Of a stretch of DNA of 64,000 nucleotides, positions 1-64,000 are shown piece by piece. The notes under the pieces are model-generated. The model saw nothing but the letters and a program-made list of their open reading frames with translations. It did no database searches and was not told where the DNA came from. Made by a program: the position numbers and the translations under genes. The DNA is from Ktedonobacterales bacterium (lineage in GTDB: Bacteria > Chloroflexota > Ktedonobacteria > Ktedonobacterales > DATBGS01). The first letter of the stretch is position 1. Each line of letters opens with the position of its first letter. The stretch spans positions 1-64,000 of the forward strand of contig DATBHW010000064.1 in the NCBI GenBank assembly GCA_036557285.1, in the 5' to 3' direction.

Positions 1-833
1 GTTCCGCCTGTAGCACTAGCATCACGATGGTCCAGGTGACGAGCAAGTATGGCATGCTGGACCCGCGCTCGGAGGCGCTGGTGCAGGCGATCCGCAACAC
101 GCCGCCACCGGGTAGGCTGCATGTGCTGGTGGACGGCGGCACGGCGGGCATCATTGACTACGTGAATACGCTCTACGGCGCCTTTCCACTGGCGCTGCTG
201 GTGGTCGCGCTCATCACCTATGTCGTGCTGATGCTGCTGTTCCGCTCGCTGGTGCTACCGCTGAAGGCAATTCTGATGAACCTGCTGTCTATCCTGGCGA
301 GCTACGGCGCGCTGGTCTTCATCTTCCAGGAGGGCCACCTGAGCAACATCCTACGCTTCACGCCGCTCGGCTTCGTGGAGGCGTCTACGCCGATTCTGAT
401 GTTCTGCGCCCTCTTTGGCCTCTCGATGGACTACGAGGTCTTTCTGCTCTCGCGGGTGCGCGAAAGCTGGGAGGCGACGCATGATAACCGCTACAGCGTG
501 GCGGTTGGTTTGGAACGCAGCGGGCGCATCGTGACCAGCGCCGCGCTGATCGTCGTGGTGGTGAGCCTGTCGTTTGTCTCCGCCGATATGATTCTGGTCA
601 AGGCGCTGGGGTTAGGGATGGCGCTGGCGGTATTGTTGGATGCGACGCTGGTGCGCGGGCTGCTGGTACCCGCAACGATGCGGCTTCTGGGATCGTGGAA
701 CTGGTGGCTGCCGGACTGGCTGGCGCGCCTGCTGCCCGCGCGCGTCCATGACCCCGCAGACGGTATGCTGCCAGCGGCTCAGGAGTCTTTTGATACGGTC
801 TCCGCACAGGCAAAACGCGGCACGACACGCTAA
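1..833 (+). CDS. MMPL-family transporter, C-terminal part (5' end outside window)
   Basis: The reading frame is open from base 3 with no stop before the first ATG at 27, so this is the C-terminal part of a larger protein and its true start lies upstream. The visible part holds about five hydrophobic segments, including a paired block after the VNTLYG stretch and the FGLSMDYEVFLLSR motif with its Asp-Tyr pair, typical of MMPL/RND-type exporters. The C-terminus (VPATMRLLGSWNWWLPDWL) is the usual end of the family. Known MMPL proteins export lipids or small molecules through the cytoplasmic membrane by proton motive force; the substrate cannot be read here. Only 16 bases separate it from the downstream lipoprotein gene, so the two are probably cotranscribed. 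Confidence 0.9.
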   Translation, partial: SACSTSITMVQVTSKYGMLDPRSEALVQAIRNTPPPGRLHVLVDGGTAGIIDYVNTLYGAFPLALLVVALITYVVLMLLFRSLVLPLKAILMNLLSILASYGALVFIFQEGHLSNILRFTPLGFVEASTPILMFCALFGLSMDYEVFLLSRVRESWEATHDNRYSVAVGLERSGRIVTSAALIVVVVSLSFVSADMILVKALGLGMALAVLLDATLVRGLLVPATMRLLGSWNWWLPDWLARLLPARVHDPADGMLPAAQESFDTVSAQAKRGTTR

Positions 834-849
834 TGATGAGGGAAACCCG

Positions 850-1965
850 ATGACATTTCGTACATCCAACAAGAAGCGTGTCTTATTGCTGGCGTTGAGC
901 TTGCTGGTGATGGCACTGGTAGGCTGCGGTGTGCCTGGAACAATTGCCACAGGTGGGAGTCTGCCCCCTGTGCCACTGCTGCCTCAGCCAACGCCTTTTC
1001 CGCCGGTGCGCTTTCCGCAAGATGAAGCGCCTCACCGTGACCTGACCGAATGGTGGTATTATACCGGCCATTTTACCGGACAAGATAGCACTGGCACGAC
1101 CCACCGATATGGTTTTGAGTTTGTCATCTTTCAGAATCTGCGCGGCGATTTTGCGCCGGTCTATGCGGCGCATTTCGCTATCTCGGATATGTTCACTGGC
1201 GCGTTCCACTATGACCAGCGTCTGATACAGGAGCCGCGCGCGATTATCCCCAATGGAACGTCAAACGATGGCTTCCACCTGGCACTGGGCGACTGGACCA
1301 TGCAGGGGCTGGATGGACTTGACCACCTTCAGGCTGGTATGCCGGATTATCAGATGAAGCTTGATCTTCAGGCCAACAAGCCGCCAGTGCTGCATGGCGA
1401 CAATGGCCTGATTACCCTTGGCCCGGACGGCTTTTCGTACTACTACTCGCGGACGCGCATGCTGCTGAGCGGCGCGGTGGTTGATCATGGAGCAACTATG
1501 CAGGTGACGGGTCTGGCCTGGATGGACCATCAGTGGGGCAATTTCTTGTCGCTGGCTGGCGGCGGGTGGGATTGGTACAGCATCCAGCTTGCGGATGATA
1601 CCGAACTGATGTTGTACTTTCTCCGTGATCTATCGGGGAAGGTCGAGGCCACCTATGCGACCCGTGTCGGCCCGGATGGCAAAGAGATCGTGCTGAGCCG
1701 GGGCGATTTCACCAGCCGGGCGCTAAGTTCATGGACCAGCCCGGTGACGCACGCAACCTATCCCTCTGGCTGGCGGGTGGCAATCAAATCGCTCAAGCTC
1801 TCGCTGACGCTGACGCCAGAACTGCGCGATCAAGAGTTAGTGACGACGGCCTCGACAGGTGTGGCCTATTGGGAGGGCGCTGTTGCTATTCAAGGGCAGG
1901 AGGCAGGACGACCCATTGGCGGGCAGGGCTACGTCGAACTGACAGGCTATGCGCCTGCCGCTTGA
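850..1965 (+). CDS. AttH/CrtC-like lipocalin-fold lipoprotein
   Basis: 371-residue predicted lipoprotein. The N-terminus is basic, then hydrophobic, and ends in a lipobox LVGC with Cys26 as the likely lipidated residue. The mature part starts with a Pro-rich linker and the DLTEWWYYTGHF motif (about residues 64-75) that opens the AttH/carotenoid 1,2-hydratase (CrtC) superfamily, built of two lipocalin-like barrels. Members act as extracytoplasmic hydratases or lipid-binding proteins; which applies here is unknown. The frame is open upstream, but the start at 850 is supported by GAGGGA just before it and by the signal peptide. Its place 16 bases after an MMPL exporter suggests a role in handling an exported lipid or pigment (inference). 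Confidence 0.82.
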   Translation: MTFRTSNKKRVLLLALSLLVMALVGCGVPGTIATGGSLPPVPLLPQPTPFPPVRFPQDEAPHRDLTEWWYYTGHFTGQDSTGTTHRYGFEFVIFQNLRGDFAPVYAAHFAISDMFTGAFHYDQRLIQEPRAIIPNGTSNDGFHLALGDWTMQGLDGLDHLQAGMPDYQMKLDLQANKPPVLHGDNGLITLGPDGFSYYYSRTRMLLSGAVVDHGATMQVTGLAWMDHQWGNFLSLAGGGWDWYSIQLADDTELMLYFLRDLSGKVEATYATRVGPDGKEIVLSRGDFTSRALSSWTSPVTHATYPSGWRVAIKSLKLSLTLTPELRDQELVTTASTGVAYWEGAVAIQGQEAGRPIGGQGYVELTGYAPAA

Positions 1966-1999
1966 AGAGTCTGCCCGCTCATCGGCTGTGAGCTAATTT

Positions 2000-2749
2000 C
2001 TATGAGGCCGCCATCCGCTCAAACACCTCTATCGCCTCAGCCGCTGTCGGCGGCTGGAGGACATTGTGATCGGCAAACTCCTGCGCCTGGGGATACTCAG
2101 TGGCGCGAATCAAGCGAGCGGCAAACTCGAAGTCGTAGCGTGTCTGCCGCAGCATCACCTGTGGACCAAGCCACAGCCAGTAGGCGCCTGGATCGCCGTA
2201 GGGCATCCCCACGCTTCCAGCGTTCACAATCCTGACTTTACCGAACTGGCGATCAAATTGCATGTGGGTGTGTCCACAAACCACCACTGCCTGCTCGACT
2301 TCTGTCAACGCTGCTTGCAATCGCTGGTCGGACGTAGCCACCGTGAGAACCTCTTCATCGCTGCGCGGGGAACCATGACAGAAAAGCACATCTCCCAGGC
2401 CATCAATGGTCAGGATCGCTCGCTCGGCAAAACTCGCCAGGAAATCCCGATGCCTCTGGTCCAACTGTTGGGCTGCCCAGCCCGTCATCGCTTGAAATGT
2501 CTCAGAAGTGTCTTGAACGTGCAAAACGCCGTCAAACTGATTGATAAGCTCGCGGTCAGCGTTGCCGCGAATGAAGCATGCGCGCTCCCCAAGGCCCATC
2601 AGCCGATCCAGGGTGGCTCTGGGCATCGGGCCTGAAGCCACATCGCCACCTACCAGGATCAGATCAGGCGCCGCCTGGTCGATCTCTGCCAGTACGGCTT
2701 CCAATGCAGGGAGATTGCCGTGAATGTCGTAGATAGCAGCAACCTTCAT
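2000..2749 (-). CDS. Calcineurin-like metallophosphoesterase (YfcE/MJ0936 type)
   Basis: 249 residues carrying the metal-ligand motifs of the calcineurin-like phosphoesterase fold in order: Asp8 and His10 (YDIHGN), Asp36 (GGDVASGP), Asn63 (RGNAD), His125 (CHGSP), His160 and His162 (GHTH). It is predicted to be a soluble phosphodiesterase or phosphatase using two divalent metals; the natural substrate is not evident. It is the last gene of a leftward run (DUF4177-like, clpP, epimerase, methyltransferase, this gene) and lies 44 bases after the methyltransferase. It ends 34 bases from the convergent AttH-like gene. Confidence 0.88.
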   Translation of the reverse strand: MKVAAIYDIHGNLPALEAVLAEIDQAAPDLILVGGDVASGPMPRATLDRLMGLGERACFIRGNADRELINQFDGVLHVQDTSETFQAMTGWAAQQLDQRHRDFLASFAERAILTIDGLGDVLFCHGSPRSDEEVLTVATSDQRLQAALTEVEQAVVVCGHTHMQFDRQFGKVRIVNAGSVGMPYGDPGAYWLWLGPQVMLRQTRYDFEFAARLIRATEYPQAQEFADHNVLQPPTAAEAIEVFERMAAS

Positions 2750-2793
2750 GGAAGAATTCCTTTCGCTTCAAACAGTTCTTAGAAGCAGCTAGC

Positions 2794-3558
2794 TTAGAGT
2801 GGGTTATGCCCCTGGCCTGACTTCTTGCACGCTGCGACCAGGATGGCAGGAACCTCTCCCCACACCGATCTGTTTCCCCCTGAAAGGGCTGGCGAATCGC
2901 TGACGTTGGCAGCCCTGCGCGGCTCGCTCAGCCGTTGCAAATGCAACCCGGCATCCGCGAGAGCGTTGATATAGGTTGAGAGTGTTCGGTGGTACGCGCC
3001 GACTTTGCCCGGCGGCCCTGTTCGCGTGTCGGAGCGCCAATAGCTCTCCTCGAAGTAGCGGCCAATGGTGCGCACCGCGCCCTCTGGCGTTTCCAACTCC
3101 CCGGACTGCGCGGTGTGGAAGCAGGGGTGCAGGATGGCAAAGACAAACCAGCCGCCGGGCTGGAGTAGATGCGCAACACTGTGCAGGGTTGGGGCCAGGT
3201 CTGGAATGTCCATCAAGGCCATAAAACATACGACACCATCAAACAAGCCGAGCGTCTCGCCGTCGAGGCTGCGAGCGTCGGCGTGAATGTACTCGATTCC
3301 GCGCGGCTCGCTTTCCTCCTGGCGGTGAGCAATCGCCAGCAGCTTTGCCGAGAGGTCGATGCCAACCACACGCGCGCCCAGGTCAGCCAGATGCCGCGCC
3401 ACTCTGCCCTGGCCGCAAGCCAAGTCGCAGATACGTTGCCCGGAGACCTCTCCCATGAGCGCTTCGACGGCGGGAAAGTAGGGGTCATCACGCATGGAGT
3501 GGGCGCCGACCCACCAGTCGTACCACTGGGCAATGTCATCATAGGTACTCGTGGTCAT
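2794..3558 (-). CDS. Class I SAM-dependent methyltransferase
   Basis: 254 residues. Motif I is clear at about residues 43-52 (ICDLACGQGR), followed by the acidic end of strand beta2 (VVGIDLS), an HADARSL motif II region and a GLFDGVVCFMALMDI motif III/IV region. This is the methyltransferase-11/25 type of small-molecule methylase; the acceptor is unknown. It begins 39 bases after the epimerase stop and belongs to the same leftward operon as clpP. Nothing in the sequence links it to a particular pathway. Confidence 0.85.
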   Translation of the reverse strand: MTTSTYDDIAQWYDWWVGAHSMRDDPYFPAVEALMGEVSGQRICDLACGQGRVARHLADLGARVVGIDLSAKLLAIAHRQEESEPRGIEYIHADARSLDGETLGLFDGVVCFMALMDIPDLAPTLHSVAHLLQPGGWFVFAILHPCFHTAQSGELETPEGAVRTIGRYFEESYWRSDTRTGPPGKVGAYHRTLSTYINALADAGLHLQRLSEPRRAANVSDSPALSGGNRSVWGEVPAILVAACKKSGQGHNPL

Positions 3559-3597
3559 TGTTTCCTCGGTTCTTGCCTTGGAAGGTCGTATCAGGCT

Positions 3598-4590
3598 CTA
3601 GTCCCGGCATGCTTGCAGGTAGTGCGCTTCGCGCTCCGGCTTGATGCCAGCGCGGCGTTCTGCATCGGCAGGGCGTGTGGCGTCCCAGGCGAGCGTATCC
3701 CGCACAGTTTCGGCCAGCGGGCGGAAGGTGAGACCAGCCGAGAAGGCTTTGGCGCAGTTGATCTCGCTAAAGCCGCCGGACTCAGGATCGCTTTCGGGAA
3801 TCCACAAAGGCACCTCCATCCAGGGAGATGCTCCAGCTTCAAGCAGACGCTTCTCGTTGGCCCATACGAAACGGGCGTCGCTGCCGCTCTGGCGCTTGCA
3901 CTCCTCTAACACCTGCCCCATCGTCAGTGGATAGTCGGGGCCGGTGGCGTTGTAGACGCCGGTTTGCCTTGCTTCGACCAGACGAATGGTCCACTCGGCA
4001 AGGTCGCGCGCGTCAATGAATTGGACCAGCCGCTCTGGACTCCCTGGAGCCAGCACATCGCCGCCCTGCGCGATGCGATGGGGCCAGTAGGTGAAGCGGT
4101 CGGTTGGGTCATGCGGGCCGACGATCAGTCCTGGCCGAATGTTCAGCACCCGCCCAGGCATGGCTCGCTCTGCCGCCTGTTCGCACAGGGCTTTGAGCGG
4201 TCCATAGGCTTCGTTTGTGACCTCTTCGGCGGTTTCATCCTGCAATGTGCCGACTAATCCGCTCTCATCTACCCCCGGCTTGCTAACATCAGAATAAACC
4301 GAGATGCTGGAAATGAAGGTATAGTGATCGACGGCATCGGCCAGCAGTTCCGCCGAGGCGCGCACGATGCGTGGCACAAAGCCGCAGGTATCAATCACTG
4401 CGTCCCAGCGGCGGTCTTGCAGAGCAGCCAGGTCTCCGTCGCGGTTGCCGCGCAGCTTCTCCAGATCGGGGAAGAGGGCAGGATTGCGCTGCCCTCGATT
4501 GAAGAGGGTAACTTCATGGCCGCGTGCCTGAGCGGCCTCGACCAGATGCCGCCCCAGGAAGGCGGTTCCGCCAAGTAGTAAGAGTTTCAA
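3598..4590 (-). CDS. NAD(P)-dependent epimerase/reductase, extended SDR, TTG start
   Basis: 330 residues. The N-terminal Rossmann motif [15 protein letters not shown] fits the atypical extended short-chain dehydrogenases related to CSP41 and isoflavone-reductase-like proteins. A C-terminal substrate lobe follows. The start codon is TTG at 4590-4588 and overlaps the clpP stop codon as TTGA; a GAGGAGG Shine-Dalgarno sits 10 bases upstream inside clpP. The canonical beta-strand begins right at this codon, which supports the choice, and the overlap implies translational coupling to clpP. The substrate is not recognisable: it could be a nucleotide-sugar epimerase or an NmrA-like regulator. Confidence 0.82.
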
Positions 4591-5237
4591 TGGCTCAATG
4601 CCTCCTCTAATCCTTTCTCTGCCAGAGGTAACACTTCGTCAATGATGCCATACTCGCAAGCTTGCTCAGGGCTGAGGAAGAAGTCGCGTTCGGTGTCGCG
4701 CTGGATGCGCTCCAGGGACTGGCCCGTATGGCGCATAATGATTTCGTTCAACACGTCGCGGGTATGCAGCATCTCGCGGGCGTGAATATCAATATCCGTG
4801 ACCTGGCCGGTGATGCCTCCGCCTTGCAGGAGTGGCTGGTGCAGGTGAATGCGCGCGTGTGGCAAGGAATAGCGCTTGCCTTTGTCGCCCGCCATCAACA
4901 GGATGGTGCCAAAGCTGGCGGCCATACCCACACAGGTGGTAGCGATGGGCGCCGGGATATGGCGCATAGTGTCGTAGATTGCCAGGCCAGCCGTAACGAC
5001 GCCGCCCGGCGAGTTGATATACATGCGAATGTCGCGGTTGGTGTCTTCGCTGGCGAGGAAAAGAAGCTGGGCGACGATGATGCTTGCCATCCCCTCTTCC
5101 ACCGGACCGTTGACCATAATGATGCGCTCGCGCAGCAACCGCGAGAAAATATCATAGGCGCGCTCGCCGCGTGAACTTTGCTCGATGACGGTTGGTACGT
5201 AGACGTTGGAAACGTTAGTCAGGAATGGGGCGCTCAT
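4587..5237 (-). CDS. clpP: ATP-dependent Clp protease proteolytic subunit
   Basis: 216 residues, full length for ClpP. The catalytic triad is visible as Ser108 (GMAASFG), His133 (HLHQP) and Asp185 (DTERD), by alignment of the surrounding motifs to the E. coli enzyme. Other family marks are INSPGG (oxyanion/handle region) and TGQSLERI. It forms the 14-subunit chamber that degrades unfolded or tagged proteins delivered by Clp ATPases; no Clp ATPase gene lies in the window. It follows a small DUF4177-like gene by 22 bases and overlaps the next gene by 4. A ClgR-like regulator is divergently transcribed upstream and may control it. Confidence 0.97.
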
Positions 5238-5259
5238 ATGCGCTTCCTTTCTGCCCTGG

Positions 5260-5490
5260 TCAGGCGTCTAGCACTGGCCGGATAAAATAGAAGTAGATGA
5301 ACGGCTGTGAGGACGAGCGGCTCTGGTCGAGGATGGCGCTGAGCGCCCAGCCTTCCGCGCCTAGCTCTTTCAATTCCTCCTCGCGTGGGATGGTCTCGCG
5401 CTGTGGGTCAATGATAAGACAGCGATACTCCCAGCGAGCTTGCTCGGCAGGATGATCTTCATAGACAATGGGCAAAGGCAAATGAGCCAT
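5260..5490 (-). CDS. Small DUF4177-like protein upstream of clpP
   Basis: 76-residue protein with the pattern WEYR..., then [18 protein letters not shown] and a short beta strand IYFYFIRP. This resembles the DUF4177 family, whose members carry an LNELGxEGWE core and have no firm function. It is the first gene of the leftward run and is separated from clpP by only 22 bases, so it shares the clpP promoter. The ATG at 5490 is preceded by AGGGAGAAG on the minus strand. The assignment to DUF4177 is by motif memory and is moderate. Confidence 0.7.
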
Positions 5491-5635
5491 AGGTACTTCT
5501 CCCTTTCTTCAGGCGATACAGCGCGCGTGGCTCTTCAATGCTGTATCGTCTCACACTCTGCTCAGCTATGTTCAGCAACCGGAATGGCTTTTTCTGCGTA
5601 AAGTGAGTGAACCATCCGCGATTGATGTCCTCTAT

Positions 5636-5664
5636 TTGCAAGATAAGCGCTTTTAGCTTATAGT
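5636..5664 (+). promoter_or_regulatory. Predicted promoter of the ClgR-like regulator gene
   Basis: TTGCAA (5636-5641) and TATAGT (5659-5664) are spaced by 17 bases and point at the regulator gene starting at 5738. The match is 4/6 and 5/6 to sigma-70-type consensus. A palindrome fills the spacer, which suggests the promoter is controlled. Confidence 0.55.
5643..5661. promoter_or_regulatory. Operator-like palindrome ATAAGC-N7-GCTTAT
   Basis: A 6-bp perfect inverted repeat with a 7-bp spacer lies within the spacer and -10 of the predicted regulator promoter. Its core CGCTTTTAGCT differs at two positions from the actinobacterial ClgR box CGCYNANRGCG as I recall it. It sits between two divergent units (regulator and clpP operon), so it could serve both. 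Binding is inferred. Confidence 0.45.
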
Positions 5665-5678
5665 ACAAGGGAAAACGA

Positions 5679-5720
5679 ATGCTCTGAGCGTAATGCTGTT
5701 TCGGAATATGCTGTGAGCAT
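5679..5720. repeat. Two copies of ATGCT-S-TGAGCRT in the regulator leader
   Basis: ATGCTCTGAGCGT at 5679-5691 and ATGCTGTGAGCAT at 5708-5720 are spaced 29 bases apart. The second is a perfect palindrome with 5-bp arms. They lie downstream of the predicted promoter and upstream of the start codon at 5738. They may be a second operator set or a leader structure. Confidence 0.4.
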
Positions 5721-5737
5721 CTCGCCAGGGGGATTGC

Positions 5738-6136
5738 ATGGCAAACTTGCAAGAAATGATGGGTCGGGTTATCCGGCGCGAGCGGCAAGATCGGCGTCTG
5801 ACGCTGAAAGAGATTGCGGATAAGGCCAATCTTTCGGTGGTGTATGTGGGCGAGGTCGAGCGCGGGCAGAAGTATCCTTCTGCTGTGGTGCTGGAAAAGC
5901 TGGCCGAGGCGCTGGACCTGAGCGTGGCCGATCTATTGGAACTGGTGGCCGAAGAGATTCGCGCCGAGCGCCAGCCTGCGATGACCAGCGCGATTGGCTT
6001 TGCTCTGCCCGATCAACCGGGGCAGGCGCGGCGGGTGGTGGTGAAACGGATTGTGAATATGCTGGATGAGGGCGCAGTTGCCAGTGTCGCTGATTTTAGC
6101 GTGTTCCTGCTGAACCGGCACAATCGTGAGATGTAG
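5738..6136 (+). CDS. XRE-family transcriptional regulator, ClgR-like
   Basis: 132 residues with a Cro/C1 helix-turn-helix at about residues 9-65. The recognition region reads ANLSVVYVGEVERGQKYPSA, very close in layout to ClgR of Actinobacteria (SLGYLSEVERGQKEAS), an activator of clp genes. The C-terminal part of about 65 residues has no recognised domain. The gene is divergent from the clpP operon across a 247-base region with palindromic sites, which is the context expected for a local protease regulator. That it controls clpP is inference from position and similarity. GGGGGAT before the ATG at 5738 serves as ribosome-binding site. Confidence 0.85.
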   Translation: MANLQEMMGRVIRRERQDRRLTLKEIADKANLSVVYVGEVERGQKYPSAVVLEKLAEALDLSVADLLELVAEEIRAERQPAMTSAIGFALPDQPGQARRVVVKRIVNMLDEGAVASVADFSVFLLNRHNREM

Positions 6137-6244
6137 CCTGCCGCCCGCGCCCGCCGCTGAAGGCGCTGACGGGTACCCAGTGTCTGCATTCTGGCGCCCG
6201 TTGGGCGCGCGCCTGCGCCCTCACTTTAAGAAGGGAAACCCCAG

Positions 6245-7921
6245 GTGAGAGTACCTGTGTTTAACCGGGCCAACCGTGCCTGGCGTTTTTACCGTGTCTC
6301 CCGGCTGCTGTTTACGATGATCTGGATTATGTATCGTGAGCGGCGGCGCGTGCTGAAAGCCCGCCAGCGCGGGGACCGCGAGACGCGGCCCAACACCGAA
6401 GCGCTGCGCCGGGTCGCCGTTTCTTTTCGTGAAACCGCGCTGGCCCTGGGCGGGCTGCTTATCAAGCTGGGGCAGTTCTTGAGCGCGCGCGCCGATCTGC
6501 TGCCCCAGGTGGCGCTGAATGAACTCATACTGCTGCAAGACGAGGTGACAGCAGTACCCTTTCGCTACGTGGCGGATGCAATTGAGCGCACATTTGGGCG
6601 TCCCTTGAATGAACTCTATGCGTATGTGGAGCAGAAACCCACAGCAGCGGCTTCATTGGGTCAGGTTCATCGCGCCAAACTGCCCGGGGGGGAGGATGTG
6701 GCGGTGAAGGTACAGCGCCCACAGATCTACCGGCTGGTCAAGGCAGACCTGGGCGCGCTGAAGTTTGTGATCTGGGTGATTACGCGGATTAAGCGTGATA
6801 CGATCAAGTTTATTGACCTGTGGGCGCTCTATCGGGAGTTCAGCCGAACGGTCTACGAAGAACTGGATTATGTGGCCGAAGGGCGAAATGCGGAGCGTTT
6901 TGCCCGGCTTTTTGCCGATAATCCAATGGTGAAGGTACCCAAAATCTATTGGGATTATACGAAGCGGCAGGTGCTGACGCTGGAATGGATTGATGGCATT
7001 AAGATCAGCAACTACCCTGCCATTGAAGCGGCAGGGCTGAACCGCAAGCAGATTGCCGATAGGACAATCAGCAGCTATTTTAAGCAGATTCTGGAGGAAG
7101 GATTCTTCCACGCGGACCCGCATCCTGGGAATCTGTTTGTGCAGCCAGGGCCAAGCGGGCCGATTATTGCGTTTGTGGATTTTGGGATGATGGGGTCGGT
7201 GAGCCGTTCGCTCAAGCGTGGGCTGCGCAAATGTTTTCTGTCGGTGGCTGGGAAAGACGCGCGCGGATTAATTGAGGGGCTGGATGAGTTAGGGTTTATC
7301 GGGCCTGGCGCGGATATGGGGGCGCTGGAGAAAGCTGCCGATTTGATGCTCGGCCAGTTCTATGGGCGCACGATGGCGGAGGCGCGAGAGGTTGACCCCG
7401 GCGAGGTCTTTAGCGAAGCGGATGAACTGCTCTATAATCAGCCGTTCCGCCTGCCCTATCAGTTTATCTTTTTCGGACGTATGATGGGTATCCTCTCTGG
7501 ATTAGCGACGGGTCTGGCACCAGACTTTAATTTCACTGAGGTTGCGCTGCCCTATGCGCGTGCCTTTATGACGAGCAACAACGGCGCCAGTACCGCCAGC
7601 GGAATCGCGGGATTGCTGGGCGTCTCGCGTGAGGATATTATTCCGCTGGTGCGCTCACTTGTCAGCCTGCCCAGGCAGACGGAACAGGTGATGTCGCGGA
7701 TAGAACGTGGCGAACTGCGCCTGGCAGTAGATATGGAACCGTTGCAGGGTTCGCTGCGGCGCGTGGAGCGCAGTGTGAACCGTCTGTCCTACATGGTGAT
7801 GTTCGCTTTTTCATTGACTGGCGGGGTCGTATTGGGGGTCTTCAATCAACCGGGTCCAGGGTGGGTTTGTCTAGGACTGGCAGTGGCTTCGGGGCTGGCT
7901 GCTGTCTTGCGGAGGGGATAG
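6245..7921 (+). CDS. ABC1/UbiB/AarF-family atypical kinase
   Basis: 558 residues. Family motifs are in order: the KxGQ motif KLGQFLSARADLLP, the Ala-rich nucleotide loop AAASLGQVHRAKL, the conserved Lys strand VAVKVQRP, the catalytic-loop equivalent HADPHPGNLFV and the metal motif VDFGMMG. A C-terminal hydrophobic pair near residues 515-550 probably anchors it in the membrane. UbiB-like proteins support isoprenoid quinone or lipid metabolism through ATPase activity; the exact role here is unknown. The start is GTG at 6245, preceded by GAAGGGA. The next gene begins 3 bases after the stop, so they are in one operon. Confidence 0.9.
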   Translation: MRVPVFNRANRAWRFYRVSRLLFTMIWIMYRERRRVLKARQRGDRETRPNTEALRRVAVSFRETALALGGLLIKLGQFLSARADLLPQVALNELILLQDEVTAVPFRYVADAIERTFGRPLNELYAYVEQKPTAAASLGQVHRAKLPGGEDVAVKVQRPQIYRLVKADLGALKFVIWVITRIKRDTIKFIDLWALYREFSRTVYEELDYVAEGRNAERFARLFADNPMVKVPKIYWDYTKRQVLTLEWIDGIKISNYPAIEAAGLNRKQIADRTISSYFKQILEEGFFHADPHPGNLFVQPGPSGPIIAFVDFGMMGSVSRSLKRGLRKCFLSVAGKDARGLIEGLDELGFIGPGADMGALEKAADLMLGQFYGRTMAEAREVDPGEVFSEADELLYNQPFRLPYQFIFFGRMMGILSGLATGLAPDFNFTEVALPYARAFMTSNNGASTASGIAGLLGVSREDIIPLVRSLVSLPRQTEQVMSRIERGELRLAVDMEPLQGSLRRVERSVNRLSYMVMFAFSLTGGVVLGVFNQPGPGWVCLGLAVASGLAAVLRRG

Positions 7922-7924
7922 CGC

Positions 7925-8746
7925 GTGTTTGGAGTTGAGCAGCGCGAATCTACGCAGCCAAAGGACGAAACAACCAGGGTGGTGGCGCCCGAACCAGCGC
8001 CCTGGGTAGACGCGCTGTCGCTGGCAGAAGGTGGGTTGCTGGCCGATGTGGCTGTGATTCTGGAATTGGTGCGTATCTTCTTGCCGGTAGCAGGTATCGC
8101 CTTTTCGCTGCTGGTTCCTATGCCTTTCGTACTCTTGATGCTGCGCCGGGGTCTGAAACCGACGCTGCTGGCGGTAGTGGTGGGCGCGTTTCTGATTGGG
8201 GTGATTACCGGGCCGCATTATGGCTGGCGCATGGGGGTGAGTGGGCTGGTGGGGCTGGCGCTGGGTTTTGCGATGGAGAAACGGCTGCGACCAGTGTTCG
8301 TTGTGATCGCTGGCAGCCTGATTACATCGGTGGCTTTCTATGCGTTTTTCTGGGCGACGATCTGGTTGGCGGCGGTTCCGCTCTCTAGCCTGGTGGCCGA
8401 GGGGGTCAATACCATCCACGCGGCAAACGGCGCGGCGGAGTTTATTACAAGCCATCTGGGCCTTGGCGGGTTGTGGCAAGAGTTCTCGCCAGCACTCTTT
8501 GCTCTTGAGGGTTGGGTGATTGCCTATTGGCCTCTGGTCGTCTATGGGCTAATATTGTGTGCGTCAATTGGGTCGGTAGTGGTGTATTATTTGATTGCCA
8601 ACGGGTTGATGCGGCTCTTTGGTTTTGAGGTGCGGCCATTTCCGTCGCCGCGTGTAGATCGCTTCGTGCGCGGGCTTTTCAGGTTAGCGAGCCGACTCTT
8701 GGGTCGGCTGCGGTTCAGACGGCACAGACAATTGGAACCGGCGTGA
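7925..8746 (+). CDS. DUF2232/YybS-like membrane protein, possible ECF substrate component
   Basis: 273 residues with a short N-terminal cytoplasmic tail and about seven hydrophobic segments, then an Arg-rich tail. The stretch beginning ALSLAEGGLLADVAVILE and the GLxPTLLA repeats resemble the DUF2232/YybS family, related to the substrate-binding S components of energy-coupling-factor transporters. The downstream gene encodes an ECF-type ATPase, which supports a transport role. The substrate is unknown. The start is GTG at 7925, 3 bases after the kinase gene stop. Confidence 0.68.
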   Translation: MFGVEQRESTQPKDETTRVVAPEPAPWVDALSLAEGGLLADVAVILELVRIFLPVAGIAFSLLVPMPFVLLMLRRGLKPTLLAVVVGAFLIGVITGPHYGWRMGVSGLVGLALGFAMEKRLRPVFVVIAGSLITSVAFYAFFWATIWLAAVPLSSLVAEGVNTIHAANGAAEFITSHLGLGGLWQEFSPALFALEGWVIAYWPLVVYGLILCASIGSVVVYYLIANGLMRLFGFEVRPFPSPRVDRFVRGLFRLASRLLGRLRFRRHRQLEPA

Positions 8747-8835
8747 TTCCTGTTTGCTCAGCAGAATCGCCAGAGGTTTTTATATGAGGGTGGCTGATGT
8801 AGCCATCGGATTTGGGAACAGAGGGAGTAGTGTGT

Positions 8836-9690
8836 ATGTCAGCATCATCTGACGACGCCATCCTGGTTGCGGAAGATGTAACCTATCAGTATCCAACGGC
8901 TGCGCCAGGCACACCGCTCGCGCTCGACCATGTAAGCTTACGGGTGCGCAAGGGCGAATTTCTGGCCCTGCTGGGGCATAATGGCAGCGGGAAATCTACG
9001 CTGGCGCGCCATTTTAACGCGCTGGTGCTGCCGCAGACGGGGCGTGTGCTGGTTGATGGATTGGATACACGCGATCCGGCCAACAAACGCCGGGTGCGCG
9101 AGATGGTGGGCATGATCTTCTATAATCCCGATAACCAGATCGTGGCGACTGTCGTCGAAGATGATGTTGCCTGGGCGCTGGCGGCGCGAGGCTGGTCGCG
9201 CGCCGAGATCGAGGAGCGTGTGAACGAGGCGCTGGTGATGGTTGGTCTGGAGGAACAGCGCCACCTTTCGCCCCATCGGCTTTCGGGTGGGCAAAAGCAG
9301 CGGCTGGCAATTGCCGGAGTGCTGGCGCTGCGTCCAGCCTGTATCCTGGCTGATGAGGTCACGGCCCTGTTGGACCCGGTTGCTCGTAACGATATTCAGA
9401 GCTTGCTGCGCCGTCTGAACCGCGAGCAGGGGCTGACGATTGTGCAGGTGACGCATCTGCTTGAGGAGGCCGCGCTGGCAGATCGAATCGTGGTCTTGGA
9501 AGGCGGGCGCGTGGCGCTGGAGGGCGTCCCAGCGGAGGTCTTTGCTGATCTGGATCGCTTACAAAGGCTGCGCCTGGCGATTCCTGATGTAATTGCGCTG
9601 GCGAATCGTTTGCGCGTGGCCGGGTTGCCTATTCCACTGGATGCGCTGACGGCTGAAGATGTTGCCAGTGCGCTGGTGGATTATCGCTGA
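8836..9690 (+). CDS. Energy-coupling factor-type ABC ATPase
   Basis: 284 residues. Walker A is GHNGSGKST (47-55), the Q-loop lies in FYNPDNQIVATVVEDD, the signature is LSGGQKQR and Walker B is CILADEVTALLDP. The Q-loop sequence NPDNQIV is diagnostic for EcfA/CbiO-type ATPases. An in-frame TTG lies at 8812, but the ATG at 8836 is better placed because GAGGGAG is 8 bases upstream. With the preceding membrane protein it probably forms part of a vitamin or metal uptake system. No EcfT-type transmembrane gene is next to it, so the coupling subunit must be elsewhere. Confidence 0.92.
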   Translation: MSASSDDAILVAEDVTYQYPTAAPGTPLALDHVSLRVRKGEFLALLGHNGSGKSTLARHFNALVLPQTGRVLVDGLDTRDPANKRRVREMVGMIFYNPDNQIVATVVEDDVAWALAARGWSRAEIEERVNEALVMVGLEEQRHLSPHRLSGGQKQRLAIAGVLALRPACILADEVTALLDPVARNDIQSLLRRLNREQGLTIVQVTHLLEEAALADRIVVLEGGRVALEGVPAEVFADLDRLQRLRLAIPDVIALANRLRVAGLPIPLDALTAEDVASALVDYR

Positions 9691-9717
9691 GCGCGTATTG
9701 GGGGCGCCAGCGAAAAC

Positions 9718-10581
9718 TCAGAAGTGCAGCGCCTGAAAGATAATCAGCGCGCCCAGAAAATTGTTGACCATGTGCAGAGCCATGCCCGGCCAGAGCGAGC
9801 GCGTGCGCCAGCGGAAGATCGCCAGCAGCAGACCGATCACGACGAGCAGTACGAGCGAACCGGGATCGCCATGCGTCAGGCCAAAAATGACTGCGCTGAG
9901 GACCACAGCAAGCCAGACCGAAAGGCGCAGGCGTAGCCCCTGGAAGAAATAGCCACGAAAGAAGATTTCCTCGCAGAATGGGGCGACAATGACGGCGCCA
10001 ATGATAATTGCCAGGGTTGTCCAGGGCGCGTTATTCGCCCGCGCCAGCAGTTCGTCAACGTTGGTCTGGACGGTGATATGCAGCGCCTGAGCAATCAGCG
10101 CGTAGAGATTACCGGCCACTACAATGACCAGCACGCCGAGCGCAAGAGCGCCTATACCCTGCCAGAGACGGAAGGAGCGAAACCCCAAGGCGCTCAGCCC
10201 TTCACGGAGTTCTGGTACTGCCAAGCCGTGCTGGCGTGCCAGGCGACGCGGCTTGAAGACGGCAAACCAGAGGGGCGCGATCAAAAAAGCTCCTTCCAGC
10301 AGCGCCTGCAAGATAAAGGTCAAAAGCGCGTCAATGATGTCCACGCTGGGGGAGAGTGGCTGATTTGTGGCAGGTTGTGCTGATGATTGGAGCAGGGCCA
10401 GCGAGTTCAGCGCAAGCAGGGGAACGAGGGTGAGCAGGGCGCCAACCATCGTATCTCGGAACGTCCAGGTTGGCAGGTCCGCGTCTGGCGCGGGAACTGG
10501 TTGTGGCCCGCCGGGCTGATAGTTTGCGGCGTTGAATAAAGGCTCTTCCTCACGAGAAAGAGCATCCCAATGTTCTTTCAT
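9718..10581 (-). CDS. CPBP-family intramembrane metalloprotease
   Basis: 287 residues from the ATG at 10581. Several membrane helices surround the CAAX-protease/bacteriocin-processing (ABI) motifs: CEEIFFRG (paired Glu and Arg), FGLTHGD and HMVNNFLG, which hold the metal ligands. Known members process prenylated or secreted peptides, or anchor proteins. The frame extends to a TTG at 10638 that adds 19 residues; neither start has a strong ribosome-binding site, so the N-terminus is uncertain. It is convergent with the ECF ATPase gene, 27 bases apart. Confidence 0.85.
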   Translation of the reverse strand: MKEHWDALSREEEPLFNAANYQPGGPQPVPAPDADLPTWTFRDTMVGALLTLVPLLALNSLALLQSSAQPATNQPLSPSVDIIDALLTFILQALLEGAFLIAPLWFAVFKPRRLARQHGLAVPELREGLSALGFRSFRLWQGIGALALGVLVIVVAGNLYALIAQALHITVQTNVDELLARANNAPWTTLAIIIGAVIVAPFCEEIFFRGYFFQGLRLRLSVWLAVVLSAVIFGLTHGDPGSLVLLVVIGLLLAIFRWRTRSLWPGMALHMVNNFLGALIIFQALHF

Positions 10582-10657
10582 CAAGCTAACCAATCGTTGG
10601 AATAGAAAGGCTGTACTGGGAACGCCACATTGAAGCAAGGAGCATCCCAGGGTTGTA

Positions 10658-10666
10658 TGGTATAAT
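10658..10666 (+). promoter_or_regulatory. Extended -10 promoter element TGG-TATAAT
   Basis: A perfect TATAAT at 10661-10666 preceded by TGn. No good -35 is seen at the normal distance. It points to the small cysteine protein gene at 10821, giving a leader of about 150 bases. Confidence 0.5.
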
Positions 10667-10820
10667 ACTCACAACTATTGCGCGCTGATGTGGGGCGGTT
10701 TCATCCTACTCTCTGTAGCATAACACAACGAGAGATTTTCTGCTGACACTCATAGAGTAACTGTGGCATGCAAGCCGCTGAGGCGTTACACTGTTGATCC
10801 AAGGAGCAAAGGAGTGAAGC

Positions 10821-11102
10821 GTGGCTGCCGCCTTGAAGGAAGATCCGGGTAAAAGCCCAAACTGGCGCCATCATAAAAACGCCTGCCCGTTCTATCGAGA
10901 GCGCTGGTTCCCTGAACATAATCTGGCCGCTGGCGAGCCGATCTATCAAGTCTTCTGCATGCAAAATACGCCGCCCGTTACCAGCGAAGAGCAGGATAAA
11001 TGCCTGCATAGTCGCTTTGTTTGCTGGCGTCTGGCGGGAAAGTCTGCGGAAGATCAGCCCAGGCCCCCCCAGAAAACGAAGGCGCGCGCGCGTTCTTTGT
11101 AA
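10821..11102 (+). CDS. Small four-cysteine protein of unknown function
   Basis: 93 residues starting at GTG, with AAAGGAG 6 bases upstream, a near-ideal ribosome-binding site. The central part carries NACPFY, QVFCMQNTPPVTSEEQDKC and FVCWRL: four cysteines, with a Pro/Gln segment before the last pair. The spacing resembles a short Cys4 module I associate with Chloroflexota proteins (CPYLG...CYA...PxxLxxQxxxCLxxxxxxCP), so a metal-binding or redox fold is possible. The C-terminal tail is basic and likely disordered. I do not recognise a named family. An extended -10 promoter lies upstream. Confidence 0.6.
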   Translation: MAAALKEDPGKSPNWRHHKNACPFYRERWFPEHNLAAGEPIYQVFCMQNTPPVTSEEQDKCLHSRFVCWRLAGKSAEDQPRPPQKTKARARSL

Positions 11103-11371
11103 GCAGTACCCTTGCAGGGAAGCAAGCAAATCCTCAAGGCATTCCGGTCATCCTTCTTCCCTGAACTATCATCCCCTGAAAAGCGCCAGGCCTTTGGCTT
11201 TGCGCATCCTCAAGTCGTTCTTTACTCCTGCATTACGATTTCTTCGATGCGAATACCGCTGGCAGAGCCGCCTTCCAGGTCACTCAACGATTCGCCGCCA
11301 GGGACGGCGGCACTACATGCAAAAATGAGCCTCTTCAAGCGAATATGGTAGAGGGAGATGATGAAGAGCGG
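11103..11371. other. Intergenic stretch without a supported gene
   Basis: 269 bases between the convergent ends of the small cysteine protein and ndk. It contains open frames without ribosome-binding sites and no clear terminator hairpin with a T-run. Confidence 0.5.
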
Positions 11372-11821
11372 CTATTCATGAATCCAGTGGTCCATGTCTC
11401 GTGTGTAGGAGGTGAGTTCGTTCTCCTGGAAGAAGAGCGCCACTTCACGTACTCCCGTATCGGGAGCGTCGGAGGCGTGGATGAGGTTGAAGCCGATCTC
11501 GATGCTCAGATCGCCCCGAATGGTGCCAGGAGCCGCTTCAGCGGGGTTGGTAGCGCCAACGGTAGCGCGGGTGACGGCAACGGCGCGTGGCCCTTCCAGT
11601 ACGCCCACCACCACCGGGCCAGAAGTAATGTAATTAACCAGTCCGGCATAAAATGGTTTGCCCTGATGCACGCTGTAGTGTCGCTCGGCGAGATCACGCG
11701 AGATGCGCATTAGTTTTAGGCCCACCAATTTCAGCCCACGACGCTCGAACCGGCCTAGCACCTCACCAATCAGACCGCGCTGCACGCCATCGGGCTTGAC
11801 AATAATTAACGTCCGTTCCAT
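11372..11821 (-). CDS. ndk: Nucleoside diphosphate kinase
   Basis: 149 residues, normal length. The start at ATG 11821 gives MERTLIIVKPDGVQRGLIG, the standard N-terminus, and AAAGGAG lies 4 bases upstream; an ORF extension of 9 residues is not needed. The active-site His is in GFNLIHASDAP, with the Arg/Lys nucleotide ligands in KPDGVQR and ATVGATNPAEA. The enzyme transfers gamma-phosphate between NTPs and NDPs through phosphohistidine. The gene follows the roadblock gene by 10 bases at the end of a leftward operon. Confidence 0.97.
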   Translation of the reverse strand: MERTLIIVKPDGVQRGLIGEVLGRFERRGLKLVGLKLMRISRDLAERHYSVHQGKPFYAGLVNYITSGPVVVGVLEGPRAVAVTRATVGATNPAEAAPGTIRGDLSIEIGFNLIHASDAPDTGVREVALFFQENELTSYTRDMDHWIHE

Positions 11822-11831
11822 GTTGCTCCTT

Positions 11832-12182
11832 TTAGTATGCGCCAACACGCTCGGCCAGACGCTGACCTGCGCGTGTCATTTCGAGTCGAATGCGGCCCAG
11901 ATTCACCTGGGGCGTCGTACTGACCACCAGGATCAGGTCTTCTATCTCGGTCAGGTGCAGAGCGCCATGCGCTGATTGGATCAGGGCCTGGCGCATCTCG
12001 CCTGTTCCAATCTCCTGGCTATAATGCGTAATCGCGCTGAAGCAGGCTGCAGCCATTGCTCCAAGTACCTCCTCATCTTCGCTGCCATCCGCTGATCCGG
12101 CGACGACCAGCCCATCTTTGCCCACGAGAATAGCCTGGATTACGCCCTCGACCTCTGCGATACGCTGCAATATTGTTTCCAT
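11832..12182 (-). CDS. Roadblock/LC7-domain protein
   Basis: 116 residues covering one Roadblock/LC7 (longin-like) domain: LQRIAEVEGVIQAILVGKDGLVVAGSADG, followed by ALIQSAHGALHLTEIEDLILVV. Bacterial roadblock proteins usually partner small Ras-like GTPases or polarity proteins; no MglA-like GTPase is visible nearby. It sits between a large TPR protein (33 bases upstream) and ndk (10 bases downstream), suggesting cotranscription and possibly a scaffold with the TPR protein (inference). Confidence 0.85.
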   Translation of the reverse strand: METILQRIAEVEGVIQAILVGKDGLVVAGSADGSEDEEVLGAMAAACFSAITHYSQEIGTGEMRQALIQSAHGALHLTEIEDLILVVSTTPQVNLGRIRLEMTRAGQRLAERVGAY

Positions 12183-12215
12183 GATAGCCCCTTGATTGGA
12201 ACGTCTGCCGCTGGG

Positions 12216-14345
12216 CTAGTGACCTCTGCTGGCGGCCAGCCCACGATTATATGCTTCGAGCGCTTCCATATAATTACCTCGCCGTGTATAGGCGTCGCCC
12301 AGCAGCCGATAGACAGCCGCCTGCTCAGGGTTTTCGCTGGTCGCAGCGCGCAGTCCGGCGATCACGCTGTCAATGAGTTCGGGCGCGCCGCGCATGATAG
12401 CACGATAATGGCCGAGCGCTTCGTCCAGGCGGCCTGTCTTGCGCTGGCGCTCGGCCAGTTCCAGCCGCGCAGGAAAGTCATTCTCGGCAATAGAGAAGAC
12501 CTTGCCCTCTGGTATCTCTTGCCCCCAGGTTTCGCCGCTGCTGGCATCTGTTAGCGCCGCCAGTGGTCCTTCCAGATGTGTCAGCCCTGATGCGCTGAAG
12601 GTGCGCTCCAATTCCTCCAATGTGAGTGGGCGCAGCGAGACAGAGGAGATGCCTCCAAGCGCCTCAGCGTCCTCACCTTGCGTCGCTGATGGTTCTCCAT
12701 TGCCAGAAGAGCCTGGTGTCAGGCGCACAGCCCGCTGGGGAACAGTGTCACTCGGCCAGAGCGAGCGCGCGAACTCTGCGTCTGGCGCGTCCCACAGGAG
12801 GGTGCGTTGGGTTTCTGCTTGATCGTTTGGAGGGAACAGGGTTGCGAACGCTCCAGCTTCTTCGCTGTCGTCTGTGGCATCTAGCGGGCGAGCGCCCTGT
12901 GCCTGGAGCCAGCGAAGCCAGCCAGCCTCGGTGTCTTCTTCATCGGCCCACTCTTTGCTCCTTCCTGGTTGCACCGGAGCGAGGCCCAAATCCTCATCTG
13001 TGGGTTGCGCTGCGCCATTGGGTACGGCTGTGTCCAGATCGGCTGTATCAGAGGGGGAGGATACCCTGGTTTCGTCAGTCTGGCGATTGGCGGTATCAAG
13101 CCAGAAAAGAGCCTCAGCGAAATCTTCGGTTGCCGCTTCGGCGCTGCTGGTGGGGAGCGGCCCTGAAACTGGCGCTTGCTGGCTGGCGCCGCTTGCCAGA
13201 TCGGGGATGCCCGATCTGGCTGTCGTTTGCTCTTCAGATTGGGAGAAACTGTTCAAGAGCGCCTGGAGGCGATCAATGGCCTGATCTGTTGGCGTCTGCG
13301 CATCTGTCAGCATCGGCGTGGAGAGGGCTTCTGGGCTGGACGGACGCTCAATCAGCGCGGCCAGCATTTCCTCCAGACTTTCTCCTTCGCGGAGCGGCGG
13401 GCCGTTGCTGGCTGTGGTAGTATCAAGGAAGGAGAAAGAAAATGCTTCGCTGGAGAAGGCTCCGCTGCTTGCTGCTGCGTCGGGCGATCTGGCCGATGAT
13501 CGTACCGCCTTCTGAAGAGCTTCCAGAGCGGAGAGCGCAGGCTGCGACGCTTCGCTGAGGCGATCTTCCATCGCTGGGATGCGTGCAGGCTGAGCCAGGA
13601 TAAAGTCTGCTACCTCTTTATCGTTGATGAGCGCGTCAGCAAAAAGTTCGTGAGCCATGTGTCCGTTCGGGTCCAGGCGTCGGGCCTGTTCTAGATACTG
13701 ATCGGCTTCGTCGTTCTTTCCGGTTCGATAGGCGATTTCGCCCAGCAAGAGCAAGGCTTTGAGGCAGGAGGGAATGGCTGCAAGGATAAGTTTACAGTGC
13801 TCGGCAGCTTGTGAGAATTGCCCGTCGCGCCAGAGAGCTTCAGCCATGCCAAGGCGCGCATCAACTCGTTCCGGGTCACTTTGCAGCACTTGCTCCCATT
13901 CGCGGATGGCATGAGCCAATAAATCGCCGCGCATATAGAGACGCGCCAGCCCGACCCGCGAAAGGATGAAATCCGGCTGATTAGCTTGCGCCGCCAGCCG
14001 TCGAAACTCCAATCGAAGCTGGCGGTTGCCCAGGCTCAATTCGCATGCCTGATAGTAGCAATCCAATGAGGATTCATAGTCGCCAAGTTGCTGGCTGATG
14101 AGGGCGCGCCCACAATAGGCCAGCGTGTTTTCCGGGTCGCTAACCAGCACCCGGTCAAACGCTTGAAAGGCTTCTTTCGTTTTTCTCAGCGCCAGATATG
14201 CCTCGCCCAGTACACGTCGCGCTTCCAGCATCTCTGGGTAATGGGCCAGGATATGATGGCAGCGCGTCAGCGCATCTGCCGGACGGCCCGCGCCAATGTC
14301 GTCTTCTGCAAGACGCAGCGTATCGAGCAGCATCGTTTCGGCCAT
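12216..14345 (-). CDS. Tetratricopeptide-repeat scaffold protein with long acidic linker
   Basis: 709 residues. The N-terminal 250 residues hold about seven TPR motifs (for example DALTRCHHILAHYPEMLEAR, NTLAYCGRALISQQLGDYES, NDEADQYLEQARRLDPNGHM). A long low-complexity linker rich in Ser, Ala, Glu, Asp and Thr spans about residues 265-600, and two more TPR-like units end the protein. It has no catalytic motif and is presumably a cytoplasmic protein-protein scaffold. It lies between the M16 peptidase and the roadblock gene in the same operon. The linker is likely disordered. Confidence 0.85.
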   Translation of the reverse strand: MAETMLLDTLRLAEDDIGAGRPADALTRCHHILAHYPEMLEARRVLGEAYLALRKTKEAFQAFDRVLVSDPENTLAYCGRALISQQLGDYESSLDCYYQACELSLGNRQLRLEFRRLAAQANQPDFILSRVGLARLYMRGDLLAHAIREWEQVLQSDPERVDARLGMAEALWRDGQFSQAAEHCKLILAAIPSCLKALLLLGEIAYRTGKNDEADQYLEQARRLDPNGHMAHELFADALINDKEVADFILAQPARIPAMEDRLSEASQPALSALEALQKAVRSSARSPDAAASSGAFSSEAFSFSFLDTTTASNGPPLREGESLEEMLAALIERPSSPEALSTPMLTDAQTPTDQAIDRLQALLNSFSQSEEQTTARSGIPDLASGASQQAPVSGPLPTSSAEAATEDFAEALFWLDTANRQTDETRVSSPSDTADLDTAVPNGAAQPTDEDLGLAPVQPGRSKEWADEEDTEAGWLRWLQAQGARPLDATDDSEEAGAFATLFPPNDQAETQRTLLWDAPDAEFARSLWPSDTVPQRAVRLTPGSSGNGEPSATQGEDAEALGGISSVSLRPLTLEELERTFSASGLTHLEGPLAALTDASSGETWGQEIPEGKVFSIAENDFPARLELAERQRKTGRLDEALGHYRAIMRGAPELIDSVIAGLRAATSENPEQAAVYRLLGDAYTRRGNYMEALEAYNRGLAASRGH

Positions 14346-14399
14346 ACCGAATCCTCCCGCCCGCAGGTCTGAGAAAAGCAGCTTTGCCAGTGCTGTCTC

Positions 14400-15665
14400 T
14401 TATAGGTGCAACAGTCGATCAAAATGCCTGGTGTCTTTGAGAGGGCCAACCATAGCCAACCGCAGACTGGACTCTTGGAATAGGCGTTGCGCAAGCTGCT
14501 GTATCTCCTCTGCGGTGACTGCATCAACCAGCGCAATCGCCTCGTCAATTTCAGTGACACAATTGCGCAGAATCTCTTCGCCTCCTAGACCAGAGGCTAC
14601 CTGGTGGGTCTCCTCCAGTCGCAATACCATACGCCCTTTGGTGTATTCTTTTATTCGGCGCAATTCTGCTGCGGGCACTGGCTCTTCGCGCAGCCGCGCC
14701 AGTTCTGCCAGGATGGCCCGTAGAGTTGCCTCTGTCCGGTCGGGATCAACTCCGGCATAGATGACCAGCGCGCCAGTTTCATAATAGCTCTCAACATCGC
14801 TGCTTACATCATAGGCGAGACCCTGACGCTCGCGGATCTCCTGAAAGAGCCGCGAACTCATGCCATCGGCCAGGACGCCGTTCAGCAGCGCCAGCGTATA
14901 GCGTGCCGGGTCATTGTGCGAGACGCCTGGCGTCGCCAGACAGATGTTTGCCTGTTCTGTGCGCTTATATTCTAAACGAACGCGCGGCACATCTTGAGGC
15001 GCCAGGCATGGCTCCCAGCGCGGCAGCTCGCGTGGCCCCCATTCGCCTAAGCGCCGCTCCACTTCGTCTACAACCTGTTGATGCGATACGTTCCCTGCGA
15101 CACTCACCACCAGATTATTGGGCAGATAGTGCGCCGCCAGGTATTCGCGCATCTGGTTGCGCGTGATGCGCTCCACCGTTTCTTTGATGCCCGCTTCATC
15201 CCGGCCCAGGGGGAGGTCAGGCCAGATGGTTTCATCAATGAGAACCTGGACCCACTCCTGCGGGCTATCTTTATACATATTGAGTTCTTCGATAATCACG
15301 CGCCGTTCTTTTTCCAACTCCTGCGCCTCAAAGAGAGGATAGCGCACCATGTTGACCAGTACATCCAGCGCGTCTACAAAATGATCGCTGCTGACCTTGG
15401 CTGTGTAGCCAGTGAGTTCTTTACCTGTGCCTCCATTGAAGACGCCGCCAATGCCTTCGATGGCTTCGGAGATCGCCTGGGCGGTTGGATAGTGGTCAGC
15501 GCCCTTGAAGAGCATATGTTCGATGAAATGTGATATGCCCGCTTCTTTAGCGGATTCAAAACGCGAGCCAACACCAAAAAAGAGAGCGGTACTCGCTGAG
15601 CGCACATGAGGCATCTCAGCGGTGATAATGCGCACGCCATTGCGCAGCGTGGTTTTTTCGTGCAT
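14400..15665 (-). CDS. M16-family (insulinase-type) zinc peptidase
   Basis: 421 residues. The inverted zinc motif HxxEH is at 46-50 (HFIEHMLFKG), with the downstream Glu ligand in RVIIEELNMYKD (about residue 126). The second, inactive half covers about residues 200-400, as in mitochondrial processing peptidase beta-like PqqL/YmxG enzymes of about 420 residues. Such proteins degrade small peptides; this one may act on processing products. The ATG at 15665 fits the usual N-terminus (KTTLRNGVRIITAEMP). It opens the leftward M16-TPR-roadblock-ndk cluster. Confidence 0.93.
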   Translation of the reverse strand: MHEKTTLRNGVRIITAEMPHVRSASTALFFGVGSRFESAKEAGISHFIEHMLFKGADHYPTAQAISEAIEGIGGVFNGGTGKELTGYTAKVSSDHFVDALDVLVNMVRYPLFEAQELEKERRVIIEELNMYKDSPQEWVQVLIDETIWPDLPLGRDEAGIKETVERITRNQMREYLAAHYLPNNLVVSVAGNVSHQQVVDEVERRLGEWGPRELPRWEPCLAPQDVPRVRLEYKRTEQANICLATPGVSHNDPARYTLALLNGVLADGMSSRLFQEIRERQGLAYDVSSDVESYYETGALVIYAGVDPDRTEATLRAILAELARLREEPVPAAELRRIKEYTKGRMVLRLEETHQVASGLGGEEILRNCVTEIDEAIALVDAVTAEEIQQLAQRLFQESSLRLAMVGPLKDTRHFDRLLHL

Positions 15666-15756
15666 GCAAGCTATGCCTTTGTTGGGTCTATGGAAAAAGC
15701 GCCTGACGCGCCCCTTGGATGGTGATCGCAGGTAGCGCCTGGTGGGTAGTGTCTAC

Positions 15757-15784
15757 AGGCGTTGGCTTCCCGAAGCCTGCGCCT
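15757..15784 (-). other. Stem-loop at the predicted 5' end of the M16 operon transcript
   Basis: A 28-base palindrome: AGGCG, 2 bases, GGCTTC, 2 bases, GAAGCC, 2 bases, CGCCT. It begins within a few bases of the start expected from the extended -10 at 15795-15803. It may stabilise or regulate the leader; no T-run follows on the minus strand. Confidence 0.45.
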
Positions 15785-15794
15785 ATTCTGGCAC

Positions 15795-15803
15795 ATTATA
15801 TCA
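15795..15803 (-). promoter_or_regulatory. Extended -10 promoter element TGA-TATAAT for the M16 operon
   Basis: A perfect TATAAT with TGn on the minus strand, 130 bases before the peptidase start. No convincing -35 was seen. The rest of the 304-base gap between the peptidase and DUF1015 genes shows a weak TATACT at 15906 for the rightward gene and nothing else. Confidence 0.5.
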
Positions 15804-15969
15804 TGCGTGCCAAGTATGTACCCTTGCGATAGGAAATTAGGCATGGCGCGGGCCTTTTCGACAGTCGAATAGAGGCAAAGGTGAGCAAAATATCCAATCT
15901 CAATGTATACTGACGGAGCAATCTATTCTGTCCTGGCGTCTGGCTGCCGCATCGAGTGAGGAGGTTTCT

Positions 15970-17271
15970 ATGGCTGATGTACGCCCTTTCCCTGGAATAC
16001 GCTATGCGCCTGATCTCCAGCCAAAACTGGCTTCTCTGGTGATACCGCCCTATGATGTTATTTCTCATGAAGCCCAAGCATCTTATTATGAGCGCCATCC
16101 TTATAACATTACCCGGCTGGAACTGGGGCGAGATGAAGCCCACGATGACATGCTCAATAATCGCTATTCTCGCGCGGCTGCGGCCCTGGCCGATTGGCGT
16201 ATGCGGGGGGTTCTATATCAGGAGGCGCAGCCAGCATTCTACCTCTACCAGCAGCATTTTTATATCGGAGACAAAGATTACTGGCGGACAGGCGTCCTTG
16301 CGCGGGTCCGGCTGGAACCCTGGAACGCTGGAGTGGTGCTGCCACACGAGCATACTATGGCATCGCCAAAGGGTGATCGGCTGAAACTCCTGCGCGCCTG
16401 CGCGGCAAACTTAAGCCCCATAATGGCGCTTTATGACGACGCGGATGGCGCTATGCAGCGGCTGCTGGCGTCCGTGATTGACCAGCCTCCCCAGGTGGCG
16501 TTTACGGATGAGATTGGAGAGGATCATACGTTGCTGCCCCTCACTGATCCTGACCAGATCGCGGCGATGCGGCGTTTTTTTGGCAGTTGCAAACTCTTTA
16601 TTGCTGATGGGCATCACCGCTATGAAACTGCGCTGGTCTATCAAGAAGAACTGCGTGAGATGCGCAAGGATCTGCACCCGGAGGATGCCGCAAATTTTGT
16701 GTTGATGTCACTGATCGCCCTTGAAGACCCTGGGCTGGTCATTCTACCTACCCATCGCCTCGTCAGGGCATTACCGGCGGATCGAATCTCCGGCCTTATC
16801 GAGCGATTGAGCCGCTATTTTACGATGGATCGATTGCCTGCAAATACCTCGCCAGATCAGGCGTTGGCGGAGCTTCCGGCGGATAGTTCAGGGGCGTTCA
16901 TTCTGGTGATGAAGGATGAGGTGTTCCGGGTGCGGGCGGGGCCGGAAGCGTTGCGTAGGATGGCCGAGACAGGTCGCTCTGCTGGGTGGCAAAAGCTGGA
17001 TGTTGCCATCTTGCAAACGCTGGTGTTGGATGAGGCGCTTGGATTGAATGCTGAGGCGGTCACAGGGGGCAACTTCTTGAGTTATGCGCGCGATGCAGAG
17101 AAAGCAGCGCAGGCGGTGCGCAGCGGATCTGCCCAACTGGCGGCGCTTATGCGTTCCACCCCTGTAGAACAACTTCGTAATGTGGCGCTGGCTGGTGATC
17201 GCATGCCGCAGAAATCAACGTACTTTTATCCCAAGCTCATTACTGGCCTGGTCATCAATCCGCTCTGGTGA
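15970..17271 (+). CDS. DUF1015-family protein
   Basis: 433 residues, normal for DUF1015. It begins MADVRPFPGIRYAP, then has the conserved IPPYDVIS, YNITRLELG and FIADGHHRYETAL motifs. The His-rich FIADGHHRYETA block is the most conserved part of the family and looks like a catalytic or metal site, but the reaction is not established. The start at 15970 has GAGGAGG 7 bases upstream. It is followed 70 bases later by a zinc-ribbon protein gene on the same strand. Confidence 0.92.
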   Translation: MADVRPFPGIRYAPDLQPKLASLVIPPYDVISHEAQASYYERHPYNITRLELGRDEAHDDMLNNRYSRAAAALADWRMRGVLYQEAQPAFYLYQQHFYIGDKDYWRTGVLARVRLEPWNAGVVLPHEHTMASPKGDRLKLLRACAANLSPIMALYDDADGAMQRLLASVIDQPPQVAFTDEIGEDHTLLPLTDPDQIAAMRRFFGSCKLFIADGHHRYETALVYQEELREMRKDLHPEDAANFVLMSLIALEDPGLVILPTHRLVRALPADRISGLIERLSRYFTMDRLPANTSPDQALAELPADSSGAFILVMKDEVFRVRAGPEALRRMAETGRSAGWQKLDVAILQTLVLDEALGLNAEAVTGGNFLSYARDAEKAAQAVRSGSAQLAALMRSTPVEQLRNVALAGDRMPQKSTYFYPKLITGLVINPLW

Positions 17272-17341
17272 GCGATGAGCGACCAGGAGAGCGCCGAAGG
17301 GGAGCTAAAGAGTAGGGCCTGGTTCCGAAGGGGGTTTCTGG

Positions 17342-17800
17342 ATGAGCAATCATGAGGCTATTCGCATCTGTGGCGCCTGTGGAGGCGCCAATGCTTCGGA
17401 GGCTCAGTTTTGTGGCATATGTGGTCGTGAACTTCTTGTGGAATCGGCAGCGGAGGGCACTATCTGGCAGAGCACCCCGGATGCGAATCTCTGGCAGGAT
17501 TCTACGTCAGGTGATACATCTGATACTCTGGAGCCTGGGAATGAGGAGAGCAGCCTGGGAGGAATGGAGGCTGCTGCTCAGGCGCCGGTAGAGGGAGTGA
17601 TGCAGAAGCGTTGCAACTGGTGCGGCGCTCTGAATCCCTGGACTGCCGCAGTTTGCGAGAGCTGCGAGGCGCGTTTTCCAGTTCCTGAGCAGGACGAAGC
17701 CTTCCGCCGAGCCGCTGAGGAGCGGCTGCGCCAGGATGAGGCAGCCCTGGATTTCTGGCGGCAGCGGCGCAAGCGTGGATGGCGGCGTTTTTTGATCTGA
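17342..17800 (+). CDS. Double zinc-ribbon protein
   Basis: 152 residues with two predicted zinc ribbons: one near residues 9-30 (CGACGG...FCGICGRE) and one near residues 85-110 (RCNWCGALNP...VCESCEARF). The part between is acidic and likely disordered; the C-terminus is strongly basic (RQRRKRGWRRF). No catalytic domain is present. It may be an adaptor or nucleic-acid-binding protein. The start ATG at 17342 follows GAAGGGGG. Function is not recognised. Confidence 0.72.
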   Translation: MSNHEAIRICGACGGANASEAQFCGICGRELLVESAAEGTIWQSTPDANLWQDSTSGDTSDTLEPGNEESSLGGMEAAAQAPVEGVMQKRCNWCGALNPWTAAVCESCEARFPVPEQDEAFRRAAEERLRQDEAALDFWRQRRKRGWRRFLI

Positions 17801-17861
17801 TGGCTCTCAAGCGAGAAGGCTGCTCAGGCGCTCTGGCAGAAGATAGAGCAACCAGCGTTAT

Positions 17862-17890
17862 TTGACAAGCCTGCCCCTGTGTGCTATGCT
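17862..17890 (+). promoter_or_regulatory. Strong predicted promoter of mnmA-lepA
   Basis: TTGACA (17862-17867), a 17-base spacer and TATGCT (17885-17890) with TG one base before the -10. Transcription would start near 17897, which rules out the in-frame ATG at 17879 and supports the mnmA start at 18002. Confidence 0.78.
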
Positions 17891-18001
17891 TTCTTGATGG
17901 GCTGGCCTTTTCTTCTGCTCGCTTTTCCTCACCAGCTAGCAGCATTTCCCCATGATCTGAGAAAGTTTAACACAGGGAGGAGACTCAGGCAGGTATCCAA
18001 G

Positions 18002-19117
18002 ATGGCAAGAATTGTGGTCGCCATGAGTGGCGGTGTTGATAGTTCAGTTGCTGCGGCGCTGCTCAAGGAGCAGGGCCATGAGGTTATTGGCATTATGCTG
18101 CGCCTCTGGTCGGAGCCTGCGGCGGAGCTTGATGACGGGGTGGAGCATGTAGCCGAAAATAAGTGCTGCTCGCTTGAATCAGTGGGCGACGCTCGCCGTG
18201 TCAGCCAGCTCCTGGACATCAATTTCTATATGGTGAATGTGGAGCAGCAGTTCAAGCAGCGGATTGTTGACTATTTCTATGACGAATACGTCCAGGGGCG
18301 CACACCCAACCCTTGTCTGAATTGCAACCGCCATATCCGCTTTACTCTGCTACTGGAGCGCGCGCTGGCGCTGGGCGCAGAGTATCTGGCGACGGGCCAT
18401 TACGTGCGAGTGGAAACGGACCCTGTGAGTGGCAAGCGGCGACTGCGCAAGGGCGTTGATCCGGCCAAGGATCAGTCATATGTGCTGCATGTCTTGAACC
18501 AGCAGCAGCTTGCGCATGCCTGTTTCCCTCTTGGCGGTTTCACCAAGCCAGAAGTGCGAGCAATGGCGGCGGAGCGTGGCCTGCCAGTAGCCGCCAAGGC
18601 TGAAAGCCAGGAAATCTGCTTCGTGGCTGGGGGAGATTATCGGGGCTTTATGAAGCGTTACACAGAAAGTACGGGAGCCAAGGCGCCCAGCCAGGGGCCG
18701 ATTCTGGATGTGAGCGGGCAGCAGATAGGAACGCATCAAGGGCTGGCTTATTATACGGTTGGTCAGCGGAGGGGGTTGGGCCTGGATTTGCAGGAGCGGC
18801 TGCATGTGTTGAAGTTGGATACGGCTCGCAACGCGCTGGTTGTCGGAGGCCCGAAGCATCTGGAGCGCGATACTTTTACGGTGCATCAGGCGCATTATAT
18901 AAGCGGCGAGGTTCCCAGCGAGCCATTTGAGGCGAATGTGCGAGTGCGCTACAAGGCGTCCGAAATCCCGGCAGTAATCACGCCGCTGAGCGCCACTACA
19001 GCACAGATTACGCTTTCGCAGCCACAGCGAGCGATTACTCCCGGCCAGGCTGCGGTCTTTTATGGCGGGCCAACAGAAGATGAAGTGCTGGGCGGTGGCA
19101 TTATTAGGGACGACTAA
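18002..19117 (+). CDS. mnmA: tRNA-specific 2-thiouridylase
   Basis: 371 residues from the ATG at 18002 (MARIVVAMSGGVDSS). The PP-loop SGGVDSS activates uridine 34 by adenylation; the cysteine pair used for sulfur transfer lies in NPCLNCN and SQEICFV. GHYVRVE and DQSYVLHVL are further family marks, and a C-terminal beta-barrel domain is present. It makes 2-thiouridine at the wobble position of Lys, Glu and Gln tRNAs. Upstream in-frame codons are excluded because the predicted promoter overlaps them. The stop codon lies inside a 14-bp hairpin before lepA. Confidence 0.96.
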   Translation: MARIVVAMSGGVDSSVAAALLKEQGHEVIGIMLRLWSEPAAELDDGVEHVAENKCCSLESVGDARRVSQLLDINFYMVNVEQQFKQRIVDYFYDEYVQGRTPNPCLNCNRHIRFTLLLERALALGAEYLATGHYVRVETDPVSGKRRLRKGVDPAKDQSYVLHVLNQQQLAHACFPLGGFTKPEVRAMAAERGLPVAAKAESQEICFVAGGDYRGFMKRYTESTGAKAPSQGPILDVSGQQIGTHQGLAYYTVGQRRGLGLDLQERLHVLKLDTARNALVVGGPKHLERDTFTVHQAHYISGEVPSEPFEANVRVRYKASEIPAVITPLSATTAQITLSQPQRAITPGQAAVFYGGPTEDEVLGGGIIRDD

Positions 19118-19146
19118 CCCGCCAGCCTGGCAGGTTAGTCGTCCCT
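19106..19146 (+). other. Long hairpin spanning the mnmA stop codon, between mnmA and lepA
   Basis: A perfect 14-bp inverted repeat (19106-19119 with 19133-19146) encloses a second 5-bp stem GCCAG/CTGGC, so the RNA folds almost end to end. The mnmA stop codon TAA at 19115-19117 is in the left arm. No T-run follows, so it is more likely a processing, stability or attenuation element than a plain terminator. Confidence 0.75.
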
Positions 19147-19168
19147 GCTGATCATTTGGTGAGAAGGC

Positions 19169-20968
19169 ATGGAACAGGCGCACATTCGCAATTTTTGCAT
19201 TATTGCTCATATCGATCATGGGAAATCTACGCTGGCTGATCGTTTGCTAGAATATACTGGCACCCTGACCAAACGCGAGATGGCGGAGCAGGTGCTTGAT
19301 CAGATGGACCTGGAACGTGAGAAGGGCATTACGATCAAAGCCCAGGCGGTGCGCATGCGCTATAGCGCGGTGGATGGGCAGGAATACGAACTCAATCTGA
19401 TTGATACGCCGGGCCATGTGGACTTTACCTATGAGGTTTCGCGGAGCCTGGCTGCATGCGAGGGCGCACTGTTGGTCGTGGATGCCACGCAGGGCATCGA
19501 GGCGCAGACGCTTGCCAACCTCTATCTGGCAATGGAAGCCGATCTAACCATTATTCCGGTGGTCAATAAGATCGATCTGGCAAGCGCGGAGCCTGAGCGC
19601 GTCTCGCAAGAAATTGAGGATGTGATTGGCATCGCCCGTGACGAGATTATCCTGGCTTCGGCCAAAGAGGGCGTTGGAACCAGAGAGATTCTGGAAGCCA
19701 TTGTACAGCGCATCCCTTCGCCGAAGGGAGATGTTGGGCAGCCGCTGCGCGCGCTGGTTTTTGATTCCCATTATGACGCCTATAAGGGCGTTATTGCTTA
19801 TGTACGTCTGATCGATGGGGAGATTCGATCTGGAGAGCGCCTTCTGATGATGGCGACAGGCAGTACGGCAGAGGCGCTGGAGGTTGGCTATTTCAACCCG
19901 CATCTTGCGGCCACCGATGCACTCGGCGCAGGTGAGGTTGGCTATGTTGCCACAGGCTTTAAGAATGTGAAGGATTGCCAGGTGGGGGATACGATTTCCC
20001 TGGCGGCCAGGCCCGCCAGGGAACCGCTGCCAGGCTATCGCCCGGCAAAACCAATGGTCTTTGCGGGCTTGTACCCTGTGGAGGGCAACGACTACCCCTT
20101 GCTGCGTGATGCGTTGGATCGCTTGAAGCTGAATGATGCTTCCCTGGTCTATGAGCCGGAGAATTCGGTGGCGCTGGGGTTTGGCTTTCGCTGCGGCTTT
20201 TTGGGGCTGCTGCATATGGAGATCGTTCAGGAGCGTCTGGAGCGCGAGTATGATCTGAGCATCCTGGCGACAGCCCCCAGTGTGGAATATCTTGTGACCA
20301 GACAGGATGGCTCTGTGCTTCCCGTTGACAATCCGGCGGATTTGCCGCCGATGGGCGAGATGCTGAAAATCGAGGAACCCTGGATGGACATCAGCATTTT
20401 CTCACCGAGCCGCTATATTGGCGCTTTGATGGACCTGGTGACGACTCGGAGGGGCGCTTTCAGAGATATGAAGTATATCGAGGAAGATCGGGTGCATCTT
20501 ACCTATCATATGCCGCTGGCTGAGTTGATTATTGATTTCTACGATCAACTCAAATCGCGCACGCAAGGGTATGCTTCGCTGGATTACAGCTTTGCGAGCT
20601 ATCGAGAGGCTGATCTGGTCAAGCTTGATCTGCTGGTTGCGGGAGAGCCGGTGGACGCGCTTTCGCTGATTACACATCGGGATAAAGCGTATAACATTGG
20701 GCGCGCTTTGGTGGAACGCTTGCGCGAGGTGATCCCCCGCCAGCTATTTGAGGTGCCTATTCAGGCAGCTATCGGCCAGCGAGTGATTGCGCGCGAGACG
20801 GTAAAGGCGCTGCGTAAAAATGTGCTGGCAAAGTGTTATGGCGGTGATGTGACGCGCAAGCGCAAACTGTTGGAGAAGCAGAAAGAGGGCAAGAAGCGGA
20901 TGAAGCGCGTGGGGAATGTGGAGATTCCACAAGAAGCCTTTATGGCGATGCTGACCCTGGAAGAGTAG
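19169..20968 (+). CDS. lepA: Elongation factor 4 (LepA)
   Basis: 599 residues, normal length. The N-terminus [21 protein letters not shown] contains G1; G2 is in [11 protein letters not shown]3 is DTPGH and G4 is NKID. The LepA-specific C-terminal domain ends with [20 protein letters not shown]. It is a ribosomal GTPase that back-translocates or remodels stalled ribosomes. It lies 51 bases after mnmA and shares its promoter unless the intervening hairpin separates the transcripts. A clear terminator follows at 21016. Confidence 0.98.
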
Positions 20969-21015
20969 GCAAACCCGCTTGCTTGAGTAGATGCGAACGT
21001 CTCAACTAAACGAAC

Positions 21016-21048
21016 AGGCTCGAACCATCGGTTCGAGCCTTTATACTT
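21016..21048 (+). terminator. Intrinsic terminator after lepA
   Basis: An 11-bp perfect stem AGGCTCGAACC/GGTTCGAGCCT with a 3-base loop, followed by a short T-rich tract (TTATACTT). It ends the mnmA-lepA unit. The bases 21049-21208 beyond it show no gene or structure that I can support. Confidence 0.85.
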
Positions 21049-21208
21049 CACTTTGCTGCTTATCACGTGAGCCAGGTGTAATCACCTGCTCTTCCCTGTC
21101 TCTGGTTCGCGCCAGTCACGTTCTGTCTTCGTCATCCTGCGGCGCATATTACTTTTCAGGCCACAGCGGGGGAAGGCTTTGGAGCAGTACCAGCACAGGG
21201 ACTGGATA

Positions 21209-21554
21209 GCCCGCCTTCACGGGCGCGCTTAGTCGATTTGAAATACCATCCCCAGGAGGCGAATTGGCTTTTTCATTGGGAACATAGGCGATACTCCTTT
21301 CCTAGTTCCAATGCAAGGCTTGCCTAACCCTAGCCTTGTTGCTGTCCCGTTGCCTGACATTCGCCAGCAAGAAGAAACTTGTTGGCAGCCAGTTCCTGCT
21401 TCATCCAGAGCGGCCTCAGGAGAGAGGTTTGGTTCTGTCCACAGGCGTTACTTCCCGCGCAACTCACGGTAGGGGTTAAAAACCCTGTTATACAGGCTTC
21501 CAGCAACGAAAGCTCTGTATAAGGCTCCAGCGGCGCCTATTATCCTCTGGAACT
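21209..21554 (-). ncRNA. Structured non-coding RNA, possible orphan HEARO/omega-RNA-like element
   Basis: A leftward transcript expected from the promoter at 21561-21589 folds into a series of hairpins: TTATACAG/CTGTATAA with an inner 6-bp stem (21488-21522), GGGTT/AACCC (21473-21485), GCCA-N-CAAG/CTTG-N-TGGC (21363-21386), CAAGGCT/AGCCTTG with an 11-base loop (21314-21338), then a good ribosome-binding site, an 18-codon frame and a GCCCG/CGGGC hairpin (21209-21224). This order (structured RNA, ribosome-binding site, start codon, end hairpin) matches the layout of HNH/IscB-associated RNAs in IS200/IS605-like elements, but no nuclease gene is present. Class assignment is inference; that the region is structured is seen directly. 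Confidence 0.5.
21229..21285 (-). CDS. 18-codon peptide frame with ideal ribosome-binding site
   Basis: ATG at 21285 is preceded by AAAGGAG at an 8-base spacing. The frame reads MFPMKKPIRLLGMVFQID and stops at 21229. It follows the structured RNA directly. It could be the remnant of a deleted nuclease gene, a leader peptide or chance. The frame is also open for more than 50 codons upstream of this ATG, without another good start. Confidence 0.3.
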   Translation of the reverse strand: MFPMKKPIRLLGMVFQID

Positions 21555-21560
21555 ATAGTC

Positions 21561-21589
21561 AGTATAGCATCCATATCCCGCTCTGTCAA
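21561..21589 (-). promoter_or_regulatory. Strong predicted promoter of the structured RNA
   Basis: On the minus strand, TTGACA (21589-21584), a 17-base spacer and TATACT (21566-21561) with TG one base before the -10. It is among the best promoter matches in the window and reads into a region without a long gene. Confidence 0.75.
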
Positions 21590-21657
21590 GTTTTTGAGTG
21601 AGCCTTGCCCTATCAGGTGCTTTCGTTTTTCGTCTTGGAGAGAAGCGGTTACGTTTT

Positions 21658-22566
21658 CTATGCGCTGCTGGCCTCTGCGAAAACTTTCTGGCGTCCATGC
21701 CGTTGTTCCAGGGAGATAAAGTGGCGCAGCCCGCGCCCATAGTCATCTTCGCGCCGGGTAGCTCGCGCTGCCTCGCGCGTATGGCCCAGGGTGACGAGGA
21801 GGCGGTGAGACAACCACTCGGCAAAGCCTTCACGCTGGAGCATACTTTGTTTCTGGGGCGCGTGATCTGCCTGCCAGGCATGGGCATATTCATGAGCCAA
21901 CGTGCCAATCAACGTTGCACGAGGCAAACCCCGTTCGATATAGATCGTGCGCGCCTGGCCTTGCTGCTCAAAGAAGCCCAGGATATGCTGCCGGGTGGCC
22001 CCGATGGTTGGCGTCAGACGCTCATGGCGTCGGCGAGCGATTGCCAGTTCCCTGGGTTCAACTATGCGCAGGACGGGGATGTGCTTGACATCTCTATCGA
22101 ATATTGCCCTGGACTGCTGGATGACCATCTGATAAAGCGCCTGGACGGTTTGATCGTCCAGCACCATCGTTTGGGCGCACTCACCGCAGCGATATTGCCC
22201 GCCAGGAAGCTGGCGCCCGTCAGGGCCAAGTGGCGCTCCACAAATATGACAGGCAGGGCGCTCCTGGGAACAGGAGACGCAGTAGGGTTTGGGCGAGTCG
22301 CCAAAGCGATAAAATTGGCCGATAATCGGTTTATGACACGCGGCGCAGCGGGGTAGTGTGCCAAGGCAGTGCTTGCAGAGCCGATGTTGATCGATTGGCG
22401 CTAATTCGCGTGCCGGTTGCTGGCAGGATGTGCAGCGAGGGGCGCTGTGTTCGCACTGAGGACACACTACCAGGCCAGTACTATACTCGGTGTATCCCAG
22501 CATCAGCGAACTGCCGCAGAGGTGGCAGAATTTGTGTTTAGAGAATGAGAGCGGTATTGGTATCAT
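21658..22566 (-). CDS. Zinc-ribbon array plus DA1-like metallopeptidase
   Basis: 302 residues. The N-terminal 130 residues hold eight CxxC pairs (14/17, 35/38, 45/48, 64/67, 74/77, 96/99, 106/109, 127/130), enough for four zinc-ribbon or LIM-like units. The C-terminal half carries HEYAH (225-229) and a downstream Glu in REGFAEW (about 246), the gluzincin arrangement of plant DA1, whose LIM-plus-peptidase layout this mirrors. DA1 in plants is a ubiquitin-dependent peptidase; bacterial homologues are uncharacterised as far as I know. Its ATG overlaps the upstream cyclase-AAA-TPR stop by 4 bases (ATGA), so the two are translationally coupled. The substrate is unknown. Confidence 0.75.
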   Translation of the reverse strand: MIPIPLSFSKHKFCHLCGSSLMLGYTEYSTGLVVCPQCEHSAPRCTSCQQPARELAPIDQHRLCKHCLGTLPRCAACHKPIIGQFYRFGDSPKPYCVSCSQERPACHICGAPLGPDGRQLPGGQYRCGECAQTMVLDDQTVQALYQMVIQQSRAIFDRDVKHIPVLRIVEPRELAIARRRHERLTPTIGATRQHILGFFEQQGQARTIYIERGLPRATLIGTLAHEYAHAWQADHAPQKQSMLQREGFAEWLSHRLLVTLGHTREAARATRREDDYGRGLRHFISLEQRHGRQKVFAEASSA

Positions 22567-25500
22567 GGGTATGGATTTGTTTCGTGGACAGCCCTGGTCC
22601 CGGCTCTATCCAATATATTGCGCACGCGCAGCGCGGCGGGCGCTGCATGTAATTCCTCATACGTTGTCAGGGCTGCATGAAAGAGATCGGACGCTTCCTG
22701 GCGTTGGTCAATGGCCTGGCTCTGGCTCAGATGGGTAGCCAGGGCTTCCAGGGTCAGCCCTTCCTCCCAACGTGTGCCAATCTGGCGGTAACAATGAAGG
22801 GCGATATGGAAGTCTTCGGTTGCCTCGCTGAACATTCCTCGCTTCGAGTTTATCATGCCACGTGTACGGATCAAGCCTGCCCATCCTTTACGGTTGCCAG
22901 AGCGTTCCATCAATGCCAGCGCAGTGGGCGCCAGTTCACTATAGCGCGCCTCATCGCCGAGGAGAGCAGCCAATTCTACCAGCCGCCATTGAATCTGCGG
23001 GCGCTCAATGGCTGAATAATGTGTTGAAAGCCGCTGGAAGATGACACGAGCCTCTTCGAGCCGCTGCTGGGCGATCCGAAGCTGCCCGCTGATGAATTCG
23101 TGGCTCAGTTCGGTTTCAGGAGCAGCCTGCTCAGCCATATTTGCATAATAGTCCCCTCGCTCATCCTGGCCGACGCCGTAATAGACAATTGCCAGCGCCA
23201 TAATGCCGTAGGGAGCGGGCCAACTCTGGCTCAACAAATCATATTGCTCACAAAGGGTTGCCAGTCGCTCGCCCCAATAGAGCACTTCGGCCCATTGATC
23301 CCACTGATAATAAATAAGAACTTTGTTGCCCAACATGCCACAGAGTTTGCGGCGGCTGTTCATGGATTCGGCAACCTTCAATGCGGCGTCTGCCCAGTAC
23401 AGTGCTTGAGGATAATCAGAAAGCTGCAAATACGCTCTGCTGGCGGTGAAGTAAATATCATAGACTTCTGCGCGGTCTTTGATACGATCAACTAGCGCCA
23501 GTCGCCGCTTCTGCACCTCCAGAAACGCGCGGTAATCGCTCATATTGCCGTAGACATTGGAAAGCGCGTCGAGGACTTCAGAGAGATAGACAGGATGATT
23601 CAGCCGTTCGGCGATGCTTGCAGCGCGTTCCGCGCTGGCTATGGCGCGCTCCATCGCGCTTTCGTCAAGCTGCTGGCTGAAATAGGCTTGCATATACCAG
23701 AAGGCTTCGCTGGCGAGCAGCAGCGCCATTTCCATGATCTCAGGCTGGTCTTTGAGTAGGGCCAGTCCCTCATCGAGATACGTGCGAATCAAACCCAAAT
23801 CAGGTGGTTGCTTGAACCAACTGCGCCAGCGGGTGCCGAGCATCGTGAGGTGCTGGTAGAGATGCGCACGCTCCAGCGCGGAGGCGTCTTGTAATGCGTC
23901 GAGGGCGTGCTGATACTGTTCCCAGCATGAATCTCCATCTGAAAGGACAAAGTATGCTCTGGCAAGCCGCTCATAGAGGTGTGGCCGCAGCGAGGGATCG
24001 CTTGCAATGCCGTTCAAGAGATCGAGGGCTGCGATGTAGTGGCGTGCCGCTTGATTGGCTGCGTATTTGCCCAGCGCCTCATTGCCAGCCTGGATGAGAT
24101 AGCCGATGGCTTTCTGGCGCAGGTCGGCCTGGGCTTGTGCGCGAGCAGGGCGACGCGCCAGCGCCTGCCCGGAGGTTGTCTGGGACCAGGCGACAATAGC
24201 TTGATGGTAATGATAGGCTAATAGCTCGATGAACCCCTCAATACGACCGGCAGCTATGCGTTCCAGCCATTCGGCCATGCGGGCATGCTCGCGCGCGCGC
24301 CGGGTACGCGGGACGCTCGCATAGGCAACATCGCGGACCAGCACATGATTGAAGCTGTATTGCACATCTCTCTCGATGAGTATTCCAGTAGGGCGCTCGT
24401 TCTCCCCGATGAAATCTTTGCGAACCAGGCTCTCCAGAGCCAGATCGAGCGCCTCCGGGCTGATCTCCTGGGACAGATTAGCCAGCGCGCCTTTCCAAAA
24501 CGTTCGACCAGCGAGGGCAGCGTGTTGCAGCACGCGCTTTTCAGTTGGCGGGAGCAGATCAATGCGCGCGGCCAGGACACCCTGAATAGAATCGGGGATG
24601 CTAAATGAAAGCAGGTCGCTGAAGGTCTTGCCGGGGTCTTGATTCACAGTTTGCCAGCGATCACTTTTACGTATCAGGATGCCAAGGTCAATCAGCATGC
24701 GGACAATTTCCTCAACAAAGAAGGGATTGCCCTCCGCTTTTGCCAGGATGCTATTGCGCAGCGCCGGAGGCAAGCCATCGGGCGCCAGCAGGGCGTCAAT
24801 CAATTCATGGCTTTGTTCTGATGAGAGTGGCTCCAGGGTAATGGTCGTAAAGTTACGTTTGCCGCCCCCCCAGCCAGGCCGTTTTTCTAGTAAGTCCAGA
24901 CGAGCAGGACAGAGGAACAAGAGCGGAGCATTGCTCACCCGCTGCGTAAGGTACTCCAGCAGGTCGAGCAGGGCTTCATTAGCCCAGTGAATATCGTCAA
25001 TTAAGATAAGGAGCGGCTGGCGGCGCGCCAGTGATTCAAAGAAGATACGCCAGGCGCGGAAGAGATTTTCACGCTGCTCATTGGAATCAGCCGATGGCCG
25101 AACCATTTCTCCCTGTTCTGCCCCCAGGCCGATGGTGAATCCAAGCTGGCGAACGAGTGAGGGAATAACCTCGCTTTGGTGGCTGCCATCAAGCACTTCC
25201 TGCACCTTCTGAAGCAGGCGCTCCCTGGCTCGCTGCGATGTATCATCGTCAACGAATCCGGCATAGGAGCGCAGAATCTCCGCAAGGGGCCAGTACGTAA
25301 TGCCTGCCCCGTAGGGTGGACAGCGCCCTTCCAGAAAGAGCGGTATCTGTGGGAAGGGGCCGTCATCCGTCTGCGTGGCGCTTTCGCCTGTATGCTGTTG
25401 GCGGAGTCGCTGTATCCATTCGCGCACCAGACGCGATTTGCCCACCCCAGGCACGCCCAGCAGGGTGATCAGGTGAGGCCGCCGCTCGCCGATCACTCGC

Positions 25501-26525
25501 TCATAGACCGCATCCAGCAGCGCCAGTTCCGGCGCGCGGCCAATGAACGGTGATGGCAATCCTTCGATGCCGCGCAGATGTTGAGTCGGAGGGGCTGCCT
25601 GATCTTCAACCGCCTCGATAGCTTGCCAGACGCGCAGCGGTTTTGGCTTTCCCTTCACCTGTATCGGGCTGAGCGGTTGATAGACAATCGCTCCGTGTGT
25701 GCTGCGGTAGGTGCGCCCGCCGACCAGGATGGTTCCTGGTTGGGCCTGCTGCTGGAAGCGCGCGGCAACGTTCACGGCGTCGCCCGTAATTAAAAACTGC
25801 CCGCCATCGCCCGCTCCGCTGGCAGCGACGACCTCGCCCGTGCTAATGCCGATGCGAATCTGCACAGGCGCCGCCTGGGGGTCTTCAGCCAGCCGCTGCT
25901 CGTTAAAGCGCCTGAGCGCGTTGAGCATCTCCAGGCCGGCCCGAACTGCCCGCTCTGGATCATCTTCGTGGGCAACTGGCATCCCAAAAATTGCCATCAC
26001 GGCATCGCCGATAAACTTTTCGATGGTACCACCATGACGGTGGATGGCCTGAGCCATCGCCGCAAAGTATCCAGCCATCAGCAGACGCACTTCCTCTGGG
26101 TCCATGCGATCAGCCAGCGCGGTAGAACCAGTCATGTCGGCAAAGAGGATGGTGACAACCCGCCGCTCTTCGCTATCAAGCGAGGCTAATAGGTTTTCTG
26201 CTTCGCCAACTTCTCTTGAAAGGACAGAAGGCGCTGGTGTATCCGAGGGCGGGTTGAGATTAGGGGCGGCGGGCGCGGTTTCAGCTTGCCCACGTGCCGA
26301 GACACGCTGTTCAGGGGGTGTCCCTTGAAGCCCCGTCTGCGTTGTCGGCGGCGGCGCATCTTCTGCGGGAGATGCCAGGAGCATGCCGCATTCGTTGCAA
26401 AACTTTGCATTTGGGGAATTGATTGCTCCACATGATGGGCATATGATTGATAGCAGGCGAGCGCCACATTCATTACAGAATTTGGCGCCTGCTGGGTTTT
26501 GAGTGCCACACACCGGACAACGCAT
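22563..26525 (-). CDS. Zinc-ribbon / class III adenylyl cyclase / AAA / TPR signalling protein
   Basis: 1320 residues. Two zinc ribbons come first (C3/C6/C17/C20 and C29/C32/C43/C46). A class III nucleotide cyclase domain follows at about 120-300, with metal Asp130 (LFADMTGST) and Asp174 (KFIGDAVMAIFG), the purine-contact Lys170 and the GDAVNVAARF loop, so it looks catalytically intact. An AAA/STAND-type ATPase with P-loop GVPGVGKSRL and an IDDIHWANEALL Walker B spans roughly 320-600. The C-terminal 600 residues are helical, TPR-like. Such proteins link ligand sensing or protein binding to cAMP output. It is coupled by overlap to the DA1-like peptidase, which has similar zinc ribbons. Confidence 0.92.
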   Translation of the reverse strand: MRCPVCGTQNPAGAKFCNECGARLLSIICPSCGAINSPNAKFCNECGMLLASPAEDAPPPTTQTGLQGTPPEQRVSARGQAETAPAAPNLNPPSDTPAPSVLSREVGEAENLLASLDSEERRVVTILFADMTGSTALADRMDPEEVRLLMAGYFAAMAQAIHRHGGTIEKFIGDAVMAIFGMPVAHEDDPERAVRAGLEMLNALRRFNEQRLAEDPQAAPVQIRIGISTGEVVAASGAGDGGQFLITGDAVNVAARFQQQAQPGTILVGGRTYRSTHGAIVYQPLSPIQVKGKPKPLRVWQAIEAVEDQAAPPTQHLRGIEGLPSPFIGRAPELALLDAVYERVIGERRPHLITLLGVPGVGKSRLVREWIQRLRQQHTGESATQTDDGPFPQIPLFLEGRCPPYGAGITYWPLAEILRSYAGFVDDDTSQRARERLLQKVQEVLDGSHQSEVIPSLVRQLGFTIGLGAEQGEMVRPSADSNEQRENLFRAWRIFFESLARRQPLLILIDDIHWANEALLDLLEYLTQRVSNAPLLFLCPARLDLLEKRPGWGGGKRNFTTITLEPLSSEQSHELIDALLAPDGLPPALRNSILAKAEGNPFFVEEIVRMLIDLGILIRKSDRWQTVNQDPGKTFSDLLSFSIPDSIQGVLAARIDLLPPTEKRVLQHAALAGRTFWKGALANLSQEISPEALDLALESLVRKDFIGENERPTGILIERDVQYSFNHVLVRDVAYASVPRTRRAREHARMAEWLERIAAGRIEGFIELLAYHYHQAIVAWSQTTSGQALARRPARAQAQADLRQKAIGYLIQAGNEALGKYAANQAARHYIAALDLLNGIASDPSLRPHLYERLARAYFVLSDGDSCWEQYQHALDALQDASALERAHLYQHLTMLGTRWRSWFKQPPDLGLIRTYLDEGLALLKDQPEIMEMALLLASEAFWYMQAYFSQQLDESAMERAIASAERAASIAERLNHPVYLSEVLDALSNVYGNMSDYRAFLEVQKRRLALVDRIKDRAEVYDIYFTASRAYLQLSDYPQALYWADAALKVAESMNSRRKLCGMLGNKVLIYYQWDQWAEVLYWGERLATLCEQYDLLSQSWPAPYGIMALAIVYYGVGQDERGDYYANMAEQAAPETELSHEFISGQLRIAQQRLEEARVIFQRLSTHYSAIERPQIQWRLVELAALLGDEARYSELAPTALALMERSGNRKGWAGLIRTRGMINSKRGMFSEATEDFHIALHCYRQIGTRWEEGLTLEALATHLSQSQAIDQRQEASDLFHAALTTYEELHAAPAALRVRNILDRAGTRAVHETNPYP

Positions 26526-26636
26526 TGCACATCCTCACGTTAACGGAGAGACCTTTCCCCTGGTCATCATTTTCCCTCTAGCCATTGTATCATAGCCAGG
26601 ATGGGGTGTATGCGACGCTCAGGTCATTTTCTGGCT

Positions 26637-26665
26637 TGCTCTGCATCAGGGGCAATGCTAGAATG
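26637..26665 (+). promoter_or_regulatory. Predicted promoter of mutS
   Basis: TTGCTC (26637-26642), a 17-base spacer and TAGAAT (26660-26665) with TG one base before the -10. It places transcription start near 26672, upstream of both candidate mutS starts. Confidence 0.55.
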
Positions 26666-26753
26666 GACTTGCGTATGCTAGCAGTGCGGGTGTTCTCGCT
26701 GGTAGAGCATATCGCTGTGTATTTTGCTGTTGGTTGGGAGGCTGAGCAACGAA

Positions 26754-29558
26754 TTGACAGATAATTCGCCCGTTCATAGCCCCGTTCGTGCGCAATATTT
26801 GCAGATCAAGCACAAGTATCCTGATGCCATTCTCTTGTTTCGCATGGGGGATTTTTACGAACTTTTCGACGAAGATGCCCAGATCGCCTCACGCGAATTA
26901 GAGATTGTGCTGACCAGGCGTGACTTTGGACGGGGTGAGCGCGCCCCGATGGCTGGTGTGCCACACCAGGCGGTTGACGGCTATATTGCGCGGTTGGTGA
27001 ACAAAGGGTATCGTGTCGCGGTCTGCGAGCAAATGAGCGATCCCGCGCTTGCAAAGGGTCTGGTGGAGCGCGAGGTGGTGCGCATGGTGACGCCAGGCAC
27101 AGTAGTTGACCCGGCTATGCTGGCAGCCAAGCGCAATAACTTCCTGGCAGCCGCCGTCATTGGGAAGGGGGCTGCTGGTATTGCTTATGTGGATATTACG
27201 ACTGGCGAGTTTGCCACGACTCAACTGGCGGCGGCAGACCCGGAAGCGGCGTTGCAAGAAGAACTAGCGCGGATCGGGCCATCTGAATTACTCGTTGAGG
27301 CATCGGGCAGCCGCCAGCTAGCTCCGCTGCTGCATCGCTCGCGCCGCCGAGCGTATTCCAGGCAGGCATCCTGGGCCGGGAAAGATCACCACCAGGACGG
27401 CAGAGAGCCGCTGCCAGAAGAAGAGGGAGCTGACGATGGTTTGCCTCGCTGGGTTGAGCCGCTTCGGGAGGCTGTGCGTCACATTACACCTTCTGCTACG
27501 CGCTTTTTTCAGGAAGAGCAGGCCCGCGCGCGTTTACTGGCGCATTTTGCGGTTGCTTCGCTCGAAGGCTTTGGCTGCGCTCACCTCCCGTTGGCGATCT
27601 GCGCCGCCGGGGCGCTGCTCTCATACATTGAAGAGACCCAGCGCGGCGTGCTGGCTCATCTGACCGCGCTTGAGACCTACAGCACTTCAGGCTTTATGGT
27701 ATTGGACCCCCATACCAGGCGGAATCTGGAACTCTTTCATAGTGGGCGCGGAGGCGGCGAACAGGGGTCGCTGCTCTGGGTGTTGGATCAGACACAGACG
27801 CCGATGGGCGGGCGGCTGCTGCGCCGCTGGCTTAGTCAGCCGCTGTTGGAGGAAGGGGAACTGAACGCTCGCCTGGATGCGGTGGAGGCAGCAGCCCATG
27901 ACGCGCCGCTGCGCACACGCCTGGGCAGCTTTCTTGACCGCATTGGTGATCTGGAGCGCCTGGCAAATCGAGCAATTCAACGAATTGCTACGCCGCGCGA
28001 TCTGGCGAATCTTGCCGCTGGATTGCGGAGCGTTGCGGAGTTACAGACCGGCCTCGCGCTCTTTGATTCTTCCGGCAAGGCCACTATGATTCATGCATCA
28101 GAAGATAGCTCGCAAGGGCCATTATGCGCTCGCCTGGCGGCGCTTGATCCGGTTGCTGAAGCAGAAGCTCTGATTATGGCTGCGTTAGCGCCTGAGCCAC
28201 CAGCTAGTATGACCGAGGGTGGGCTGATTCGCGCGGGCTATCATGAAGAGTTGGATATGCTGCGATCAACTTCGCAGGATGCCCGGCAATGGATGGCTGA
28301 TCTGGAGCAGCGCGAGCGCGAGCGTACCGGCATTAGCAATCTGAAAGTCAGCTATAACAAGGTATTTGGCTATTATCTTGAAGTCACGAACTCCCAACTG
28401 GGCCGTGTGCCGCAAGATTATATCCGTAAGCAGACGCTGACGACGGGCGAGCGTTTTATTACGCCGGACCTGAAGGAATATGAGGCGCTGATCCTGAACG
28501 CGCAGGAGAAAAGCGCCAAACTGGAACAGGAACTGTTTATTCAGCTTCGGGCTGATCTTGCCATCCATCATGCCGAGCGTATCCTGAAGACGGCCCGATC
28601 ATTGGCGGAGTTGGATGTCTATCTGAGCCTGGCGAATGTGGCCGCGCGCTGGAATTACTGCCGCCCGCAGGTCAATACAGGGACGACTATTCATGTGGTG
28701 GCAGGCCGTCATCCAGTAGTTGAGCAAGCCCAGGCCGATACGCCATTTATCCCCAATGACGCCCACCTCTCTCAAGACGAGGCTCAGATTCTGCTGCTGA
28801 CTGGCCCCAATATGGCCGGAAAATCAACGTATCTGCGCCAGGTGGCGCTGATCGTATTGCTGGCGCAAATCGGCAGTTTTGTGCCAGCCGAGTCTGCGAA
28901 CATTGGGCTGGTTGATCGCATCTTTACGCGCATTGGCGCTCAGGATGATCTGGCGACGGGGCAAAGTACCTTTATGGTGGAGATGGTGGAGACGGCCAAT
29001 ATTCTGCACCACGCGACGCCGCGCAGCCTGGTGATTCTGGATGAGATTGGCCGGGGCACCAGCACCTATGATGGGCTGGCTATCGCTCGCGCGGTGATTG
29101 AGTATCTGCATAATAACCGGCGCTGTGGGGCGCGCACGCTTTTTGCCACGCACTATCACGAGCTTGTTGAGGTGGGCCGTCTCTTTCCAAGGGTATGCCC
29201 CTATACCATTGCCGTAACAGAGGAAGAGGGCCACATCGTCTTTTTGCGCAAGATTATCCCTGGCGGCGCTGATAAGAGCTATGGCATCCATGTGGCTCAA
29301 CTGGCCGGTATCCCTCGGCAGGTGATTCACCGCGCCGAAGAGATTTTGGACGAGTTGGAGCGTAAAGGCGAGGCGCGCTCCCGACGGCGCGCGATGAAAG
29401 AGATGGCGCTGCCTCCGGCGCTGCAATTGACGCTTTTTGCCAACGAGCCTGATCCGCTTGTTGAAGAATTAAAAACGCTGTCCGTTGATGAGATGACGCC
29501 GCTTGAGGCCATTGGAAAACTCTACGAGTTGCAGCAACGCGCGCGTCAGAATGGGTAA
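26754..29558 (+). CDS. mutS: DNA mismatch repair protein MutS
   Basis: About 934 residues. The mismatch-reading motif is FRMGDFYELF near the N-terminus, the ATPase P-loop is TGPNMAGKSTYLRQ, and Walker B plus the signature is DEIGRGTSTYDGLA. All MutS domains I-V are represented. It recognises mispairs and recruits MutL; no mutL is in the window. The start is not certain: the frame opens at TTG 26724, but TTG 26754 is better placed behind GGAGG at 26736-26740, though with a 13-base spacing. Residue count depends on this choice. An amidohydrolase gene follows by 23 bases. Confidence 0.95.
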   Translation: MTDNSPVHSPVRAQYLQIKHKYPDAILLFRMGDFYELFDEDAQIASRELEIVLTRRDFGRGERAPMAGVPHQAVDGYIARLVNKGYRVAVCEQMSDPALAKGLVEREVVRMVTPGTVVDPAMLAAKRNNFLAAAVIGKGAAGIAYVDITTGEFATTQLAAADPEAALQEELARIGPSELLVEASGSRQLAPLLHRSRRRAYSRQASWAGKDHHQDGREPLPEEEGADDGLPRWVEPLREAVRHITPSATRFFQEEQARARLLAHFAVASLEGFGCAHLPLAICAAGALLSYIEETQRGVLAHLTALETYSTSGFMVLDPHTRRNLELFHSGRGGGEQGSLLWVLDQTQTPMGGRLLRRWLSQPLLEEGELNARLDAVEAAAHDAPLRTRLGSFLDRIGDLERLANRAIQRIATPRDLANLAAGLRSVAELQTGLALFDSSGKATMIHASEDSSQGPLCARLAALDPVAEAEALIMAALAPEPPASMTEGGLIRAGYHEELDMLRSTSQDARQWMADLEQRERERTGISNLKVSYNKVFGYYLEVTNSQLGRVPQDYIRKQTLTTGERFITPDLKEYEALILNAQEKSAKLEQELFIQLRADLAIHHAERILKTARSLAELDVYLSLANVAARWNYCRPQVNTGTTIHVVAGRHPVVEQAQADTPFIPNDAHLSQDEAQILLLTGPNMAGKSTYLRQVALIVLLAQIGSFVPAESANIGLVDRIFTRIGAQDDLATGQSTFMVEMVETANILHHATPRSLVILDEIGRGTSTYDGLAIARAVIEYLHNNRRCGARTLFATHYHELVEVGRLFPRVCPYTIAVTEEEGHIVFLRKIIPGGADKSYGIHVAQLAGIPRQVIHRAEEILDELERKGEARSRRRAMKEMALPPALQLTLFANEPDPLVEELKTLSVDEMTPLEAIGKLYELQQRARQNG

Positions 29559-29581
29559 GAAGAAAGAAGGAAGTGTGAGTC

Positions 29582-31192
29582 ATGAGGCCGCTGCTTGTTT
29601 TAGTCAACGGTTCTATCTATACAATGGATGCGACGCAGCCCAGGGTGGAAGCCGTCGCGCTGGACCCGGATACGGGGAAGATTGCTGGCGTCGGTTCTAG
29701 CGAAGAGATGCGGCGGCTGGGAGGGCCATTAGCCGAACTCATTGACCTGCGCGGGCATACGGTGCTGCCAGGATTTATTGACGCGCATATCCACCTGCTT
29801 TCTTATAACCATCAGCTTCATGCTGTGAATCTGTTGGGGACACGAAGCGAACAAGAAGCTGCGACGCGAGTGCAGGCGCGCGCGGCGCTGGCCGCTAAGG
29901 GAACCTGGATCAACGGCGGGCAATGGGACAAAAACCTCTGGCCTGGGGGCAATTTTCCAACGCGGGCTACGCTCGATGCTGTCGCGCCAGATCATCCCGC
30001 TGCGCTTTGGAGCAAAGATGGGCATGTGCTGTGGGTGAACTCACGGGCATTGGCGCTGGCCGGGGTGACGCGCGAGACTCCCGACCCGGAAGGGGCGACG
30101 ATTGTGCGCGACGCCAGCGGCGAACCAACAGGCGTCCTGAAGGAATTTGGCGCGACGAGTCTGGTAGAGGGGATCATTCCTCCAGAGACGGACCTGGCAC
30201 CGGCGCTGCAAGAGACGATCAGGCTCCTCCAGCAGCGAGGGATTACCAGCGTTCATGATATTGAGGACCACCTGGCGGTGCAGCACTTCCAACAATTGCA
30301 TGCGCAGCACGCGCTGGGGGTGCGCGTGCTGTTTTTCTTCCCCAAAAAATCGCTTCAGGCGCTGGGGCGTCTTGGTTTGCAGGCTGGCTTTGGTGATGAC
30401 TGGCTGCGGCTGGGCGGGATCAAGATTTTTGCTGATGGTACGCTTGGTTCGCAGACGGCGGCTATGCTGGACCCGTTCGAGGGGACAGCAGAGAATCGCG
30501 GGATTCTGGCGGTTCCCCCGGATGAGATGAAAGCCATTGTGGACATGGCGGCGGGCAGCCGTTTGCATGTCGCTGTTCACGCGATTGGGGATCGGGCCTG
30601 TCGGGTGGCGCTGGATGGTATCGAACAGGCGAAAGAGCGGATAAAAGGAACTCCAGGAAGCGATATGGTGCGCTATCGCCTGGAGCATGTGCAGCTTATC
30701 GCGCCTGAAGATATTCAGCGTATGGCGCGGCTAGGGGTGGTTGCGTCGGTGCAGCCCTTCCATGCGGTCTCTGATCGAGATGTCGCCGAGCGTTACTGGG
30801 GATCGCGCTATCACCGCTCCTATGCTTATGGGACGCTTCAGCAAAGCGGCGTCTCGCTGGCCTTCGGTTCTGACGCGCCTGTGGAAACGACTGATCCACT
30901 GCGCATTCTTCACGCGGCGGTCATGCGCCGTGATGACCAGACGCCGGAGCGCGCGCCCTGGCTGCCTGAACAATCGCTGAGCGTTGCTCAGGCGCTCTGG
31001 AGCTATACGCTGGGAGCCGCCTATGCTGGCGGAGAAGAGAGCCGCAAAGGCTCGCTGGAGGTGGGCAAGCTGGCCGATCTGGTCGTGCTGGGCGCCGACC
31101 CCTTTGCTCTGCCTATCGGGGAATTGCCCCAGGCGCCGGTCGAGGCGACGCTGATTGGGGGGGCGGTCGTGTATGGAAGCCTCCCCGTGTAG
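29582..31192 (+). CDS. YtcJ-like metal-dependent amidohydrolase
   Basis: 536 residues of the amidohydrolase-3 type. The metal-binding strand is GFIDAHIHLLSYN, a further ligand region is VHAIGDRACRVAL, and the last Asp motif is AFGSDAPVETTDP. The N-terminal NGSIYTMDATQPRVEAVA strand builds the small beta-sandwich domain. Members hydrolyse amides or related bonds in various substrates; this one cannot be assigned. It lies 23 bases after mutS with GAAGGAAG before the ATG at 29582. A 35-bp inverted repeat begins 4 bases after its stop. Confidence 0.92.
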   Translation: MRPLLVLVNGSIYTMDATQPRVEAVALDPDTGKIAGVGSSEEMRRLGGPLAELIDLRGHTVLPGFIDAHIHLLSYNHQLHAVNLLGTRSEQEAATRVQARAALAAKGTWINGGQWDKNLWPGGNFPTRATLDAVAPDHPAALWSKDGHVLWVNSRALALAGVTRETPDPEGATIVRDASGEPTGVLKEFGATSLVEGIIPPETDLAPALQETIRLLQQRGITSVHDIEDHLAVQHFQQLHAQHALGVRVLFFFPKKSLQALGRLGLQAGFGDDWLRLGGIKIFADGTLGSQTAAMLDPFEGTAENRGILAVPPDEMKAIVDMAAGSRLHVAVHAIGDRACRVALDGIEQAKERIKGTPGSDMVRYRLEHVQLIAPEDIQRMARLGVVASVQPFHAVSDRDVAERYWGSRYHRSYAYGTLQQSGVSLAFGSDAPVETTDPLRILHAAVMRRDDQTPERAPWLPEQSLSVAQALWSYTLGAAYAGGEESRKGSLEVGKLADLVVLGADPFALPIGELPQAPVEATLIGGAVVYGSLPV

Positions 31193-31195
31193 GGA

Positions 31196-31394
31196 GGAAA
31201 GATGCAATTCTGGCAATTCCAGCAATGCTCTTCATGTATAAGAAGAGCATATCATTCATATATTTAAGAAGGGCAATAATGAAGAAGAGAAGTATGATCC
31301 CTCTTCTGAAGATGATGCAATTCTCCGAGGGCTGCCAGGCACAGAGCGGCATCACCTATGAGAATTGCTGGAATTGCCAGAATTGCATCTTTCC
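31196..31394. repeat. 199-bp element bounded by a 35-bp inverted repeat
   Basis: Arms at 31196-31230 and 31360-31394 match at 34 of 35 positions and are separated by 129 AT-rich bases. Each arm holds three GCAATTC-like units at 9-base spacing. An inner 7-bp hairpin GCTCTTC/GAAGAGC (31227-31248) and a third copy of GATGCAATTCTC (31314-31325) lie inside. It sits between convergent genes, so it could be a MITE-like insertion or a two-way terminator. No target duplication was recognised. Confidence 0.8.
31202..31267 (+). CDS. 21-codon frame in the inverted-repeat element
   Basis: ATG at 31202 follows GGGAGGAAAG, a good ribosome-binding site just after the amidohydrolase stop. The peptide starts MQFWQFQQCSSC and ends in an Arg/Tyr-rich tail. 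The coding part is mostly the left repeat arm, so the frame may be a by-product of the repeat. No family is recognised. Confidence 0.25.
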   Translation: MQFWQFQQCSSCIRRAYHSYI

Positions 31395-31434
31395 CGCTCC
31401 AGCAGGCTCAATCAGATGCGGTATCATGCTGTGA
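31279..31434 (+). CDS. 51-codon cysteine-rich frame across the inverted-repeat element
   Basis: ATG at 31279 has AGAAGGG 5 bases upstream and begins MKKRSMIPLL. The right repeat arm encodes NCWNCQNCIF, a run of three closely spaced cysteines. The end overlaps the 3' end of the M48 gene on the other strand. It could be a small metal-binding peptide, but the repeat origin makes chance likely. Confidence 0.25.
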   Translation: MKKRSMIPLLKMMQFSEGCQAQSGITYENCWNCQNCIFPAPAGSIRCGIML

Positions 31435-32613
31435 TTTGAACCGTTCGGCGTGCTGGAGGCGTTTGCTGATGGCAGGATGGTCGTAAAGCAGAAACTCGAT
31501 GATGGGGCCAGGGTCCAGCTCGGCAAGGTTCTGGTTGGCAAGCCGCGTCATCGCATTGGTAAAGGCGTCTGGCTTGCGGGTTGCCTGAAGCGCGTACTCG
31601 TCTGCTTGATACTCAACCAGGCGGCTAAGGCCATTTGACAGGGGCATTGTGACCAGGCCGAAGAGTCCCAACGCGATGCCTAGCAGCGGCATCGTGGCGA
31701 CATCGGTCAGCGCCGGGTAGAAATGGGCGCTCTCTACCGCCCAATGCAACCCAAGATTGACCAGATAGAGGCCACCGAGGGTAAGGATGGTCTGGGTGAT
31801 GATGAGCTTCCAGAGGTCGCGGTGAACATGATGCCCTAGCTCGTGCGCCAGAACGACCTCGATCTCGTCGGGCGGGTAAGCGCCCAGGAGGGTATCACCC
31901 AGGACGATCCGGCGTGTATTTCCCATACCCATGAGCGCCGCGTTCGCTGTTGATGTTTTACGGCTCATGTTCATAGTGAAGACACCCCGCACGCGCGTGT
32001 TTGCCCGTTCCGCCAGCGCCAGCAGCCGATGGGTTAGTTCCTCATCTTGCAATGGGGTGAGCTTGTAGAATAGGGGCAAGATGAGGACGGGCGCCAGATT
32101 GGCAAGCACGACTGAGAAGAGCAGCAGGGCGATTGCTGCCCAGAGCCACCAGAGCGTGGGCTGCACCGCCAGCAGAAGATAGATGAGGACAACGGCTACG
32201 ACCTCAAAGATCAAGCCCAGGAGCAGACCTTTGGCCTGATCGCCCAGCCAGCTTGCCAGCGATTGATGCGAGAGTTGATAGCGATGAGGGAGTACAAAGC
32301 CGCTGTAATAGGAGAGAGGCGCGTCCAATATCTGGTACGCGATGAGCAAGATACAGAAATAGAGGCTAATCTGAAGGGGCGCCCAGTGAGCGATTGGCTG
32401 CCAGGCGCCTGTTCCTGCCAGCGCATCACGCAAGCCAGTGGAAAGCCCTGTGCCAAGTAGGATAAGCAAGAAGATGGCGGCCAGGCCCAGATCGACGAGA
32501 AGAAGCTGACGCCGCAGACGGGCGTATTCGCGGGCGCGCTGCTGGCGCTCCGGGTTGATTTCGGCTGGGAAAGGCGGCGCCTCTGGCACTATCGAAGGTT
32601 CGCTTGCGCCCAT
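31408..32613 (-). CDS. M48-family membrane metallopeptidase (Ste24-like)
   Basis: 401 residues with several N-terminal membrane helices (about residues 38-185). The zinc motif is HELGH at 257-261 (LAHELGHHVH), and the Glu ligand is in EYQADEYAL. The loop SRKTSTANAALMGMGNTRRI precedes it, as in Ste24/CAAX prenyl protease 1 homologues. It is presumably a membrane quality-control protease. The ATG at 32613 follows AAAGGAG at a 7-base spacing. It is the third gene of the leftward MurF-Alr, kinase, M48 row, 118 bases after the kinase. Confidence 0.93.
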   Translation of the reverse strand: MGASEPSIVPEAPPFPAEINPERQQRAREYARLRRQLLLVDLGLAAIFLLILLGTGLSTGLRDALAGTGAWQPIAHWAPLQISLYFCILLIAYQILDAPLSYYSGFVLPHRYQLSHQSLASWLGDQAKGLLLGLIFEVVAVVLIYLLLAVQPTLWWLWAAIALLLFSVVLANLAPVLILPLFYKLTPLQDEELTHRLLALAERANTRVRGVFTMNMSRKTSTANAALMGMGNTRRIVLGDTLLGAYPPDEIEVVLAHELGHHVHRDLWKLIITQTILTLGGLYLVNLGLHWAVESAHFYPALTDVATMPLLGIALGLFGLVTMPLSNGLSRLVEYQADEYALQATRKPDAFTNAMTRLANQNLAELDPGPIIEFLLYDHPAISKRLQHAERFKSQHDTASD

Positions 32614-32731
32614 AAGCTGGCTCCTTTTCTATTTGAGGAAGCAATGCTCAAAGGATTGCCTTCAGAGACAGGCTCCTGTGTAAAAGTGTAGCAGATGTGC
32701 TGGCACTCATCAAGCGAGATAGCCTGGCAGA

Positions 32732-33664
32732 TTAGTGGTGTGCTGGCGCCAGCTTTTTCCTGAAGAGGCCAGCAGGTGTATCACGAGGGACGATGACGGT
32801 GAGCATCTGAGGGGCCACTCGAAAGACGGTGGGCAGCGTACCAGCCGGTTCACCATCAACCTCAATGGGTATGGGAACAGGCGAATCAATAGTCAATGTT
32901 CGGAAGCGTTCATAACTGACGCGCGCCCCCAGCGGGTAACGTTTGCGGAAGGCGTTCAAGACGACCCGCAGCCGACCCAAAAGCCCCTGTCGGCGAACGA
33001 TGCACATATCGAGCATGCCATCATCTCCATATGCCTGGTTGGTGAAGGTCATTAACCCGCCATAGAGGCGTGTATTGCCAATGATGATGAGACTGGCGCG
33101 CGTGCGAAAGCTGCGCCCGTCTACGCGCAGCCGCATGTGAAAGTCCAACGGCCCAAGCCCAACCACCGCGCCCGCGATGATATAGCTGAACAGCCCCAAC
33201 CGCTTGAGAAAATGGTGTTCAATCATGCTGGTGATCTTGCCATCGGCGCCGATGCCTGCGAACAACAGGAAATAGCGCCCGTTGGCGGTACCCAGGTCCA
33301 TTCGGCGCTGCTCGCCATCAATCAGAACCTGAAGCGCCCCCGGAAGATTCAAGGGAATGCCCACCTCGCGCGCCCAGACATTCATGGTACCCATCGGTAG
33401 CACTCCCAAAGCAACATCGGTGCCTGCCAACCCTTGAATGATCTCGTTGAGCGTTCCATCCCCTCCAGCGGAGATTACTATATCAACGCCCGCTGCGACG
33501 GCTTGAGACGCGAGCCTATGCCCGCTGCCAGGCCCATCTGTCTGGCATAGCTCGATACGCCAGCCCTGCTGCTGCAACTTTTTCCGTACCTGATTAAGCA
33601 ACCGCTTTTCGTCCTGACTGTGGCCGCCACCGCTGTGGATGTTGGCAATAATTCGGGCGTACAT
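32732..33664 (-). CDS. Diacylglycerol kinase-like lipid kinase (YegS/DagK family)
   Basis: 310 residues. The catalytic domain opens with ARIIANIHSGGG and carries GGDGTLNEIIQGL at 67-79, the nucleotide-binding signature, then PMGTMNVWAREV, where most family members have PxGTxNDFAR. The C-terminal beta domain starts near residue 150. It is expected to phosphorylate diacylglycerol or a related lipid and recycle it into phospholipid synthesis. It lies 11 bases after the MurF-Alr gene, consistent with envelope metabolism. Confidence 0.9.
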   Translation of the reverse strand: MYARIIANIHSGGGHSQDEKRLLNQVRKKLQQQGWRIELCQTDGPGSGHRLASQAVAAGVDIVISAGGDGTLNEIIQGLAGTDVALGVLPMGTMNVWAREVGIPLNLPGALQVLIDGEQRRMDLGTANGRYFLLFAGIGADGKITSMIEHHFLKRLGLFSYIIAGAVVGLGPLDFHMRLRVDGRSFRTRASLIIIGNTRLYGGLMTFTNQAYGDDGMLDMCIVRRQGLLGRLRVVLNAFRKRYPLGARVSYERFRTLTIDSPVPIPIEVDGEPAGTLPTVFRVAPQMLTVIVPRDTPAGLFRKKLAPAHH

Positions 33665-33675
33665 CCTCTCACATC

Positions 33676-36345
33676 CTAATTGACTCTGGGAACACGGGCG
33701 AGAATCTCCGAGACCACTTCGTAGTTAATCGTACCTAGCCGCGCGGCGACGGCTTCGGCTGTTAGCGTCTGCTCTCCTTGCTGCCCAATCAGGACTACTT
33801 CGTCGCCGGTAGTCACGCCGGGAATGTCGCTGACATCAATCATAGACTGGTCCATACAGACGCGCCCAATTACCGGGGCGCGCTTGCCTCGAACCAATAC
33901 TTCGCCCCAGTGTGACGGCGCTCGCCGGAAACCATCGGCGTAGCCTACTGGAATGACAGCGATACGCATCTCGGTGGGCGTCACAAAGGTACAGCCATAG
34001 CTGATACATTCGCCAGCAGGAATATCCTTGACCTGCGCAATTTGCGTCTTGAAACTGAGCGCAGGTTGGAATCCTTCGGAGAGACGTACCTCATCAGATG
34101 GGTGCAGCCCATAGAGTGCTGTGCCTACACGGACCATGCCAAAGTGCGTCTCTGGCAGAGTGAGCGTTGCCGCGCTGTTGGCCGCATGTATTACCGGAGG
34201 CCGCAGCCCGGCTTCTTCTAACGCTGCTAATACCTGGCTGAAGCGCGCTAACTGGAGGCGGCAGTGTGTTTGATCGGCGCTGTCGGCGCAGGCAAAATGA
34301 GTAAAGATGCCCTCCAACGTTATTCCCGGCAGGTTGTGCGCCTCAGCGGCTACGCGCAAAATGCTCTGTTGGTCCTCAGCGCGCATGCCCAAACGTCCCA
34401 TGCCGCTGTCAATCTTGAGATGCGCATAGGCTTCTGTTCCGAGCGATTGGGCGGCTTGCGACAGAGCCTGGACCCCTTCCAGCGAATAGATGGTCGCAGT
34501 GACACCGAGCCGCACTGCCTCGCGCATTTGCCAGGGAGGCAGATAGCCAAAGATCAAGATTGGAGCGGTAATGCCAGCCTGCCGCAAGGGCGCTGCTTCG
34601 CTGAGGGTGGCAACTCCAAGACGCGATGCCCCATTATGCAGCACAGTTTGTGCCACGTGCAGCGCGCCATGTCCGTAAGCGTCGGCTTTCAGGCTTGCCA
34701 GGAGTTCAACGCCGGGGCCGATCAAGCGTTTTATCTGTTGGCAGTTTGCGCCGATGGCGCTCAGATCAATCTCAACCCAGGTTGGGCGGTCAGGGCGCAT
34801 CCTGATGATCTGTTTCCAGGCCAGCGTCTGACGGTCCAGTTTATGGGCCGCTTCTTCCGGTTGAGCTAACAACCGCTCTGTCACGCGCTCCATGCGCATC
34901 TCTTCTGAACCTTTGATGAGTACGATAGCCTGATTTTCTGCTTCGGCCAGTTCCTCCAGACGCTTTCTGACCACCTGGGCGGCATCTTCGGCACTGTATG
35001 TCACATCAATGGCGTCAGAGGCCATGCCATTCTGGCGCGCCTCCTGGGCGATGAGCGCAGCGCGTGTGCCTTGTGTAATCAGGCGATCTGCTACCTGGGC
35101 TACCTGTGTGCCAATGCGCTGATGCGCCGCCATCTCATAGTTTCCCAGGCGAAACATATCACCTAAAACGGCAATGCTGGAGCCGCGTGGATAGAGATTT
35201 TTGAGGTCGCCCAGGGTCTGAATGGCGGCTTCGACAGCGGCTGGAGCCGCGTTGTGGGTATCGTCCAACAAGAGGCTTTCATCAATACCGGCCAGCAAGC
35301 GTGACCTGCCAGGGAGCGGCGCGAAATCTTCCAGCAGTTCTGCTGCGGCGTGGGGATCGATACCAAGGGCGAACGCTGTTGTGATGGCTGCCAGAATACT
35401 TTCTACCCAATGCGTGCCGGTGAGTCTCCTGAATCTATAGGTGCGCGGGGGCTGCTGTGTTTCTTTGTACTGCCGAGCAGTTGGCAGCGGGCGAAAAGCA
35501 AACGTTGCCTCCAGGCCGTCTCGTAGTTGCCTGGCTCCCAGGCAGAGGGCATGGAGACGTGCATCCCGCGCGGCACTGCGACTGAACAGCAGGGGCGTGG
35601 CCTGGGTTTCTGCCGACATGGCGAGGGTATAGGGATTGGCCTCGTTGAGGATGGCGAAACCATCAGGCGGGAGATTGCGAGGAAGCGTCGCCAGTTCCTG
35701 GGCATAGTGTTCGATGCTTCCAAAATATTGAAGCTGCGTGTGGCTCACATGAGGGACAACGCCGATAGACGGCTGGATAAGCTCGCACAGGGCGGCGATC
35801 TCTCCGAGATGATCGCAGCCTAGTTCGAGGACCGCTATCTGGTGGCGCGGCTCCAGACGGCCTAGCGATAACGGCAATCCGAGCGAGTCATTATAATTGC
35901 GCCAGCTCTTGAAGGTGGGGAAGAACGGTTGCAGAATGGCGGCGATGGCTTCTTTTGTGGTTGTTTTTGCGACGCTGCCAGTCACAGCAATAACGCGCGG
36001 ACGCCACTGGCGAAGGATGCCATGCGCATAGGCACGCAGGGCAGCGCGGCTATCTTTGACCAGGATGAGCGCGACGCCTTGCTGTTGCATACGATCAGCG
36101 ATATGTGTATGGAGGGTTTCGTAGCCACGAAATCGCTCGAACTCAGCAACGACACCCGCTGCGCCCTGTTGAATGGCCTCTTCGATGAAGTCGTGTCCGT
36201 CGCGGTGTTCCCCACGGACAGCGATAAATAACTCACCAGGGGCTATCTGCCTGGAGTCATGGGCAAATGCAGGAAACTCAGCGGTTCGCCCAGGAAATCG
36301 CAGCGTCGCGCTGGTCATTTCTAACAGGTCATGTAGATAGATCAT
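33676..36345 (-). CDS. Bifunctional MurF-alanine racemase fusion
   Basis: 889 residues. The first 510 or so are MurF, which adds D-Ala-D-Ala to UDP-MurNAc-tripeptide. The rest is alanine racemase, with the PLP-lysine motif LKADAYGHG and the catalytic Tyr region ISYGCTF, so D-Ala supply and D-Ala-D-Ala ligation sit in one chain. MurF/Alr fusions are known in Bacteroidetes. The MurF ATP loop reads TGSVAKTTTKE (residues 122-132) instead of the usual TGSNGKTTTK: Asn and Gly are replaced, which may weaken or change its ATP use. It opens the leftward row with the diacylglycerol kinase-like gene. Confidence 0.93.
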   Translation of the reverse strand: MIYLHDLLEMTSATLRFPGRTAEFPAFAHDSRQIAPGELFIAVRGEHRDGHDFIEEAIQQGAAGVVAEFERFRGYETLHTHIADRMQQQGVALILVKDSRAALRAYAHGILRQWRPRVIAVTGSVAKTTTKEAIAAILQPFFPTFKSWRNYNDSLGLPLSLGRLEPRHQIAVLELGCDHLGEIAALCELIQPSIGVVPHVSHTQLQYFGSIEHYAQELATLPRNLPPDGFAILNEANPYTLAMSAETQATPLLFSRSAARDARLHALCLGARQLRDGLEATFAFRPLPTARQYKETQQPPRTYRFRRLTGTHWVESILAAITTAFALGIDPHAAAELLEDFAPLPGRSRLLAGIDESLLLDDTHNAAPAAVEAAIQTLGDLKNLYPRGSSIAVLGDMFRLGNYEMAAHQRIGTQVAQVADRLITQGTRAALIAQEARQNGMASDAIDVTYSAEDAAQVVRKRLEELAEAENQAIVLIKGSEEMRMERVTERLLAQPEEAAHKLDRQTLAWKQIIRMRPDRPTWVEIDLSAIGANCQQIKRLIGPGVELLASLKADAYGHGALHVAQTVLHNGASRLGVATLSEAAPLRQAGITAPILIFGYLPPWQMREAVRLGVTATIYSLEGVQALSQAAQSLGTEAYAHLKIDSGMGRLGMRAEDQQSILRVAAEAHNLPGITLEGIFTHFACADSADQTHCRLQLARFSQVLAALEEAGLRPPVIHAANSAATLTLPETHFGMVRVGTALYGLHPSDEVRLSEGFQPALSFKTQIAQVKDIPAGECISYGCTFVTPTEMRIAVIPVGYADGFRRAPSHWGEVLVRGKRAPVIGRVCMDQSMIDVSDIPGVTTGDEVVLIGQQGEQTLTAEAVAARLGTINYEVVSEILARVPRVN

Positions 36346-36465
36346 TTTATGAACCCAGTCCCATACGATAGGTTAAGAGGCTAAAGCTAGTTTTGATACG
36401 CCAAGAGACTGGCATATTTTACCTGCATACGTTCTTGCCTGTCAATGTGCCTGGCTGGATGATTG

Positions 36466-36494
36466 TTGACACCAGCCTGCACGCCTCATAGAAT
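36466..36494 (+). promoter_or_regulatory. Promoter-like TTGACA-N17-TAGAAT at the kinase gene start
   Basis: TTGACA at 36466-36471 and TAGAAT at 36489-36494 are spaced 17 bases. The -10 overlaps the ATG at 36493, so if the promoter is real the gene must start further inside or be read from another promoter. Confidence 0.4.
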
Positions 36495-38703
36495 GAAGAG
36501 ATATGAGCATCCTCTGTTGGTTCTCTTCAGGCTGGTGGTCATTGCTATGGTGCTATCGGTAAGTAATATCTTAACTCCTCATTTTGACTGGCTGCTGAGC
36601 CAACTGCGCGATTGGAGCGGGGATGGCGCAGCGCCCGAAGAAGGGAGCGATGCTCACCTTCTCTTAGAGGCATTGAGTGCGGACGATATTACTCCCTATC
36701 TTCCGCGCTTTGAGCGATCAGGTCAGCGCCTGGCAGAACATGGTGGCAAGCTGGAGACACGTTTGCAAGGGCTTCAGGGATACGCGGATGTTCTCGGTCT
36801 GGCGCTGGATGATCTTCTACGTAAGGAAGCGGAGCAGCACGCACAGGTGCAGAGCCGCCTGCGCGCTGTGCTGGCTCAGATTATGGTTGCCCTGGCGCGC
36901 GGCTATCAATACGTGGCAGAGCAGTTGGCGCGTGAGGAGCATGAGCGCGCCTCTCGTGGTATGACTCGCCTGGCTGCAATTCAGCGAGTGAATGCCGCCG
37001 CTAATTCAAGCCTTGACCTGGACCAGACCTTGCAGCTCAGCGCGCGCGCTGTGGCTGAGGAGATACAGGCGGACCTCTGCTCCATTTTCCTGTATGATGA
37101 AGCTCGCCGTGAACTCATTTTGCGCGCTACCAATGGTCCGCGCCCACATGAAGGGGATCATTTTTCGCTGCGTATGGGCGAGGGATACAGCGGTTGGGTA
37201 GCGGATAAAGGCCAACCCTTGATTGTTGCGGACGCCTGCGCTGATGATCGTTTTGCCTACGAAGCTGAGGCTTATTCACCAGAGTATCATGGTTTACTCT
37301 CGCTGCCCATCATCTTCTTCACGGTCGAGAAGTTGGAGGGGGTGATGAGTGTCCAGACGCGCGAGCCACGCGAGTTCACGCCGGAAGAAGTGGGTTTTTT
37401 GGAAGTGGTGGCAGGCCAGCTTGCGATGAATATCGAAAATGGACGGCTCTATGAGCAAACCGACGAGAAGCTGCGGCGCAAGGTGCATGAATTGAGCACG
37501 CTGCACCGTGTTTCTGCCATCATCGCCTCAACATTGGACCTGGAAGAGGTTCTGCAAACGATTGCTATGCAGGCTGTGCATTTGAGCGGGGCGGAACGCT
37601 CGGCTATTTTCGAGTTGGATGAGCAGATGCAGGAGATGCGCTTGCTGGTGAGCTATGGGCTGGAGAATCCGGAGCCTGGCTGGACTGCCATTAAAGTTGG
37701 TCAATGTTGCGCTGGCCGAGCAGTGCAGAACGGGGAGCCACTTACCTCAGTCGGGTGCATGCACACTGATGCCGGGTGCTTTTTGCATACATCGCCGGAA
37801 TTGCTTCCTGATATTCAGAGTGTGTTGTGTGTGCCGCTTAAGAGCAGAGGGAAGATACGTGGCGTGATTAGTGTTTTCAGCGGCCAACGCTATTCACTGA
37901 GTTATGAGCAGATGCAATTAGTGATTACGTTTGCGAATGAAGCGACTGTTGCTATCGAGAATGCGCGGCTGTATGAGGAAACCCGGCGCGGCCTGGCGAG
38001 CAAATCGTTGCTCCTCCAGGAGATGCACCATCGCGTGAAAAATAATCTTCAGACGGTGGCGGGAATCCTCTCTTTGCAGCAGCGCCATACGAAATCACCG
38101 GCGGTAGCTCATTTGCTGGCAGAGAGCGTGAATCGCATTCAGGGCATTGCAGCCACCCATGATCTGCTTTCTCGTGAGGATGTAGGGATGGCAACCGTTG
38201 AGGAGATTGCTCGCAAAATTGCAGTGATCGTTAGCGCAAATCTGGCGCCGCCGGAGTTTCACTTGCGGCTGCATGTCTCTGCTGACACCATCTGGGTACC
38301 TTCTCGGCAAGCCACCATTCTTGCCCTGGTGCTTAATGAACTGGTCTCGAATGTGTTCAAGCACAGCTTTATGGGGCGCAGCGAAGGTAGTATTCTTATA
38401 GCCGTTTCTCAGGAGGCTGGCTTGGTGACACTTTCGCTTGCTGATGATGGGCCGGGCTTGCCAGCAGGATTTGACGCTGAGACTTCAGAGGGATTGGGGC
38501 TTTCGCTGGTGCGTACTCTGGTGTATGCAGACCTGCGCGGGACATTTACCTTGCGCCGAACTACTTTACCCCCTGATCTTTTACGATTAGAGGCTGCTGC
38601 TGGTGAGGCGAAAGACAAGCGCGCCGGGGATATGGGGGAGCATGATGCCGAACAATGGACGATTGGAGAGGTACAGTTTCTGTCCAGGGATGTTCACCAG
38701 TAG
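36493..38703 (+). CDS. GAF-GAF-HisKA_2 sensor histidine kinase
   Basis: About 736 residues. A membrane-type helix lies at about residues 8-30, a helical region follows, then two GAF domains (about 160-305 and 340-485). The dimerisation helix EMHHRVKNNLQTVAGIL (His512/513) is of the HisKA_2 type and the HATPase ends with DDGPGLPAGF and GLGLSLVRTL. The second GAF carries Cys405, Cys406, Cys422 and Cys429 in a short span, which could bind an iron-sulfur cluster. No response regulator gene is next to it. The start is uncertain: in-frame TTGs lie at 36463/36466, there is no good ribosome-binding site, and a promoter-like sequence overlaps the ATG. Confidence 0.88.
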   Translation: MKRYEHPLLVLFRLVVIAMVLSVSNILTPHFDWLLSQLRDWSGDGAAPEEGSDAHLLLEALSADDITPYLPRFERSGQRLAEHGGKLETRLQGLQGYADVLGLALDDLLRKEAEQHAQVQSRLRAVLAQIMVALARGYQYVAEQLAREEHERASRGMTRLAAIQRVNAAANSSLDLDQTLQLSARAVAEEIQADLCSIFLYDEARRELILRATNGPRPHEGDHFSLRMGEGYSGWVADKGQPLIVADACADDRFAYEAEAYSPEYHGLLSLPIIFFTVEKLEGVMSVQTREPREFTPEEVGFLEVVAGQLAMNIENGRLYEQTDEKLRRKVHELSTLHRVSAIIASTLDLEEVLQTIAMQAVHLSGAERSAIFELDEQMQEMRLLVSYGLENPEPGWTAIKVGQCCAGRAVQNGEPLTSVGCMHTDAGCFLHTSPELLPDIQSVLCVPLKSRGKIRGVISVFSGQRYSLSYEQMQLVITFANEATVAIENARLYEETRRGLASKSLLLQEMHHRVKNNLQTVAGILSLQQRHTKSPAVAHLLAESVNRIQGIAATHDLLSREDVGMATVEEIARKIAVIVSANLAPPEFHLRLHVSADTIWVPSRQATILALVLNELVSNVFKHSFMGRSEGSILIAVSQEAGLVTLSLADDGPGLPAGFDAETSEGLGLSLVRTLVYADLRGTFTLRRTTLPPDLLRLEAAAGEAKDKRAGDMGEHDAEQWTIGEVQFLSRDVHQ

Positions 38704-38940
38704 CTTTGTCGGGGATGCTGAAACTGGAAAAGGCAGCAGTGGTAAAGCGTCAGGACCGAATCATAGGCTTTTCTGCCTTGACGTGTGTAGTATGGTACAG
38801 GCAGCCGCTCGCAGTGTGGCGAGGCGGCTCGCTGATAACAGCAGTGTTGCTGCCCAGGAACGTTTGGCCCTGGGCGTTCCAGCGATGAAAGGGCTGGCAA
38901 GCCGACAACAGGCTTGCTGGAGGCAGGACTGGTACGATAG
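38704..38940. other. Intergenic stretch before the cystathionine synthase gene
   Basis: 237 bases without a supported gene. No clear promoter with a proper -35/-10 pair or terminator was recognised. The sequence is purine-rich near the end, which gives the ribosome-binding region of the next gene. Confidence 0.4.
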
Positions 38941-40332
38941 ATGCAATATTATGAGTCTATCCTTGAGACAATCGGGCATACTCCTCTGGTGCGGTTGCCG
39001 CGCATTGCCCATAACCTGGCGCCTTTGGTGCTGGGTAAATGCGAGATGTTCAACCCTGGTGGGAGCGTGAAAGACCGCATTGGTGTGAAGATGATAGAAG
39101 CGTGCGAGCGTGCTGGACTGCTTCAGCCAGGCGGCACGATTGTTGAACCTACCAGTGGCAATACTGGAACCGGGCTTGCTATTGCGGCAGCGATCAAGGG
39201 GTATCGCTGCCTGTTTGTGATGACCGATAAGGTGAGCGAAGAAAAACGCAGCCTTCTTCGCGCCCTGGGGGCCGAGGTGATTATCTGCCCCAGCAGTGTC
39301 CCCTCTGATTCGCCGGAAAGCTATCGAAATGTTGCTGCGCGGCTGGCAAAAGAGATCCCAGGCGCTTGTAGCCCGGACCAGTATGCGAATCCAGCGAATC
39401 CAGCGGCGCATTACGCGACGACGGGGCCAGAATTGTGGGAGGCCACCGATGGGAGGATCACGGCGTTTGTTGCAGGGATCGGGACCGCAGGCACTATTAC
39501 GGGGACGGCGCGCTATCTAAAAGAGCAGAACCCAAAGATACGGGTGATTGGAGCTGATCCAGCCGGGTCTATCTATTCTGGTGATACGCCCCGGCCCTAT
39601 AAAGTGGAGGGGATTGGTACTGATGCGTTCCCGGAAAACTACGCGCCGGAACTGGTTGATGAGGTGATACGAGTTGATGATCGCACTTCGTTCCAACTGG
39701 CGCGTCGGCTGGCGCGAGAAGAAGGGATTCTTGCGGGAGGGTCGGCAGGAACGGCCCTGGGGGCTGCTTTGGAATATGGCAAACGGCTAGGGCCTGAGGA
39801 TGTACTCGTCGTTCTCTTGCCAGATACCGGGCGCGGCTATCTCTCGAAGTTCTACAATGATACGTGGCTGCGCGAGAATGGCTTGATGGAGCCAGCCCCG
39901 ACTGCTGCCCTGGCAGATGTCCTGGCCTTCCGACGGCAATCGAATCCTGGGATGCCTATGCTGGTGAGTATAGGGCCACAAGAGCCTATTACGGTGGCAA
40001 TCGAGCGCCTGCACCGCTATGGCATCTCGCAGCTTCCGGTGATTGCTGATGGGCAGGTGGTTGGTAGCCTGACCGAGACCCAATTACTCCAGCATGTCGC
40101 CGCTGGCGAGGAGATTTTTGGCCGAACAGTTGCCGATTGGCAGGGAGCGCCATTGCCATCGCTTCAGGAGACGGCCAGCGTACACGAAGCCTACACGCTC
40201 TTTGCCAGCGGCCACCCCGCCGTTGCTGTCCACGATGCGCAGCGGCTTCAGGGGGTGGTTGCAAAAAGCGATTTGCTGGAGTTTTGGGCGCATGTCGCCC
40301 AGAGCAACCACGAGCCGACCTCGAACCGCTAA
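38941..40332 (+). CDS. Cystathionine beta-synthase-type PLP enzyme with CBS domains
   Basis: 463 residues. The fold-type II PLP domain has Lys44 in NPGGSVKDRIG, the phosphate loop PTSGNTGTG and the GTAGTITG glycine loop. After residue 330 or so come two CBS-domain repeats (IGPQEPITVAIERLHRYGISQLPVI and ETASVHEAYTLFASGHPAVAV), as in cystathionine beta-synthases. The reaction is probably serine or O-acetylserine plus homocysteine or sulfide. The CBS pair may bind adenosyl ligands (inference). A small zinc protein gene follows 34 bases later. Confidence 0.92.
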   Translation: MQYYESILETIGHTPLVRLPRIAHNLAPLVLGKCEMFNPGGSVKDRIGVKMIEACERAGLLQPGGTIVEPTSGNTGTGLAIAAAIKGYRCLFVMTDKVSEEKRSLLRALGAEVIICPSSVPSDSPESYRNVAARLAKEIPGACSPDQYANPANPAAHYATTGPELWEATDGRITAFVAGIGTAGTITGTARYLKEQNPKIRVIGADPAGSIYSGDTPRPYKVEGIGTDAFPENYAPELVDEVIRVDDRTSFQLARRLAREEGILAGGSAGTALGAALEYGKRLGPEDVLVVLLPDTGRGYLSKFYNDTWLRENGLMEPAPTAALADVLAFRRQSNPGMPMLVSIGPQEPITVAIERLHRYGISQLPVIADGQVVGSLTETQLLQHVAAGEEIFGRTVADWQGAPLPSLQETASVHEAYTLFASGHPAVAVHDAQRLQGVVAKSDLLEFWAHVAQSNHEPTSNR

Positions 40333-40366
40333 CCGAGGTTCATTTTTAGAGAGATGGAGAGGACTG

Positions 40367-40609
40367 ATGGCCGAGGCGATCTGTTACATTGAAGCGTTTC
40401 CGCATGCTTTGCCGCATCGTGATGAGGCGAAACTGCGCCCTTGTGGGCATTGGGCCTGTGATCCGCATACGATCACGTACTATGGGGTTAGCGAAGAAGA
40501 CGAGGATGAGGGAGATTACTGCATGGTCTGCTACGCCCGGAAGTTTCCTAGCCTTTGCCCTGATCCTCTCTTGCGTCGCGCCCTGGCGCAAGAGGCGCCC
40601 GCTGGATAA
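40367..40609 (+). CDS. Small acidic putative zinc-binding protein
   Basis: 80 residues from the ATG at 40367, preceded by GGAGAGG. It contains CGHWAC and CMVCY, a four-cysteine set with an acidic loop between them (SEEDEDEGDY). The layout fits a single zinc site. It lies 34 bases after the cystathionine synthase gene and is probably cotranscribed. A longer frame starting at 40094 overlaps the upstream gene and is not supported. No family recognised. Confidence 0.65.
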   Translation: MAEAICYIEAFPHALPHRDEAKLRPCGHWACDPHTITYYGVSEEDEDEGDYCMVCYARKFPSLCPDPLLRRALAQEAPAG

Positions 40610-40705
40610 GTCGGTGAGGGACATCTAGCGCCGAAAAATACAGTATTTTACCAAGGCGGAAGCCGACCTTCTCCTGTACAATAGAGCCAGAAGGAAAAGT
40701 GATTA

Positions 40706-40738
40706 CTTGCAGCGCCGCCTCCCAGGTGGCGCTGCAAG
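40706..40738 (+). other. 15-bp leader hairpin before the FHA-NDH2-cNMP gene
   Basis: Arms 40706-40720 and 40724-40738 pair over 15 bases with one G-U pair around a 3-base loop. It ends 12 bases before the GAGGAGG ribosome-binding site. It may protect the message or gate translation. A TACAAT at 40677-40682 could be the -10, with no clear -35. Confidence 0.65.
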
Positions 40739-40763
40739 CGGCATCCACGAGAGGAGGACGACG

Positions 40764-42683
40764 GTGACAGGTGATCTAGCTCTGGTGCTTGATGGCTATC
40801 CGCAGTATCGCCAACATTTGCCAGATGGCAAGTGGACGCTGGTGCGCGTCCGACAGGGTGAAGCGGCCAGTAAGCCTGGTGAGATTGGAGTGGCTGACCC
40901 TCGCGTTTCTCGCCAGCATGCTGCGATTGTTGTCTGGCGGGGCCGGGCAACCATTCTTGATCTGCATTCGACGGATGGAACGTTTGTGAATGGTCGCAGG
41001 ATTGATGGTAGAACTCCGCTCATCCCTGGCGACTTGATTTCTGTTGGTGATACCACCTTTCGGTTGGTAGGGACGGCCCAGAAAGAAGTTTTGATTCTGG
41101 GTGGTGGATTTGCAGGCGCCTATACGGCGATGGAATTGCAGAAGCTGGTCAAACGCCGCCGCGATATTCATATCAGCCTGATCAGCCAGGACAATTTTTT
41201 TCTCTTCCATCCGATGCTCCCTGAACTCGTTTCTGGCAGTATCGAAACACAGCACGTGCTGGTGCCGACTCGGCGCATGAGTCCTGGCGTGACGTTTTAT
41301 ACGGGGTCGGTTGAGCAGATCGATCTGGATAATCGGCAGGTGACGGTTGATCTCGGTTTCGAGAACCGACGCGAGATTGTGCGTTTTCATTATCTGGTGC
41401 TGGCGCTGGGGGCGATCACCGATCTTTCGCGTATGCCCGGCATGAGCGAACACGCTCTGCTGGCAAAGACGGTGGGCGACGCTTTTTACCTGCGTAATCA
41501 TCTGGTGGATATGCTGGAAAAAGCCGACGCAGAGAGCGACCCGGAGGAGCGGCGCAAGCTGCTGACCTTTATTGTAGCCGGTGGGGGATTTTCAGGCGTC
41601 GAGGTTATGGCGGAATTATCTGATCTCATTCACGATGCCTTGCCAAACTATCATAATATTGAGCCACAGGAGCCGCGCAAGCTGCTGATCCAGGGGCCTG
41701 AGCGTATTCTGCCGGAAGTGAAAGAGAGCCTGGCAGTTTTCGCTACCAAGAAATTAGCAAAGAAGGGCATTGAGGTGCGCGTCAATACGCGGCTGAAAGC
41801 CTTGACGCCTGATGAGGCTATTCTTGCCACCGATGAGCGCATTCCCACCCGGACTTTGATAGCTACTATCGGGAACGTGCCTCACCCGTTATTGGCGGCT
41901 CTGCCCTGTCAGCGCGATCAACGAGGAGCCGTTATTACAAATGAGTTTCTTGAGGTTCCCGATTGCCCTGGTGTGTTTGCGCTAGGGGATAATGCTTCGG
42001 TGCCCGATGTTACGACTGGAGGACGCTGCCCTCCAACGGCGCAGTATGCTATTCGTCAGGCGCGCTTTTTGGCCTGGAATGTTCTGGCGACGATTACCGA
42101 GAAACCGAAGCGGGCTTTTAAGTTTGGTGGATTGGGGCAGCTTGCCTCATTGGGGCGTGGATCGGCGGTTGCCCAGGTTTTTGGTATCAAGCTTTCTGGC
42201 TTTATTGCCTGGTCTCTGTGGCGGTTTGTCTATCTCTCTAAACTGCCTACGATGGAGCGGCGTTTGCGCGTGGCGGCGGATTGGACGCTTGATTTTCTGC
42301 TCCCACGCGATATTGTGCGGCTTCAGGTAGAACACTCCAGTATGGTGCAGCGCCTGCACTTCGAGCCAGGGCAGGTGGTGATCCGCGAAGGCGATATTGG
42401 TACACGCTTTTATATCGTGCTTAAGGGCCAGCTAGAAGCGGTGCGTAAACGCGCTGGGGGGGAAGAGCGTCTTGCGCTCATCAAAGAGGGCGATCATTTT
42501 GGCGAGCGGGCATTACTGCGACGCGCGCGGCGCGCGGCTACGGTGCGTACTCTGACGCCAGTGGATTTGCTGGCGCTGGAACGGGCTGACTTCATGGCGC
42601 TTGCTACCAGTGGGCTGCTTCAGCCGGAGGAATTGGAGCGGGCTGCAATAGGCGAACAACCCGGACACGTACCTCAATCCTGA
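40764..42683 (+). CDS. FHA domain-NDH-2 NADH dehydrogenase-cyclic nucleotide-binding fusion
   Basis: 639 residues from GTG 40764, preceded by GAGGAGG. An FHA domain fills about residues 38-103 (GVADPRVSRQHAAI and STDGTFVNG, the phosphothreonine-binding loops). A type II NADH:quinone oxidoreductase follows at about 106-520, with FAD motif ILGGGFAGA (111-119) and NADH motif IVAGGGFSGVEV. The end, about 530-625, is a cyclic-nucleotide-binding domain (FEPGQVVIREGD, HFGERALLRRARRAAT). NDH-2 passes electrons from NADH to quinone without proton pumping. The flanking domains suggest control by Ser/Thr phosphorylation and cAMP-type ligands; that control is inference. It overlaps the next, convergent gene by 10 bases. 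Confidence 0.88.
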   Translation: MTGDLALVLDGYPQYRQHLPDGKWTLVRVRQGEAASKPGEIGVADPRVSRQHAAIVVWRGRATILDLHSTDGTFVNGRRIDGRTPLIPGDLISVGDTTFRLVGTAQKEVLILGGGFAGAYTAMELQKLVKRRRDIHISLISQDNFFLFHPMLPELVSGSIETQHVLVPTRRMSPGVTFYTGSVEQIDLDNRQVTVDLGFENRREIVRFHYLVLALGAITDLSRMPGMSEHALLAKTVGDAFYLRNHLVDMLEKADAESDPEERRKLLTFIVAGGGFSGVEVMAELSDLIHDALPNYHNIEPQEPRKLLIQGPERILPEVKESLAVFATKKLAKKGIEVRVNTRLKALTPDEAILATDERIPTRTLIATIGNVPHPLLAALPCQRDQRGAVITNEFLEVPDCPGVFALGDNASVPDVTTGGRCPPTAQYAIRQARFLAWNVLATITEKPKRAFKFGGLGQLASLGRGSAVAQVFGIKLSGFIAWSLWRFVYLSKLPTMERRLRVAADWTLDFLLPRDIVRLQVEHSSMVQRLHFEPGQVVIREGDIGTRFYIVLKGQLEAVRKRAGGEERLALIKEGDHFGERALLRRARRAATVRTLTPVDLLALERADFMALATSGLLQPEELERAAIGEQPGHVPQS

Positions 42684-43045
42684 GTGTATGTATCCTGCTG
42701 AGGTTTCGGTCTGGCAGTGCGTTTGCTTTTGGCATGTGGCTTTTTTGTGCTGGCTCTTGCTTTGGCGCGCGGTTGTGTGGATGATGTTTTGAGGGGGGCT
42801 TTACTGCGTTCGCGCAGCATCTCAGCTTCAGCCTGGTAGCCATGCTGCGTCAGCCAGTCCAGGGCTTCCGGGTGAAGTTTCTGAAGGGTTGGGCTGCCAG
42901 CGATCATCATCCACATGGCATGCTCGACATCACCAGGGAAGCCCTCTTCCCATTGGCCTTGCCCAACTAAGAATTGGCGCACAGCCTCCGGGTTTTTGCT
43001 GCGAAGTATGCTGTCGAGTTGGTTGCGAAACTCCGGGTAAGACAT
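42674..43045 (-). CDS. Small protein with Lys-rich tail, downstream of holB
   Basis: 123 residues: a folded N-terminal part of about 80 residues (YPEFRNQLDSILRSKNPE..., GDVEHAMWMMIAG, LHPEALDWLTQHGYQAEAEML) and a basic, Lys/Ala/Pro-rich tail of about 40 residues. The tail may contact nucleic acid. It follows holB by 20 bases on the same strand, and its end overlaps the NDH-2 fusion gene by 10 bases. No recognised family. Confidence 0.62.
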   Translation of the reverse strand: MSYPEFRNQLDSILRSKNPEAVRQFLVGQGQWEEGFPGDVEHAMWMMIAGSPTLQKLHPEALDWLTQHGYQAEAEMLRERSKAPLKTSSTQPRAKARASTKKPHAKSKRTARPKPQQDTYTQD

Positions 43046-43065
43046 AGCGTTTTCCTCATCAGCAC

Positions 43066-44079
43066 TTACCGCTGTGTTGGTATCTTTTCTTCTTGCCGGA
43101 AGGAGGGCAACTCAAGCAAGAGTGCTTCCAGTACAAGCCGGGGGTTTGCGTTTTGCTCAAGTTGTTGCAGTGCTTCTTGAATATGCTCGATCATCTGTCT
43201 GGCTAGAACAGGCTGTACTAGCCTGACATACTGCTCTCGTTTCTTGTTCTCCTGGCTCGCGGGGAGATTGTAGCCCTCGCTTGAAAGCAGCACGTCGCGC
43301 CACCAGAATACCCAGACCGAGAGTAATTCGGCAAGCGTGTCCGTTTCCTGCGCCAACTTTGCCGCGATCTTTATCCGCTGCGTTGGGCCGCTCTCGCAGA
43401 GCGTAGCCATGATCTGAAACCAGGAGGCCCGCTGCTCTTCCAGTTCTGGATGCTGGCTGGCGGCGATGGCCCAGCCAGGTCGCCCTGCTGAGAGAATGCT
43501 TAGCTCCTGAGCGCGTTTCGCGGCGATGTTCCACCGGGTTATCAGGGCGGCCTCTATTTCATTGGCGCTGACCAGCCCAACGGGTACGATCTGGCAGCGT
43601 GAGGCGATTGTTGTGGGCAGAAGCTGCTCGTCGGTAGCCGTAAGAAGCAGCATGGTGTGCGAGGCTGGTTCTTCCAGGGTTTTTAGCAATGCGTTTGCTG
43701 CCTCAAGCGACAGCAGTTCTGCATTTGGGAGCAAAAAGATGCTGTGTCGCCCTTCCTGTGGCTGGAGGGCTGCTGCAAGGATTAATGCGCGGATGGGGTC
43801 AATCCCTAGGGTCTTCTTGCCATCTTCGGGCCGAATGATGCGCAGGTCGGGGTGGGAGGCGCTCTGCACTTTCATGCAAGCGGGGCATACGCCGCAGGGA
43901 CTCCCTGGTGGGCTGGCCTGTTCTGCGGTGCAGAGGATCGCCTGGGCGAAGGCGAGCGCGAGCGTTCGCTTGCCAACATGGGTTGGGCCGGTGAGTAAGT
44001 AGGCATGGCTGAGGCGTCCGGCGCTTTGAGCATGCTCAAAGAAGGTTTGAACTTGATGATGGCCGATGATTTTCCACAT
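43066..44079 (-). CDS. holB: DNA polymerase III delta' subunit
   Basis: 337 residues from ATG 44079 (MWKIIGHHQVQTFFEHAQ), the usual delta' N-terminus; an in-frame ATG at 44118 adds 13 residues without a better ribosome-binding site. The loop TGPTHVGKRT replaces the normal Walker A, as in delta'. The zinc module CGVCPACMKVQSASHPD and the downstream FLLPNAELLSLEAANALLKTLEEP and LLTATDEQLLPTTIASRCQ motifs are typical. It is part of the clamp loader. A small basic protein gene follows it. Confidence 0.92.
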   Translation of the reverse strand: MWKIIGHHQVQTFFEHAQSAGRLSHAYLLTGPTHVGKRTLALAFAQAILCTAEQASPPGSPCGVCPACMKVQSASHPDLRIIRPEDGKKTLGIDPIRALILAAALQPQEGRHSIFLLPNAELLSLEAANALLKTLEEPASHTMLLLTATDEQLLPTTIASRCQIVPVGLVSANEIEAALITRWNIAAKRAQELSILSAGRPGWAIAASQHPELEEQRASWFQIMATLCESGPTQRIKIAAKLAQETDTLAELLSVWVFWWRDVLLSSEGYNLPASQENKKREQYVRLVQPVLARQMIEHIQEALQQLEQNANPRLVLEALLLELPSFRQEEKIPTQR

Positions 44080-44266
44080 ATTGGTATTGTAAGCTACTCT
44101 CTGTGGTTCATCAAGCATTCATCTTTAGTTGAGGATTCATGATCTTCCATTCGCTCCTGGGAAGACGCTACAATACTCTCAAAGAGTAGAATCCATAGTG
44201 TGGAGAGGCATGGAGCCATCCTTCAGAACTCCTGTTGGTCCACTACCCATTGTGTCGGAGGCAATC

Positions 44267-44935
44267 ATGGGAGGATCATCTTTCGAGCTGCCATTATTTC
44301 CGCTCAATGTGGTTCTCTTTCCTGGGATGGTGCTTCCACTTCACATCTTTGAGCCGCGCTATCGTCTGATGATCCACCGCTGCCTTGAGGAAAAAAGCCC
44401 GTTTGGAGTAGTGTTGGTTCAGCCAGACAGTTCTCAGGGAGAAGAACATCCCTATCAGGTTGGCACCCTGGCCCGGATTATGACCGCCGAGCGGCTCGAT
44501 GATGGGCGCTTTAACCTGCTAACTGAAGGCGAAAAGCGTTTTCGTATTCTGGAGGAACGGCGCGACCAGCCTTTCCTGATGGCGCTGGTTGAGGAGTTTG
44601 AGGATATACAAAGTGAGCCAGAAGCCCTTGAGGCGTTGCAGCGTAAAGCCGCCAATCTCTTTTGCCGCTATATCCGGGTGATGCTGGCTGTGGCAGGGAG
44701 AGAACAACTTCGTCTTGATCTGCCCGCTGATGCAGAAGGGCTGTCTTATTTAATTGGATACTGTCTGGACCTGAGCGATCCCGAAAAGCAGCAGTTGTTA
44801 GAGTTGACTTCAACTACCGGGCGGTTGGAGCTTGAGATTGCGATCCTCAAGCGGGAGGAACAAATCTTGCGCCGCATGCTTTCCTCCAATCAGGTTCGCC
44901 CCCCCTCCGATGATCCCCACGCCTCATTGAATTGA
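44267..44935 (+). CDS. Lon N-terminal-domain (LON substrate-binding) protein
   Basis: 222 residues. The LON-N domain starts immediately: ELPLFPLNVVLFPGMVLPLHIFEPRYRLMI. No ATPase or protease part is present, so it is a stand-alone LON-N protein, a family linked to protein turnover but without set function. The start ATG 44267 has GGAGG 5 bases upstream; an ATG at 44210 with GGAG is a possible alternative giving 19 more residues. It is divergent from holB. Confidence 0.85.
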   Translation: MGGSSFELPLFPLNVVLFPGMVLPLHIFEPRYRLMIHRCLEEKSPFGVVLVQPDSSQGEEHPYQVGTLARIMTAERLDDGRFNLLTEGEKRFRILEERRDQPFLMALVEEFEDIQSEPEALEALQRKAANLFCRYIRVMLAVAGREQLRLDLPADAEGLSYLIGYCLDLSDPEKQQLLELTSTTGRLELEIAILKREEQILRRMLSSNQVRPPSDDPHASLN

Positions 44936-44967
44936 AGCGTCTATTCCTCAACCGGGAACTGGCTGTT

Positions 44968-47352
44968 CTACCCCTTGCCGGGTTCTATCTCCTGAAAGGT
45001 TTCTTGAAGCGCCTCAGACGTTGTTGAACTCTCTGAGGATAAACTCGCTGTCCCTTCTGCGACTGTTTTGGCGCTGGCGGGCGTCGCAGGCGCTGCCAGC
45101 AATTTGATCAGGCGTGCCTCGCTCGGATTGAGGACGAACTCAAGGCGTTGCTCAGCTTCAACCAGTGGGGTCTTGACCTTCAACTGCACCCCCTGGCGTT
45201 CATCGGCGCCGACAAAAATCACGATTTCACTGCCGCGCTGGAAGCCAAGAACATAGGTATTGCACTCCAGCCAGTCAGTAATATCGCGCTCAAAAACCTC
45301 CTGGGGATAGGGCGTGTCTACAGCGCGATCAGTATATAAGATACCGCTATAGACAAAGTAGCTGCATTTATCGCCCCAACAGGGGATATTGCGTACTGCG
45401 CACCATTGCCAGGCTTCTGGAAGGTGGGGCTGGATGCGTAACGCATCAATTCCGGGGCGTACCCCCAATAAGCCATCAATGATGAGCCAGAGATAGGTAG
45501 GAGCCACCCAGGGGCTTTGCGCCATACCTCGGCTCTGGAAGTTTTCGCCATTCAAGCACTCAGGGAAAGCGCCAGGGACGACGTTCTTATAGTCTTTGGG
45601 AACAGGAACCTCTGAGATGCGGTAGATGTTGTGCATGGCCTCGATCATCTTTTCCGGGTAGTCCAGGCGGCTGCCATAGGCTACCCAGGCTGTGAGATTG
45701 GGCCATATGCCTCCCTGGAGTCGCATGGCAAACTCAGGATCATATTCGGGTTCATGTTGCCCAACAGTGCGAACCCCGAAATCGGTCCAGAACTCAGGGG
45801 AGTAGAGGACGTTCAGGATGGTCTTACGCATGCGCTCATCGGCTACTCCAAAGAGGACAGGGAAGATGAGGTCGCCAGTCACGAGATGGCGCTTGTTGCC
45901 GTTGTTATCAATGTTGAGTACATACAGTCCGGTCACTTCAGATACGAGCTGGCGGTTGATCTCGTCTTTCAACTGAAGCGCCGCTTCTAAGTAGGATTGA
46001 GCCAGGTCTTGATCGCCCATTGCTTCACAGCAACGGCCTGTCAAGCGCAGCGCCATATAACATTCGGCGTTGATTTCAGTGACGGCTCCGCTGATTTGAT
46101 ATTCGGGGATCATATTGCGCCAGGAGGCGATCCCCCAGGCGTTAGACTCTTCAGAGGTACACCAGACCAGTCCTGCCCGCCGCTGAGCGAGAATCCAATC
46201 AGCGGCACGTTTGACAGTCTCGTACATCTCTTTCAGGAACTCTTTGTCGCCGCTGAGGGCAAAGTGATGATGAACGGCGAAGATGAAAAGAGGCGTGTCG
46301 TCGTTAATGTTCAGGCCATAATCGTTCGTGGAAGGAGGAGTTTCACAAGCAAGCAGGTACTCGGTTAATTGGCCGGTTTCCTCTACTCCGTATTGTTGGG
46401 TTAAGCGGAGCATTCCTTGCGAGAAGTGAGGGGTAATGTAGTCGGAGCCAATGCTAAACCAGGCGACGTCGCGCACGACGAGGATGTCCTGGGGTGGGTC
46501 ATTAGTAAAGCCGTAGCCATTAGGATAGAGCTTCTCTTCGCGGAGGATGTTGACTTTGGCCCACCTGACCGCCCGGTTGATTATGGGATCGGGAACCAGG
46601 ACATCGCTTCGGGCGATGATTTGTTCGGCTGTCGCATTGGTGGTTTCGAGGATCGCAGCATAATCTGTACTCTGTTTATAGCGGGCAAGCGCGTCTTCAA
46701 CCCCCTGACCAGAAATAGTCATGATGAAGGGAATCTCCAGTTCACCACGCCCTTCAATTTCAACGAGATAGTGAAGGTCGGCGCTTCGGGCGTCGAACGA
46801 ACTCTGCTGTGGAGACATCAAGGGTGTTCCTAAGATGCGTACCTCGTTGGGGTGTCCCAGCGTCTCGGTGATGACGAGACCATCTTCAAGGCGCGATTGC
46901 ACTTTTTTATTTTTTTGAGTCATATCTGGCAGTTTGCTGAACTCTGGCAGCATAACCCAGGGGTATTGAATGTGAGGGTGGATGTTGACAGTGATCGGCT
47001 GCTCACCAAAGTTACGCAGACGAACCAGTGTATAGGCGACTTTCAGGTCAGGGACACCGAGGGGAACAAAATAGGTCTGCTGGATTTCTATGTCATTCAG
47101 ATGATAGGTGGTTGTCTGGTGTGTGGCGCGAAAGAAGGTGCGTTCGGCTGGGATCGGCTGCTCATCAACGCTGTAGCGCATTGCCCAACGTCCGCAATAG
47201 AATTGGTCGTCTTCGGCGCACCAGAGTCCGGCGAGGTTGGAGTATTGGTCGGCTCGGCTAAAGAGTTCTCTATTTCCATAGTTGGCGCCAGTGCGCAGCT
47301 TGGATACTTCATACTCGTAGAGCATGCTCTGCACAGTCACTTGCTCCCCCAA
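44968..47352 (-). CDS. (alpha/alpha)6-barrel glycosidase, glycogen-debranching-like
   Basis: 794 residues. An N-terminal beta-sandwich domain of about 250 residues is followed by an alpha/alpha toroid with GGIWPNLTAWVAYGSRL and VTEINAECYMALRLTGR, in the layout of GDE C-terminal/GH63/GH94-type enzymes. Catalytic acids cannot be assigned by eye. The glgB gene lies 141 bases upstream on the same strand, so alpha-glucan (glycogen) degradation or trimming is the likely job. The C-terminal tail after residue 760 is Ala/Ser/Glu-rich. Confidence 0.72.
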   Translation of the reverse strand: MGEQVTVQSMLYEYEVSKLRTGANYGNRELFSRADQYSNLAGLWCAEDDQFYCGRWAMRYSVDEQPIPAERTFFRATHQTTTYHLNDIEIQQTYFVPLGVPDLKVAYTLVRLRNFGEQPITVNIHPHIQYPWVMLPEFSKLPDMTQKNKKVQSRLEDGLVITETLGHPNEVRILGTPLMSPQQSSFDARSADLHYLVEIEGRGELEIPFIMTISGQGVEDALARYKQSTDYAAILETTNATAEQIIARSDVLVPDPIINRAVRWAKVNILREEKLYPNGYGFTNDPPQDILVVRDVAWFSIGSDYITPHFSQGMLRLTQQYGVEETGQLTEYLLACETPPSTNDYGLNINDDTPLFIFAVHHHFALSGDKEFLKEMYETVKRAADWILAQRRAGLVWCTSEESNAWGIASWRNMIPEYQISGAVTEINAECYMALRLTGRCCEAMGDQDLAQSYLEAALQLKDEINRQLVSEVTGLYVLNIDNNGNKRHLVTGDLIFPVLFGVADERMRKTILNVLYSPEFWTDFGVRTVGQHEPEYDPEFAMRLQGGIWPNLTAWVAYGSRLDYPEKMIEAMHNIYRISEVPVPKDYKNVVPGAFPECLNGENFQSRGMAQSPWVAPTYLWLIIDGLLGVRPGIDALRIQPHLPEAWQWCAVRNIPCWGDKCSYFVYSGILYTDRAVDTPYPQEVFERDITDWLECNTYVLGFQRGSEIVIFVGADERQGVQLKVKTPLVEAEQRLEFVLNPSEARLIKLLAAPATPASAKTVAEGTASLSSESSTTSEALQETFQEIEPGKG

Positions 47353-47493
47353 GGTTGGGCCACATTCGTTGGTGGTCTGTTTTGACTATCGTAGTCGTAA
47401 AGCTCCGCTGAGTATAGGAATGTTCTCGCCGGGATGTCAACAGACAGGCTACACGGCGGCTCGTCTCTCTCTTAGAGACTGCTTGCTCCTGAT

Positions 47494-49731
47494 TCAGATT
47501 TCTACTTTGGCGCGTGGCTCTGGTTTCATGACGATTACCGCCAGGGGCGGAAGGGTTAAGGTCAGCGAGCAGGGTTGGGCGTGTGAGGGGATACCCTCAG
47601 CTTGAATTCCGCCAAGGTTGCCGAGGTTTGATCCACCGTAAAGTTCTGAATCGCTGTTGAGTCTCTCCTGATAGAGACCTGGCATTGGGACACCAAGGCG
47701 ATAATCGTAGCGGGGTACCGGGGTGAAGTTGCAGGCAAAGAGGAGGAAGTCCTCCTGATTCCTGGCTTTGCGGAGAAAAGCGACGACGCTGTTATCAGCG
47801 TCACGGAAATCAATCCAATCAAATCCTTGCCAGTCTGTGTCAACCTCATAAAGCGATGGCTCGCTTCTGTAGAGTTGGTTGAGGTCTTGTACGAAGCGTT
47901 GAAGCTTCTGGTGGGATTCATACTGCAACAAATGCCAATCCAGACTGGCCTGATAGTTCCACTCGTGCCATTGCCCAAATTCGCCCCCCATGAAGAGTAG
48001 TTTTTTGCCAGGATGGCCGTACATAAAGGCATAGAGTGCTCGAAGGTTGGCAAATTTCTGCCAGAGGTCGCCAGGCATTTTGTCGAGCAGTGAGCGTTTC
48101 ATATGCACGACTTCATCATGTGAGAGCGGCAGAATAAAGTTTTCTGAGAAGGCGTACATGAGCGAGAAGGTGATGCGATCATGGCGGTAGCGTCGGTAAA
48201 TAGGGTCAGCTTGAAAATAGTCAAGCAGGTCGTGCATCCAGCCCATGTTCCATTTATAACTGAAGCCTAGCCCGCCAACATACGTTGGCCGCGAGACCAT
48301 AGCCCAGGCCGTTGATTCTTCGGCAATGGTGAGGATACCGGGGTGATAATGATGTGTTAGTTCGTTCAGTTGTTTGACAAAATCAATGGCTTCCAGATTC
48401 TCACGCCCACCGAAGCGGTTGGGAATCCACTGCCCTTCTTCGCGTGAGTAGTCGAGATAGATCATTGAAGCAACAGCGTCCACTCGCAGGCCGTCAATGT
48501 GGTACTTTTCTAGCCAGAAGAGGGCGTTTGCTAGTAAATAATTGCGTACTTCATTGCGACCATAGTTATAGATCATCGTTCCCCAGTCGGAATGTTCGCC
48601 CTGACGGGGATCAGCATGCTCATAGAGGTGGCTGCCATCAAAGTAGACCAGGCCATGCCCGTCTTTGGGAAAATGCGCGGGAACCCAATCTAAGATGACG
48701 CCAATGCCTGCCTGATGACAGGCATCAACCAGCATGCGAAACTCGTCGGGAGAGCCAAAGCGGCTGGTGGGGGCATACATGCCAACGGGTTGATAGCCCC
48801 AGGAGCCATCGAAGGGATGTTCGGTGATGGGAAGGAACTCTACATGGGTGTAACCCATCTCTCGGACGTAGGCCGGTAGCTGTTCGGCCAGTTCACGATA
48901 GGTGAGAAATCGCTGGCCCTCTTCGGGTATACGCCGCCAGGAACCAAGATGTACTTCATAGATTGCCAGAGGAGCATCGAGCGACTGGTGTTTTGGGCGC
49001 GCGCTAAGCCAGTCTTCATCGCGCCACTGGTATTGTCCCAGGTCATAGACAACAGAAGCTGTCCCTGGACGCAGTTCGGCAGCAAAGCCGTAAGGATCGG
49101 CGCGCTCTGTGTAGTAGCCCTGCAAGTTTGAGACGAGGGCGTATTTGTATCGCTCGCCGACGCCAAGGTCGGGTATAAACAGTTCCCAGATGCCTCCATC
49201 GCTGCGCCTCTGCATGGGGTGGCGCCGTCCATCCCATTGATTGAAATCGCCGATGACGCTGACGCGCTGGGCGTTGGGCGCCCAAACGACGAACTCGACG
49301 CCCTTGACGCCTTTCACCTCACAGGGGTGTGCGCCCATCTTCTCGTAGCTTTGATGATGTTGACCTTCGCCCAGCAGGTGGAGGTCATAAGCAGTCAGCA
49401 ATGGCTCAAACGCATACGGGTCACGAAGGGATATTTCTCGCCCATCTGGCTCAACGATGATCAAACGATAGTCAGGGATTTGCCGAATCTTGGGAATCAT
49501 CACCTCAAAGAACCCTTCGGGCGCAGTGCGGCGCATGGGGTGGCGTTTTCTGGGAGGCTTTGCGATCTCTACCGATACGGTTGCCTCGCTGGATGCCTGG
49601 GGCAGAAACGCGCGAATGATCAGGCCAGCTGTCCCATCTTGTTCGGTCAGGTGTGGGCCTAACACTTGAAAGGGCATGCCGTGAATAGCATGAATGATGG
49701 CGTCAATCTCACCGTAAGCAGGCGCCTGCAT
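47494..49731 (-). CDS. glgB: 1,4-alpha-glucan branching enzyme
   Basis: 745 residues of GH13 subfamily. An early-set (CBM48) domain ([21 protein letters not shown]) precedes the barrel. Catalytic regions are [14 protein letters not shown] (nucleophile Asp), ILTIAEEST (acid Glu) and [10 protein letters not shown] (stabilising Asp). It forms alpha-1,6 branches in glycogen. The neighbouring glycosidase suggests a small glycogen locus; glgA and glgC are not in the window. A palindrome with TATAAT in each arm lies upstream at 49765-49796. Confidence 0.96.
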
Positions 49732-49764
49732 AGCTCCTTATGGGCCAGCCGCACTGGATGCGGA

Positions 49765-49796
49765 GCGTATAATCGTGCCGGCAGCGGATTATACGC
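49765..49796. promoter_or_regulatory. 10-bp palindrome with a TATAAT box in each arm, between glgB and the M32 gene
   Basis: GCGTATAATC (49765-49774) and GATTATACGC (49787-49796) are perfect inverted copies, 12 bases apart. They offer a -10 on each strand for glgB (-) and the carboxypeptidase (+), although -35 boxes are not clear. It could also be an operator or a hairpin. Confidence 0.5.
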
Positions 49797-49881
49797 CTGC
49801 CCATACCTCCTCTTCGCTTCGAGCCGACTCTATAAAAGACAATAGAAACACCATGTATGGAAAAAGCCTTTAAGGGCTAAG

Positions 49882-49919
49882 AGCATACGGGGAGCATATG
49901 ACTCTTCTCTTATAGCATA
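49882..49919 (+). repeat. Three AGCATA repeats at helical spacing
   Basis: AGCATA occurs at 49882, 49893 and 49914, spaced 11 and 21 bases, that is one and two turns of the helix. They lie 100 to 140 bases before the M32 gene. Possible binding sites for a regulator. Confidence 0.3.
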
Positions 49920-50022
49920 CCCCACACCGAACATTCCTACCAAATTGCGGTCTATTTCTGCTTGCAGATGATCAGCTCGGAGTGGTAGGGTAAGCACATA
50001 TCTATCCTCAAAGGAGCGAACA

Positions 50023-51575
50023 ATGACAGCGCCAACGTCCAACGTTCTGACTTTTACGCGAACAGATGCCGAACTCAACGAACTCTTTGAGCGAACACAG
50101 GAGATCTGTGATCTCGGGAGTCTGCTCTCCCTGGTAGGGTGGGATCAGCAGGTCAAGATGCCCCCTCAAGCTAATCAGATACGCGGCCCTCAACTTGCTA
50201 CCTTCCAGGCACTGCTGCACGAGCGTCAGACGGCTCCGCGTATTGGTGAGTTGTTGGATCAGCTAGAGCAACGTATCCAGGGCAATGGCTATACTGATGC
50301 GGATCGTGGCATGGTACGGCTGGTACGGCGCAATTACGATCAGGCTACGAAAATCCCTGCTGCTCTGGTCAGGGAAATCGCTGAGGCGACATCAGAAGCC
50401 TGGGGCGCCTGGGAACAAGCCAAACCTGCCAACGACTTCGCCTCATTTGCGCCCCATCTGCGCAAGGTGGTGCAGTTGATGCGCCAGGTGGCCGACCACC
50501 TGGGGTATCGCGGCTCCCCCTATAACGCTCTGCTCGACCAATATGAGCCTGGTATGACGCTTGATACGCTCAACCCCATTCTGGACCGGGTACGCGATGC
50601 GACAGTTGATCTTTTGCGGCGTATTCAGGAGTCTGGTCGCAAGATAGATACCAACTGTTTACATGGGAGTTTCGATGCTGCCAGGCAGCTTGATCTCTGC
50701 AAAGAGGTGCTGGAGAAAATGGGGTATCGCTTTGATGCCGGTCGCATGGATCAATCGTCGCATCCGTTCACGGGGGGCGGTGGCTCGCCTTTTGATGTGC
50801 GTGTTACTGTTCGCGTTGACCCCACATACTTCCCGGCTGCGCTGATGGCAGCTATCCACGAAGGCGGTCATGGCGTTTATGAGCAGGGCAGCGATCCTGC
50901 GCTGGCTCGAACGGTTCTGGCTGGTGGCGCTTCGATGGGGCTGCATGAATCTGAGTCGCGGCTGTGGGAGAACTATATTGGCCGCTCGCTGCCGTTCTGG
51001 AAATATCATTTTGGCCTGCTGACTCAGGCTTTCCCTGACACGTTTGCCCATCGGCATGTGGATGAGTTGGTTCCGGCGCTCAACGAGGTCAAGCCGAGCT
51101 TTATACGTGTTGAGGCGGATGAAGTAACCTATAACCTGCATATCATCATCCGCTTTGAGTTGGAGCAGGGGCTGATTAACGGAGAGATTGATGTAGCCGA
51201 TCTGCCCAGCCTCTGGAACCAGAAGTATCAGGATTATTTGGGGGTAACTCCGCCGACGGATACCCTGGGTGTTCTTCAGGATATTCACTGGTCGAGTGGC
51301 TCCTTGGGTACTTCCCAACCTATACGCTGGGCAATCTGTATGGGGCACAAATCTATCAGACCTTGCGCCGCACCTTCCCAGATTATGACCAGCGTCTGGA
51401 GGCGGAGGGAACAGGCTTTATCCTGAGCTGGCTGCGCGAGCATATGTATGCTTATGGTCAGGTGTACTCGCCCGGCGAGGTGGCGCGCAAGGTGACTGGG
51501 GAGGAGCTGAATCCAGAGTACTTTGTGCAGTATGCGAATGCAAAGTTCGGCGCGCTCTATGGATTGAGTGTTTAA
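50023..51575 (+). pseudogene. M32-family carboxypeptidase, with an apparent frameshift
   Basis: The frame from 50023 encodes a carboxypeptidase Taq (M32) homologue of about 500 residues. The zinc motif HEGGH is intact (AIHEGGHGVYEQG). Near 51308 the frame shifts: the sequence continues as wrong residues to a stop at 51426, while the family-like end (YFPTYTLGN, TLRRTFPDYDQRLEAEG to LYGLSV) continues in another frame to 51575. One missing base, for example in the GGG after TTG, would restore it. It may be a sequencing error or a real disruption; the rest looks functional. It is a cytosolic peptidase gene upstream of a terminator at 51613. Confidence 0.82.
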
Positions 51576-51612
51576 CTGCTGTTTGCTGGCTACGTAATTT
51601 CAGCAAGGATGA

Positions 51613-51658
51613 CCAGGAGGGGAAGCGCCATTATGCTCTGTGGCGCCTCCCCTCCTGG
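51613..51658. terminator. Bidirectional terminator-like hairpin between M32 and Rieske genes
   Basis: 17-base arms (51613-51629 and 51642-51658) match at 16 positions around a 12-base loop, followed by TTTGTG on the plus strand. It lies between convergent genes. Confidence 0.75.
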
Positions 51659-51695
51659 TTTGTGATGTCATCTTTCGGCGCTTCACGAGGGCTGG

Positions 51696-52574
51696 TCAGG
51701 GACGCCCTTCTGTTTTTCGCACTTCTATTTTGCCGTTGCGTATCCGAACGTCAAAAGAGGGTTCATCTATCGTTGCCGGTCCACCCTGGACATGACCATC
51801 TTCTAATGAAAACTTGGAGCCATGCCAGGGGCAGACGATCCGAGTATCCTGAAGTGTTCCCTCATTGAGTGGTCCTCCTGCATGAGTGCAAGTAGCGGTG
51901 AGGGCATAGATGTTCCCGCCACGCCGCACGAGCATCACTGGCGTCGTACCAACCATGACGCGGGCTGGTGTATCAGGATGGAGTGCGGCATCGTCCATTA
52001 CTGAGGTAAACTCTTCTGGCGCTTCCAGCCAGGCAGCATGGTTGACGCCCGTACCCTGAACGAAAACAAGTTCTCCGCCCAGGTATCCGGCGAGAATGAC
52101 AGCGCCGTAGCCCAGGGCAGATAGCAGTATTCCCGTGCCTCGCCGTTTGCGCCTGCGCTGGACCAGCGAGGCTGTGTAGAGCGTCAGTGCTGTGGTATTG
52201 AGCAGCCCGTGTAGCAGCCCTATTCGTCGCTCGCGTCCATAGGTTTCTTGCCAATCCACCAGGCCCGTTAAGGCTGATGCAAGCGCGCCGCCCAGGCCAA
52301 TTCCTAATGTGGCATCAGCGCCTTGCTGGATACTGCGATTACCCCCCAGGCTGAATACGTCTAGTAGCAGTGAGGCGCTCCAGGAGCCAAGAGGGATGTC
52401 TGTCAAGGCGGGATGCAAGGGGTGGCCGAGCCACGTCCCATGTAGAGCATCTTTGACGGTACGGGATGGCCCCTCGCGCCTGGCAACTTTGCCAATCGCC
52501 TGTTGTAGTGCGTCGCCTGTTGGCTCTAGCCACTGCTGCTGTTCAATTACATCCTCTATGAAGGCATGCGCCAT
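51696..52574 (-). CDS. DUF2231 membrane domain-Rieske 2Fe-2S fusion
   Basis: 292 residues. The N-terminal part has the DUF2231 pattern (WLGHPLHPALTDIPLGSW) and about four membrane helices. The C-terminal part (about 190-290) is a Rieske domain, with CTHAGG and CPWHGSKF binding a 2Fe-2S cluster. It is presumably a membrane redox protein, possibly an electron carrier for an unknown oxidoreductase. AAAAGGAG precedes the ATG at 52574. No partner oxygenase lies next to it. Confidence 0.85.
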   Translation of the reverse strand: MAHAFIEDVIEQQQWLEPTGDALQQAIGKVARREGPSRTVKDALHGTWLGHPLHPALTDIPLGSWSASLLLDVFSLGGNRSIQQGADATLGIGLGGALASALTGLVDWQETYGRERRIGLLHGLLNTTALTLYTASLVQRRRKRRGTGILLSALGYGAVILAGYLGGELVFVQGTGVNHAAWLEAPEEFTSVMDDAALHPDTPARVMVGTTPVMLVRRGGNIYALTATCTHAGGPLNEGTLQDTRIVCPWHGSKFSLEDGHVQGGPATIDEPSFDVRIRNGKIEVRKTEGRP

Positions 52575-52787
52575 AAACAGATTTCTCCTTTTTGGCTCTT
52601 CTGTGGAACACTGTGGAAACCTGTAGCCGCTCTCTTGTGATCCTGATTTGGCTTGCTACCAGGAAGATGGATTGCCAAAGGCAAGAGAGTGCGTATAAGG
52701 AGGGTTTTCTGCACAGAGCATGCCAGGCGTGGGGAGACCACGCCCAACGAGCGCGGAATCGTCCATAGCTTGTTTTGCATGGTATGG

Positions 52788-54725
52788 CTACATGCCAACA
52801 GTTGATGGACTCTGCCAACGCTTGATCAGGTGCGTGACTTGCCCGCCAGGGCCGGGGCTGAGGCGAACCAAATCAGGAGCCAGAGTATGTGCTATCTGGC
52901 TATCCTCGTCCACAATAATGGTGTCTCGTGGTCGCAAAATCTGCCAGAATTGGAAGATGGCATCAGGCGCTTTAGAAAGATAGACGTAATGGCGTTTGAC
53001 GTTCTTTTCGCGGGCGATGCTTTCCGCCTCACCAAAGGCTTGCTTTGCTGGCTCGTCTTCAAAGTAGGGGTCAACAGTCTCGAAGAGCCGTGGAGCCTGG
53101 GTGCGGGTTGATTGGCCGCGATAGACAAAGACTATAGCCCTGTCATCTGCCTCTGCACATGCTGCGCGAGCCACAGCTTCGCGCCCTTCTGAAGCGTCAG
53201 GTAATACCGCAAGTACTGAACCAGGGATAGGGGCGTGGATTTCTGTTGGGTAGACCATTGGCCGCCCCCGCTTTGCGAGGCGCTGATAATTCCAATATGC
53301 GATGCCCAACCCGGCAATCGTGACACTGCCCCCGAAAATTGTGGCTGGGATTTTAAAGATAAGATTGGTTGACCAGGCGAGTATAACAATCGCTGTTGTG
53401 ACAATGCCAAGCACAAATATGGGCGTAGAAACAGGGGCGACTATTGGGTTTTGTGTCTGCGGCAGGATAGGGTGTAGCCCGGTTATATTGCTGAGATTTC
53501 CTGCCTGCGCCAGCTTCTTGAGTCTTTCCCTTTCTTTGTGCCGTCGGCGTTCACGGGAGCGCACAATGTCCAGGCCGAGGCAGGTCAGACTGAAGGCGCC
53601 AAGTAAACCAAAGGCATACATATCACCCAGAATGATGATGTCACCCCGCACGACGATAAGGATCAGGATTGGAATGCCGGTGGCGAGAGCAATAGAATAA
53701 TGAGGTGTCCCTCGCCAGGCGCTGCGGTGTTCTACGAAATTAGGGAAAAAGCGCATGCGCGAGAGCGCCAGGAAGACATGATAGGTTCCAATGATGGCCG
53801 TATTGCTGGCAAAAATGAGGAGTGCTGAGGCGCTAATGGCGACTTCGATGCCCAATACCTGGCTGTATTTACCACCCAAAAGGGAGATGAATTGGTTCGG
53901 GTCTACATTGGCTGCGTTTTGGAGCAGGGTTGTAGAGAAGAGAGTCAAAAGTGGACTGGTGATGCCAATAGTCAGGACTACCAGCAGAAGTGCCAGCCTA
54001 CCGGTGCGTTTGCGAGGGATCTTCATGACGGGAGAGAGCTGTGAGATGCTCTCCAGACCGGAAAAGGCCAGGAAGGCTCCGGCGAATCCTGTCAACAGCG
54101 TCAACCCTGTTAGAGGTTTTCCAGAGAACATCAGGGGGATGGTGTTCAGGATTGTCTGGATTGATTCATGAGTGAATATTTCAATCAGGATGGCAATATC
54201 ACTGATAAAAGCGATAACTGCGCCAACGGCGCTGACGATGGCGCTCTCGCTGATCCCCCACCAGTTTAGCAGCCCTAATAATGCCAGTACGATAAGAGTT
54301 ATCGGCAGCACCATTGGACCAACATGAGGCGCTACGACACTGAAGTAGATGAGACCTGAGAGTGAGCTGATGGCTGCTGTGAGGAAGTAGTCCACCAGGA
54401 TGAACATGCCACCCAGGGCGCCAACCCAGGGCTTCATGGCGTTTGCTGAAACAGTGACGACGCCCCCTCCCTGTGGGTAGCGATAGGTCACTTCAGAGTA
54501 TTTCAGTGTCAGGAGGACGAAGACGGCCATTGTCAGGAAGACAAAAAAACCGGCAAGCTTGCCAACCTGACCGTAGAGAATGCCAGGTACGTAGTAGACC
54601 GAAGTGCCAATGTCGGCAAAGACAACGGCCCAGCAAAGAAAAAACCCTAGCCTGCCGTAGTTCTGTTCGCCTTTGCCATTATGGCTAGATGAGGCGTCGG
54701 GTGCGGCGGTGTCCTGTGAACTCAT
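52788..54725 (-). CDS. APC-family amino-acid permease with C-terminal USP-like domain
   Basis: 645 residues. Twelve or so membrane helices open with GFFLCWAVVFADIGTSVYYVPG and cover about residues 25-490, in the APC/KUP-like layout. After the last helix comes a cytoplasmic part of about 145 residues (VLAVLPDASEGREAVARAACAEADDRAIVFVYRG) that resembles a universal stress protein alpha/beta fold. Such fusions may couple transport to nucleotide sensing; the substrate is unknown. The gene is separated from the Rieske gene by 213 bases, where a GGCGTGG/CCACGCC hairpin (52726-52744) is the only structure seen. Confidence 0.82.
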   Translation of the reverse strand: MSSQDTAAPDASSSHNGKGEQNYGRLGFFLCWAVVFADIGTSVYYVPGILYGQVGKLAGFFVFLTMAVFVLLTLKYSEVTYRYPQGGGVVTVSANAMKPWVGALGGMFILVDYFLTAAISSLSGLIYFSVVAPHVGPMVLPITLIVLALLGLLNWWGISESAIVSAVGAVIAFISDIAILIEIFTHESIQTILNTIPLMFSGKPLTGLTLLTGFAGAFLAFSGLESISQLSPVMKIPRKRTGRLALLLVVLTIGITSPLLTLFSTTLLQNAANVDPNQFISLLGGKYSQVLGIEVAISASALLIFASNTAIIGTYHVFLALSRMRFFPNFVEHRSAWRGTPHYSIALATGIPILILIVVRGDIIILGDMYAFGLLGAFSLTCLGLDIVRSRERRRHKERERLKKLAQAGNLSNITGLHPILPQTQNPIVAPVSTPIFVLGIVTTAIVILAWSTNLIFKIPATIFGGSVTIAGLGIAYWNYQRLAKRGRPMVYPTEIHAPIPGSVLAVLPDASEGREAVARAACAEADDRAIVFVYRGQSTRTQAPRLFETVDPYFEDEPAKQAFGEAESIAREKNVKRHYVYLSKAPDAIFQFWQILRPRDTIIVDEDSQIAHTLAPDLVRLSPGPGGQVTHLIKRWQSPSTVGM

Positions 54726-54814
54726 GTTCTTTTTCTATTCCACCCAGAATCACACTATTTTGTTGTGCTTTGTGCGAGATACATTGTCGCATATCATGGC
54801 AAGGGATAAACTCA

Positions 54815-56284
54815 TCACACTTGATGCAATTTGATGAAGTTGGTTCTGGCCTCGGCTGCAATTGGCATTCCTCCCATAATTACCACTTTTTCCCCTGCTT
54901 GTACTAACCCATCCTGTGCCAAACGACTACTCACCTCGGTTATTAGTGCTTCGGTACTGTCCATTAAAGGGATCATGCGAGGTATTATACCCCACCAGAG
55001 CGCGAGTTGCCGATAGATAGCATCCGACGAAGTATACGCAATAATGGGAACATCCGGGCGTTCTTTCGAGATCAGGCGCCCTGACCTGCCACTGCGGGTG
55101 AAGACTACAATGGCCTCTGCCGCTGCCTCTTTCGCTAAAATATGCGCAGCACTGCTCACTGCATGAGCGAGTGTTGGCCTCTGGCGGCGAGTATGCTGCG
55201 TTTTTGGCCTGCAAGCAGGCTCAGTTTCTCTAGCGATGCGAGCCATCATCTCTACCGCTTCAACAGGATACAGGCCGTTGGCAGTTTCCTCACTTAACAT
55301 AATCGCATCGGTACCATCCAATATGGCATTCGCCACGTCGCTCACTTCGGCTCGCGTTGGGCGAGGCTGCGTTATCATTGACTCTAGCATTTGCGTAGCG
55401 GTAATGACTGGAAGGCCAAACTCGTTTGCCCGATCAATGATGCGCTTTTGCGCTAAAGGAACCTTTTCTGGGGATAGCTCGACTCCGAGGTCTCCTCGCG
55501 CAACCATAACTCCATCGGAGACTTCGAGAATAGCATCCAGATGGGTGATGGCTTCTGGTTTTTCCAGCTTGGCGATGATTGACGGTTGTTTTTGAGGTTC
55601 TTGTGACGCGCTAGCGTGTTTTATTGCATCGGATGTTTTGCTAACAGGTAAAGTCACCGCATCGGCGATAGCAATACGCGCTGCTTGAATATCACTCGCC
55701 TGGCGCACAAAGCTTACTGCGACAAAATCAACTCCCTGAGCTATTCCAAAGTGTAAATCGGCGAGGTCTTTCTTGGTAAGGGCTGCCGCGCTTACTACGA
55801 CTCCAGGGAGGTTGATCCCTTTGTGTTCCCCCAGGACTCCTCCATGTAGGACGCGGCAGTGTACCTCAGTCTCGGTCGTCTCAATGACCTCTAGCTCCAA
55901 CAACCCATCGGCCAGGAAAACATGCGCGCCTGGCTTCACATCGTTGGGAAGGTGCTGGTAGGTCGTTGAAACTCTGAGCGCATCACCAACAAGGGACTGT
56001 GTTGTGAGCGTAAAGGATGCGCCGCTCGTCAAGTGTACTGGTTGATGATCACGCAGGACTCCGGTGCGGATTTTGGGGCCTTGCAAGTCCTGGAGAATGG
56101 CGATTGGCTGGCCTAGCTTTGTTGCAAGCGCGCGAATACGGGCGATGACCTCTGCATGTTCGGCAGGTGTGCCGTGTGAGAAATTGAGGCGCGCGACATT
56201 CATTCCGGCCAGAATCAGCCGCTCTAAGACAGCTTCACTTTGTGAGGCTGGGCCGATGGTGCAAACGATCTTCGTAGAAGGCAT
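54815..56284 (-). CDS. pyk: Pyruvate kinase
   Basis: 489 residues from ATG 56284 (MPSTKIVCTIGPAS); the frame adds a TTG one codon earlier, which is not needed. Marks are MNVARLNFSHG, the KGINLPGVV loop, VMVARGDLGVE and ATQMLESM. It converts phosphoenolpyruvate and ADP to pyruvate and ATP. It ends 89 bases upstream of the APC permease start and starts 62 bases after the LLM oxidoreductase stop, so it is probably cotranscribed with that gene. Confidence 0.97.
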   Translation of the reverse strand: MPSTKIVCTIGPASQSEAVLERLILAGMNVARLNFSHGTPAEHAEVIARIRALATKLGQPIAILQDLQGPKIRTGVLRDHQPVHLTSGASFTLTTQSLVGDALRVSTTYQHLPNDVKPGAHVFLADGLLELEVIETTETEVHCRVLHGGVLGEHKGINLPGVVVSAAALTKKDLADLHFGIAQGVDFVAVSFVRQASDIQAARIAIADAVTLPVSKTSDAIKHASASQEPQKQPSIIAKLEKPEAITHLDAILEVSDGVMVARGDLGVELSPEKVPLAQKRIIDRANEFGLPVITATQMLESMITQPRPTRAEVSDVANAILDGTDAIMLSEETANGLYPVEAVEMMARIARETEPACRPKTQHTRRQRPTLAHAVSSAAHILAKEAAAEAIVVFTRSGRSGRLISKERPDVPIIAYTSSDAIYRQLALWWGIIPRMIPLMDSTEALITEVSSRLAQDGLVQAGEKVVIMGGMPIAAEARTNFIKLHQV

Positions 56285-56346
56285 CAATCAAACTCTCTTG
56301 CTTGGGAATCGCCTACAAATGGCCTGCTGAGCTACTGCCGGAGGGA

Positions 56347-57342
56347 TCACGTTTGTGCAAAGGTATCAATCATCAGCGGCACATCGGCGCCTACCGGATA
56401 AAGGATCGGGCAGGTACAGCCGGTGCGCGTGTACGCTTCTACTTTTGCCCGCACTTCTTCGGGTGTTCCACTTGCACTGATGCGTTCAATCAATTCATCC
56501 GGCACCAATTGCATGGCTTGATGAATTTGTTCTTTGGTAGCGGGCCATCCAAGGATGCGCTGCACTTGCTTCACTGTTTCCGGTGGTGTGCCGCTTGCCT
56601 GGGCTATATGCGGTTGCTGGGCGAGGTACTGTGTGATCAATTCCTTCGCTGCCTGTACAGCACGCTGGTGATCATGGTCAACCGAACAGACGATCAACTG
56701 GGGGCGATCAATGTCATTCAGCAGGCGTCCGGCTTTGTTGGCTCCGCTGGAGAGGTGCTTCAAGGCTTCGTTGTTGTATTCGGGGGGGACGCAATAATTA
56801 AGGACGACACCATCGGCAATTTCGCCAGCCAGTTCCATCATACCCATATGTGTGGCGCCAATATAGATTGGGACGTTGCGCGGCTCCCGGCGCCCATGCA
56901 CAACGTCGAGTTCAATATCTTCTACGTGGTGAAAGTCCCCGTGAAAAGTGACGCGCTCCATCCTCAGCAAGCGTTTCAGAACCTCGATGGTTTCTCGCAT
57001 TGCCTTCAGGGGCCTGGTACGTTGAATGCCCACCTGTTTGGCAAGGGGATCCCACCACGCGCCGATACCGCAGATGATGCGATTGGGCGCCAGGTCGTCA
57101 AGTGTCAGAAAGGTCGCGGCAAGCAGGCTAATATTGCGTGTCCAGTTGTTAATCACGCCGCTGCCAATAGTGATGCGCGAGGTCACTGCCGCGAAGGCAG
57201 CCATAGGGACAATCGCATCCCGCACAAGGCGCGATTCGGCCTGCCATACAGCCTCGAAGCCGCGTTGCTCGGCATACTGTGCATAAGCCATCCCGTCGCG
57301 GAGCGGATGTTTGTCTTGCAGGTACAAGGCCACACGACCCAT
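56347..57342 (-). CDS. LLM-class (luciferase-like, probably F420-dependent) oxidoreductase
   Basis: 331 residues from ATG 57342, which has GAGGA upstream; the frame can be extended to 57366. The TIM-barrel signature includes [33 protein letters not shown] and [25 protein letters not shown]. It belongs to the LLM superfamily using F420 or FMN; the substrate is unknown. It lies upstream of pyk on the same strand. An extended -10 (TGCTATACT) is 85 bases upstream. Confidence 0.88.
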
Positions 57343-57670
57343 AGCAGTTTCCTCATGGAGAATCATCCAGGTTTACATTCGGGCAGCAATTGCTTGTGCT
57401 TGTTACTACCCATTCCAGCCGTTTTTAGTATAGCACGATTGTCTACTCGCTATCTTTGCAGCTTGCATATCCCTGGATACATCAGCCGCTGCTGTACAAG
57501 CGTCTCACCGAGATTATATAATGGTTAAACCGTGCAAAAACCGTAGATTCGTCAGGGAATTGGCTCGACCTGTCAGAAGAAGCGATACTTCCAGGCTTTT
57601 GTCTGATACTATGCTCTCGTGGCCTAGCGGGAGCGCCCCCCGTGGCCCTCAGAAATCGGAGGATGCTTTT
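57343..57670. other. Divergent promoter region, LLM oxidoreductase and PAS signalling genes
   Basis: 328 bases without a gene. Leftward, TGCTATACT at 57435-57427 is an extended -10 with no clear -35. Rightward, TATAAT at 57517-57522 has TGTACA 18 bases upstream at 57493-57498, a 4/6 -35 match. The GGAGG for the PAS gene is at 57658-57662. Confidence 0.5.
57427..57435 (-). promoter_or_regulatory. Extended -10 TGC-TATACT for LLM oxidoreductase-pyk
   Basis: The minus-strand motif is close to consensus and lies 85 bases before the oxidoreductase start. Confidence 0.5.
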
Positions 57671-58987
57671 ATGGCTGACACTACGTTGCCTGGCAGTGTC
57701 CCCAGGGGACCGATCAAGATTCATAACGCCAAAGCGCCTGGCGCACTGGATGCTGACATTATCATCGCCAATGCGCCCGATCCAGTGTTCGTCAGCGATC
57801 TGGAAGGCAAGATTCTGCAAGCCAATGACGCCGTCTCACAACTGCTGGGGTTTCGGCCTGATGAAGTGTTGGAGCAATCGCTCTCTCGTTTCATCAGCGC
57901 CAGGGAGGCGCACGAATTTACCGCCGCCTTGCGCGAGGTGGTGAAGCATGGCGTAACGCGCAATGTTGCCCTCAACCCTCGCAGTGCTTCTGGTGAAGTT
58001 ATTCCCACCAGCCTCAATGCTTCGGCTTTACGTGATGCTGATGGGAAAGTCATTGGCGCTATTGGTATTTTGCGTGATATGCGCGAACTGGATAAGGCCC
58101 GCGCTTATGCGGATAGTCTGATTAAGTTCGCGCCGGACCCGGTGTTTGTTTCAGACTTGCAAGGCAAGATTCTGCAAGCCAACGATGCGGTGTATGAGTT
58201 GCTCGGTTTCCGCACCGATGAGGTGCTGGAGCAATCGCTCTCCCGCTTTATTAGCCCGGAAGAAACTCGTGAGTTTATGGCCGCGCTGGATGAAGTCATT
58301 GAACGCGGCGTGACGCGCAATGCGCGCCTCAATCCGCGCAGCGCCTCTGGAGAGGTCATTTCTACCACCCTCAACGCTTCGGCCCTGCGTGATGGAGATG
58401 GCGAGGTCATTGGCGCGATTGGCATCTTGCGCGATATGCGCGAACTGGATAAAGCCCGTGCTTTCTCGCAAGGCTTGATTAACAATGCGCCCGATCCAGT
58501 GTTTGTTAGCGATCTGGAAGGTAAGATTCTGCAAGCCAATGATGCTGTTTATGCGCTCCTGGGATTCCGGCCCGATGAGGTGCTGGAGCAGTCACTCTCC
58601 CGCTTTATTAGCCCGGAAGAAACTCGTGAGTTTCTGGCTGCCTTGCGCGAGGTGATTGAGCGCGGTGTCACCCGCAATGCCCGGCTCACCCCGCGCAGCG
58701 CCTCTGGAGAGGTCATCCCCACGACGCTGAACGCCTCGGCGTTGCGTGATTCCGATGGCAAAGTGATTGGCGCTATCGGCATCTTGCGCGATATGCGCGC
58801 TTACGAGCGCGTGGTTCATGACCTGGAGCAGTCCAAGAGCGAATTACAGGAGAAGATTCTTGATCTGGAGAAATTTGAAGAGGTGGTGGTAGGCCGCGAA
58901 CTCAAGATGATTACATTGGAGAAAGAGATCGAGCGTCTGAAGCAGGACTTGGAAAAAGCCCGAACAGAGCGGGGGCGGGCTGGATGA
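57671..58987 (+). CDS. Triple-PAS sensor protein without a kinase domain
   Basis: 438 residues from ATG 57671, with GGAGG 8 bases upstream. Three near-identical PAS domains repeat every 119 residues (DPVFVSDLEGKILQANDAV ... GEVI ... GAIGILRDMR). The C-terminal 60 residues form a coiled coil (FEEVVVGRELKMITLEKEIERLKQDLE). No kinase or output domain is present. The stop overlaps the start of the histidine kinase gene by 4 bases (ATGA), so the kinase is probably its partner. The repeats are also alike at DNA level with a 357-bp period, so recent duplication and homogenisation are likely. Confidence 0.93.
   Translation: MADTTLPGSVPRGPIKIHNAKAPGALDADIIIANAPDPVFVSDLEGKILQANDAVSQLLGFRPDEVLEQSLSRFISAREAHEFTAALREVVKHGVTRNVALNPRSASGEVIPTSLNASALRDADGKVIGAIGILRDMRELDKARAYADSLIKFAPDPVFVSDLQGKILQANDAVYELLGFRTDEVLEQSLSRFISPEETREFMAALDEVIERGVTRNARLNPRSASGEVISTTLNASALRDGDGEVIGAIGILRDMRELDKARAFSQGLINNAPDPVFVSDLEGKILQANDAVYALLGFRPDEVLEQSLSRFISPEETREFLAALREVIERGVTRNARLTPRSASGEVIPTTLNASALRDSDGKVIGAIGILRDMRAYERVVHDLEQSKSELQEKILDLEKFEEVVVGRELKMITLEKEIERLKQDLEKARTERGRAG
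57773..58803 (+). repeat. 357-bp tandem repeat encoding three PAS domains
   Basis: Corresponding positions fall at 57773, 58130 and 58487, exactly 357 bases apart. The third copy is cut after about 317 bases. Copy-number change by recombination is plausible. Confidence 0.9.
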
Positions 58988-60168
58988 ACGAGGCGCTGGA
59001 AACCGGCCTATCGCCCTTGCTCGCCGAAGGGACCATCCGGGCTGAAGAGGCCGACCTGCAAACGCTCCTTGAAGCGCACGAACGCCTGCACCAGGAAAAA
59101 GACCAACTTGAAGTGCGCGTGCGCAAGGGAGAAGAGCGTCGTCGCGCCTTGCTCCATATCATGGACGATATGAATCAACTCAACAAAAAACTGGCCGACC
59201 AGCGCAAGGCTATGCTCCATATTCTGGCAGACTATGAACAGGACCGGCGGCGGCTGGTTCGACAAACCGGGCGATTGGATAATTCGCGGCGCGCCCTCCT
59301 GCATATTCTTCAAGATATACACCAGTCCAATCTGCGCCTGGAAAACAGCCGCAAGGCTATGATTCACATCATGGGTGATCTGAGCGAAACCACCGCTGAG
59401 ATGCAGCGCCGCGAGCAAGAGTTGCGCGACAAGCAAGAGCAATTGGTACAGGCAGGGAAGCTTGCTACGTTGGGTGAACTTACCACAGGAGTGGCGCATG
59501 AACTCAACAATCCACTGAACAATATTGGTCTATTTGTTGGTAATGCTATGGACCTGCTGGAGTTGGGCAAAGGCGATCAGGAACAGATTCTGGCCGAGCT
59601 TCGCCAGGCTATGCAGCAGGTTCGCAAGGCTGGCGAGATTATTTCTCATCTGCGCACGTTCGGGCGGGCGGCTACTTTCAGCCGCGAACCAGTGGCAATC
59701 AAGCCTGTGATCGAGCGGGCGCTCTCGCTGATGCGCGAGCAAATGCGGCTAAGGCAGATCGAGGTCGTGCTTGCGCTCGGACCAGAGGATCCTGTGGTGA
59801 TCGGCAACGCCATCCAACTGGAGCAAGTTTTCATTAACCTGCTGACCAATGCGCGCGACGCGCTGGTGAACGCATCACGCAAAAACATTTCGATCACGTC
59901 AACACTGCGACAAGACATCTTCACGCTGGAAGTCCGCGATACCGGAGCCGGGATTCCACCAGGGCTTGAGCAGCGCATCTTCGACCCATTCTTTACCACC
60001 AAGGATGTGGGGGCCGGGACTGGATTGGGCCTTTCGATCACCTACGGTATTATACAAGAGCATGGAGGAACAATTTGGGTTGAAAGCCAGTCAGGCGAAG
60101 GGGCCACATTTTTCGTCCAACTCCCGTTGGCGCAACCCAATGTGGAAGGAGGCGAGGATTTCGTATGA
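58984..60168 (+). CDS. Soluble sensor histidine kinase with repeated signalling helix
   Basis: 394 residues. The N-terminal 150 residues are helical with four copies of an R-[RK]-A-[LM]-[LI]-H-I-[LM] motif, His58, His79, His107 and His128, spaced 21, 28 and 21 residues, all multiples of seven. The kinase core has phospho-acceptor His172 in GVAHELNNPLNN, N-box LEQVFINLLTNARDAL and glycine boxes VRDTGAGIPPG and GAGTGLGLSITYG. It overlaps the PAS gene before it and the REC-kinase after it by 4 bases each. No membrane segment is seen, so the PAS protein is the likely sensor. Confidence 0.94.
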   Translation: MNEALETGLSPLLAEGTIRAEEADLQTLLEAHERLHQEKDQLEVRVRKGEERRRALLHIMDDMNQLNKKLADQRKAMLHILADYEQDRRRLVRQTGRLDNSRRALLHILQDIHQSNLRLENSRKAMIHIMGDLSETTAEMQRREQELRDKQEQLVQAGKLATLGELTTGVAHELNNPLNNIGLFVGNAMDLLELGKGDQEQILAELRQAMQQVRKAGEIISHLRTFGRAATFSREPVAIKPVIERALSLMREQMRLRQIEVVLALGPEDPVVIGNAIQLEQVFINLLTNARDALVNASRKNISITSTLRQDIFTLEVRDTGAGIPPGLEQRIFDPFFTTKDVGAGTGLGLSITYGIIQEHGGTIWVESQSGEGATFFVQLPLAQPNVEGGEDFV

Positions 60169-61403
60169 GCTTAATACAGATTCTCATTGTTGATGATGAT
60201 TCTGCTCTCTTGCAGGCGCTGCCAGAAGCATTACATCTGCGTATGGAAGGTCTGAAGATTGATACGGTTGAATCAGCCGTTTCAGCACTTGAGGCGATTG
60301 CCACCACTGATTACGACGCTGTTATCACGGATATTAAAATGCCAGGAATGGATGGGCTGGCACTGCTCAGCAAAATCAAGGAACTGCGCCCGGCGACGCC
60401 TACTCTGTTGATTACCGGGCATGGTGAACACGAGTTAACGGTACAAGCTCTGCGTGGCGGCGCCTATGACTTTATTCAGAAGCCTATCGAACGCGATTAC
60501 CTTGCAGCGTCGTTGAAACGCGCCATTGAGGCGCGTCAACTGAGCCGCCAGGTGCAGGAGCAGCGCCTGGCTTTGGAGCAACATGCTGCTCTGTTAGAGC
60601 AGACCGTGCAGGAACGGACGCGTGAACTCCTGGAGGCCAACCAGGCAAAAGAAGAGTTTATGAGCATCGCTTCGCATGAACTGCACACGCCGCTCACCTC
60701 GATGAAGCTGCTGACCCAACTGACTCAGCGCCAGCTTGAGCGGGCTGGTCTCCCGATGGCGTCACATATGGCGCGCATGGGGCGCGCTATCGCGCGAATG
60801 GAGCAGTTGATTAACGACTTGCTGGATGTCTCTCGTATCGAGGCAGGCAAGCTGACGATGCGTCTGGAGCCAAGCTCTCTCGCAGCCCTCTGCCAGCAAG
60901 CTGTAGAGGAGCAGATGATAGCAACCAATCGTGCTATCACTTTTTCTGCCCCAGAGGGATCTCTGGAGGTAGAGGTGGATGTTGATCGCATGAGCCAGGT
61001 TATCTCGAATTTGCTCTCCAATGCGCTGAAATATTCGCCAGCGACAGCGCCAGTCTTCTTGACTTTAGAGCAAACTGGGGATATGGTTATCCTCTGTGTG
61101 CGTGACGAAGGCATTGGCATTCCAGCCGACGCGCTTCCGCATATCTTTGATCGCTTCTATCGAGCGCCAGGCATCGAGGTGCAGAGCGGCTCAGGGGTTG
61201 GGTTGGGGCTGGGCCTGCATATCTGCCGTGAGATAGTGGAGCAGCATGGCGGCCAGATCTGGGCTGAGAGCGCCAGTGGGAGCGGCAGCGCCTTCTATGT
61301 TGCGCTGCCAGTAGCTGGCCCGTCGAGTGATCCGCTCAACCAGAGTTTTCAGAGCGTGGGAAGCAGCGAGGCGACCAACAGCAAAGCCACTGGAAGAGAT
61401 TGA
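60165..61403 (+). CDS. Hybrid REC-histidine kinase
   Basis: 412 residues. The receiver is N-terminal, with acidic pocket VDDD and phospho-acceptor Asp56 (ITDIKMPGMDG), and a Lys near 106 (FIQKPIE). A coiled coil leads to HisKA with His171 (SIASHELHTPLTSM), then a HATPase with LLSNALKYS, DEGIGIPADAL and GVGLGLGLHI. Having the receiver before the kinase suggests it accepts a phosphoryl group from the upstream kinase and passes it on or uses it to set its own activity. The 4-base overlap with the upstream gene implies coupled synthesis. No DNA-binding output is encoded. Confidence 0.94.
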   Translation: MSLIQILIVDDDSALLQALPEALHLRMEGLKIDTVESAVSALEAIATTDYDAVITDIKMPGMDGLALLSKIKELRPATPTLLITGHGEHELTVQALRGGAYDFIQKPIERDYLAASLKRAIEARQLSRQVQEQRLALEQHAALLEQTVQERTRELLEANQAKEEFMSIASHELHTPLTSMKLLTQLTQRQLERAGLPMASHMARMGRAIARMEQLINDLLDVSRIEAGKLTMRLEPSSLAALCQQAVEEQMIATNRAITFSAPEGSLEVEVDVDRMSQVISNLLSNALKYSPATAPVFLTLEQTGDMVILCVRDEGIGIPADALPHIFDRFYRAPGIEVQSGSGVGLGLGLHICREIVEQHGGQIWAESASGSGSAFYVALPVAGPSSDPLNQSFQSVGSSEATNSKATGRD

Positions 61404-61430
61404 GGAAGTGATCTTGATCCAATCGGCTGA

Positions 61431-62744
61431 TCAAAGGCGCATATCTCCTATAGAGCGTGGACGACGCCCAATGTCATGGCGATAATGCTTGCCAGAGAAA
61501 TTGATACGCTCGGCGGCAGCGTAGGCCCGCCTGCGTGCAGACTCCAGGTCTGGCCCCAGTCCGACAACGTTGAGTACCCGACCGCCTCCAGTCGCCAACT
61601 GCCCCTCCACTTCCCGCGTGCCAGCATGAAAGACGAACGTTTCTGCTGGCAAGGTCGCCGGGCAGGTGATTGGGTGGCCGGTGATGTAATTGCCGGGATA
61701 GCCCTCTGACGCCAGCACCACGCTCACCGCTGCGCCCGGATCGTTTATCAGGCTTACGCGATCAAGCGATCCATCAGCCACAGCCAGGCAGAGATCAACC
61801 AGATCGGATCGCAGGAGTGGCAGCACGACCTGTGTTTCAGGATCACCGAAACGCGCATTGAACTCGATTACCTTCGGCCCCTCCCTGGTTATCATCAATC
61901 CGGCGTAAAGGACTCCTCGGTAGTCGAGGCTGGATCGCGCCAGTTCTTTCAGAAGCGGGGCAAAGATGTGCGCGCGGATAGCTTCGATAAGGGGGCCGTC
62001 CACCCAGGGGACTGGGGCAAATGCCCCCATTCCGCCAGTGTTCGGCCCCAGGTCGCCATCAAATACCTGTTTGTGATCTTGAGATGGAAGCAATAACTGG
62101 TAGCTATCGCCTGCAACCAACGCCATCACGCTCAGTTCATCTCCAGCCAGAAACTCCTCAATAACCACTCTATCCCCTGCCTCGCCAAAGATACGTCGCT
62201 CCATCATTTCTTCTGGCGCTCGTAATGCCTCTAGCACTGTTTTGGCGACGGTCACGCCCTTGCCTGCCGCCAGGCCATCCGCCTTAATCACAATAGGGGC
62301 GCCTTGCTGCTCTACGTAGGTACGCGCCGCAGCCACATCGCTGAAGGTGGCATGCCGCGCAGTGGGGATGCCTGCGCGTTTCATCACCTCTTTGGCAAAT
62401 GCTTTGCTTCCCTCCAATTGCGCGGCGGCGCGTTGGGGACCAAAGACGCGCATCCCTGCGGAGCGAAAACGATCAGCAATACCCAGCATCAGCGGCGCTT
62501 CTGGCCCGACGATGGTCAAATCTATGTGCTGCTCACGGGCGAACGCTAGCAGACCCTCAATATCATCGGCTGCTATTGGTACCAGTGTTGCGAGTGGTCT
62601 TTCGCCCGTAGTAAGAGAAGATAGCCGCATCCCTGGATTGCCAGGCGCAGCGAAGATGCGCGGCTGATGCTGACTCTGCGCCAGCTTCCAGACCAGCGCA
62701 TGCTCGCGTCCACCGCTGCCGACTACCAGAATATTCATAAGCAT
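61431..62744 (-). CDS. purD: Phosphoribosylamine-glycine ligase
   Basis: 437 residues; starts at ATG 62744 or 62738 (MNILVVGSGGREHALVWKL). The ATP-grasp core includes PIVIKADGLAAGKGV and EFNARFGDPETQVVLP. The enzyme joins phosphoribosylamine and glycine to form GAR in purine synthesis. It ends 28 bases from the convergent REC-kinase gene. A TATAAT at 62822-62817 on the minus strand could be its -10. purE and purC lie divergently beyond 600 bases of regulatory sequence. Confidence 0.97.
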   Translation of the reverse strand: MLMNILVVGSGGREHALVWKLAQSQHQPRIFAAPGNPGMRLSSLTTGERPLATLVPIAADDIEGLLAFAREQHIDLTIVGPEAPLMLGIADRFRSAGMRVFGPQRAAAQLEGSKAFAKEVMKRAGIPTARHATFSDVAAARTYVEQQGAPIVIKADGLAAGKGVTVAKTVLEALRAPEEMMERRIFGEAGDRVVIEEFLAGDELSVMALVAGDSYQLLLPSQDHKQVFDGDLGPNTGGMGAFAPVPWVDGPLIEAIRAHIFAPLLKELARSSLDYRGVLYAGLMITREGPKVIEFNARFGDPETQVVLPLLRSDLVDLCLAVADGSLDRVSLINDPGAAVSVVLASEGYPGNYITGHPITCPATLPAETFVFHAGTREVEGQLATGGGRVLNVVGLGPDLESARRRAYAAAERINFSGKHYRHDIGRRPRSIGDMRL

Positions 62745-63027
62745 GCTACCTATTCTAGACGCGCTTTCCGGGCGCTAACAAGAGCTTGCTCCTCTTCGAT
62801 ACGCCTCAATTGCCCTATTATATCCCGGTTTGGCTAGCTTTTTGCATATGCAGTGGATGCGCAGCAAGGGCGCGGCGCGCCTATTTGCTAAATGCTGCGA
62901 CCGTGTTGTATGCTTTGGTTGCGTGATAGGGGCTTCTCGCGCTTTGCTTGCCTTCAGGCAGGATTCCCAACAATAGGGCTGCCTGCCATGAGCCAGAGCG
63001 AGAGGAGCAAGCACAACTGAAGAGATG
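62745..63027. other. Divergent purD / purE promoter region
   Basis: A gene-free stretch before the aptamer. Leftward, TATAAT at 62822-62817 is a candidate -10 for purD. Rightward, TTGCTA (62885-62890) with an 18-base spacer and TATGCT (62909-62914) is a 4/6 plus 4/6 candidate for purE. Neither is strong. Confidence 0.35.
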
Positions 63028-63136
63028 CCCGTATATGCCTGGGAATATGGCTCAGGTGTCTCTACCCTGTGACCGGTGTTCGCTTTCAGCCACTTTTTGG
63101 AGGGCTGAACGAACCAAAATCATGGGACTACGGGTG
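63028..63136 (+). promoter_or_regulatory. Guanine-type purine riboswitch aptamer with an enlarged L3
   Basis: P1: CCCGTA (63028-63033) pairs with TACGGG (63129-63134). P2: CCTGGG/CTCAGG closes the loop AATATGG (63044-63050), the canonical L2. J2/3 reads GTCTCTACC, one base from the Bacillus consensus. P3 (63066-63072 with 63120-63126) pairs over 7 bases. J3/1 has ACT with C at 63128, the position that sets guanine or hypoxanthine specificity. L3 begins CCG and ends AAAA, as in the known loop, but about 40 bases forming an extra hairpin are inserted between them. It lies 210 bases before purE. Confidence 0.85.
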
Positions 63137-63233
63137 AATGGGGTCTTATGCTCTGCTGGCTGCAATGTGCATGCCTTTGGATCAGAAGGCCCTGCGCAGC
63201 CGCTTTGCGTGGCTGCGTTACCGATTGGTTTTC

Positions 63234-63332
63234 AGCCCGGTCGGGAAGCTTCACCTGTAGTGTGTTTCAGCGTCAGTGAGGGATGCTGAAACAGCATGAG
63301 GCAAGTTTCCCAGGCCGGGCTTCTTGTTGTTT
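63234..63332 (+). terminator. Expression-platform terminator before purE
   Basis: The arms 63234-63251 and 63303-63321 form an 18-bp stem with one bulged base, followed by a T-rich tract to 63332. The loop contains a second 7-bp hairpin (TTTCAGC/GCTGAAA). The purE ribosome-binding site follows at once. P1's 3' strand (63127-63136) can pair with 63252-63261 over 10 bases, an alternative that would place the left arm in a closed loop and block the terminator. Confidence 0.75.
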
Positions 63333-63346
63333 GGAGGGTTGAACCA

Positions 63347-63868
63347 GTGCGCCGCGTCTTGATTCTTATGGGCAGCGATTCCGATCTACCAGTTATGAAA
63401 GGCGCTGTCGAGGCGCTGTCTGAACTCGGCATTCCGTATGAAATTCATATTGCCTCTGCACACCGCACGCCAGAGAAAGCGATGCGCCTGGCCGCAACTG
63501 CGGCAGCGGAGGGGTACGGCGTCTTGATCGCGGGGGCTGGTGGCGCTGCTCATCTGCCAGGCGTGCTTGCCGCTGCCACGACTTTACCAGTAATCGGCGT
63601 TCCGATTGCATCGGGCGCTCTTAATGGAGTGGACGCGCTTTACGCGATTGTACAGATGCCGCGCGGCATTCCTGTGGCGACTGTCGCTATTGATGGCGCC
63701 TACAACGCGGGATTACTGGCGGCTCAGATGCTAGCCATAAGTGACGATGAGTTGGCCGAACGCCTCGCCTCCTACCGCCACAGGCTGGCAGAACAAGTCG
63801 AGGCAAAGGACCGGCGGCTGAGCGAAGCAGGCGTTACAGGGTATCTGACGCAAAAAAAGAGCGAATAA
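63347..63868 (+). CDS. purE: N5-carboxyaminoimidazole ribonucleotide mutase
   Basis: 173 residues from GTG 63347, with GGAGG 9 bases upstream. The ORF could open at 63296, but that lies inside the terminator. The N-terminus has the conserved MGSDSDLPVMK and IASAHRTPEK motifs; AGAGGAAHLPGVLAA and PVIGVPI follow. It is the class I PurE that moves the carboxyl group in AIR carboxylation. A guanine riboswitch-like element and terminator control it. purC starts about 44 bases downstream. Confidence 0.97.
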   Translation: MRRVLILMGSDSDLPVMKGAVEALSELGIPYEIHIASAHRTPEKAMRLAATAAAEGYGVLIAGAGGAAHLPGVLAAATTLPVIGVPIASGALNGVDALYAIVQMPRGIPVATVAIDGAYNAGLLAAQMLAISDDELAERLASYRHRLAEQVEAKDRRLSEAGVTGYLTQKKSE

Positions 63869-63895
63869 TTACCAGCCCTTGAGGGGGTGACTGAA

Positions 63896-63952
63896 ATGGC
63901 AAGCAGAGAGGATGAGCACTTTGGAGAAACGCGAGCTACTGTACGAAGGTAA
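63896..63952 (+). CDS. 18-codon upstream frame overlapping the purC start
   Basis: ATG at 63896 has GAGGGGG about 8 bases upstream, while the purC ATG itself has a poorly placed site. The frame MASREDEHFGETRATVRR overlaps purC out of frame. Translation here could deliver ribosomes to purC; it could also be chance. Confidence 0.25.
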   Translation: MASREDEHFGETRATVRR

Positions 63953-64000
63953 AGCCAAGCAGGTCTATGCTACTGAGCGGCCAGATCAGGTGGTTGTCTT
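63912..64000 (+). CDS. purC: SAICAR synthetase, N-terminal fragment (continues past the window)
   Basis: The frame from ATG 63912 reads MSTLEKRELLYEGKAKQVY and continues to the window edge. The ELLYEGKAKxVY motif opens PurC, which joins CAIR with aspartate. A start at TTG 63921 with GAGG 9 bases upstream is an alternative. It follows purE, as in the usual purE-purC order. Confidence 0.88.
   Translation, partial: MSTLEKRELLYEGKAKQVYATERPDQVVV

Follow-up and report, generated by a model that had tools for sequence, protein, structure and literature searches.

Bacterial type II NADH dehydrogenases (NDH-2) are usually regarded as unregulated, single-subunit enzymes. The external NDH-2s of plants and fungi (NDB/NDE1 type) bear EF-hands and are regulated by Ca2+. 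Cyclic nucleotides, on the other hand, are read by the cyclic-nucleotide-binding domains (cNBDs) of PKA, PKG, and CRP, in which a Glu of the phosphate-binding cassette contacts the ribose and an Arg contacts the phosphate; an Ala following this Arg favours cAMP over cGMP.

The 64,000-nt stretch of DNA analyzed here (the window) encodes a 639-aa protein in which an FHA-like domain, an NDH-2, and a cNBD occupy one frame. As in NDB/NDE1, a second-messenger domain is fused to NDH-2, but it is a cNBD for a cyclic nucleotide and not an EF-hand for Ca2+. With the cNBDs of PKA RI-alpha and PKG the protein shares the FGE...R cassette (FGERALL is also found in Plasmodium PKG), whereas the effector in those proteins is a kinase and here a flavoenzyme with a single cNBD.

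An NDH-2 core flanked by two added domains

The initial annotation of the locus as a single reading frame with these three parts was correct, including its coordinates (Table 1). In the Pfam search it had proposed, neither flank failed, and every domain scored above its cut-off: FHA at residues 41–95 (E 5e-13; 49.6 bits, cut-off 20.7), Pyr_redox_2 at 108–433 (E 6e-39), NDH2_C at 457–516 (E 8e-11; 42.5 bits, cut-off 27.7), and cNMP_binding at 531–614 (E 7e-23; 80.8 bits, cut-off 27.5). This make-up is far beyond chance. Sequence matches in the PDB were mycobacterial NDH-2, Ndi1, and C. thermarum NDH-2 for the core, and FHA domains and PKA/PKG cNBDs for the flanks. Structure prediction was less informative: the AlphaFold model of the whole protein with five sequences had a mean pLDDT of 56, so that contacts between domains cannot be read from it, and the FHA part modelled alone (mean pLDDT 43) was too low to interpret. 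A Foldseek search with the pLDDT-56 model retrieved flavoprotein reductases, NDH-2s among them, at large rmsd.

Table 1. Features of the FHA-like–NDH-2–cNBD locus and of the cyclase gene in the window.
Feature	Position	Strand	Basis or remark
Long hairpin, presumed 5' leader, CTTGCAGCGCCGCC-TCCCA-GGTGGCGCTGCAAG	40706..40738	+	z -3.1
Shine-Dalgarno AGGAGG, six bases 5' of the GTG start	40752..40757	+	
CDS of the FHA-like–NDH-2–cNBD protein, 639 aa	40764..42683	+	ORF and Pfam
Degenerate FHA domain (Pfam match residues 41–95)	40833..41069	+	S49, H52 kept; D71
NDH-2 catalytic core (Pyr_redox_2)	41085..42062	+	GGGFAG, GGGFSG, AQYAIRQ
Gln310, aligned with NADH-selecting E198 of C. thermarum NDH-2	41691..41693	+	
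NDH2_C, C-terminal membrane-association region	42132..42311	+	Pfam
Cyclic-nucleotide-binding domain	42354..42605	+	Pfam and PDB matches
Phosphate-binding cassette FGERALLRRARRAATVRT (E581, R590)	42498..42551	+	
Class III cyclase-AAA-TPR protein	22563..26525	-	The genome encodes four PF00211 proteins

The core is a complete NDH-2, as had been claimed. Both Rossmann motifs are present, GGGFAG for FAD and GGGFSG for NAD(P)H, together with NDH2_C and the AQxAxx(E/Q) quinone-site motif in the form AQYAIRQ. These features are shared with the NDH-2s of C. thermarum (4NWZ/5KMR), yeast (Ndi1), and mycobacteria (9MQY), the top PDB sequence matches, from which the window protein differs in its FHA-like domain, its cNBD, and the residue at the NADH-selecting position. 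Glu or Asp occupies this site in most NDH-2s, which therefore react with NADH only, and in the Agrobacterium enzyme a Glu-to-Gln change moves specificity towards NADPH (PMC5220320). Alignment to C. thermarum NDH-2 places Gln310 at this site, so the donor of the window protein may be NADPH, or either nucleotide. Strict NADH specificity is thus doubtful. An acidic residue at this position is typical of NDH-2s without defining them, and Gln and His are frequent there among the aligned relatives. The same genome also encodes complex I, as judged from NuoH-type matches, and another NDH-2, which has no added domains.

Cyclic-nucleotide-binding domain and recurrence of the fusion

The cassette of the cNBD, FGERALLRRARRAATV, is of the FGE...R form with both E581 and R590 intact, and the best PDB matches of the domain are the cNMP-binding domains of PKA and PKG. 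The combination of NDH-2 with a cNBD is not peculiar to the window protein. It was found in at least 31 other genomes from several bacterial phyla, and this recurrence, wider than the initial annotation saw, is the interesting part of the locus; the statement that NDH-2 normally stands alone is too strong for the phyla concerned. Among 400 sampled Chloroflexota genomes, 13 carried the fusion, 12 of them being further genomes without FHA; this count is a lower bound, since only three candidates were scored per genome. In the Rokubacteria phylum the fusion occurred in about 19 of 95 genomes, and it is also borne on plasmids of Rhodobacter sp. CZR27 and Gemmatirosa. Within the class of the source genome, which was represented by 47 genomes, only this one had it at the threshold used. 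The Gemmatirosa plasmid protein (L059:4995-7016) is a further fusion variant, in which two CBS domains follow NDH-2-cNBD.

On two maximum-likelihood trees, the distribution of the cNBD required only two changes, compared with about 13–15 changes for shuffled labels; one gain and one loss therefore suffice. In the fuller of these trees the window protein formed its own deep branch. We found no open-access paper that mentions an NDH-2-cNBD or NDH-2-FHA fusion by name, which does not prove that such proteins are undescribed.

Because the fusion recurs across phyla, a cyclic-nucleotide input to these enzymes is likely, and regulation by such a nucleotide is the most probable role of the NDH-2-cNBD pair. 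In the reading that we consider somewhat probable, the protein of the window is a type II NAD(P)H:quinone oxidoreductase associated with the membrane; its activity, or its membrane or partner state, is set by the C-terminal cNBD upon cyclic-nucleotide binding, and its FHA-like part does not read phosphothreonine. Such an enzyme would deliver electrons from NAD(P)H via FAD to quinone and would pump no protons; the ligand, most likely cAMP, would bind the cNBD and thereby set the state of the enzyme through a putative allosteric effect of either sign, so that the cell could adjust the entry of electrons into the chain in response to a second messenger.

A different possibility is that the cNBD does not respond to cyclic nucleotides at all and serves in dimerisation, in membrane contact, or in the binding of another ligand, as in CRP/FNR relatives with other signals. 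The cassette Arg has indeed been lost in two Chloroflexota members (L061 and L064), and two near-complete f44 genomes, of which L064 is one, carry the fusion but have no class III cyclase. However, the canonical Glu and Arg are kept in the window protein, in nearly all relatives read, and in every member read from the Rokubacteria phylum; of the 12 Chloroflexota genomes tested for class III cyclases, 10 have them, the source genome itself encoding four; and the best PDB sequence matches are domains that bind cyclic nucleotides. We therefore regard an unresponsive cNBD as rather unlikely, though it is the rival with the most in its favour.

Should the cNBD be responsive, the cross-phylum fusion would let a second messenger control NAD(P)H oxidation directly and post-translationally. 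A broader proposal, which we put forward tentatively and at slightly less than an even chance, is that NDH-2-cNBD proteins form a family of cyclic-nucleotide-gated respiratory dehydrogenases spanning at least four phyla, in which electron entry is switched at the enzyme itself, and that the member in the window additionally docks via a repurposed FHA domain.

The FHA-like domain and the start of the gene

The initial annotation described a phosphothreonine-binding FHA domain and suggested that Ser/Thr kinases, together with a cyclic nucleotide, control the enzyme. The profile match is real and, as in the FHA domains of FhaA/TB39.8 and Rv1747, the SRxH motif is present (S49-R-Q-H52); the genome, moreover, holds 65 Pkinase matches. 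Nevertheless, the domain is degenerate. In contrast to FhaA/TB39.8 and Rv1747, the Gly-Arg that contacts the phosphate is missing, with a three-residue gap falling on the IGR in the alignment to FhaA, and STNG has become STDG, with D71 in place of Asn. The match starts only at position 11 of the 67 profile positions, positions 1–10 being unmatched, whereas all 33 other FHA matches of the genome begin at positions 1–3, and every one of the 29 other FHA domains of this genome that were read has kept the Gly-Arg. NDH-2-cNBD recurs, but none of the relatives read has an FHA domain, and the three-part fusion was seen only in this genome. Since the Gly-Arg is lost, STNG is altered, and the FHA domain is found only here, phosphothreonine reading is unlikely, and dual control through kinases and a cyclic nucleotide appears improbable. 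It is more likely that the FHA part is a docking or structural module, probably a late, lineage-specific addition to the enzyme.

The restriction of the FHA fusion to one genome, in a compared set that includes no relative of the same family, could also mean that the segment is an assembly artefact, or that it is left untranslated because an internal start is used. Codon-usage scoring separated the frames too poorly to bear on this segment. The frame is, however, uninterrupted over all 639 codons from GTG 40764, the contig extends well past both ends of the gene, and the strong Shine-Dalgarno AGGAGG directly before this codon makes it a well-supported start. We hold an artefact or an internal start to be very improbable.

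Directly 5' of the Shine-Dalgarno lies a near-perfect hairpin of 14 pairs without a T run. It has no second copy in the 64,000-nt window, an Rfam search gave no match, and a promoter scan upstream of the gene revealed no convincing site.

Gene neighborhoods and cyclases

The presence of a cyclase gene 14 kb away had been offered as a hint of linkage. The gene exists, but we rejected it as evidence: given its distance and its opposite strand, and as one of four in the genome, there is no reason to connect it with the NDH-2-cNBD gene. Neither a cyclase nor a cytochrome gene adjoins the latter in the window.

In relatives, two contexts were observed in different groups, one hinting at cyclic nucleotides and the other at electron transport. 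In the Chloroflexota family f18, the NDH-2-cNBD gene shares a cluster with a response-regulator/cyclase gene in divergent orientation; the cluster of L070 also includes a gene for a cNBD protein. This context may not transfer to the window protein, because in the f18 enzymes (L035, L036, L040, L046, and L048) the AQxAxxQ quinone motif is gone (GAMVMVAFGEG), although the cNBD is retained. In other Chloroflexota NDH-2s (L009-L011, L018, L037-L045, L047, L050, and L054-L057), the core is preceded by a hydrophobic N-terminal stretch longer than 100 residues.

The second context was seen in 6 of 18 distinct loci of the Rokubacteria phylum (L019, L102, L104, L107, L109, and L114), where an adjoining frame, read as a multihaem cytochrome gene, contains 4, 9, or 10 CxxCH motifs. 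A related cNBD gene lies directly upstream of NDH-2-cNBD in L019, L109, and L114, and on the other side in L102. The product of the one in L019 (4717-6333) is a short cNBD protein whose N-terminal part is hydrophobic; this gene follows multihaem cytochrome genes and lies 12 bases upstream of the NDH-2-cNBD gene.
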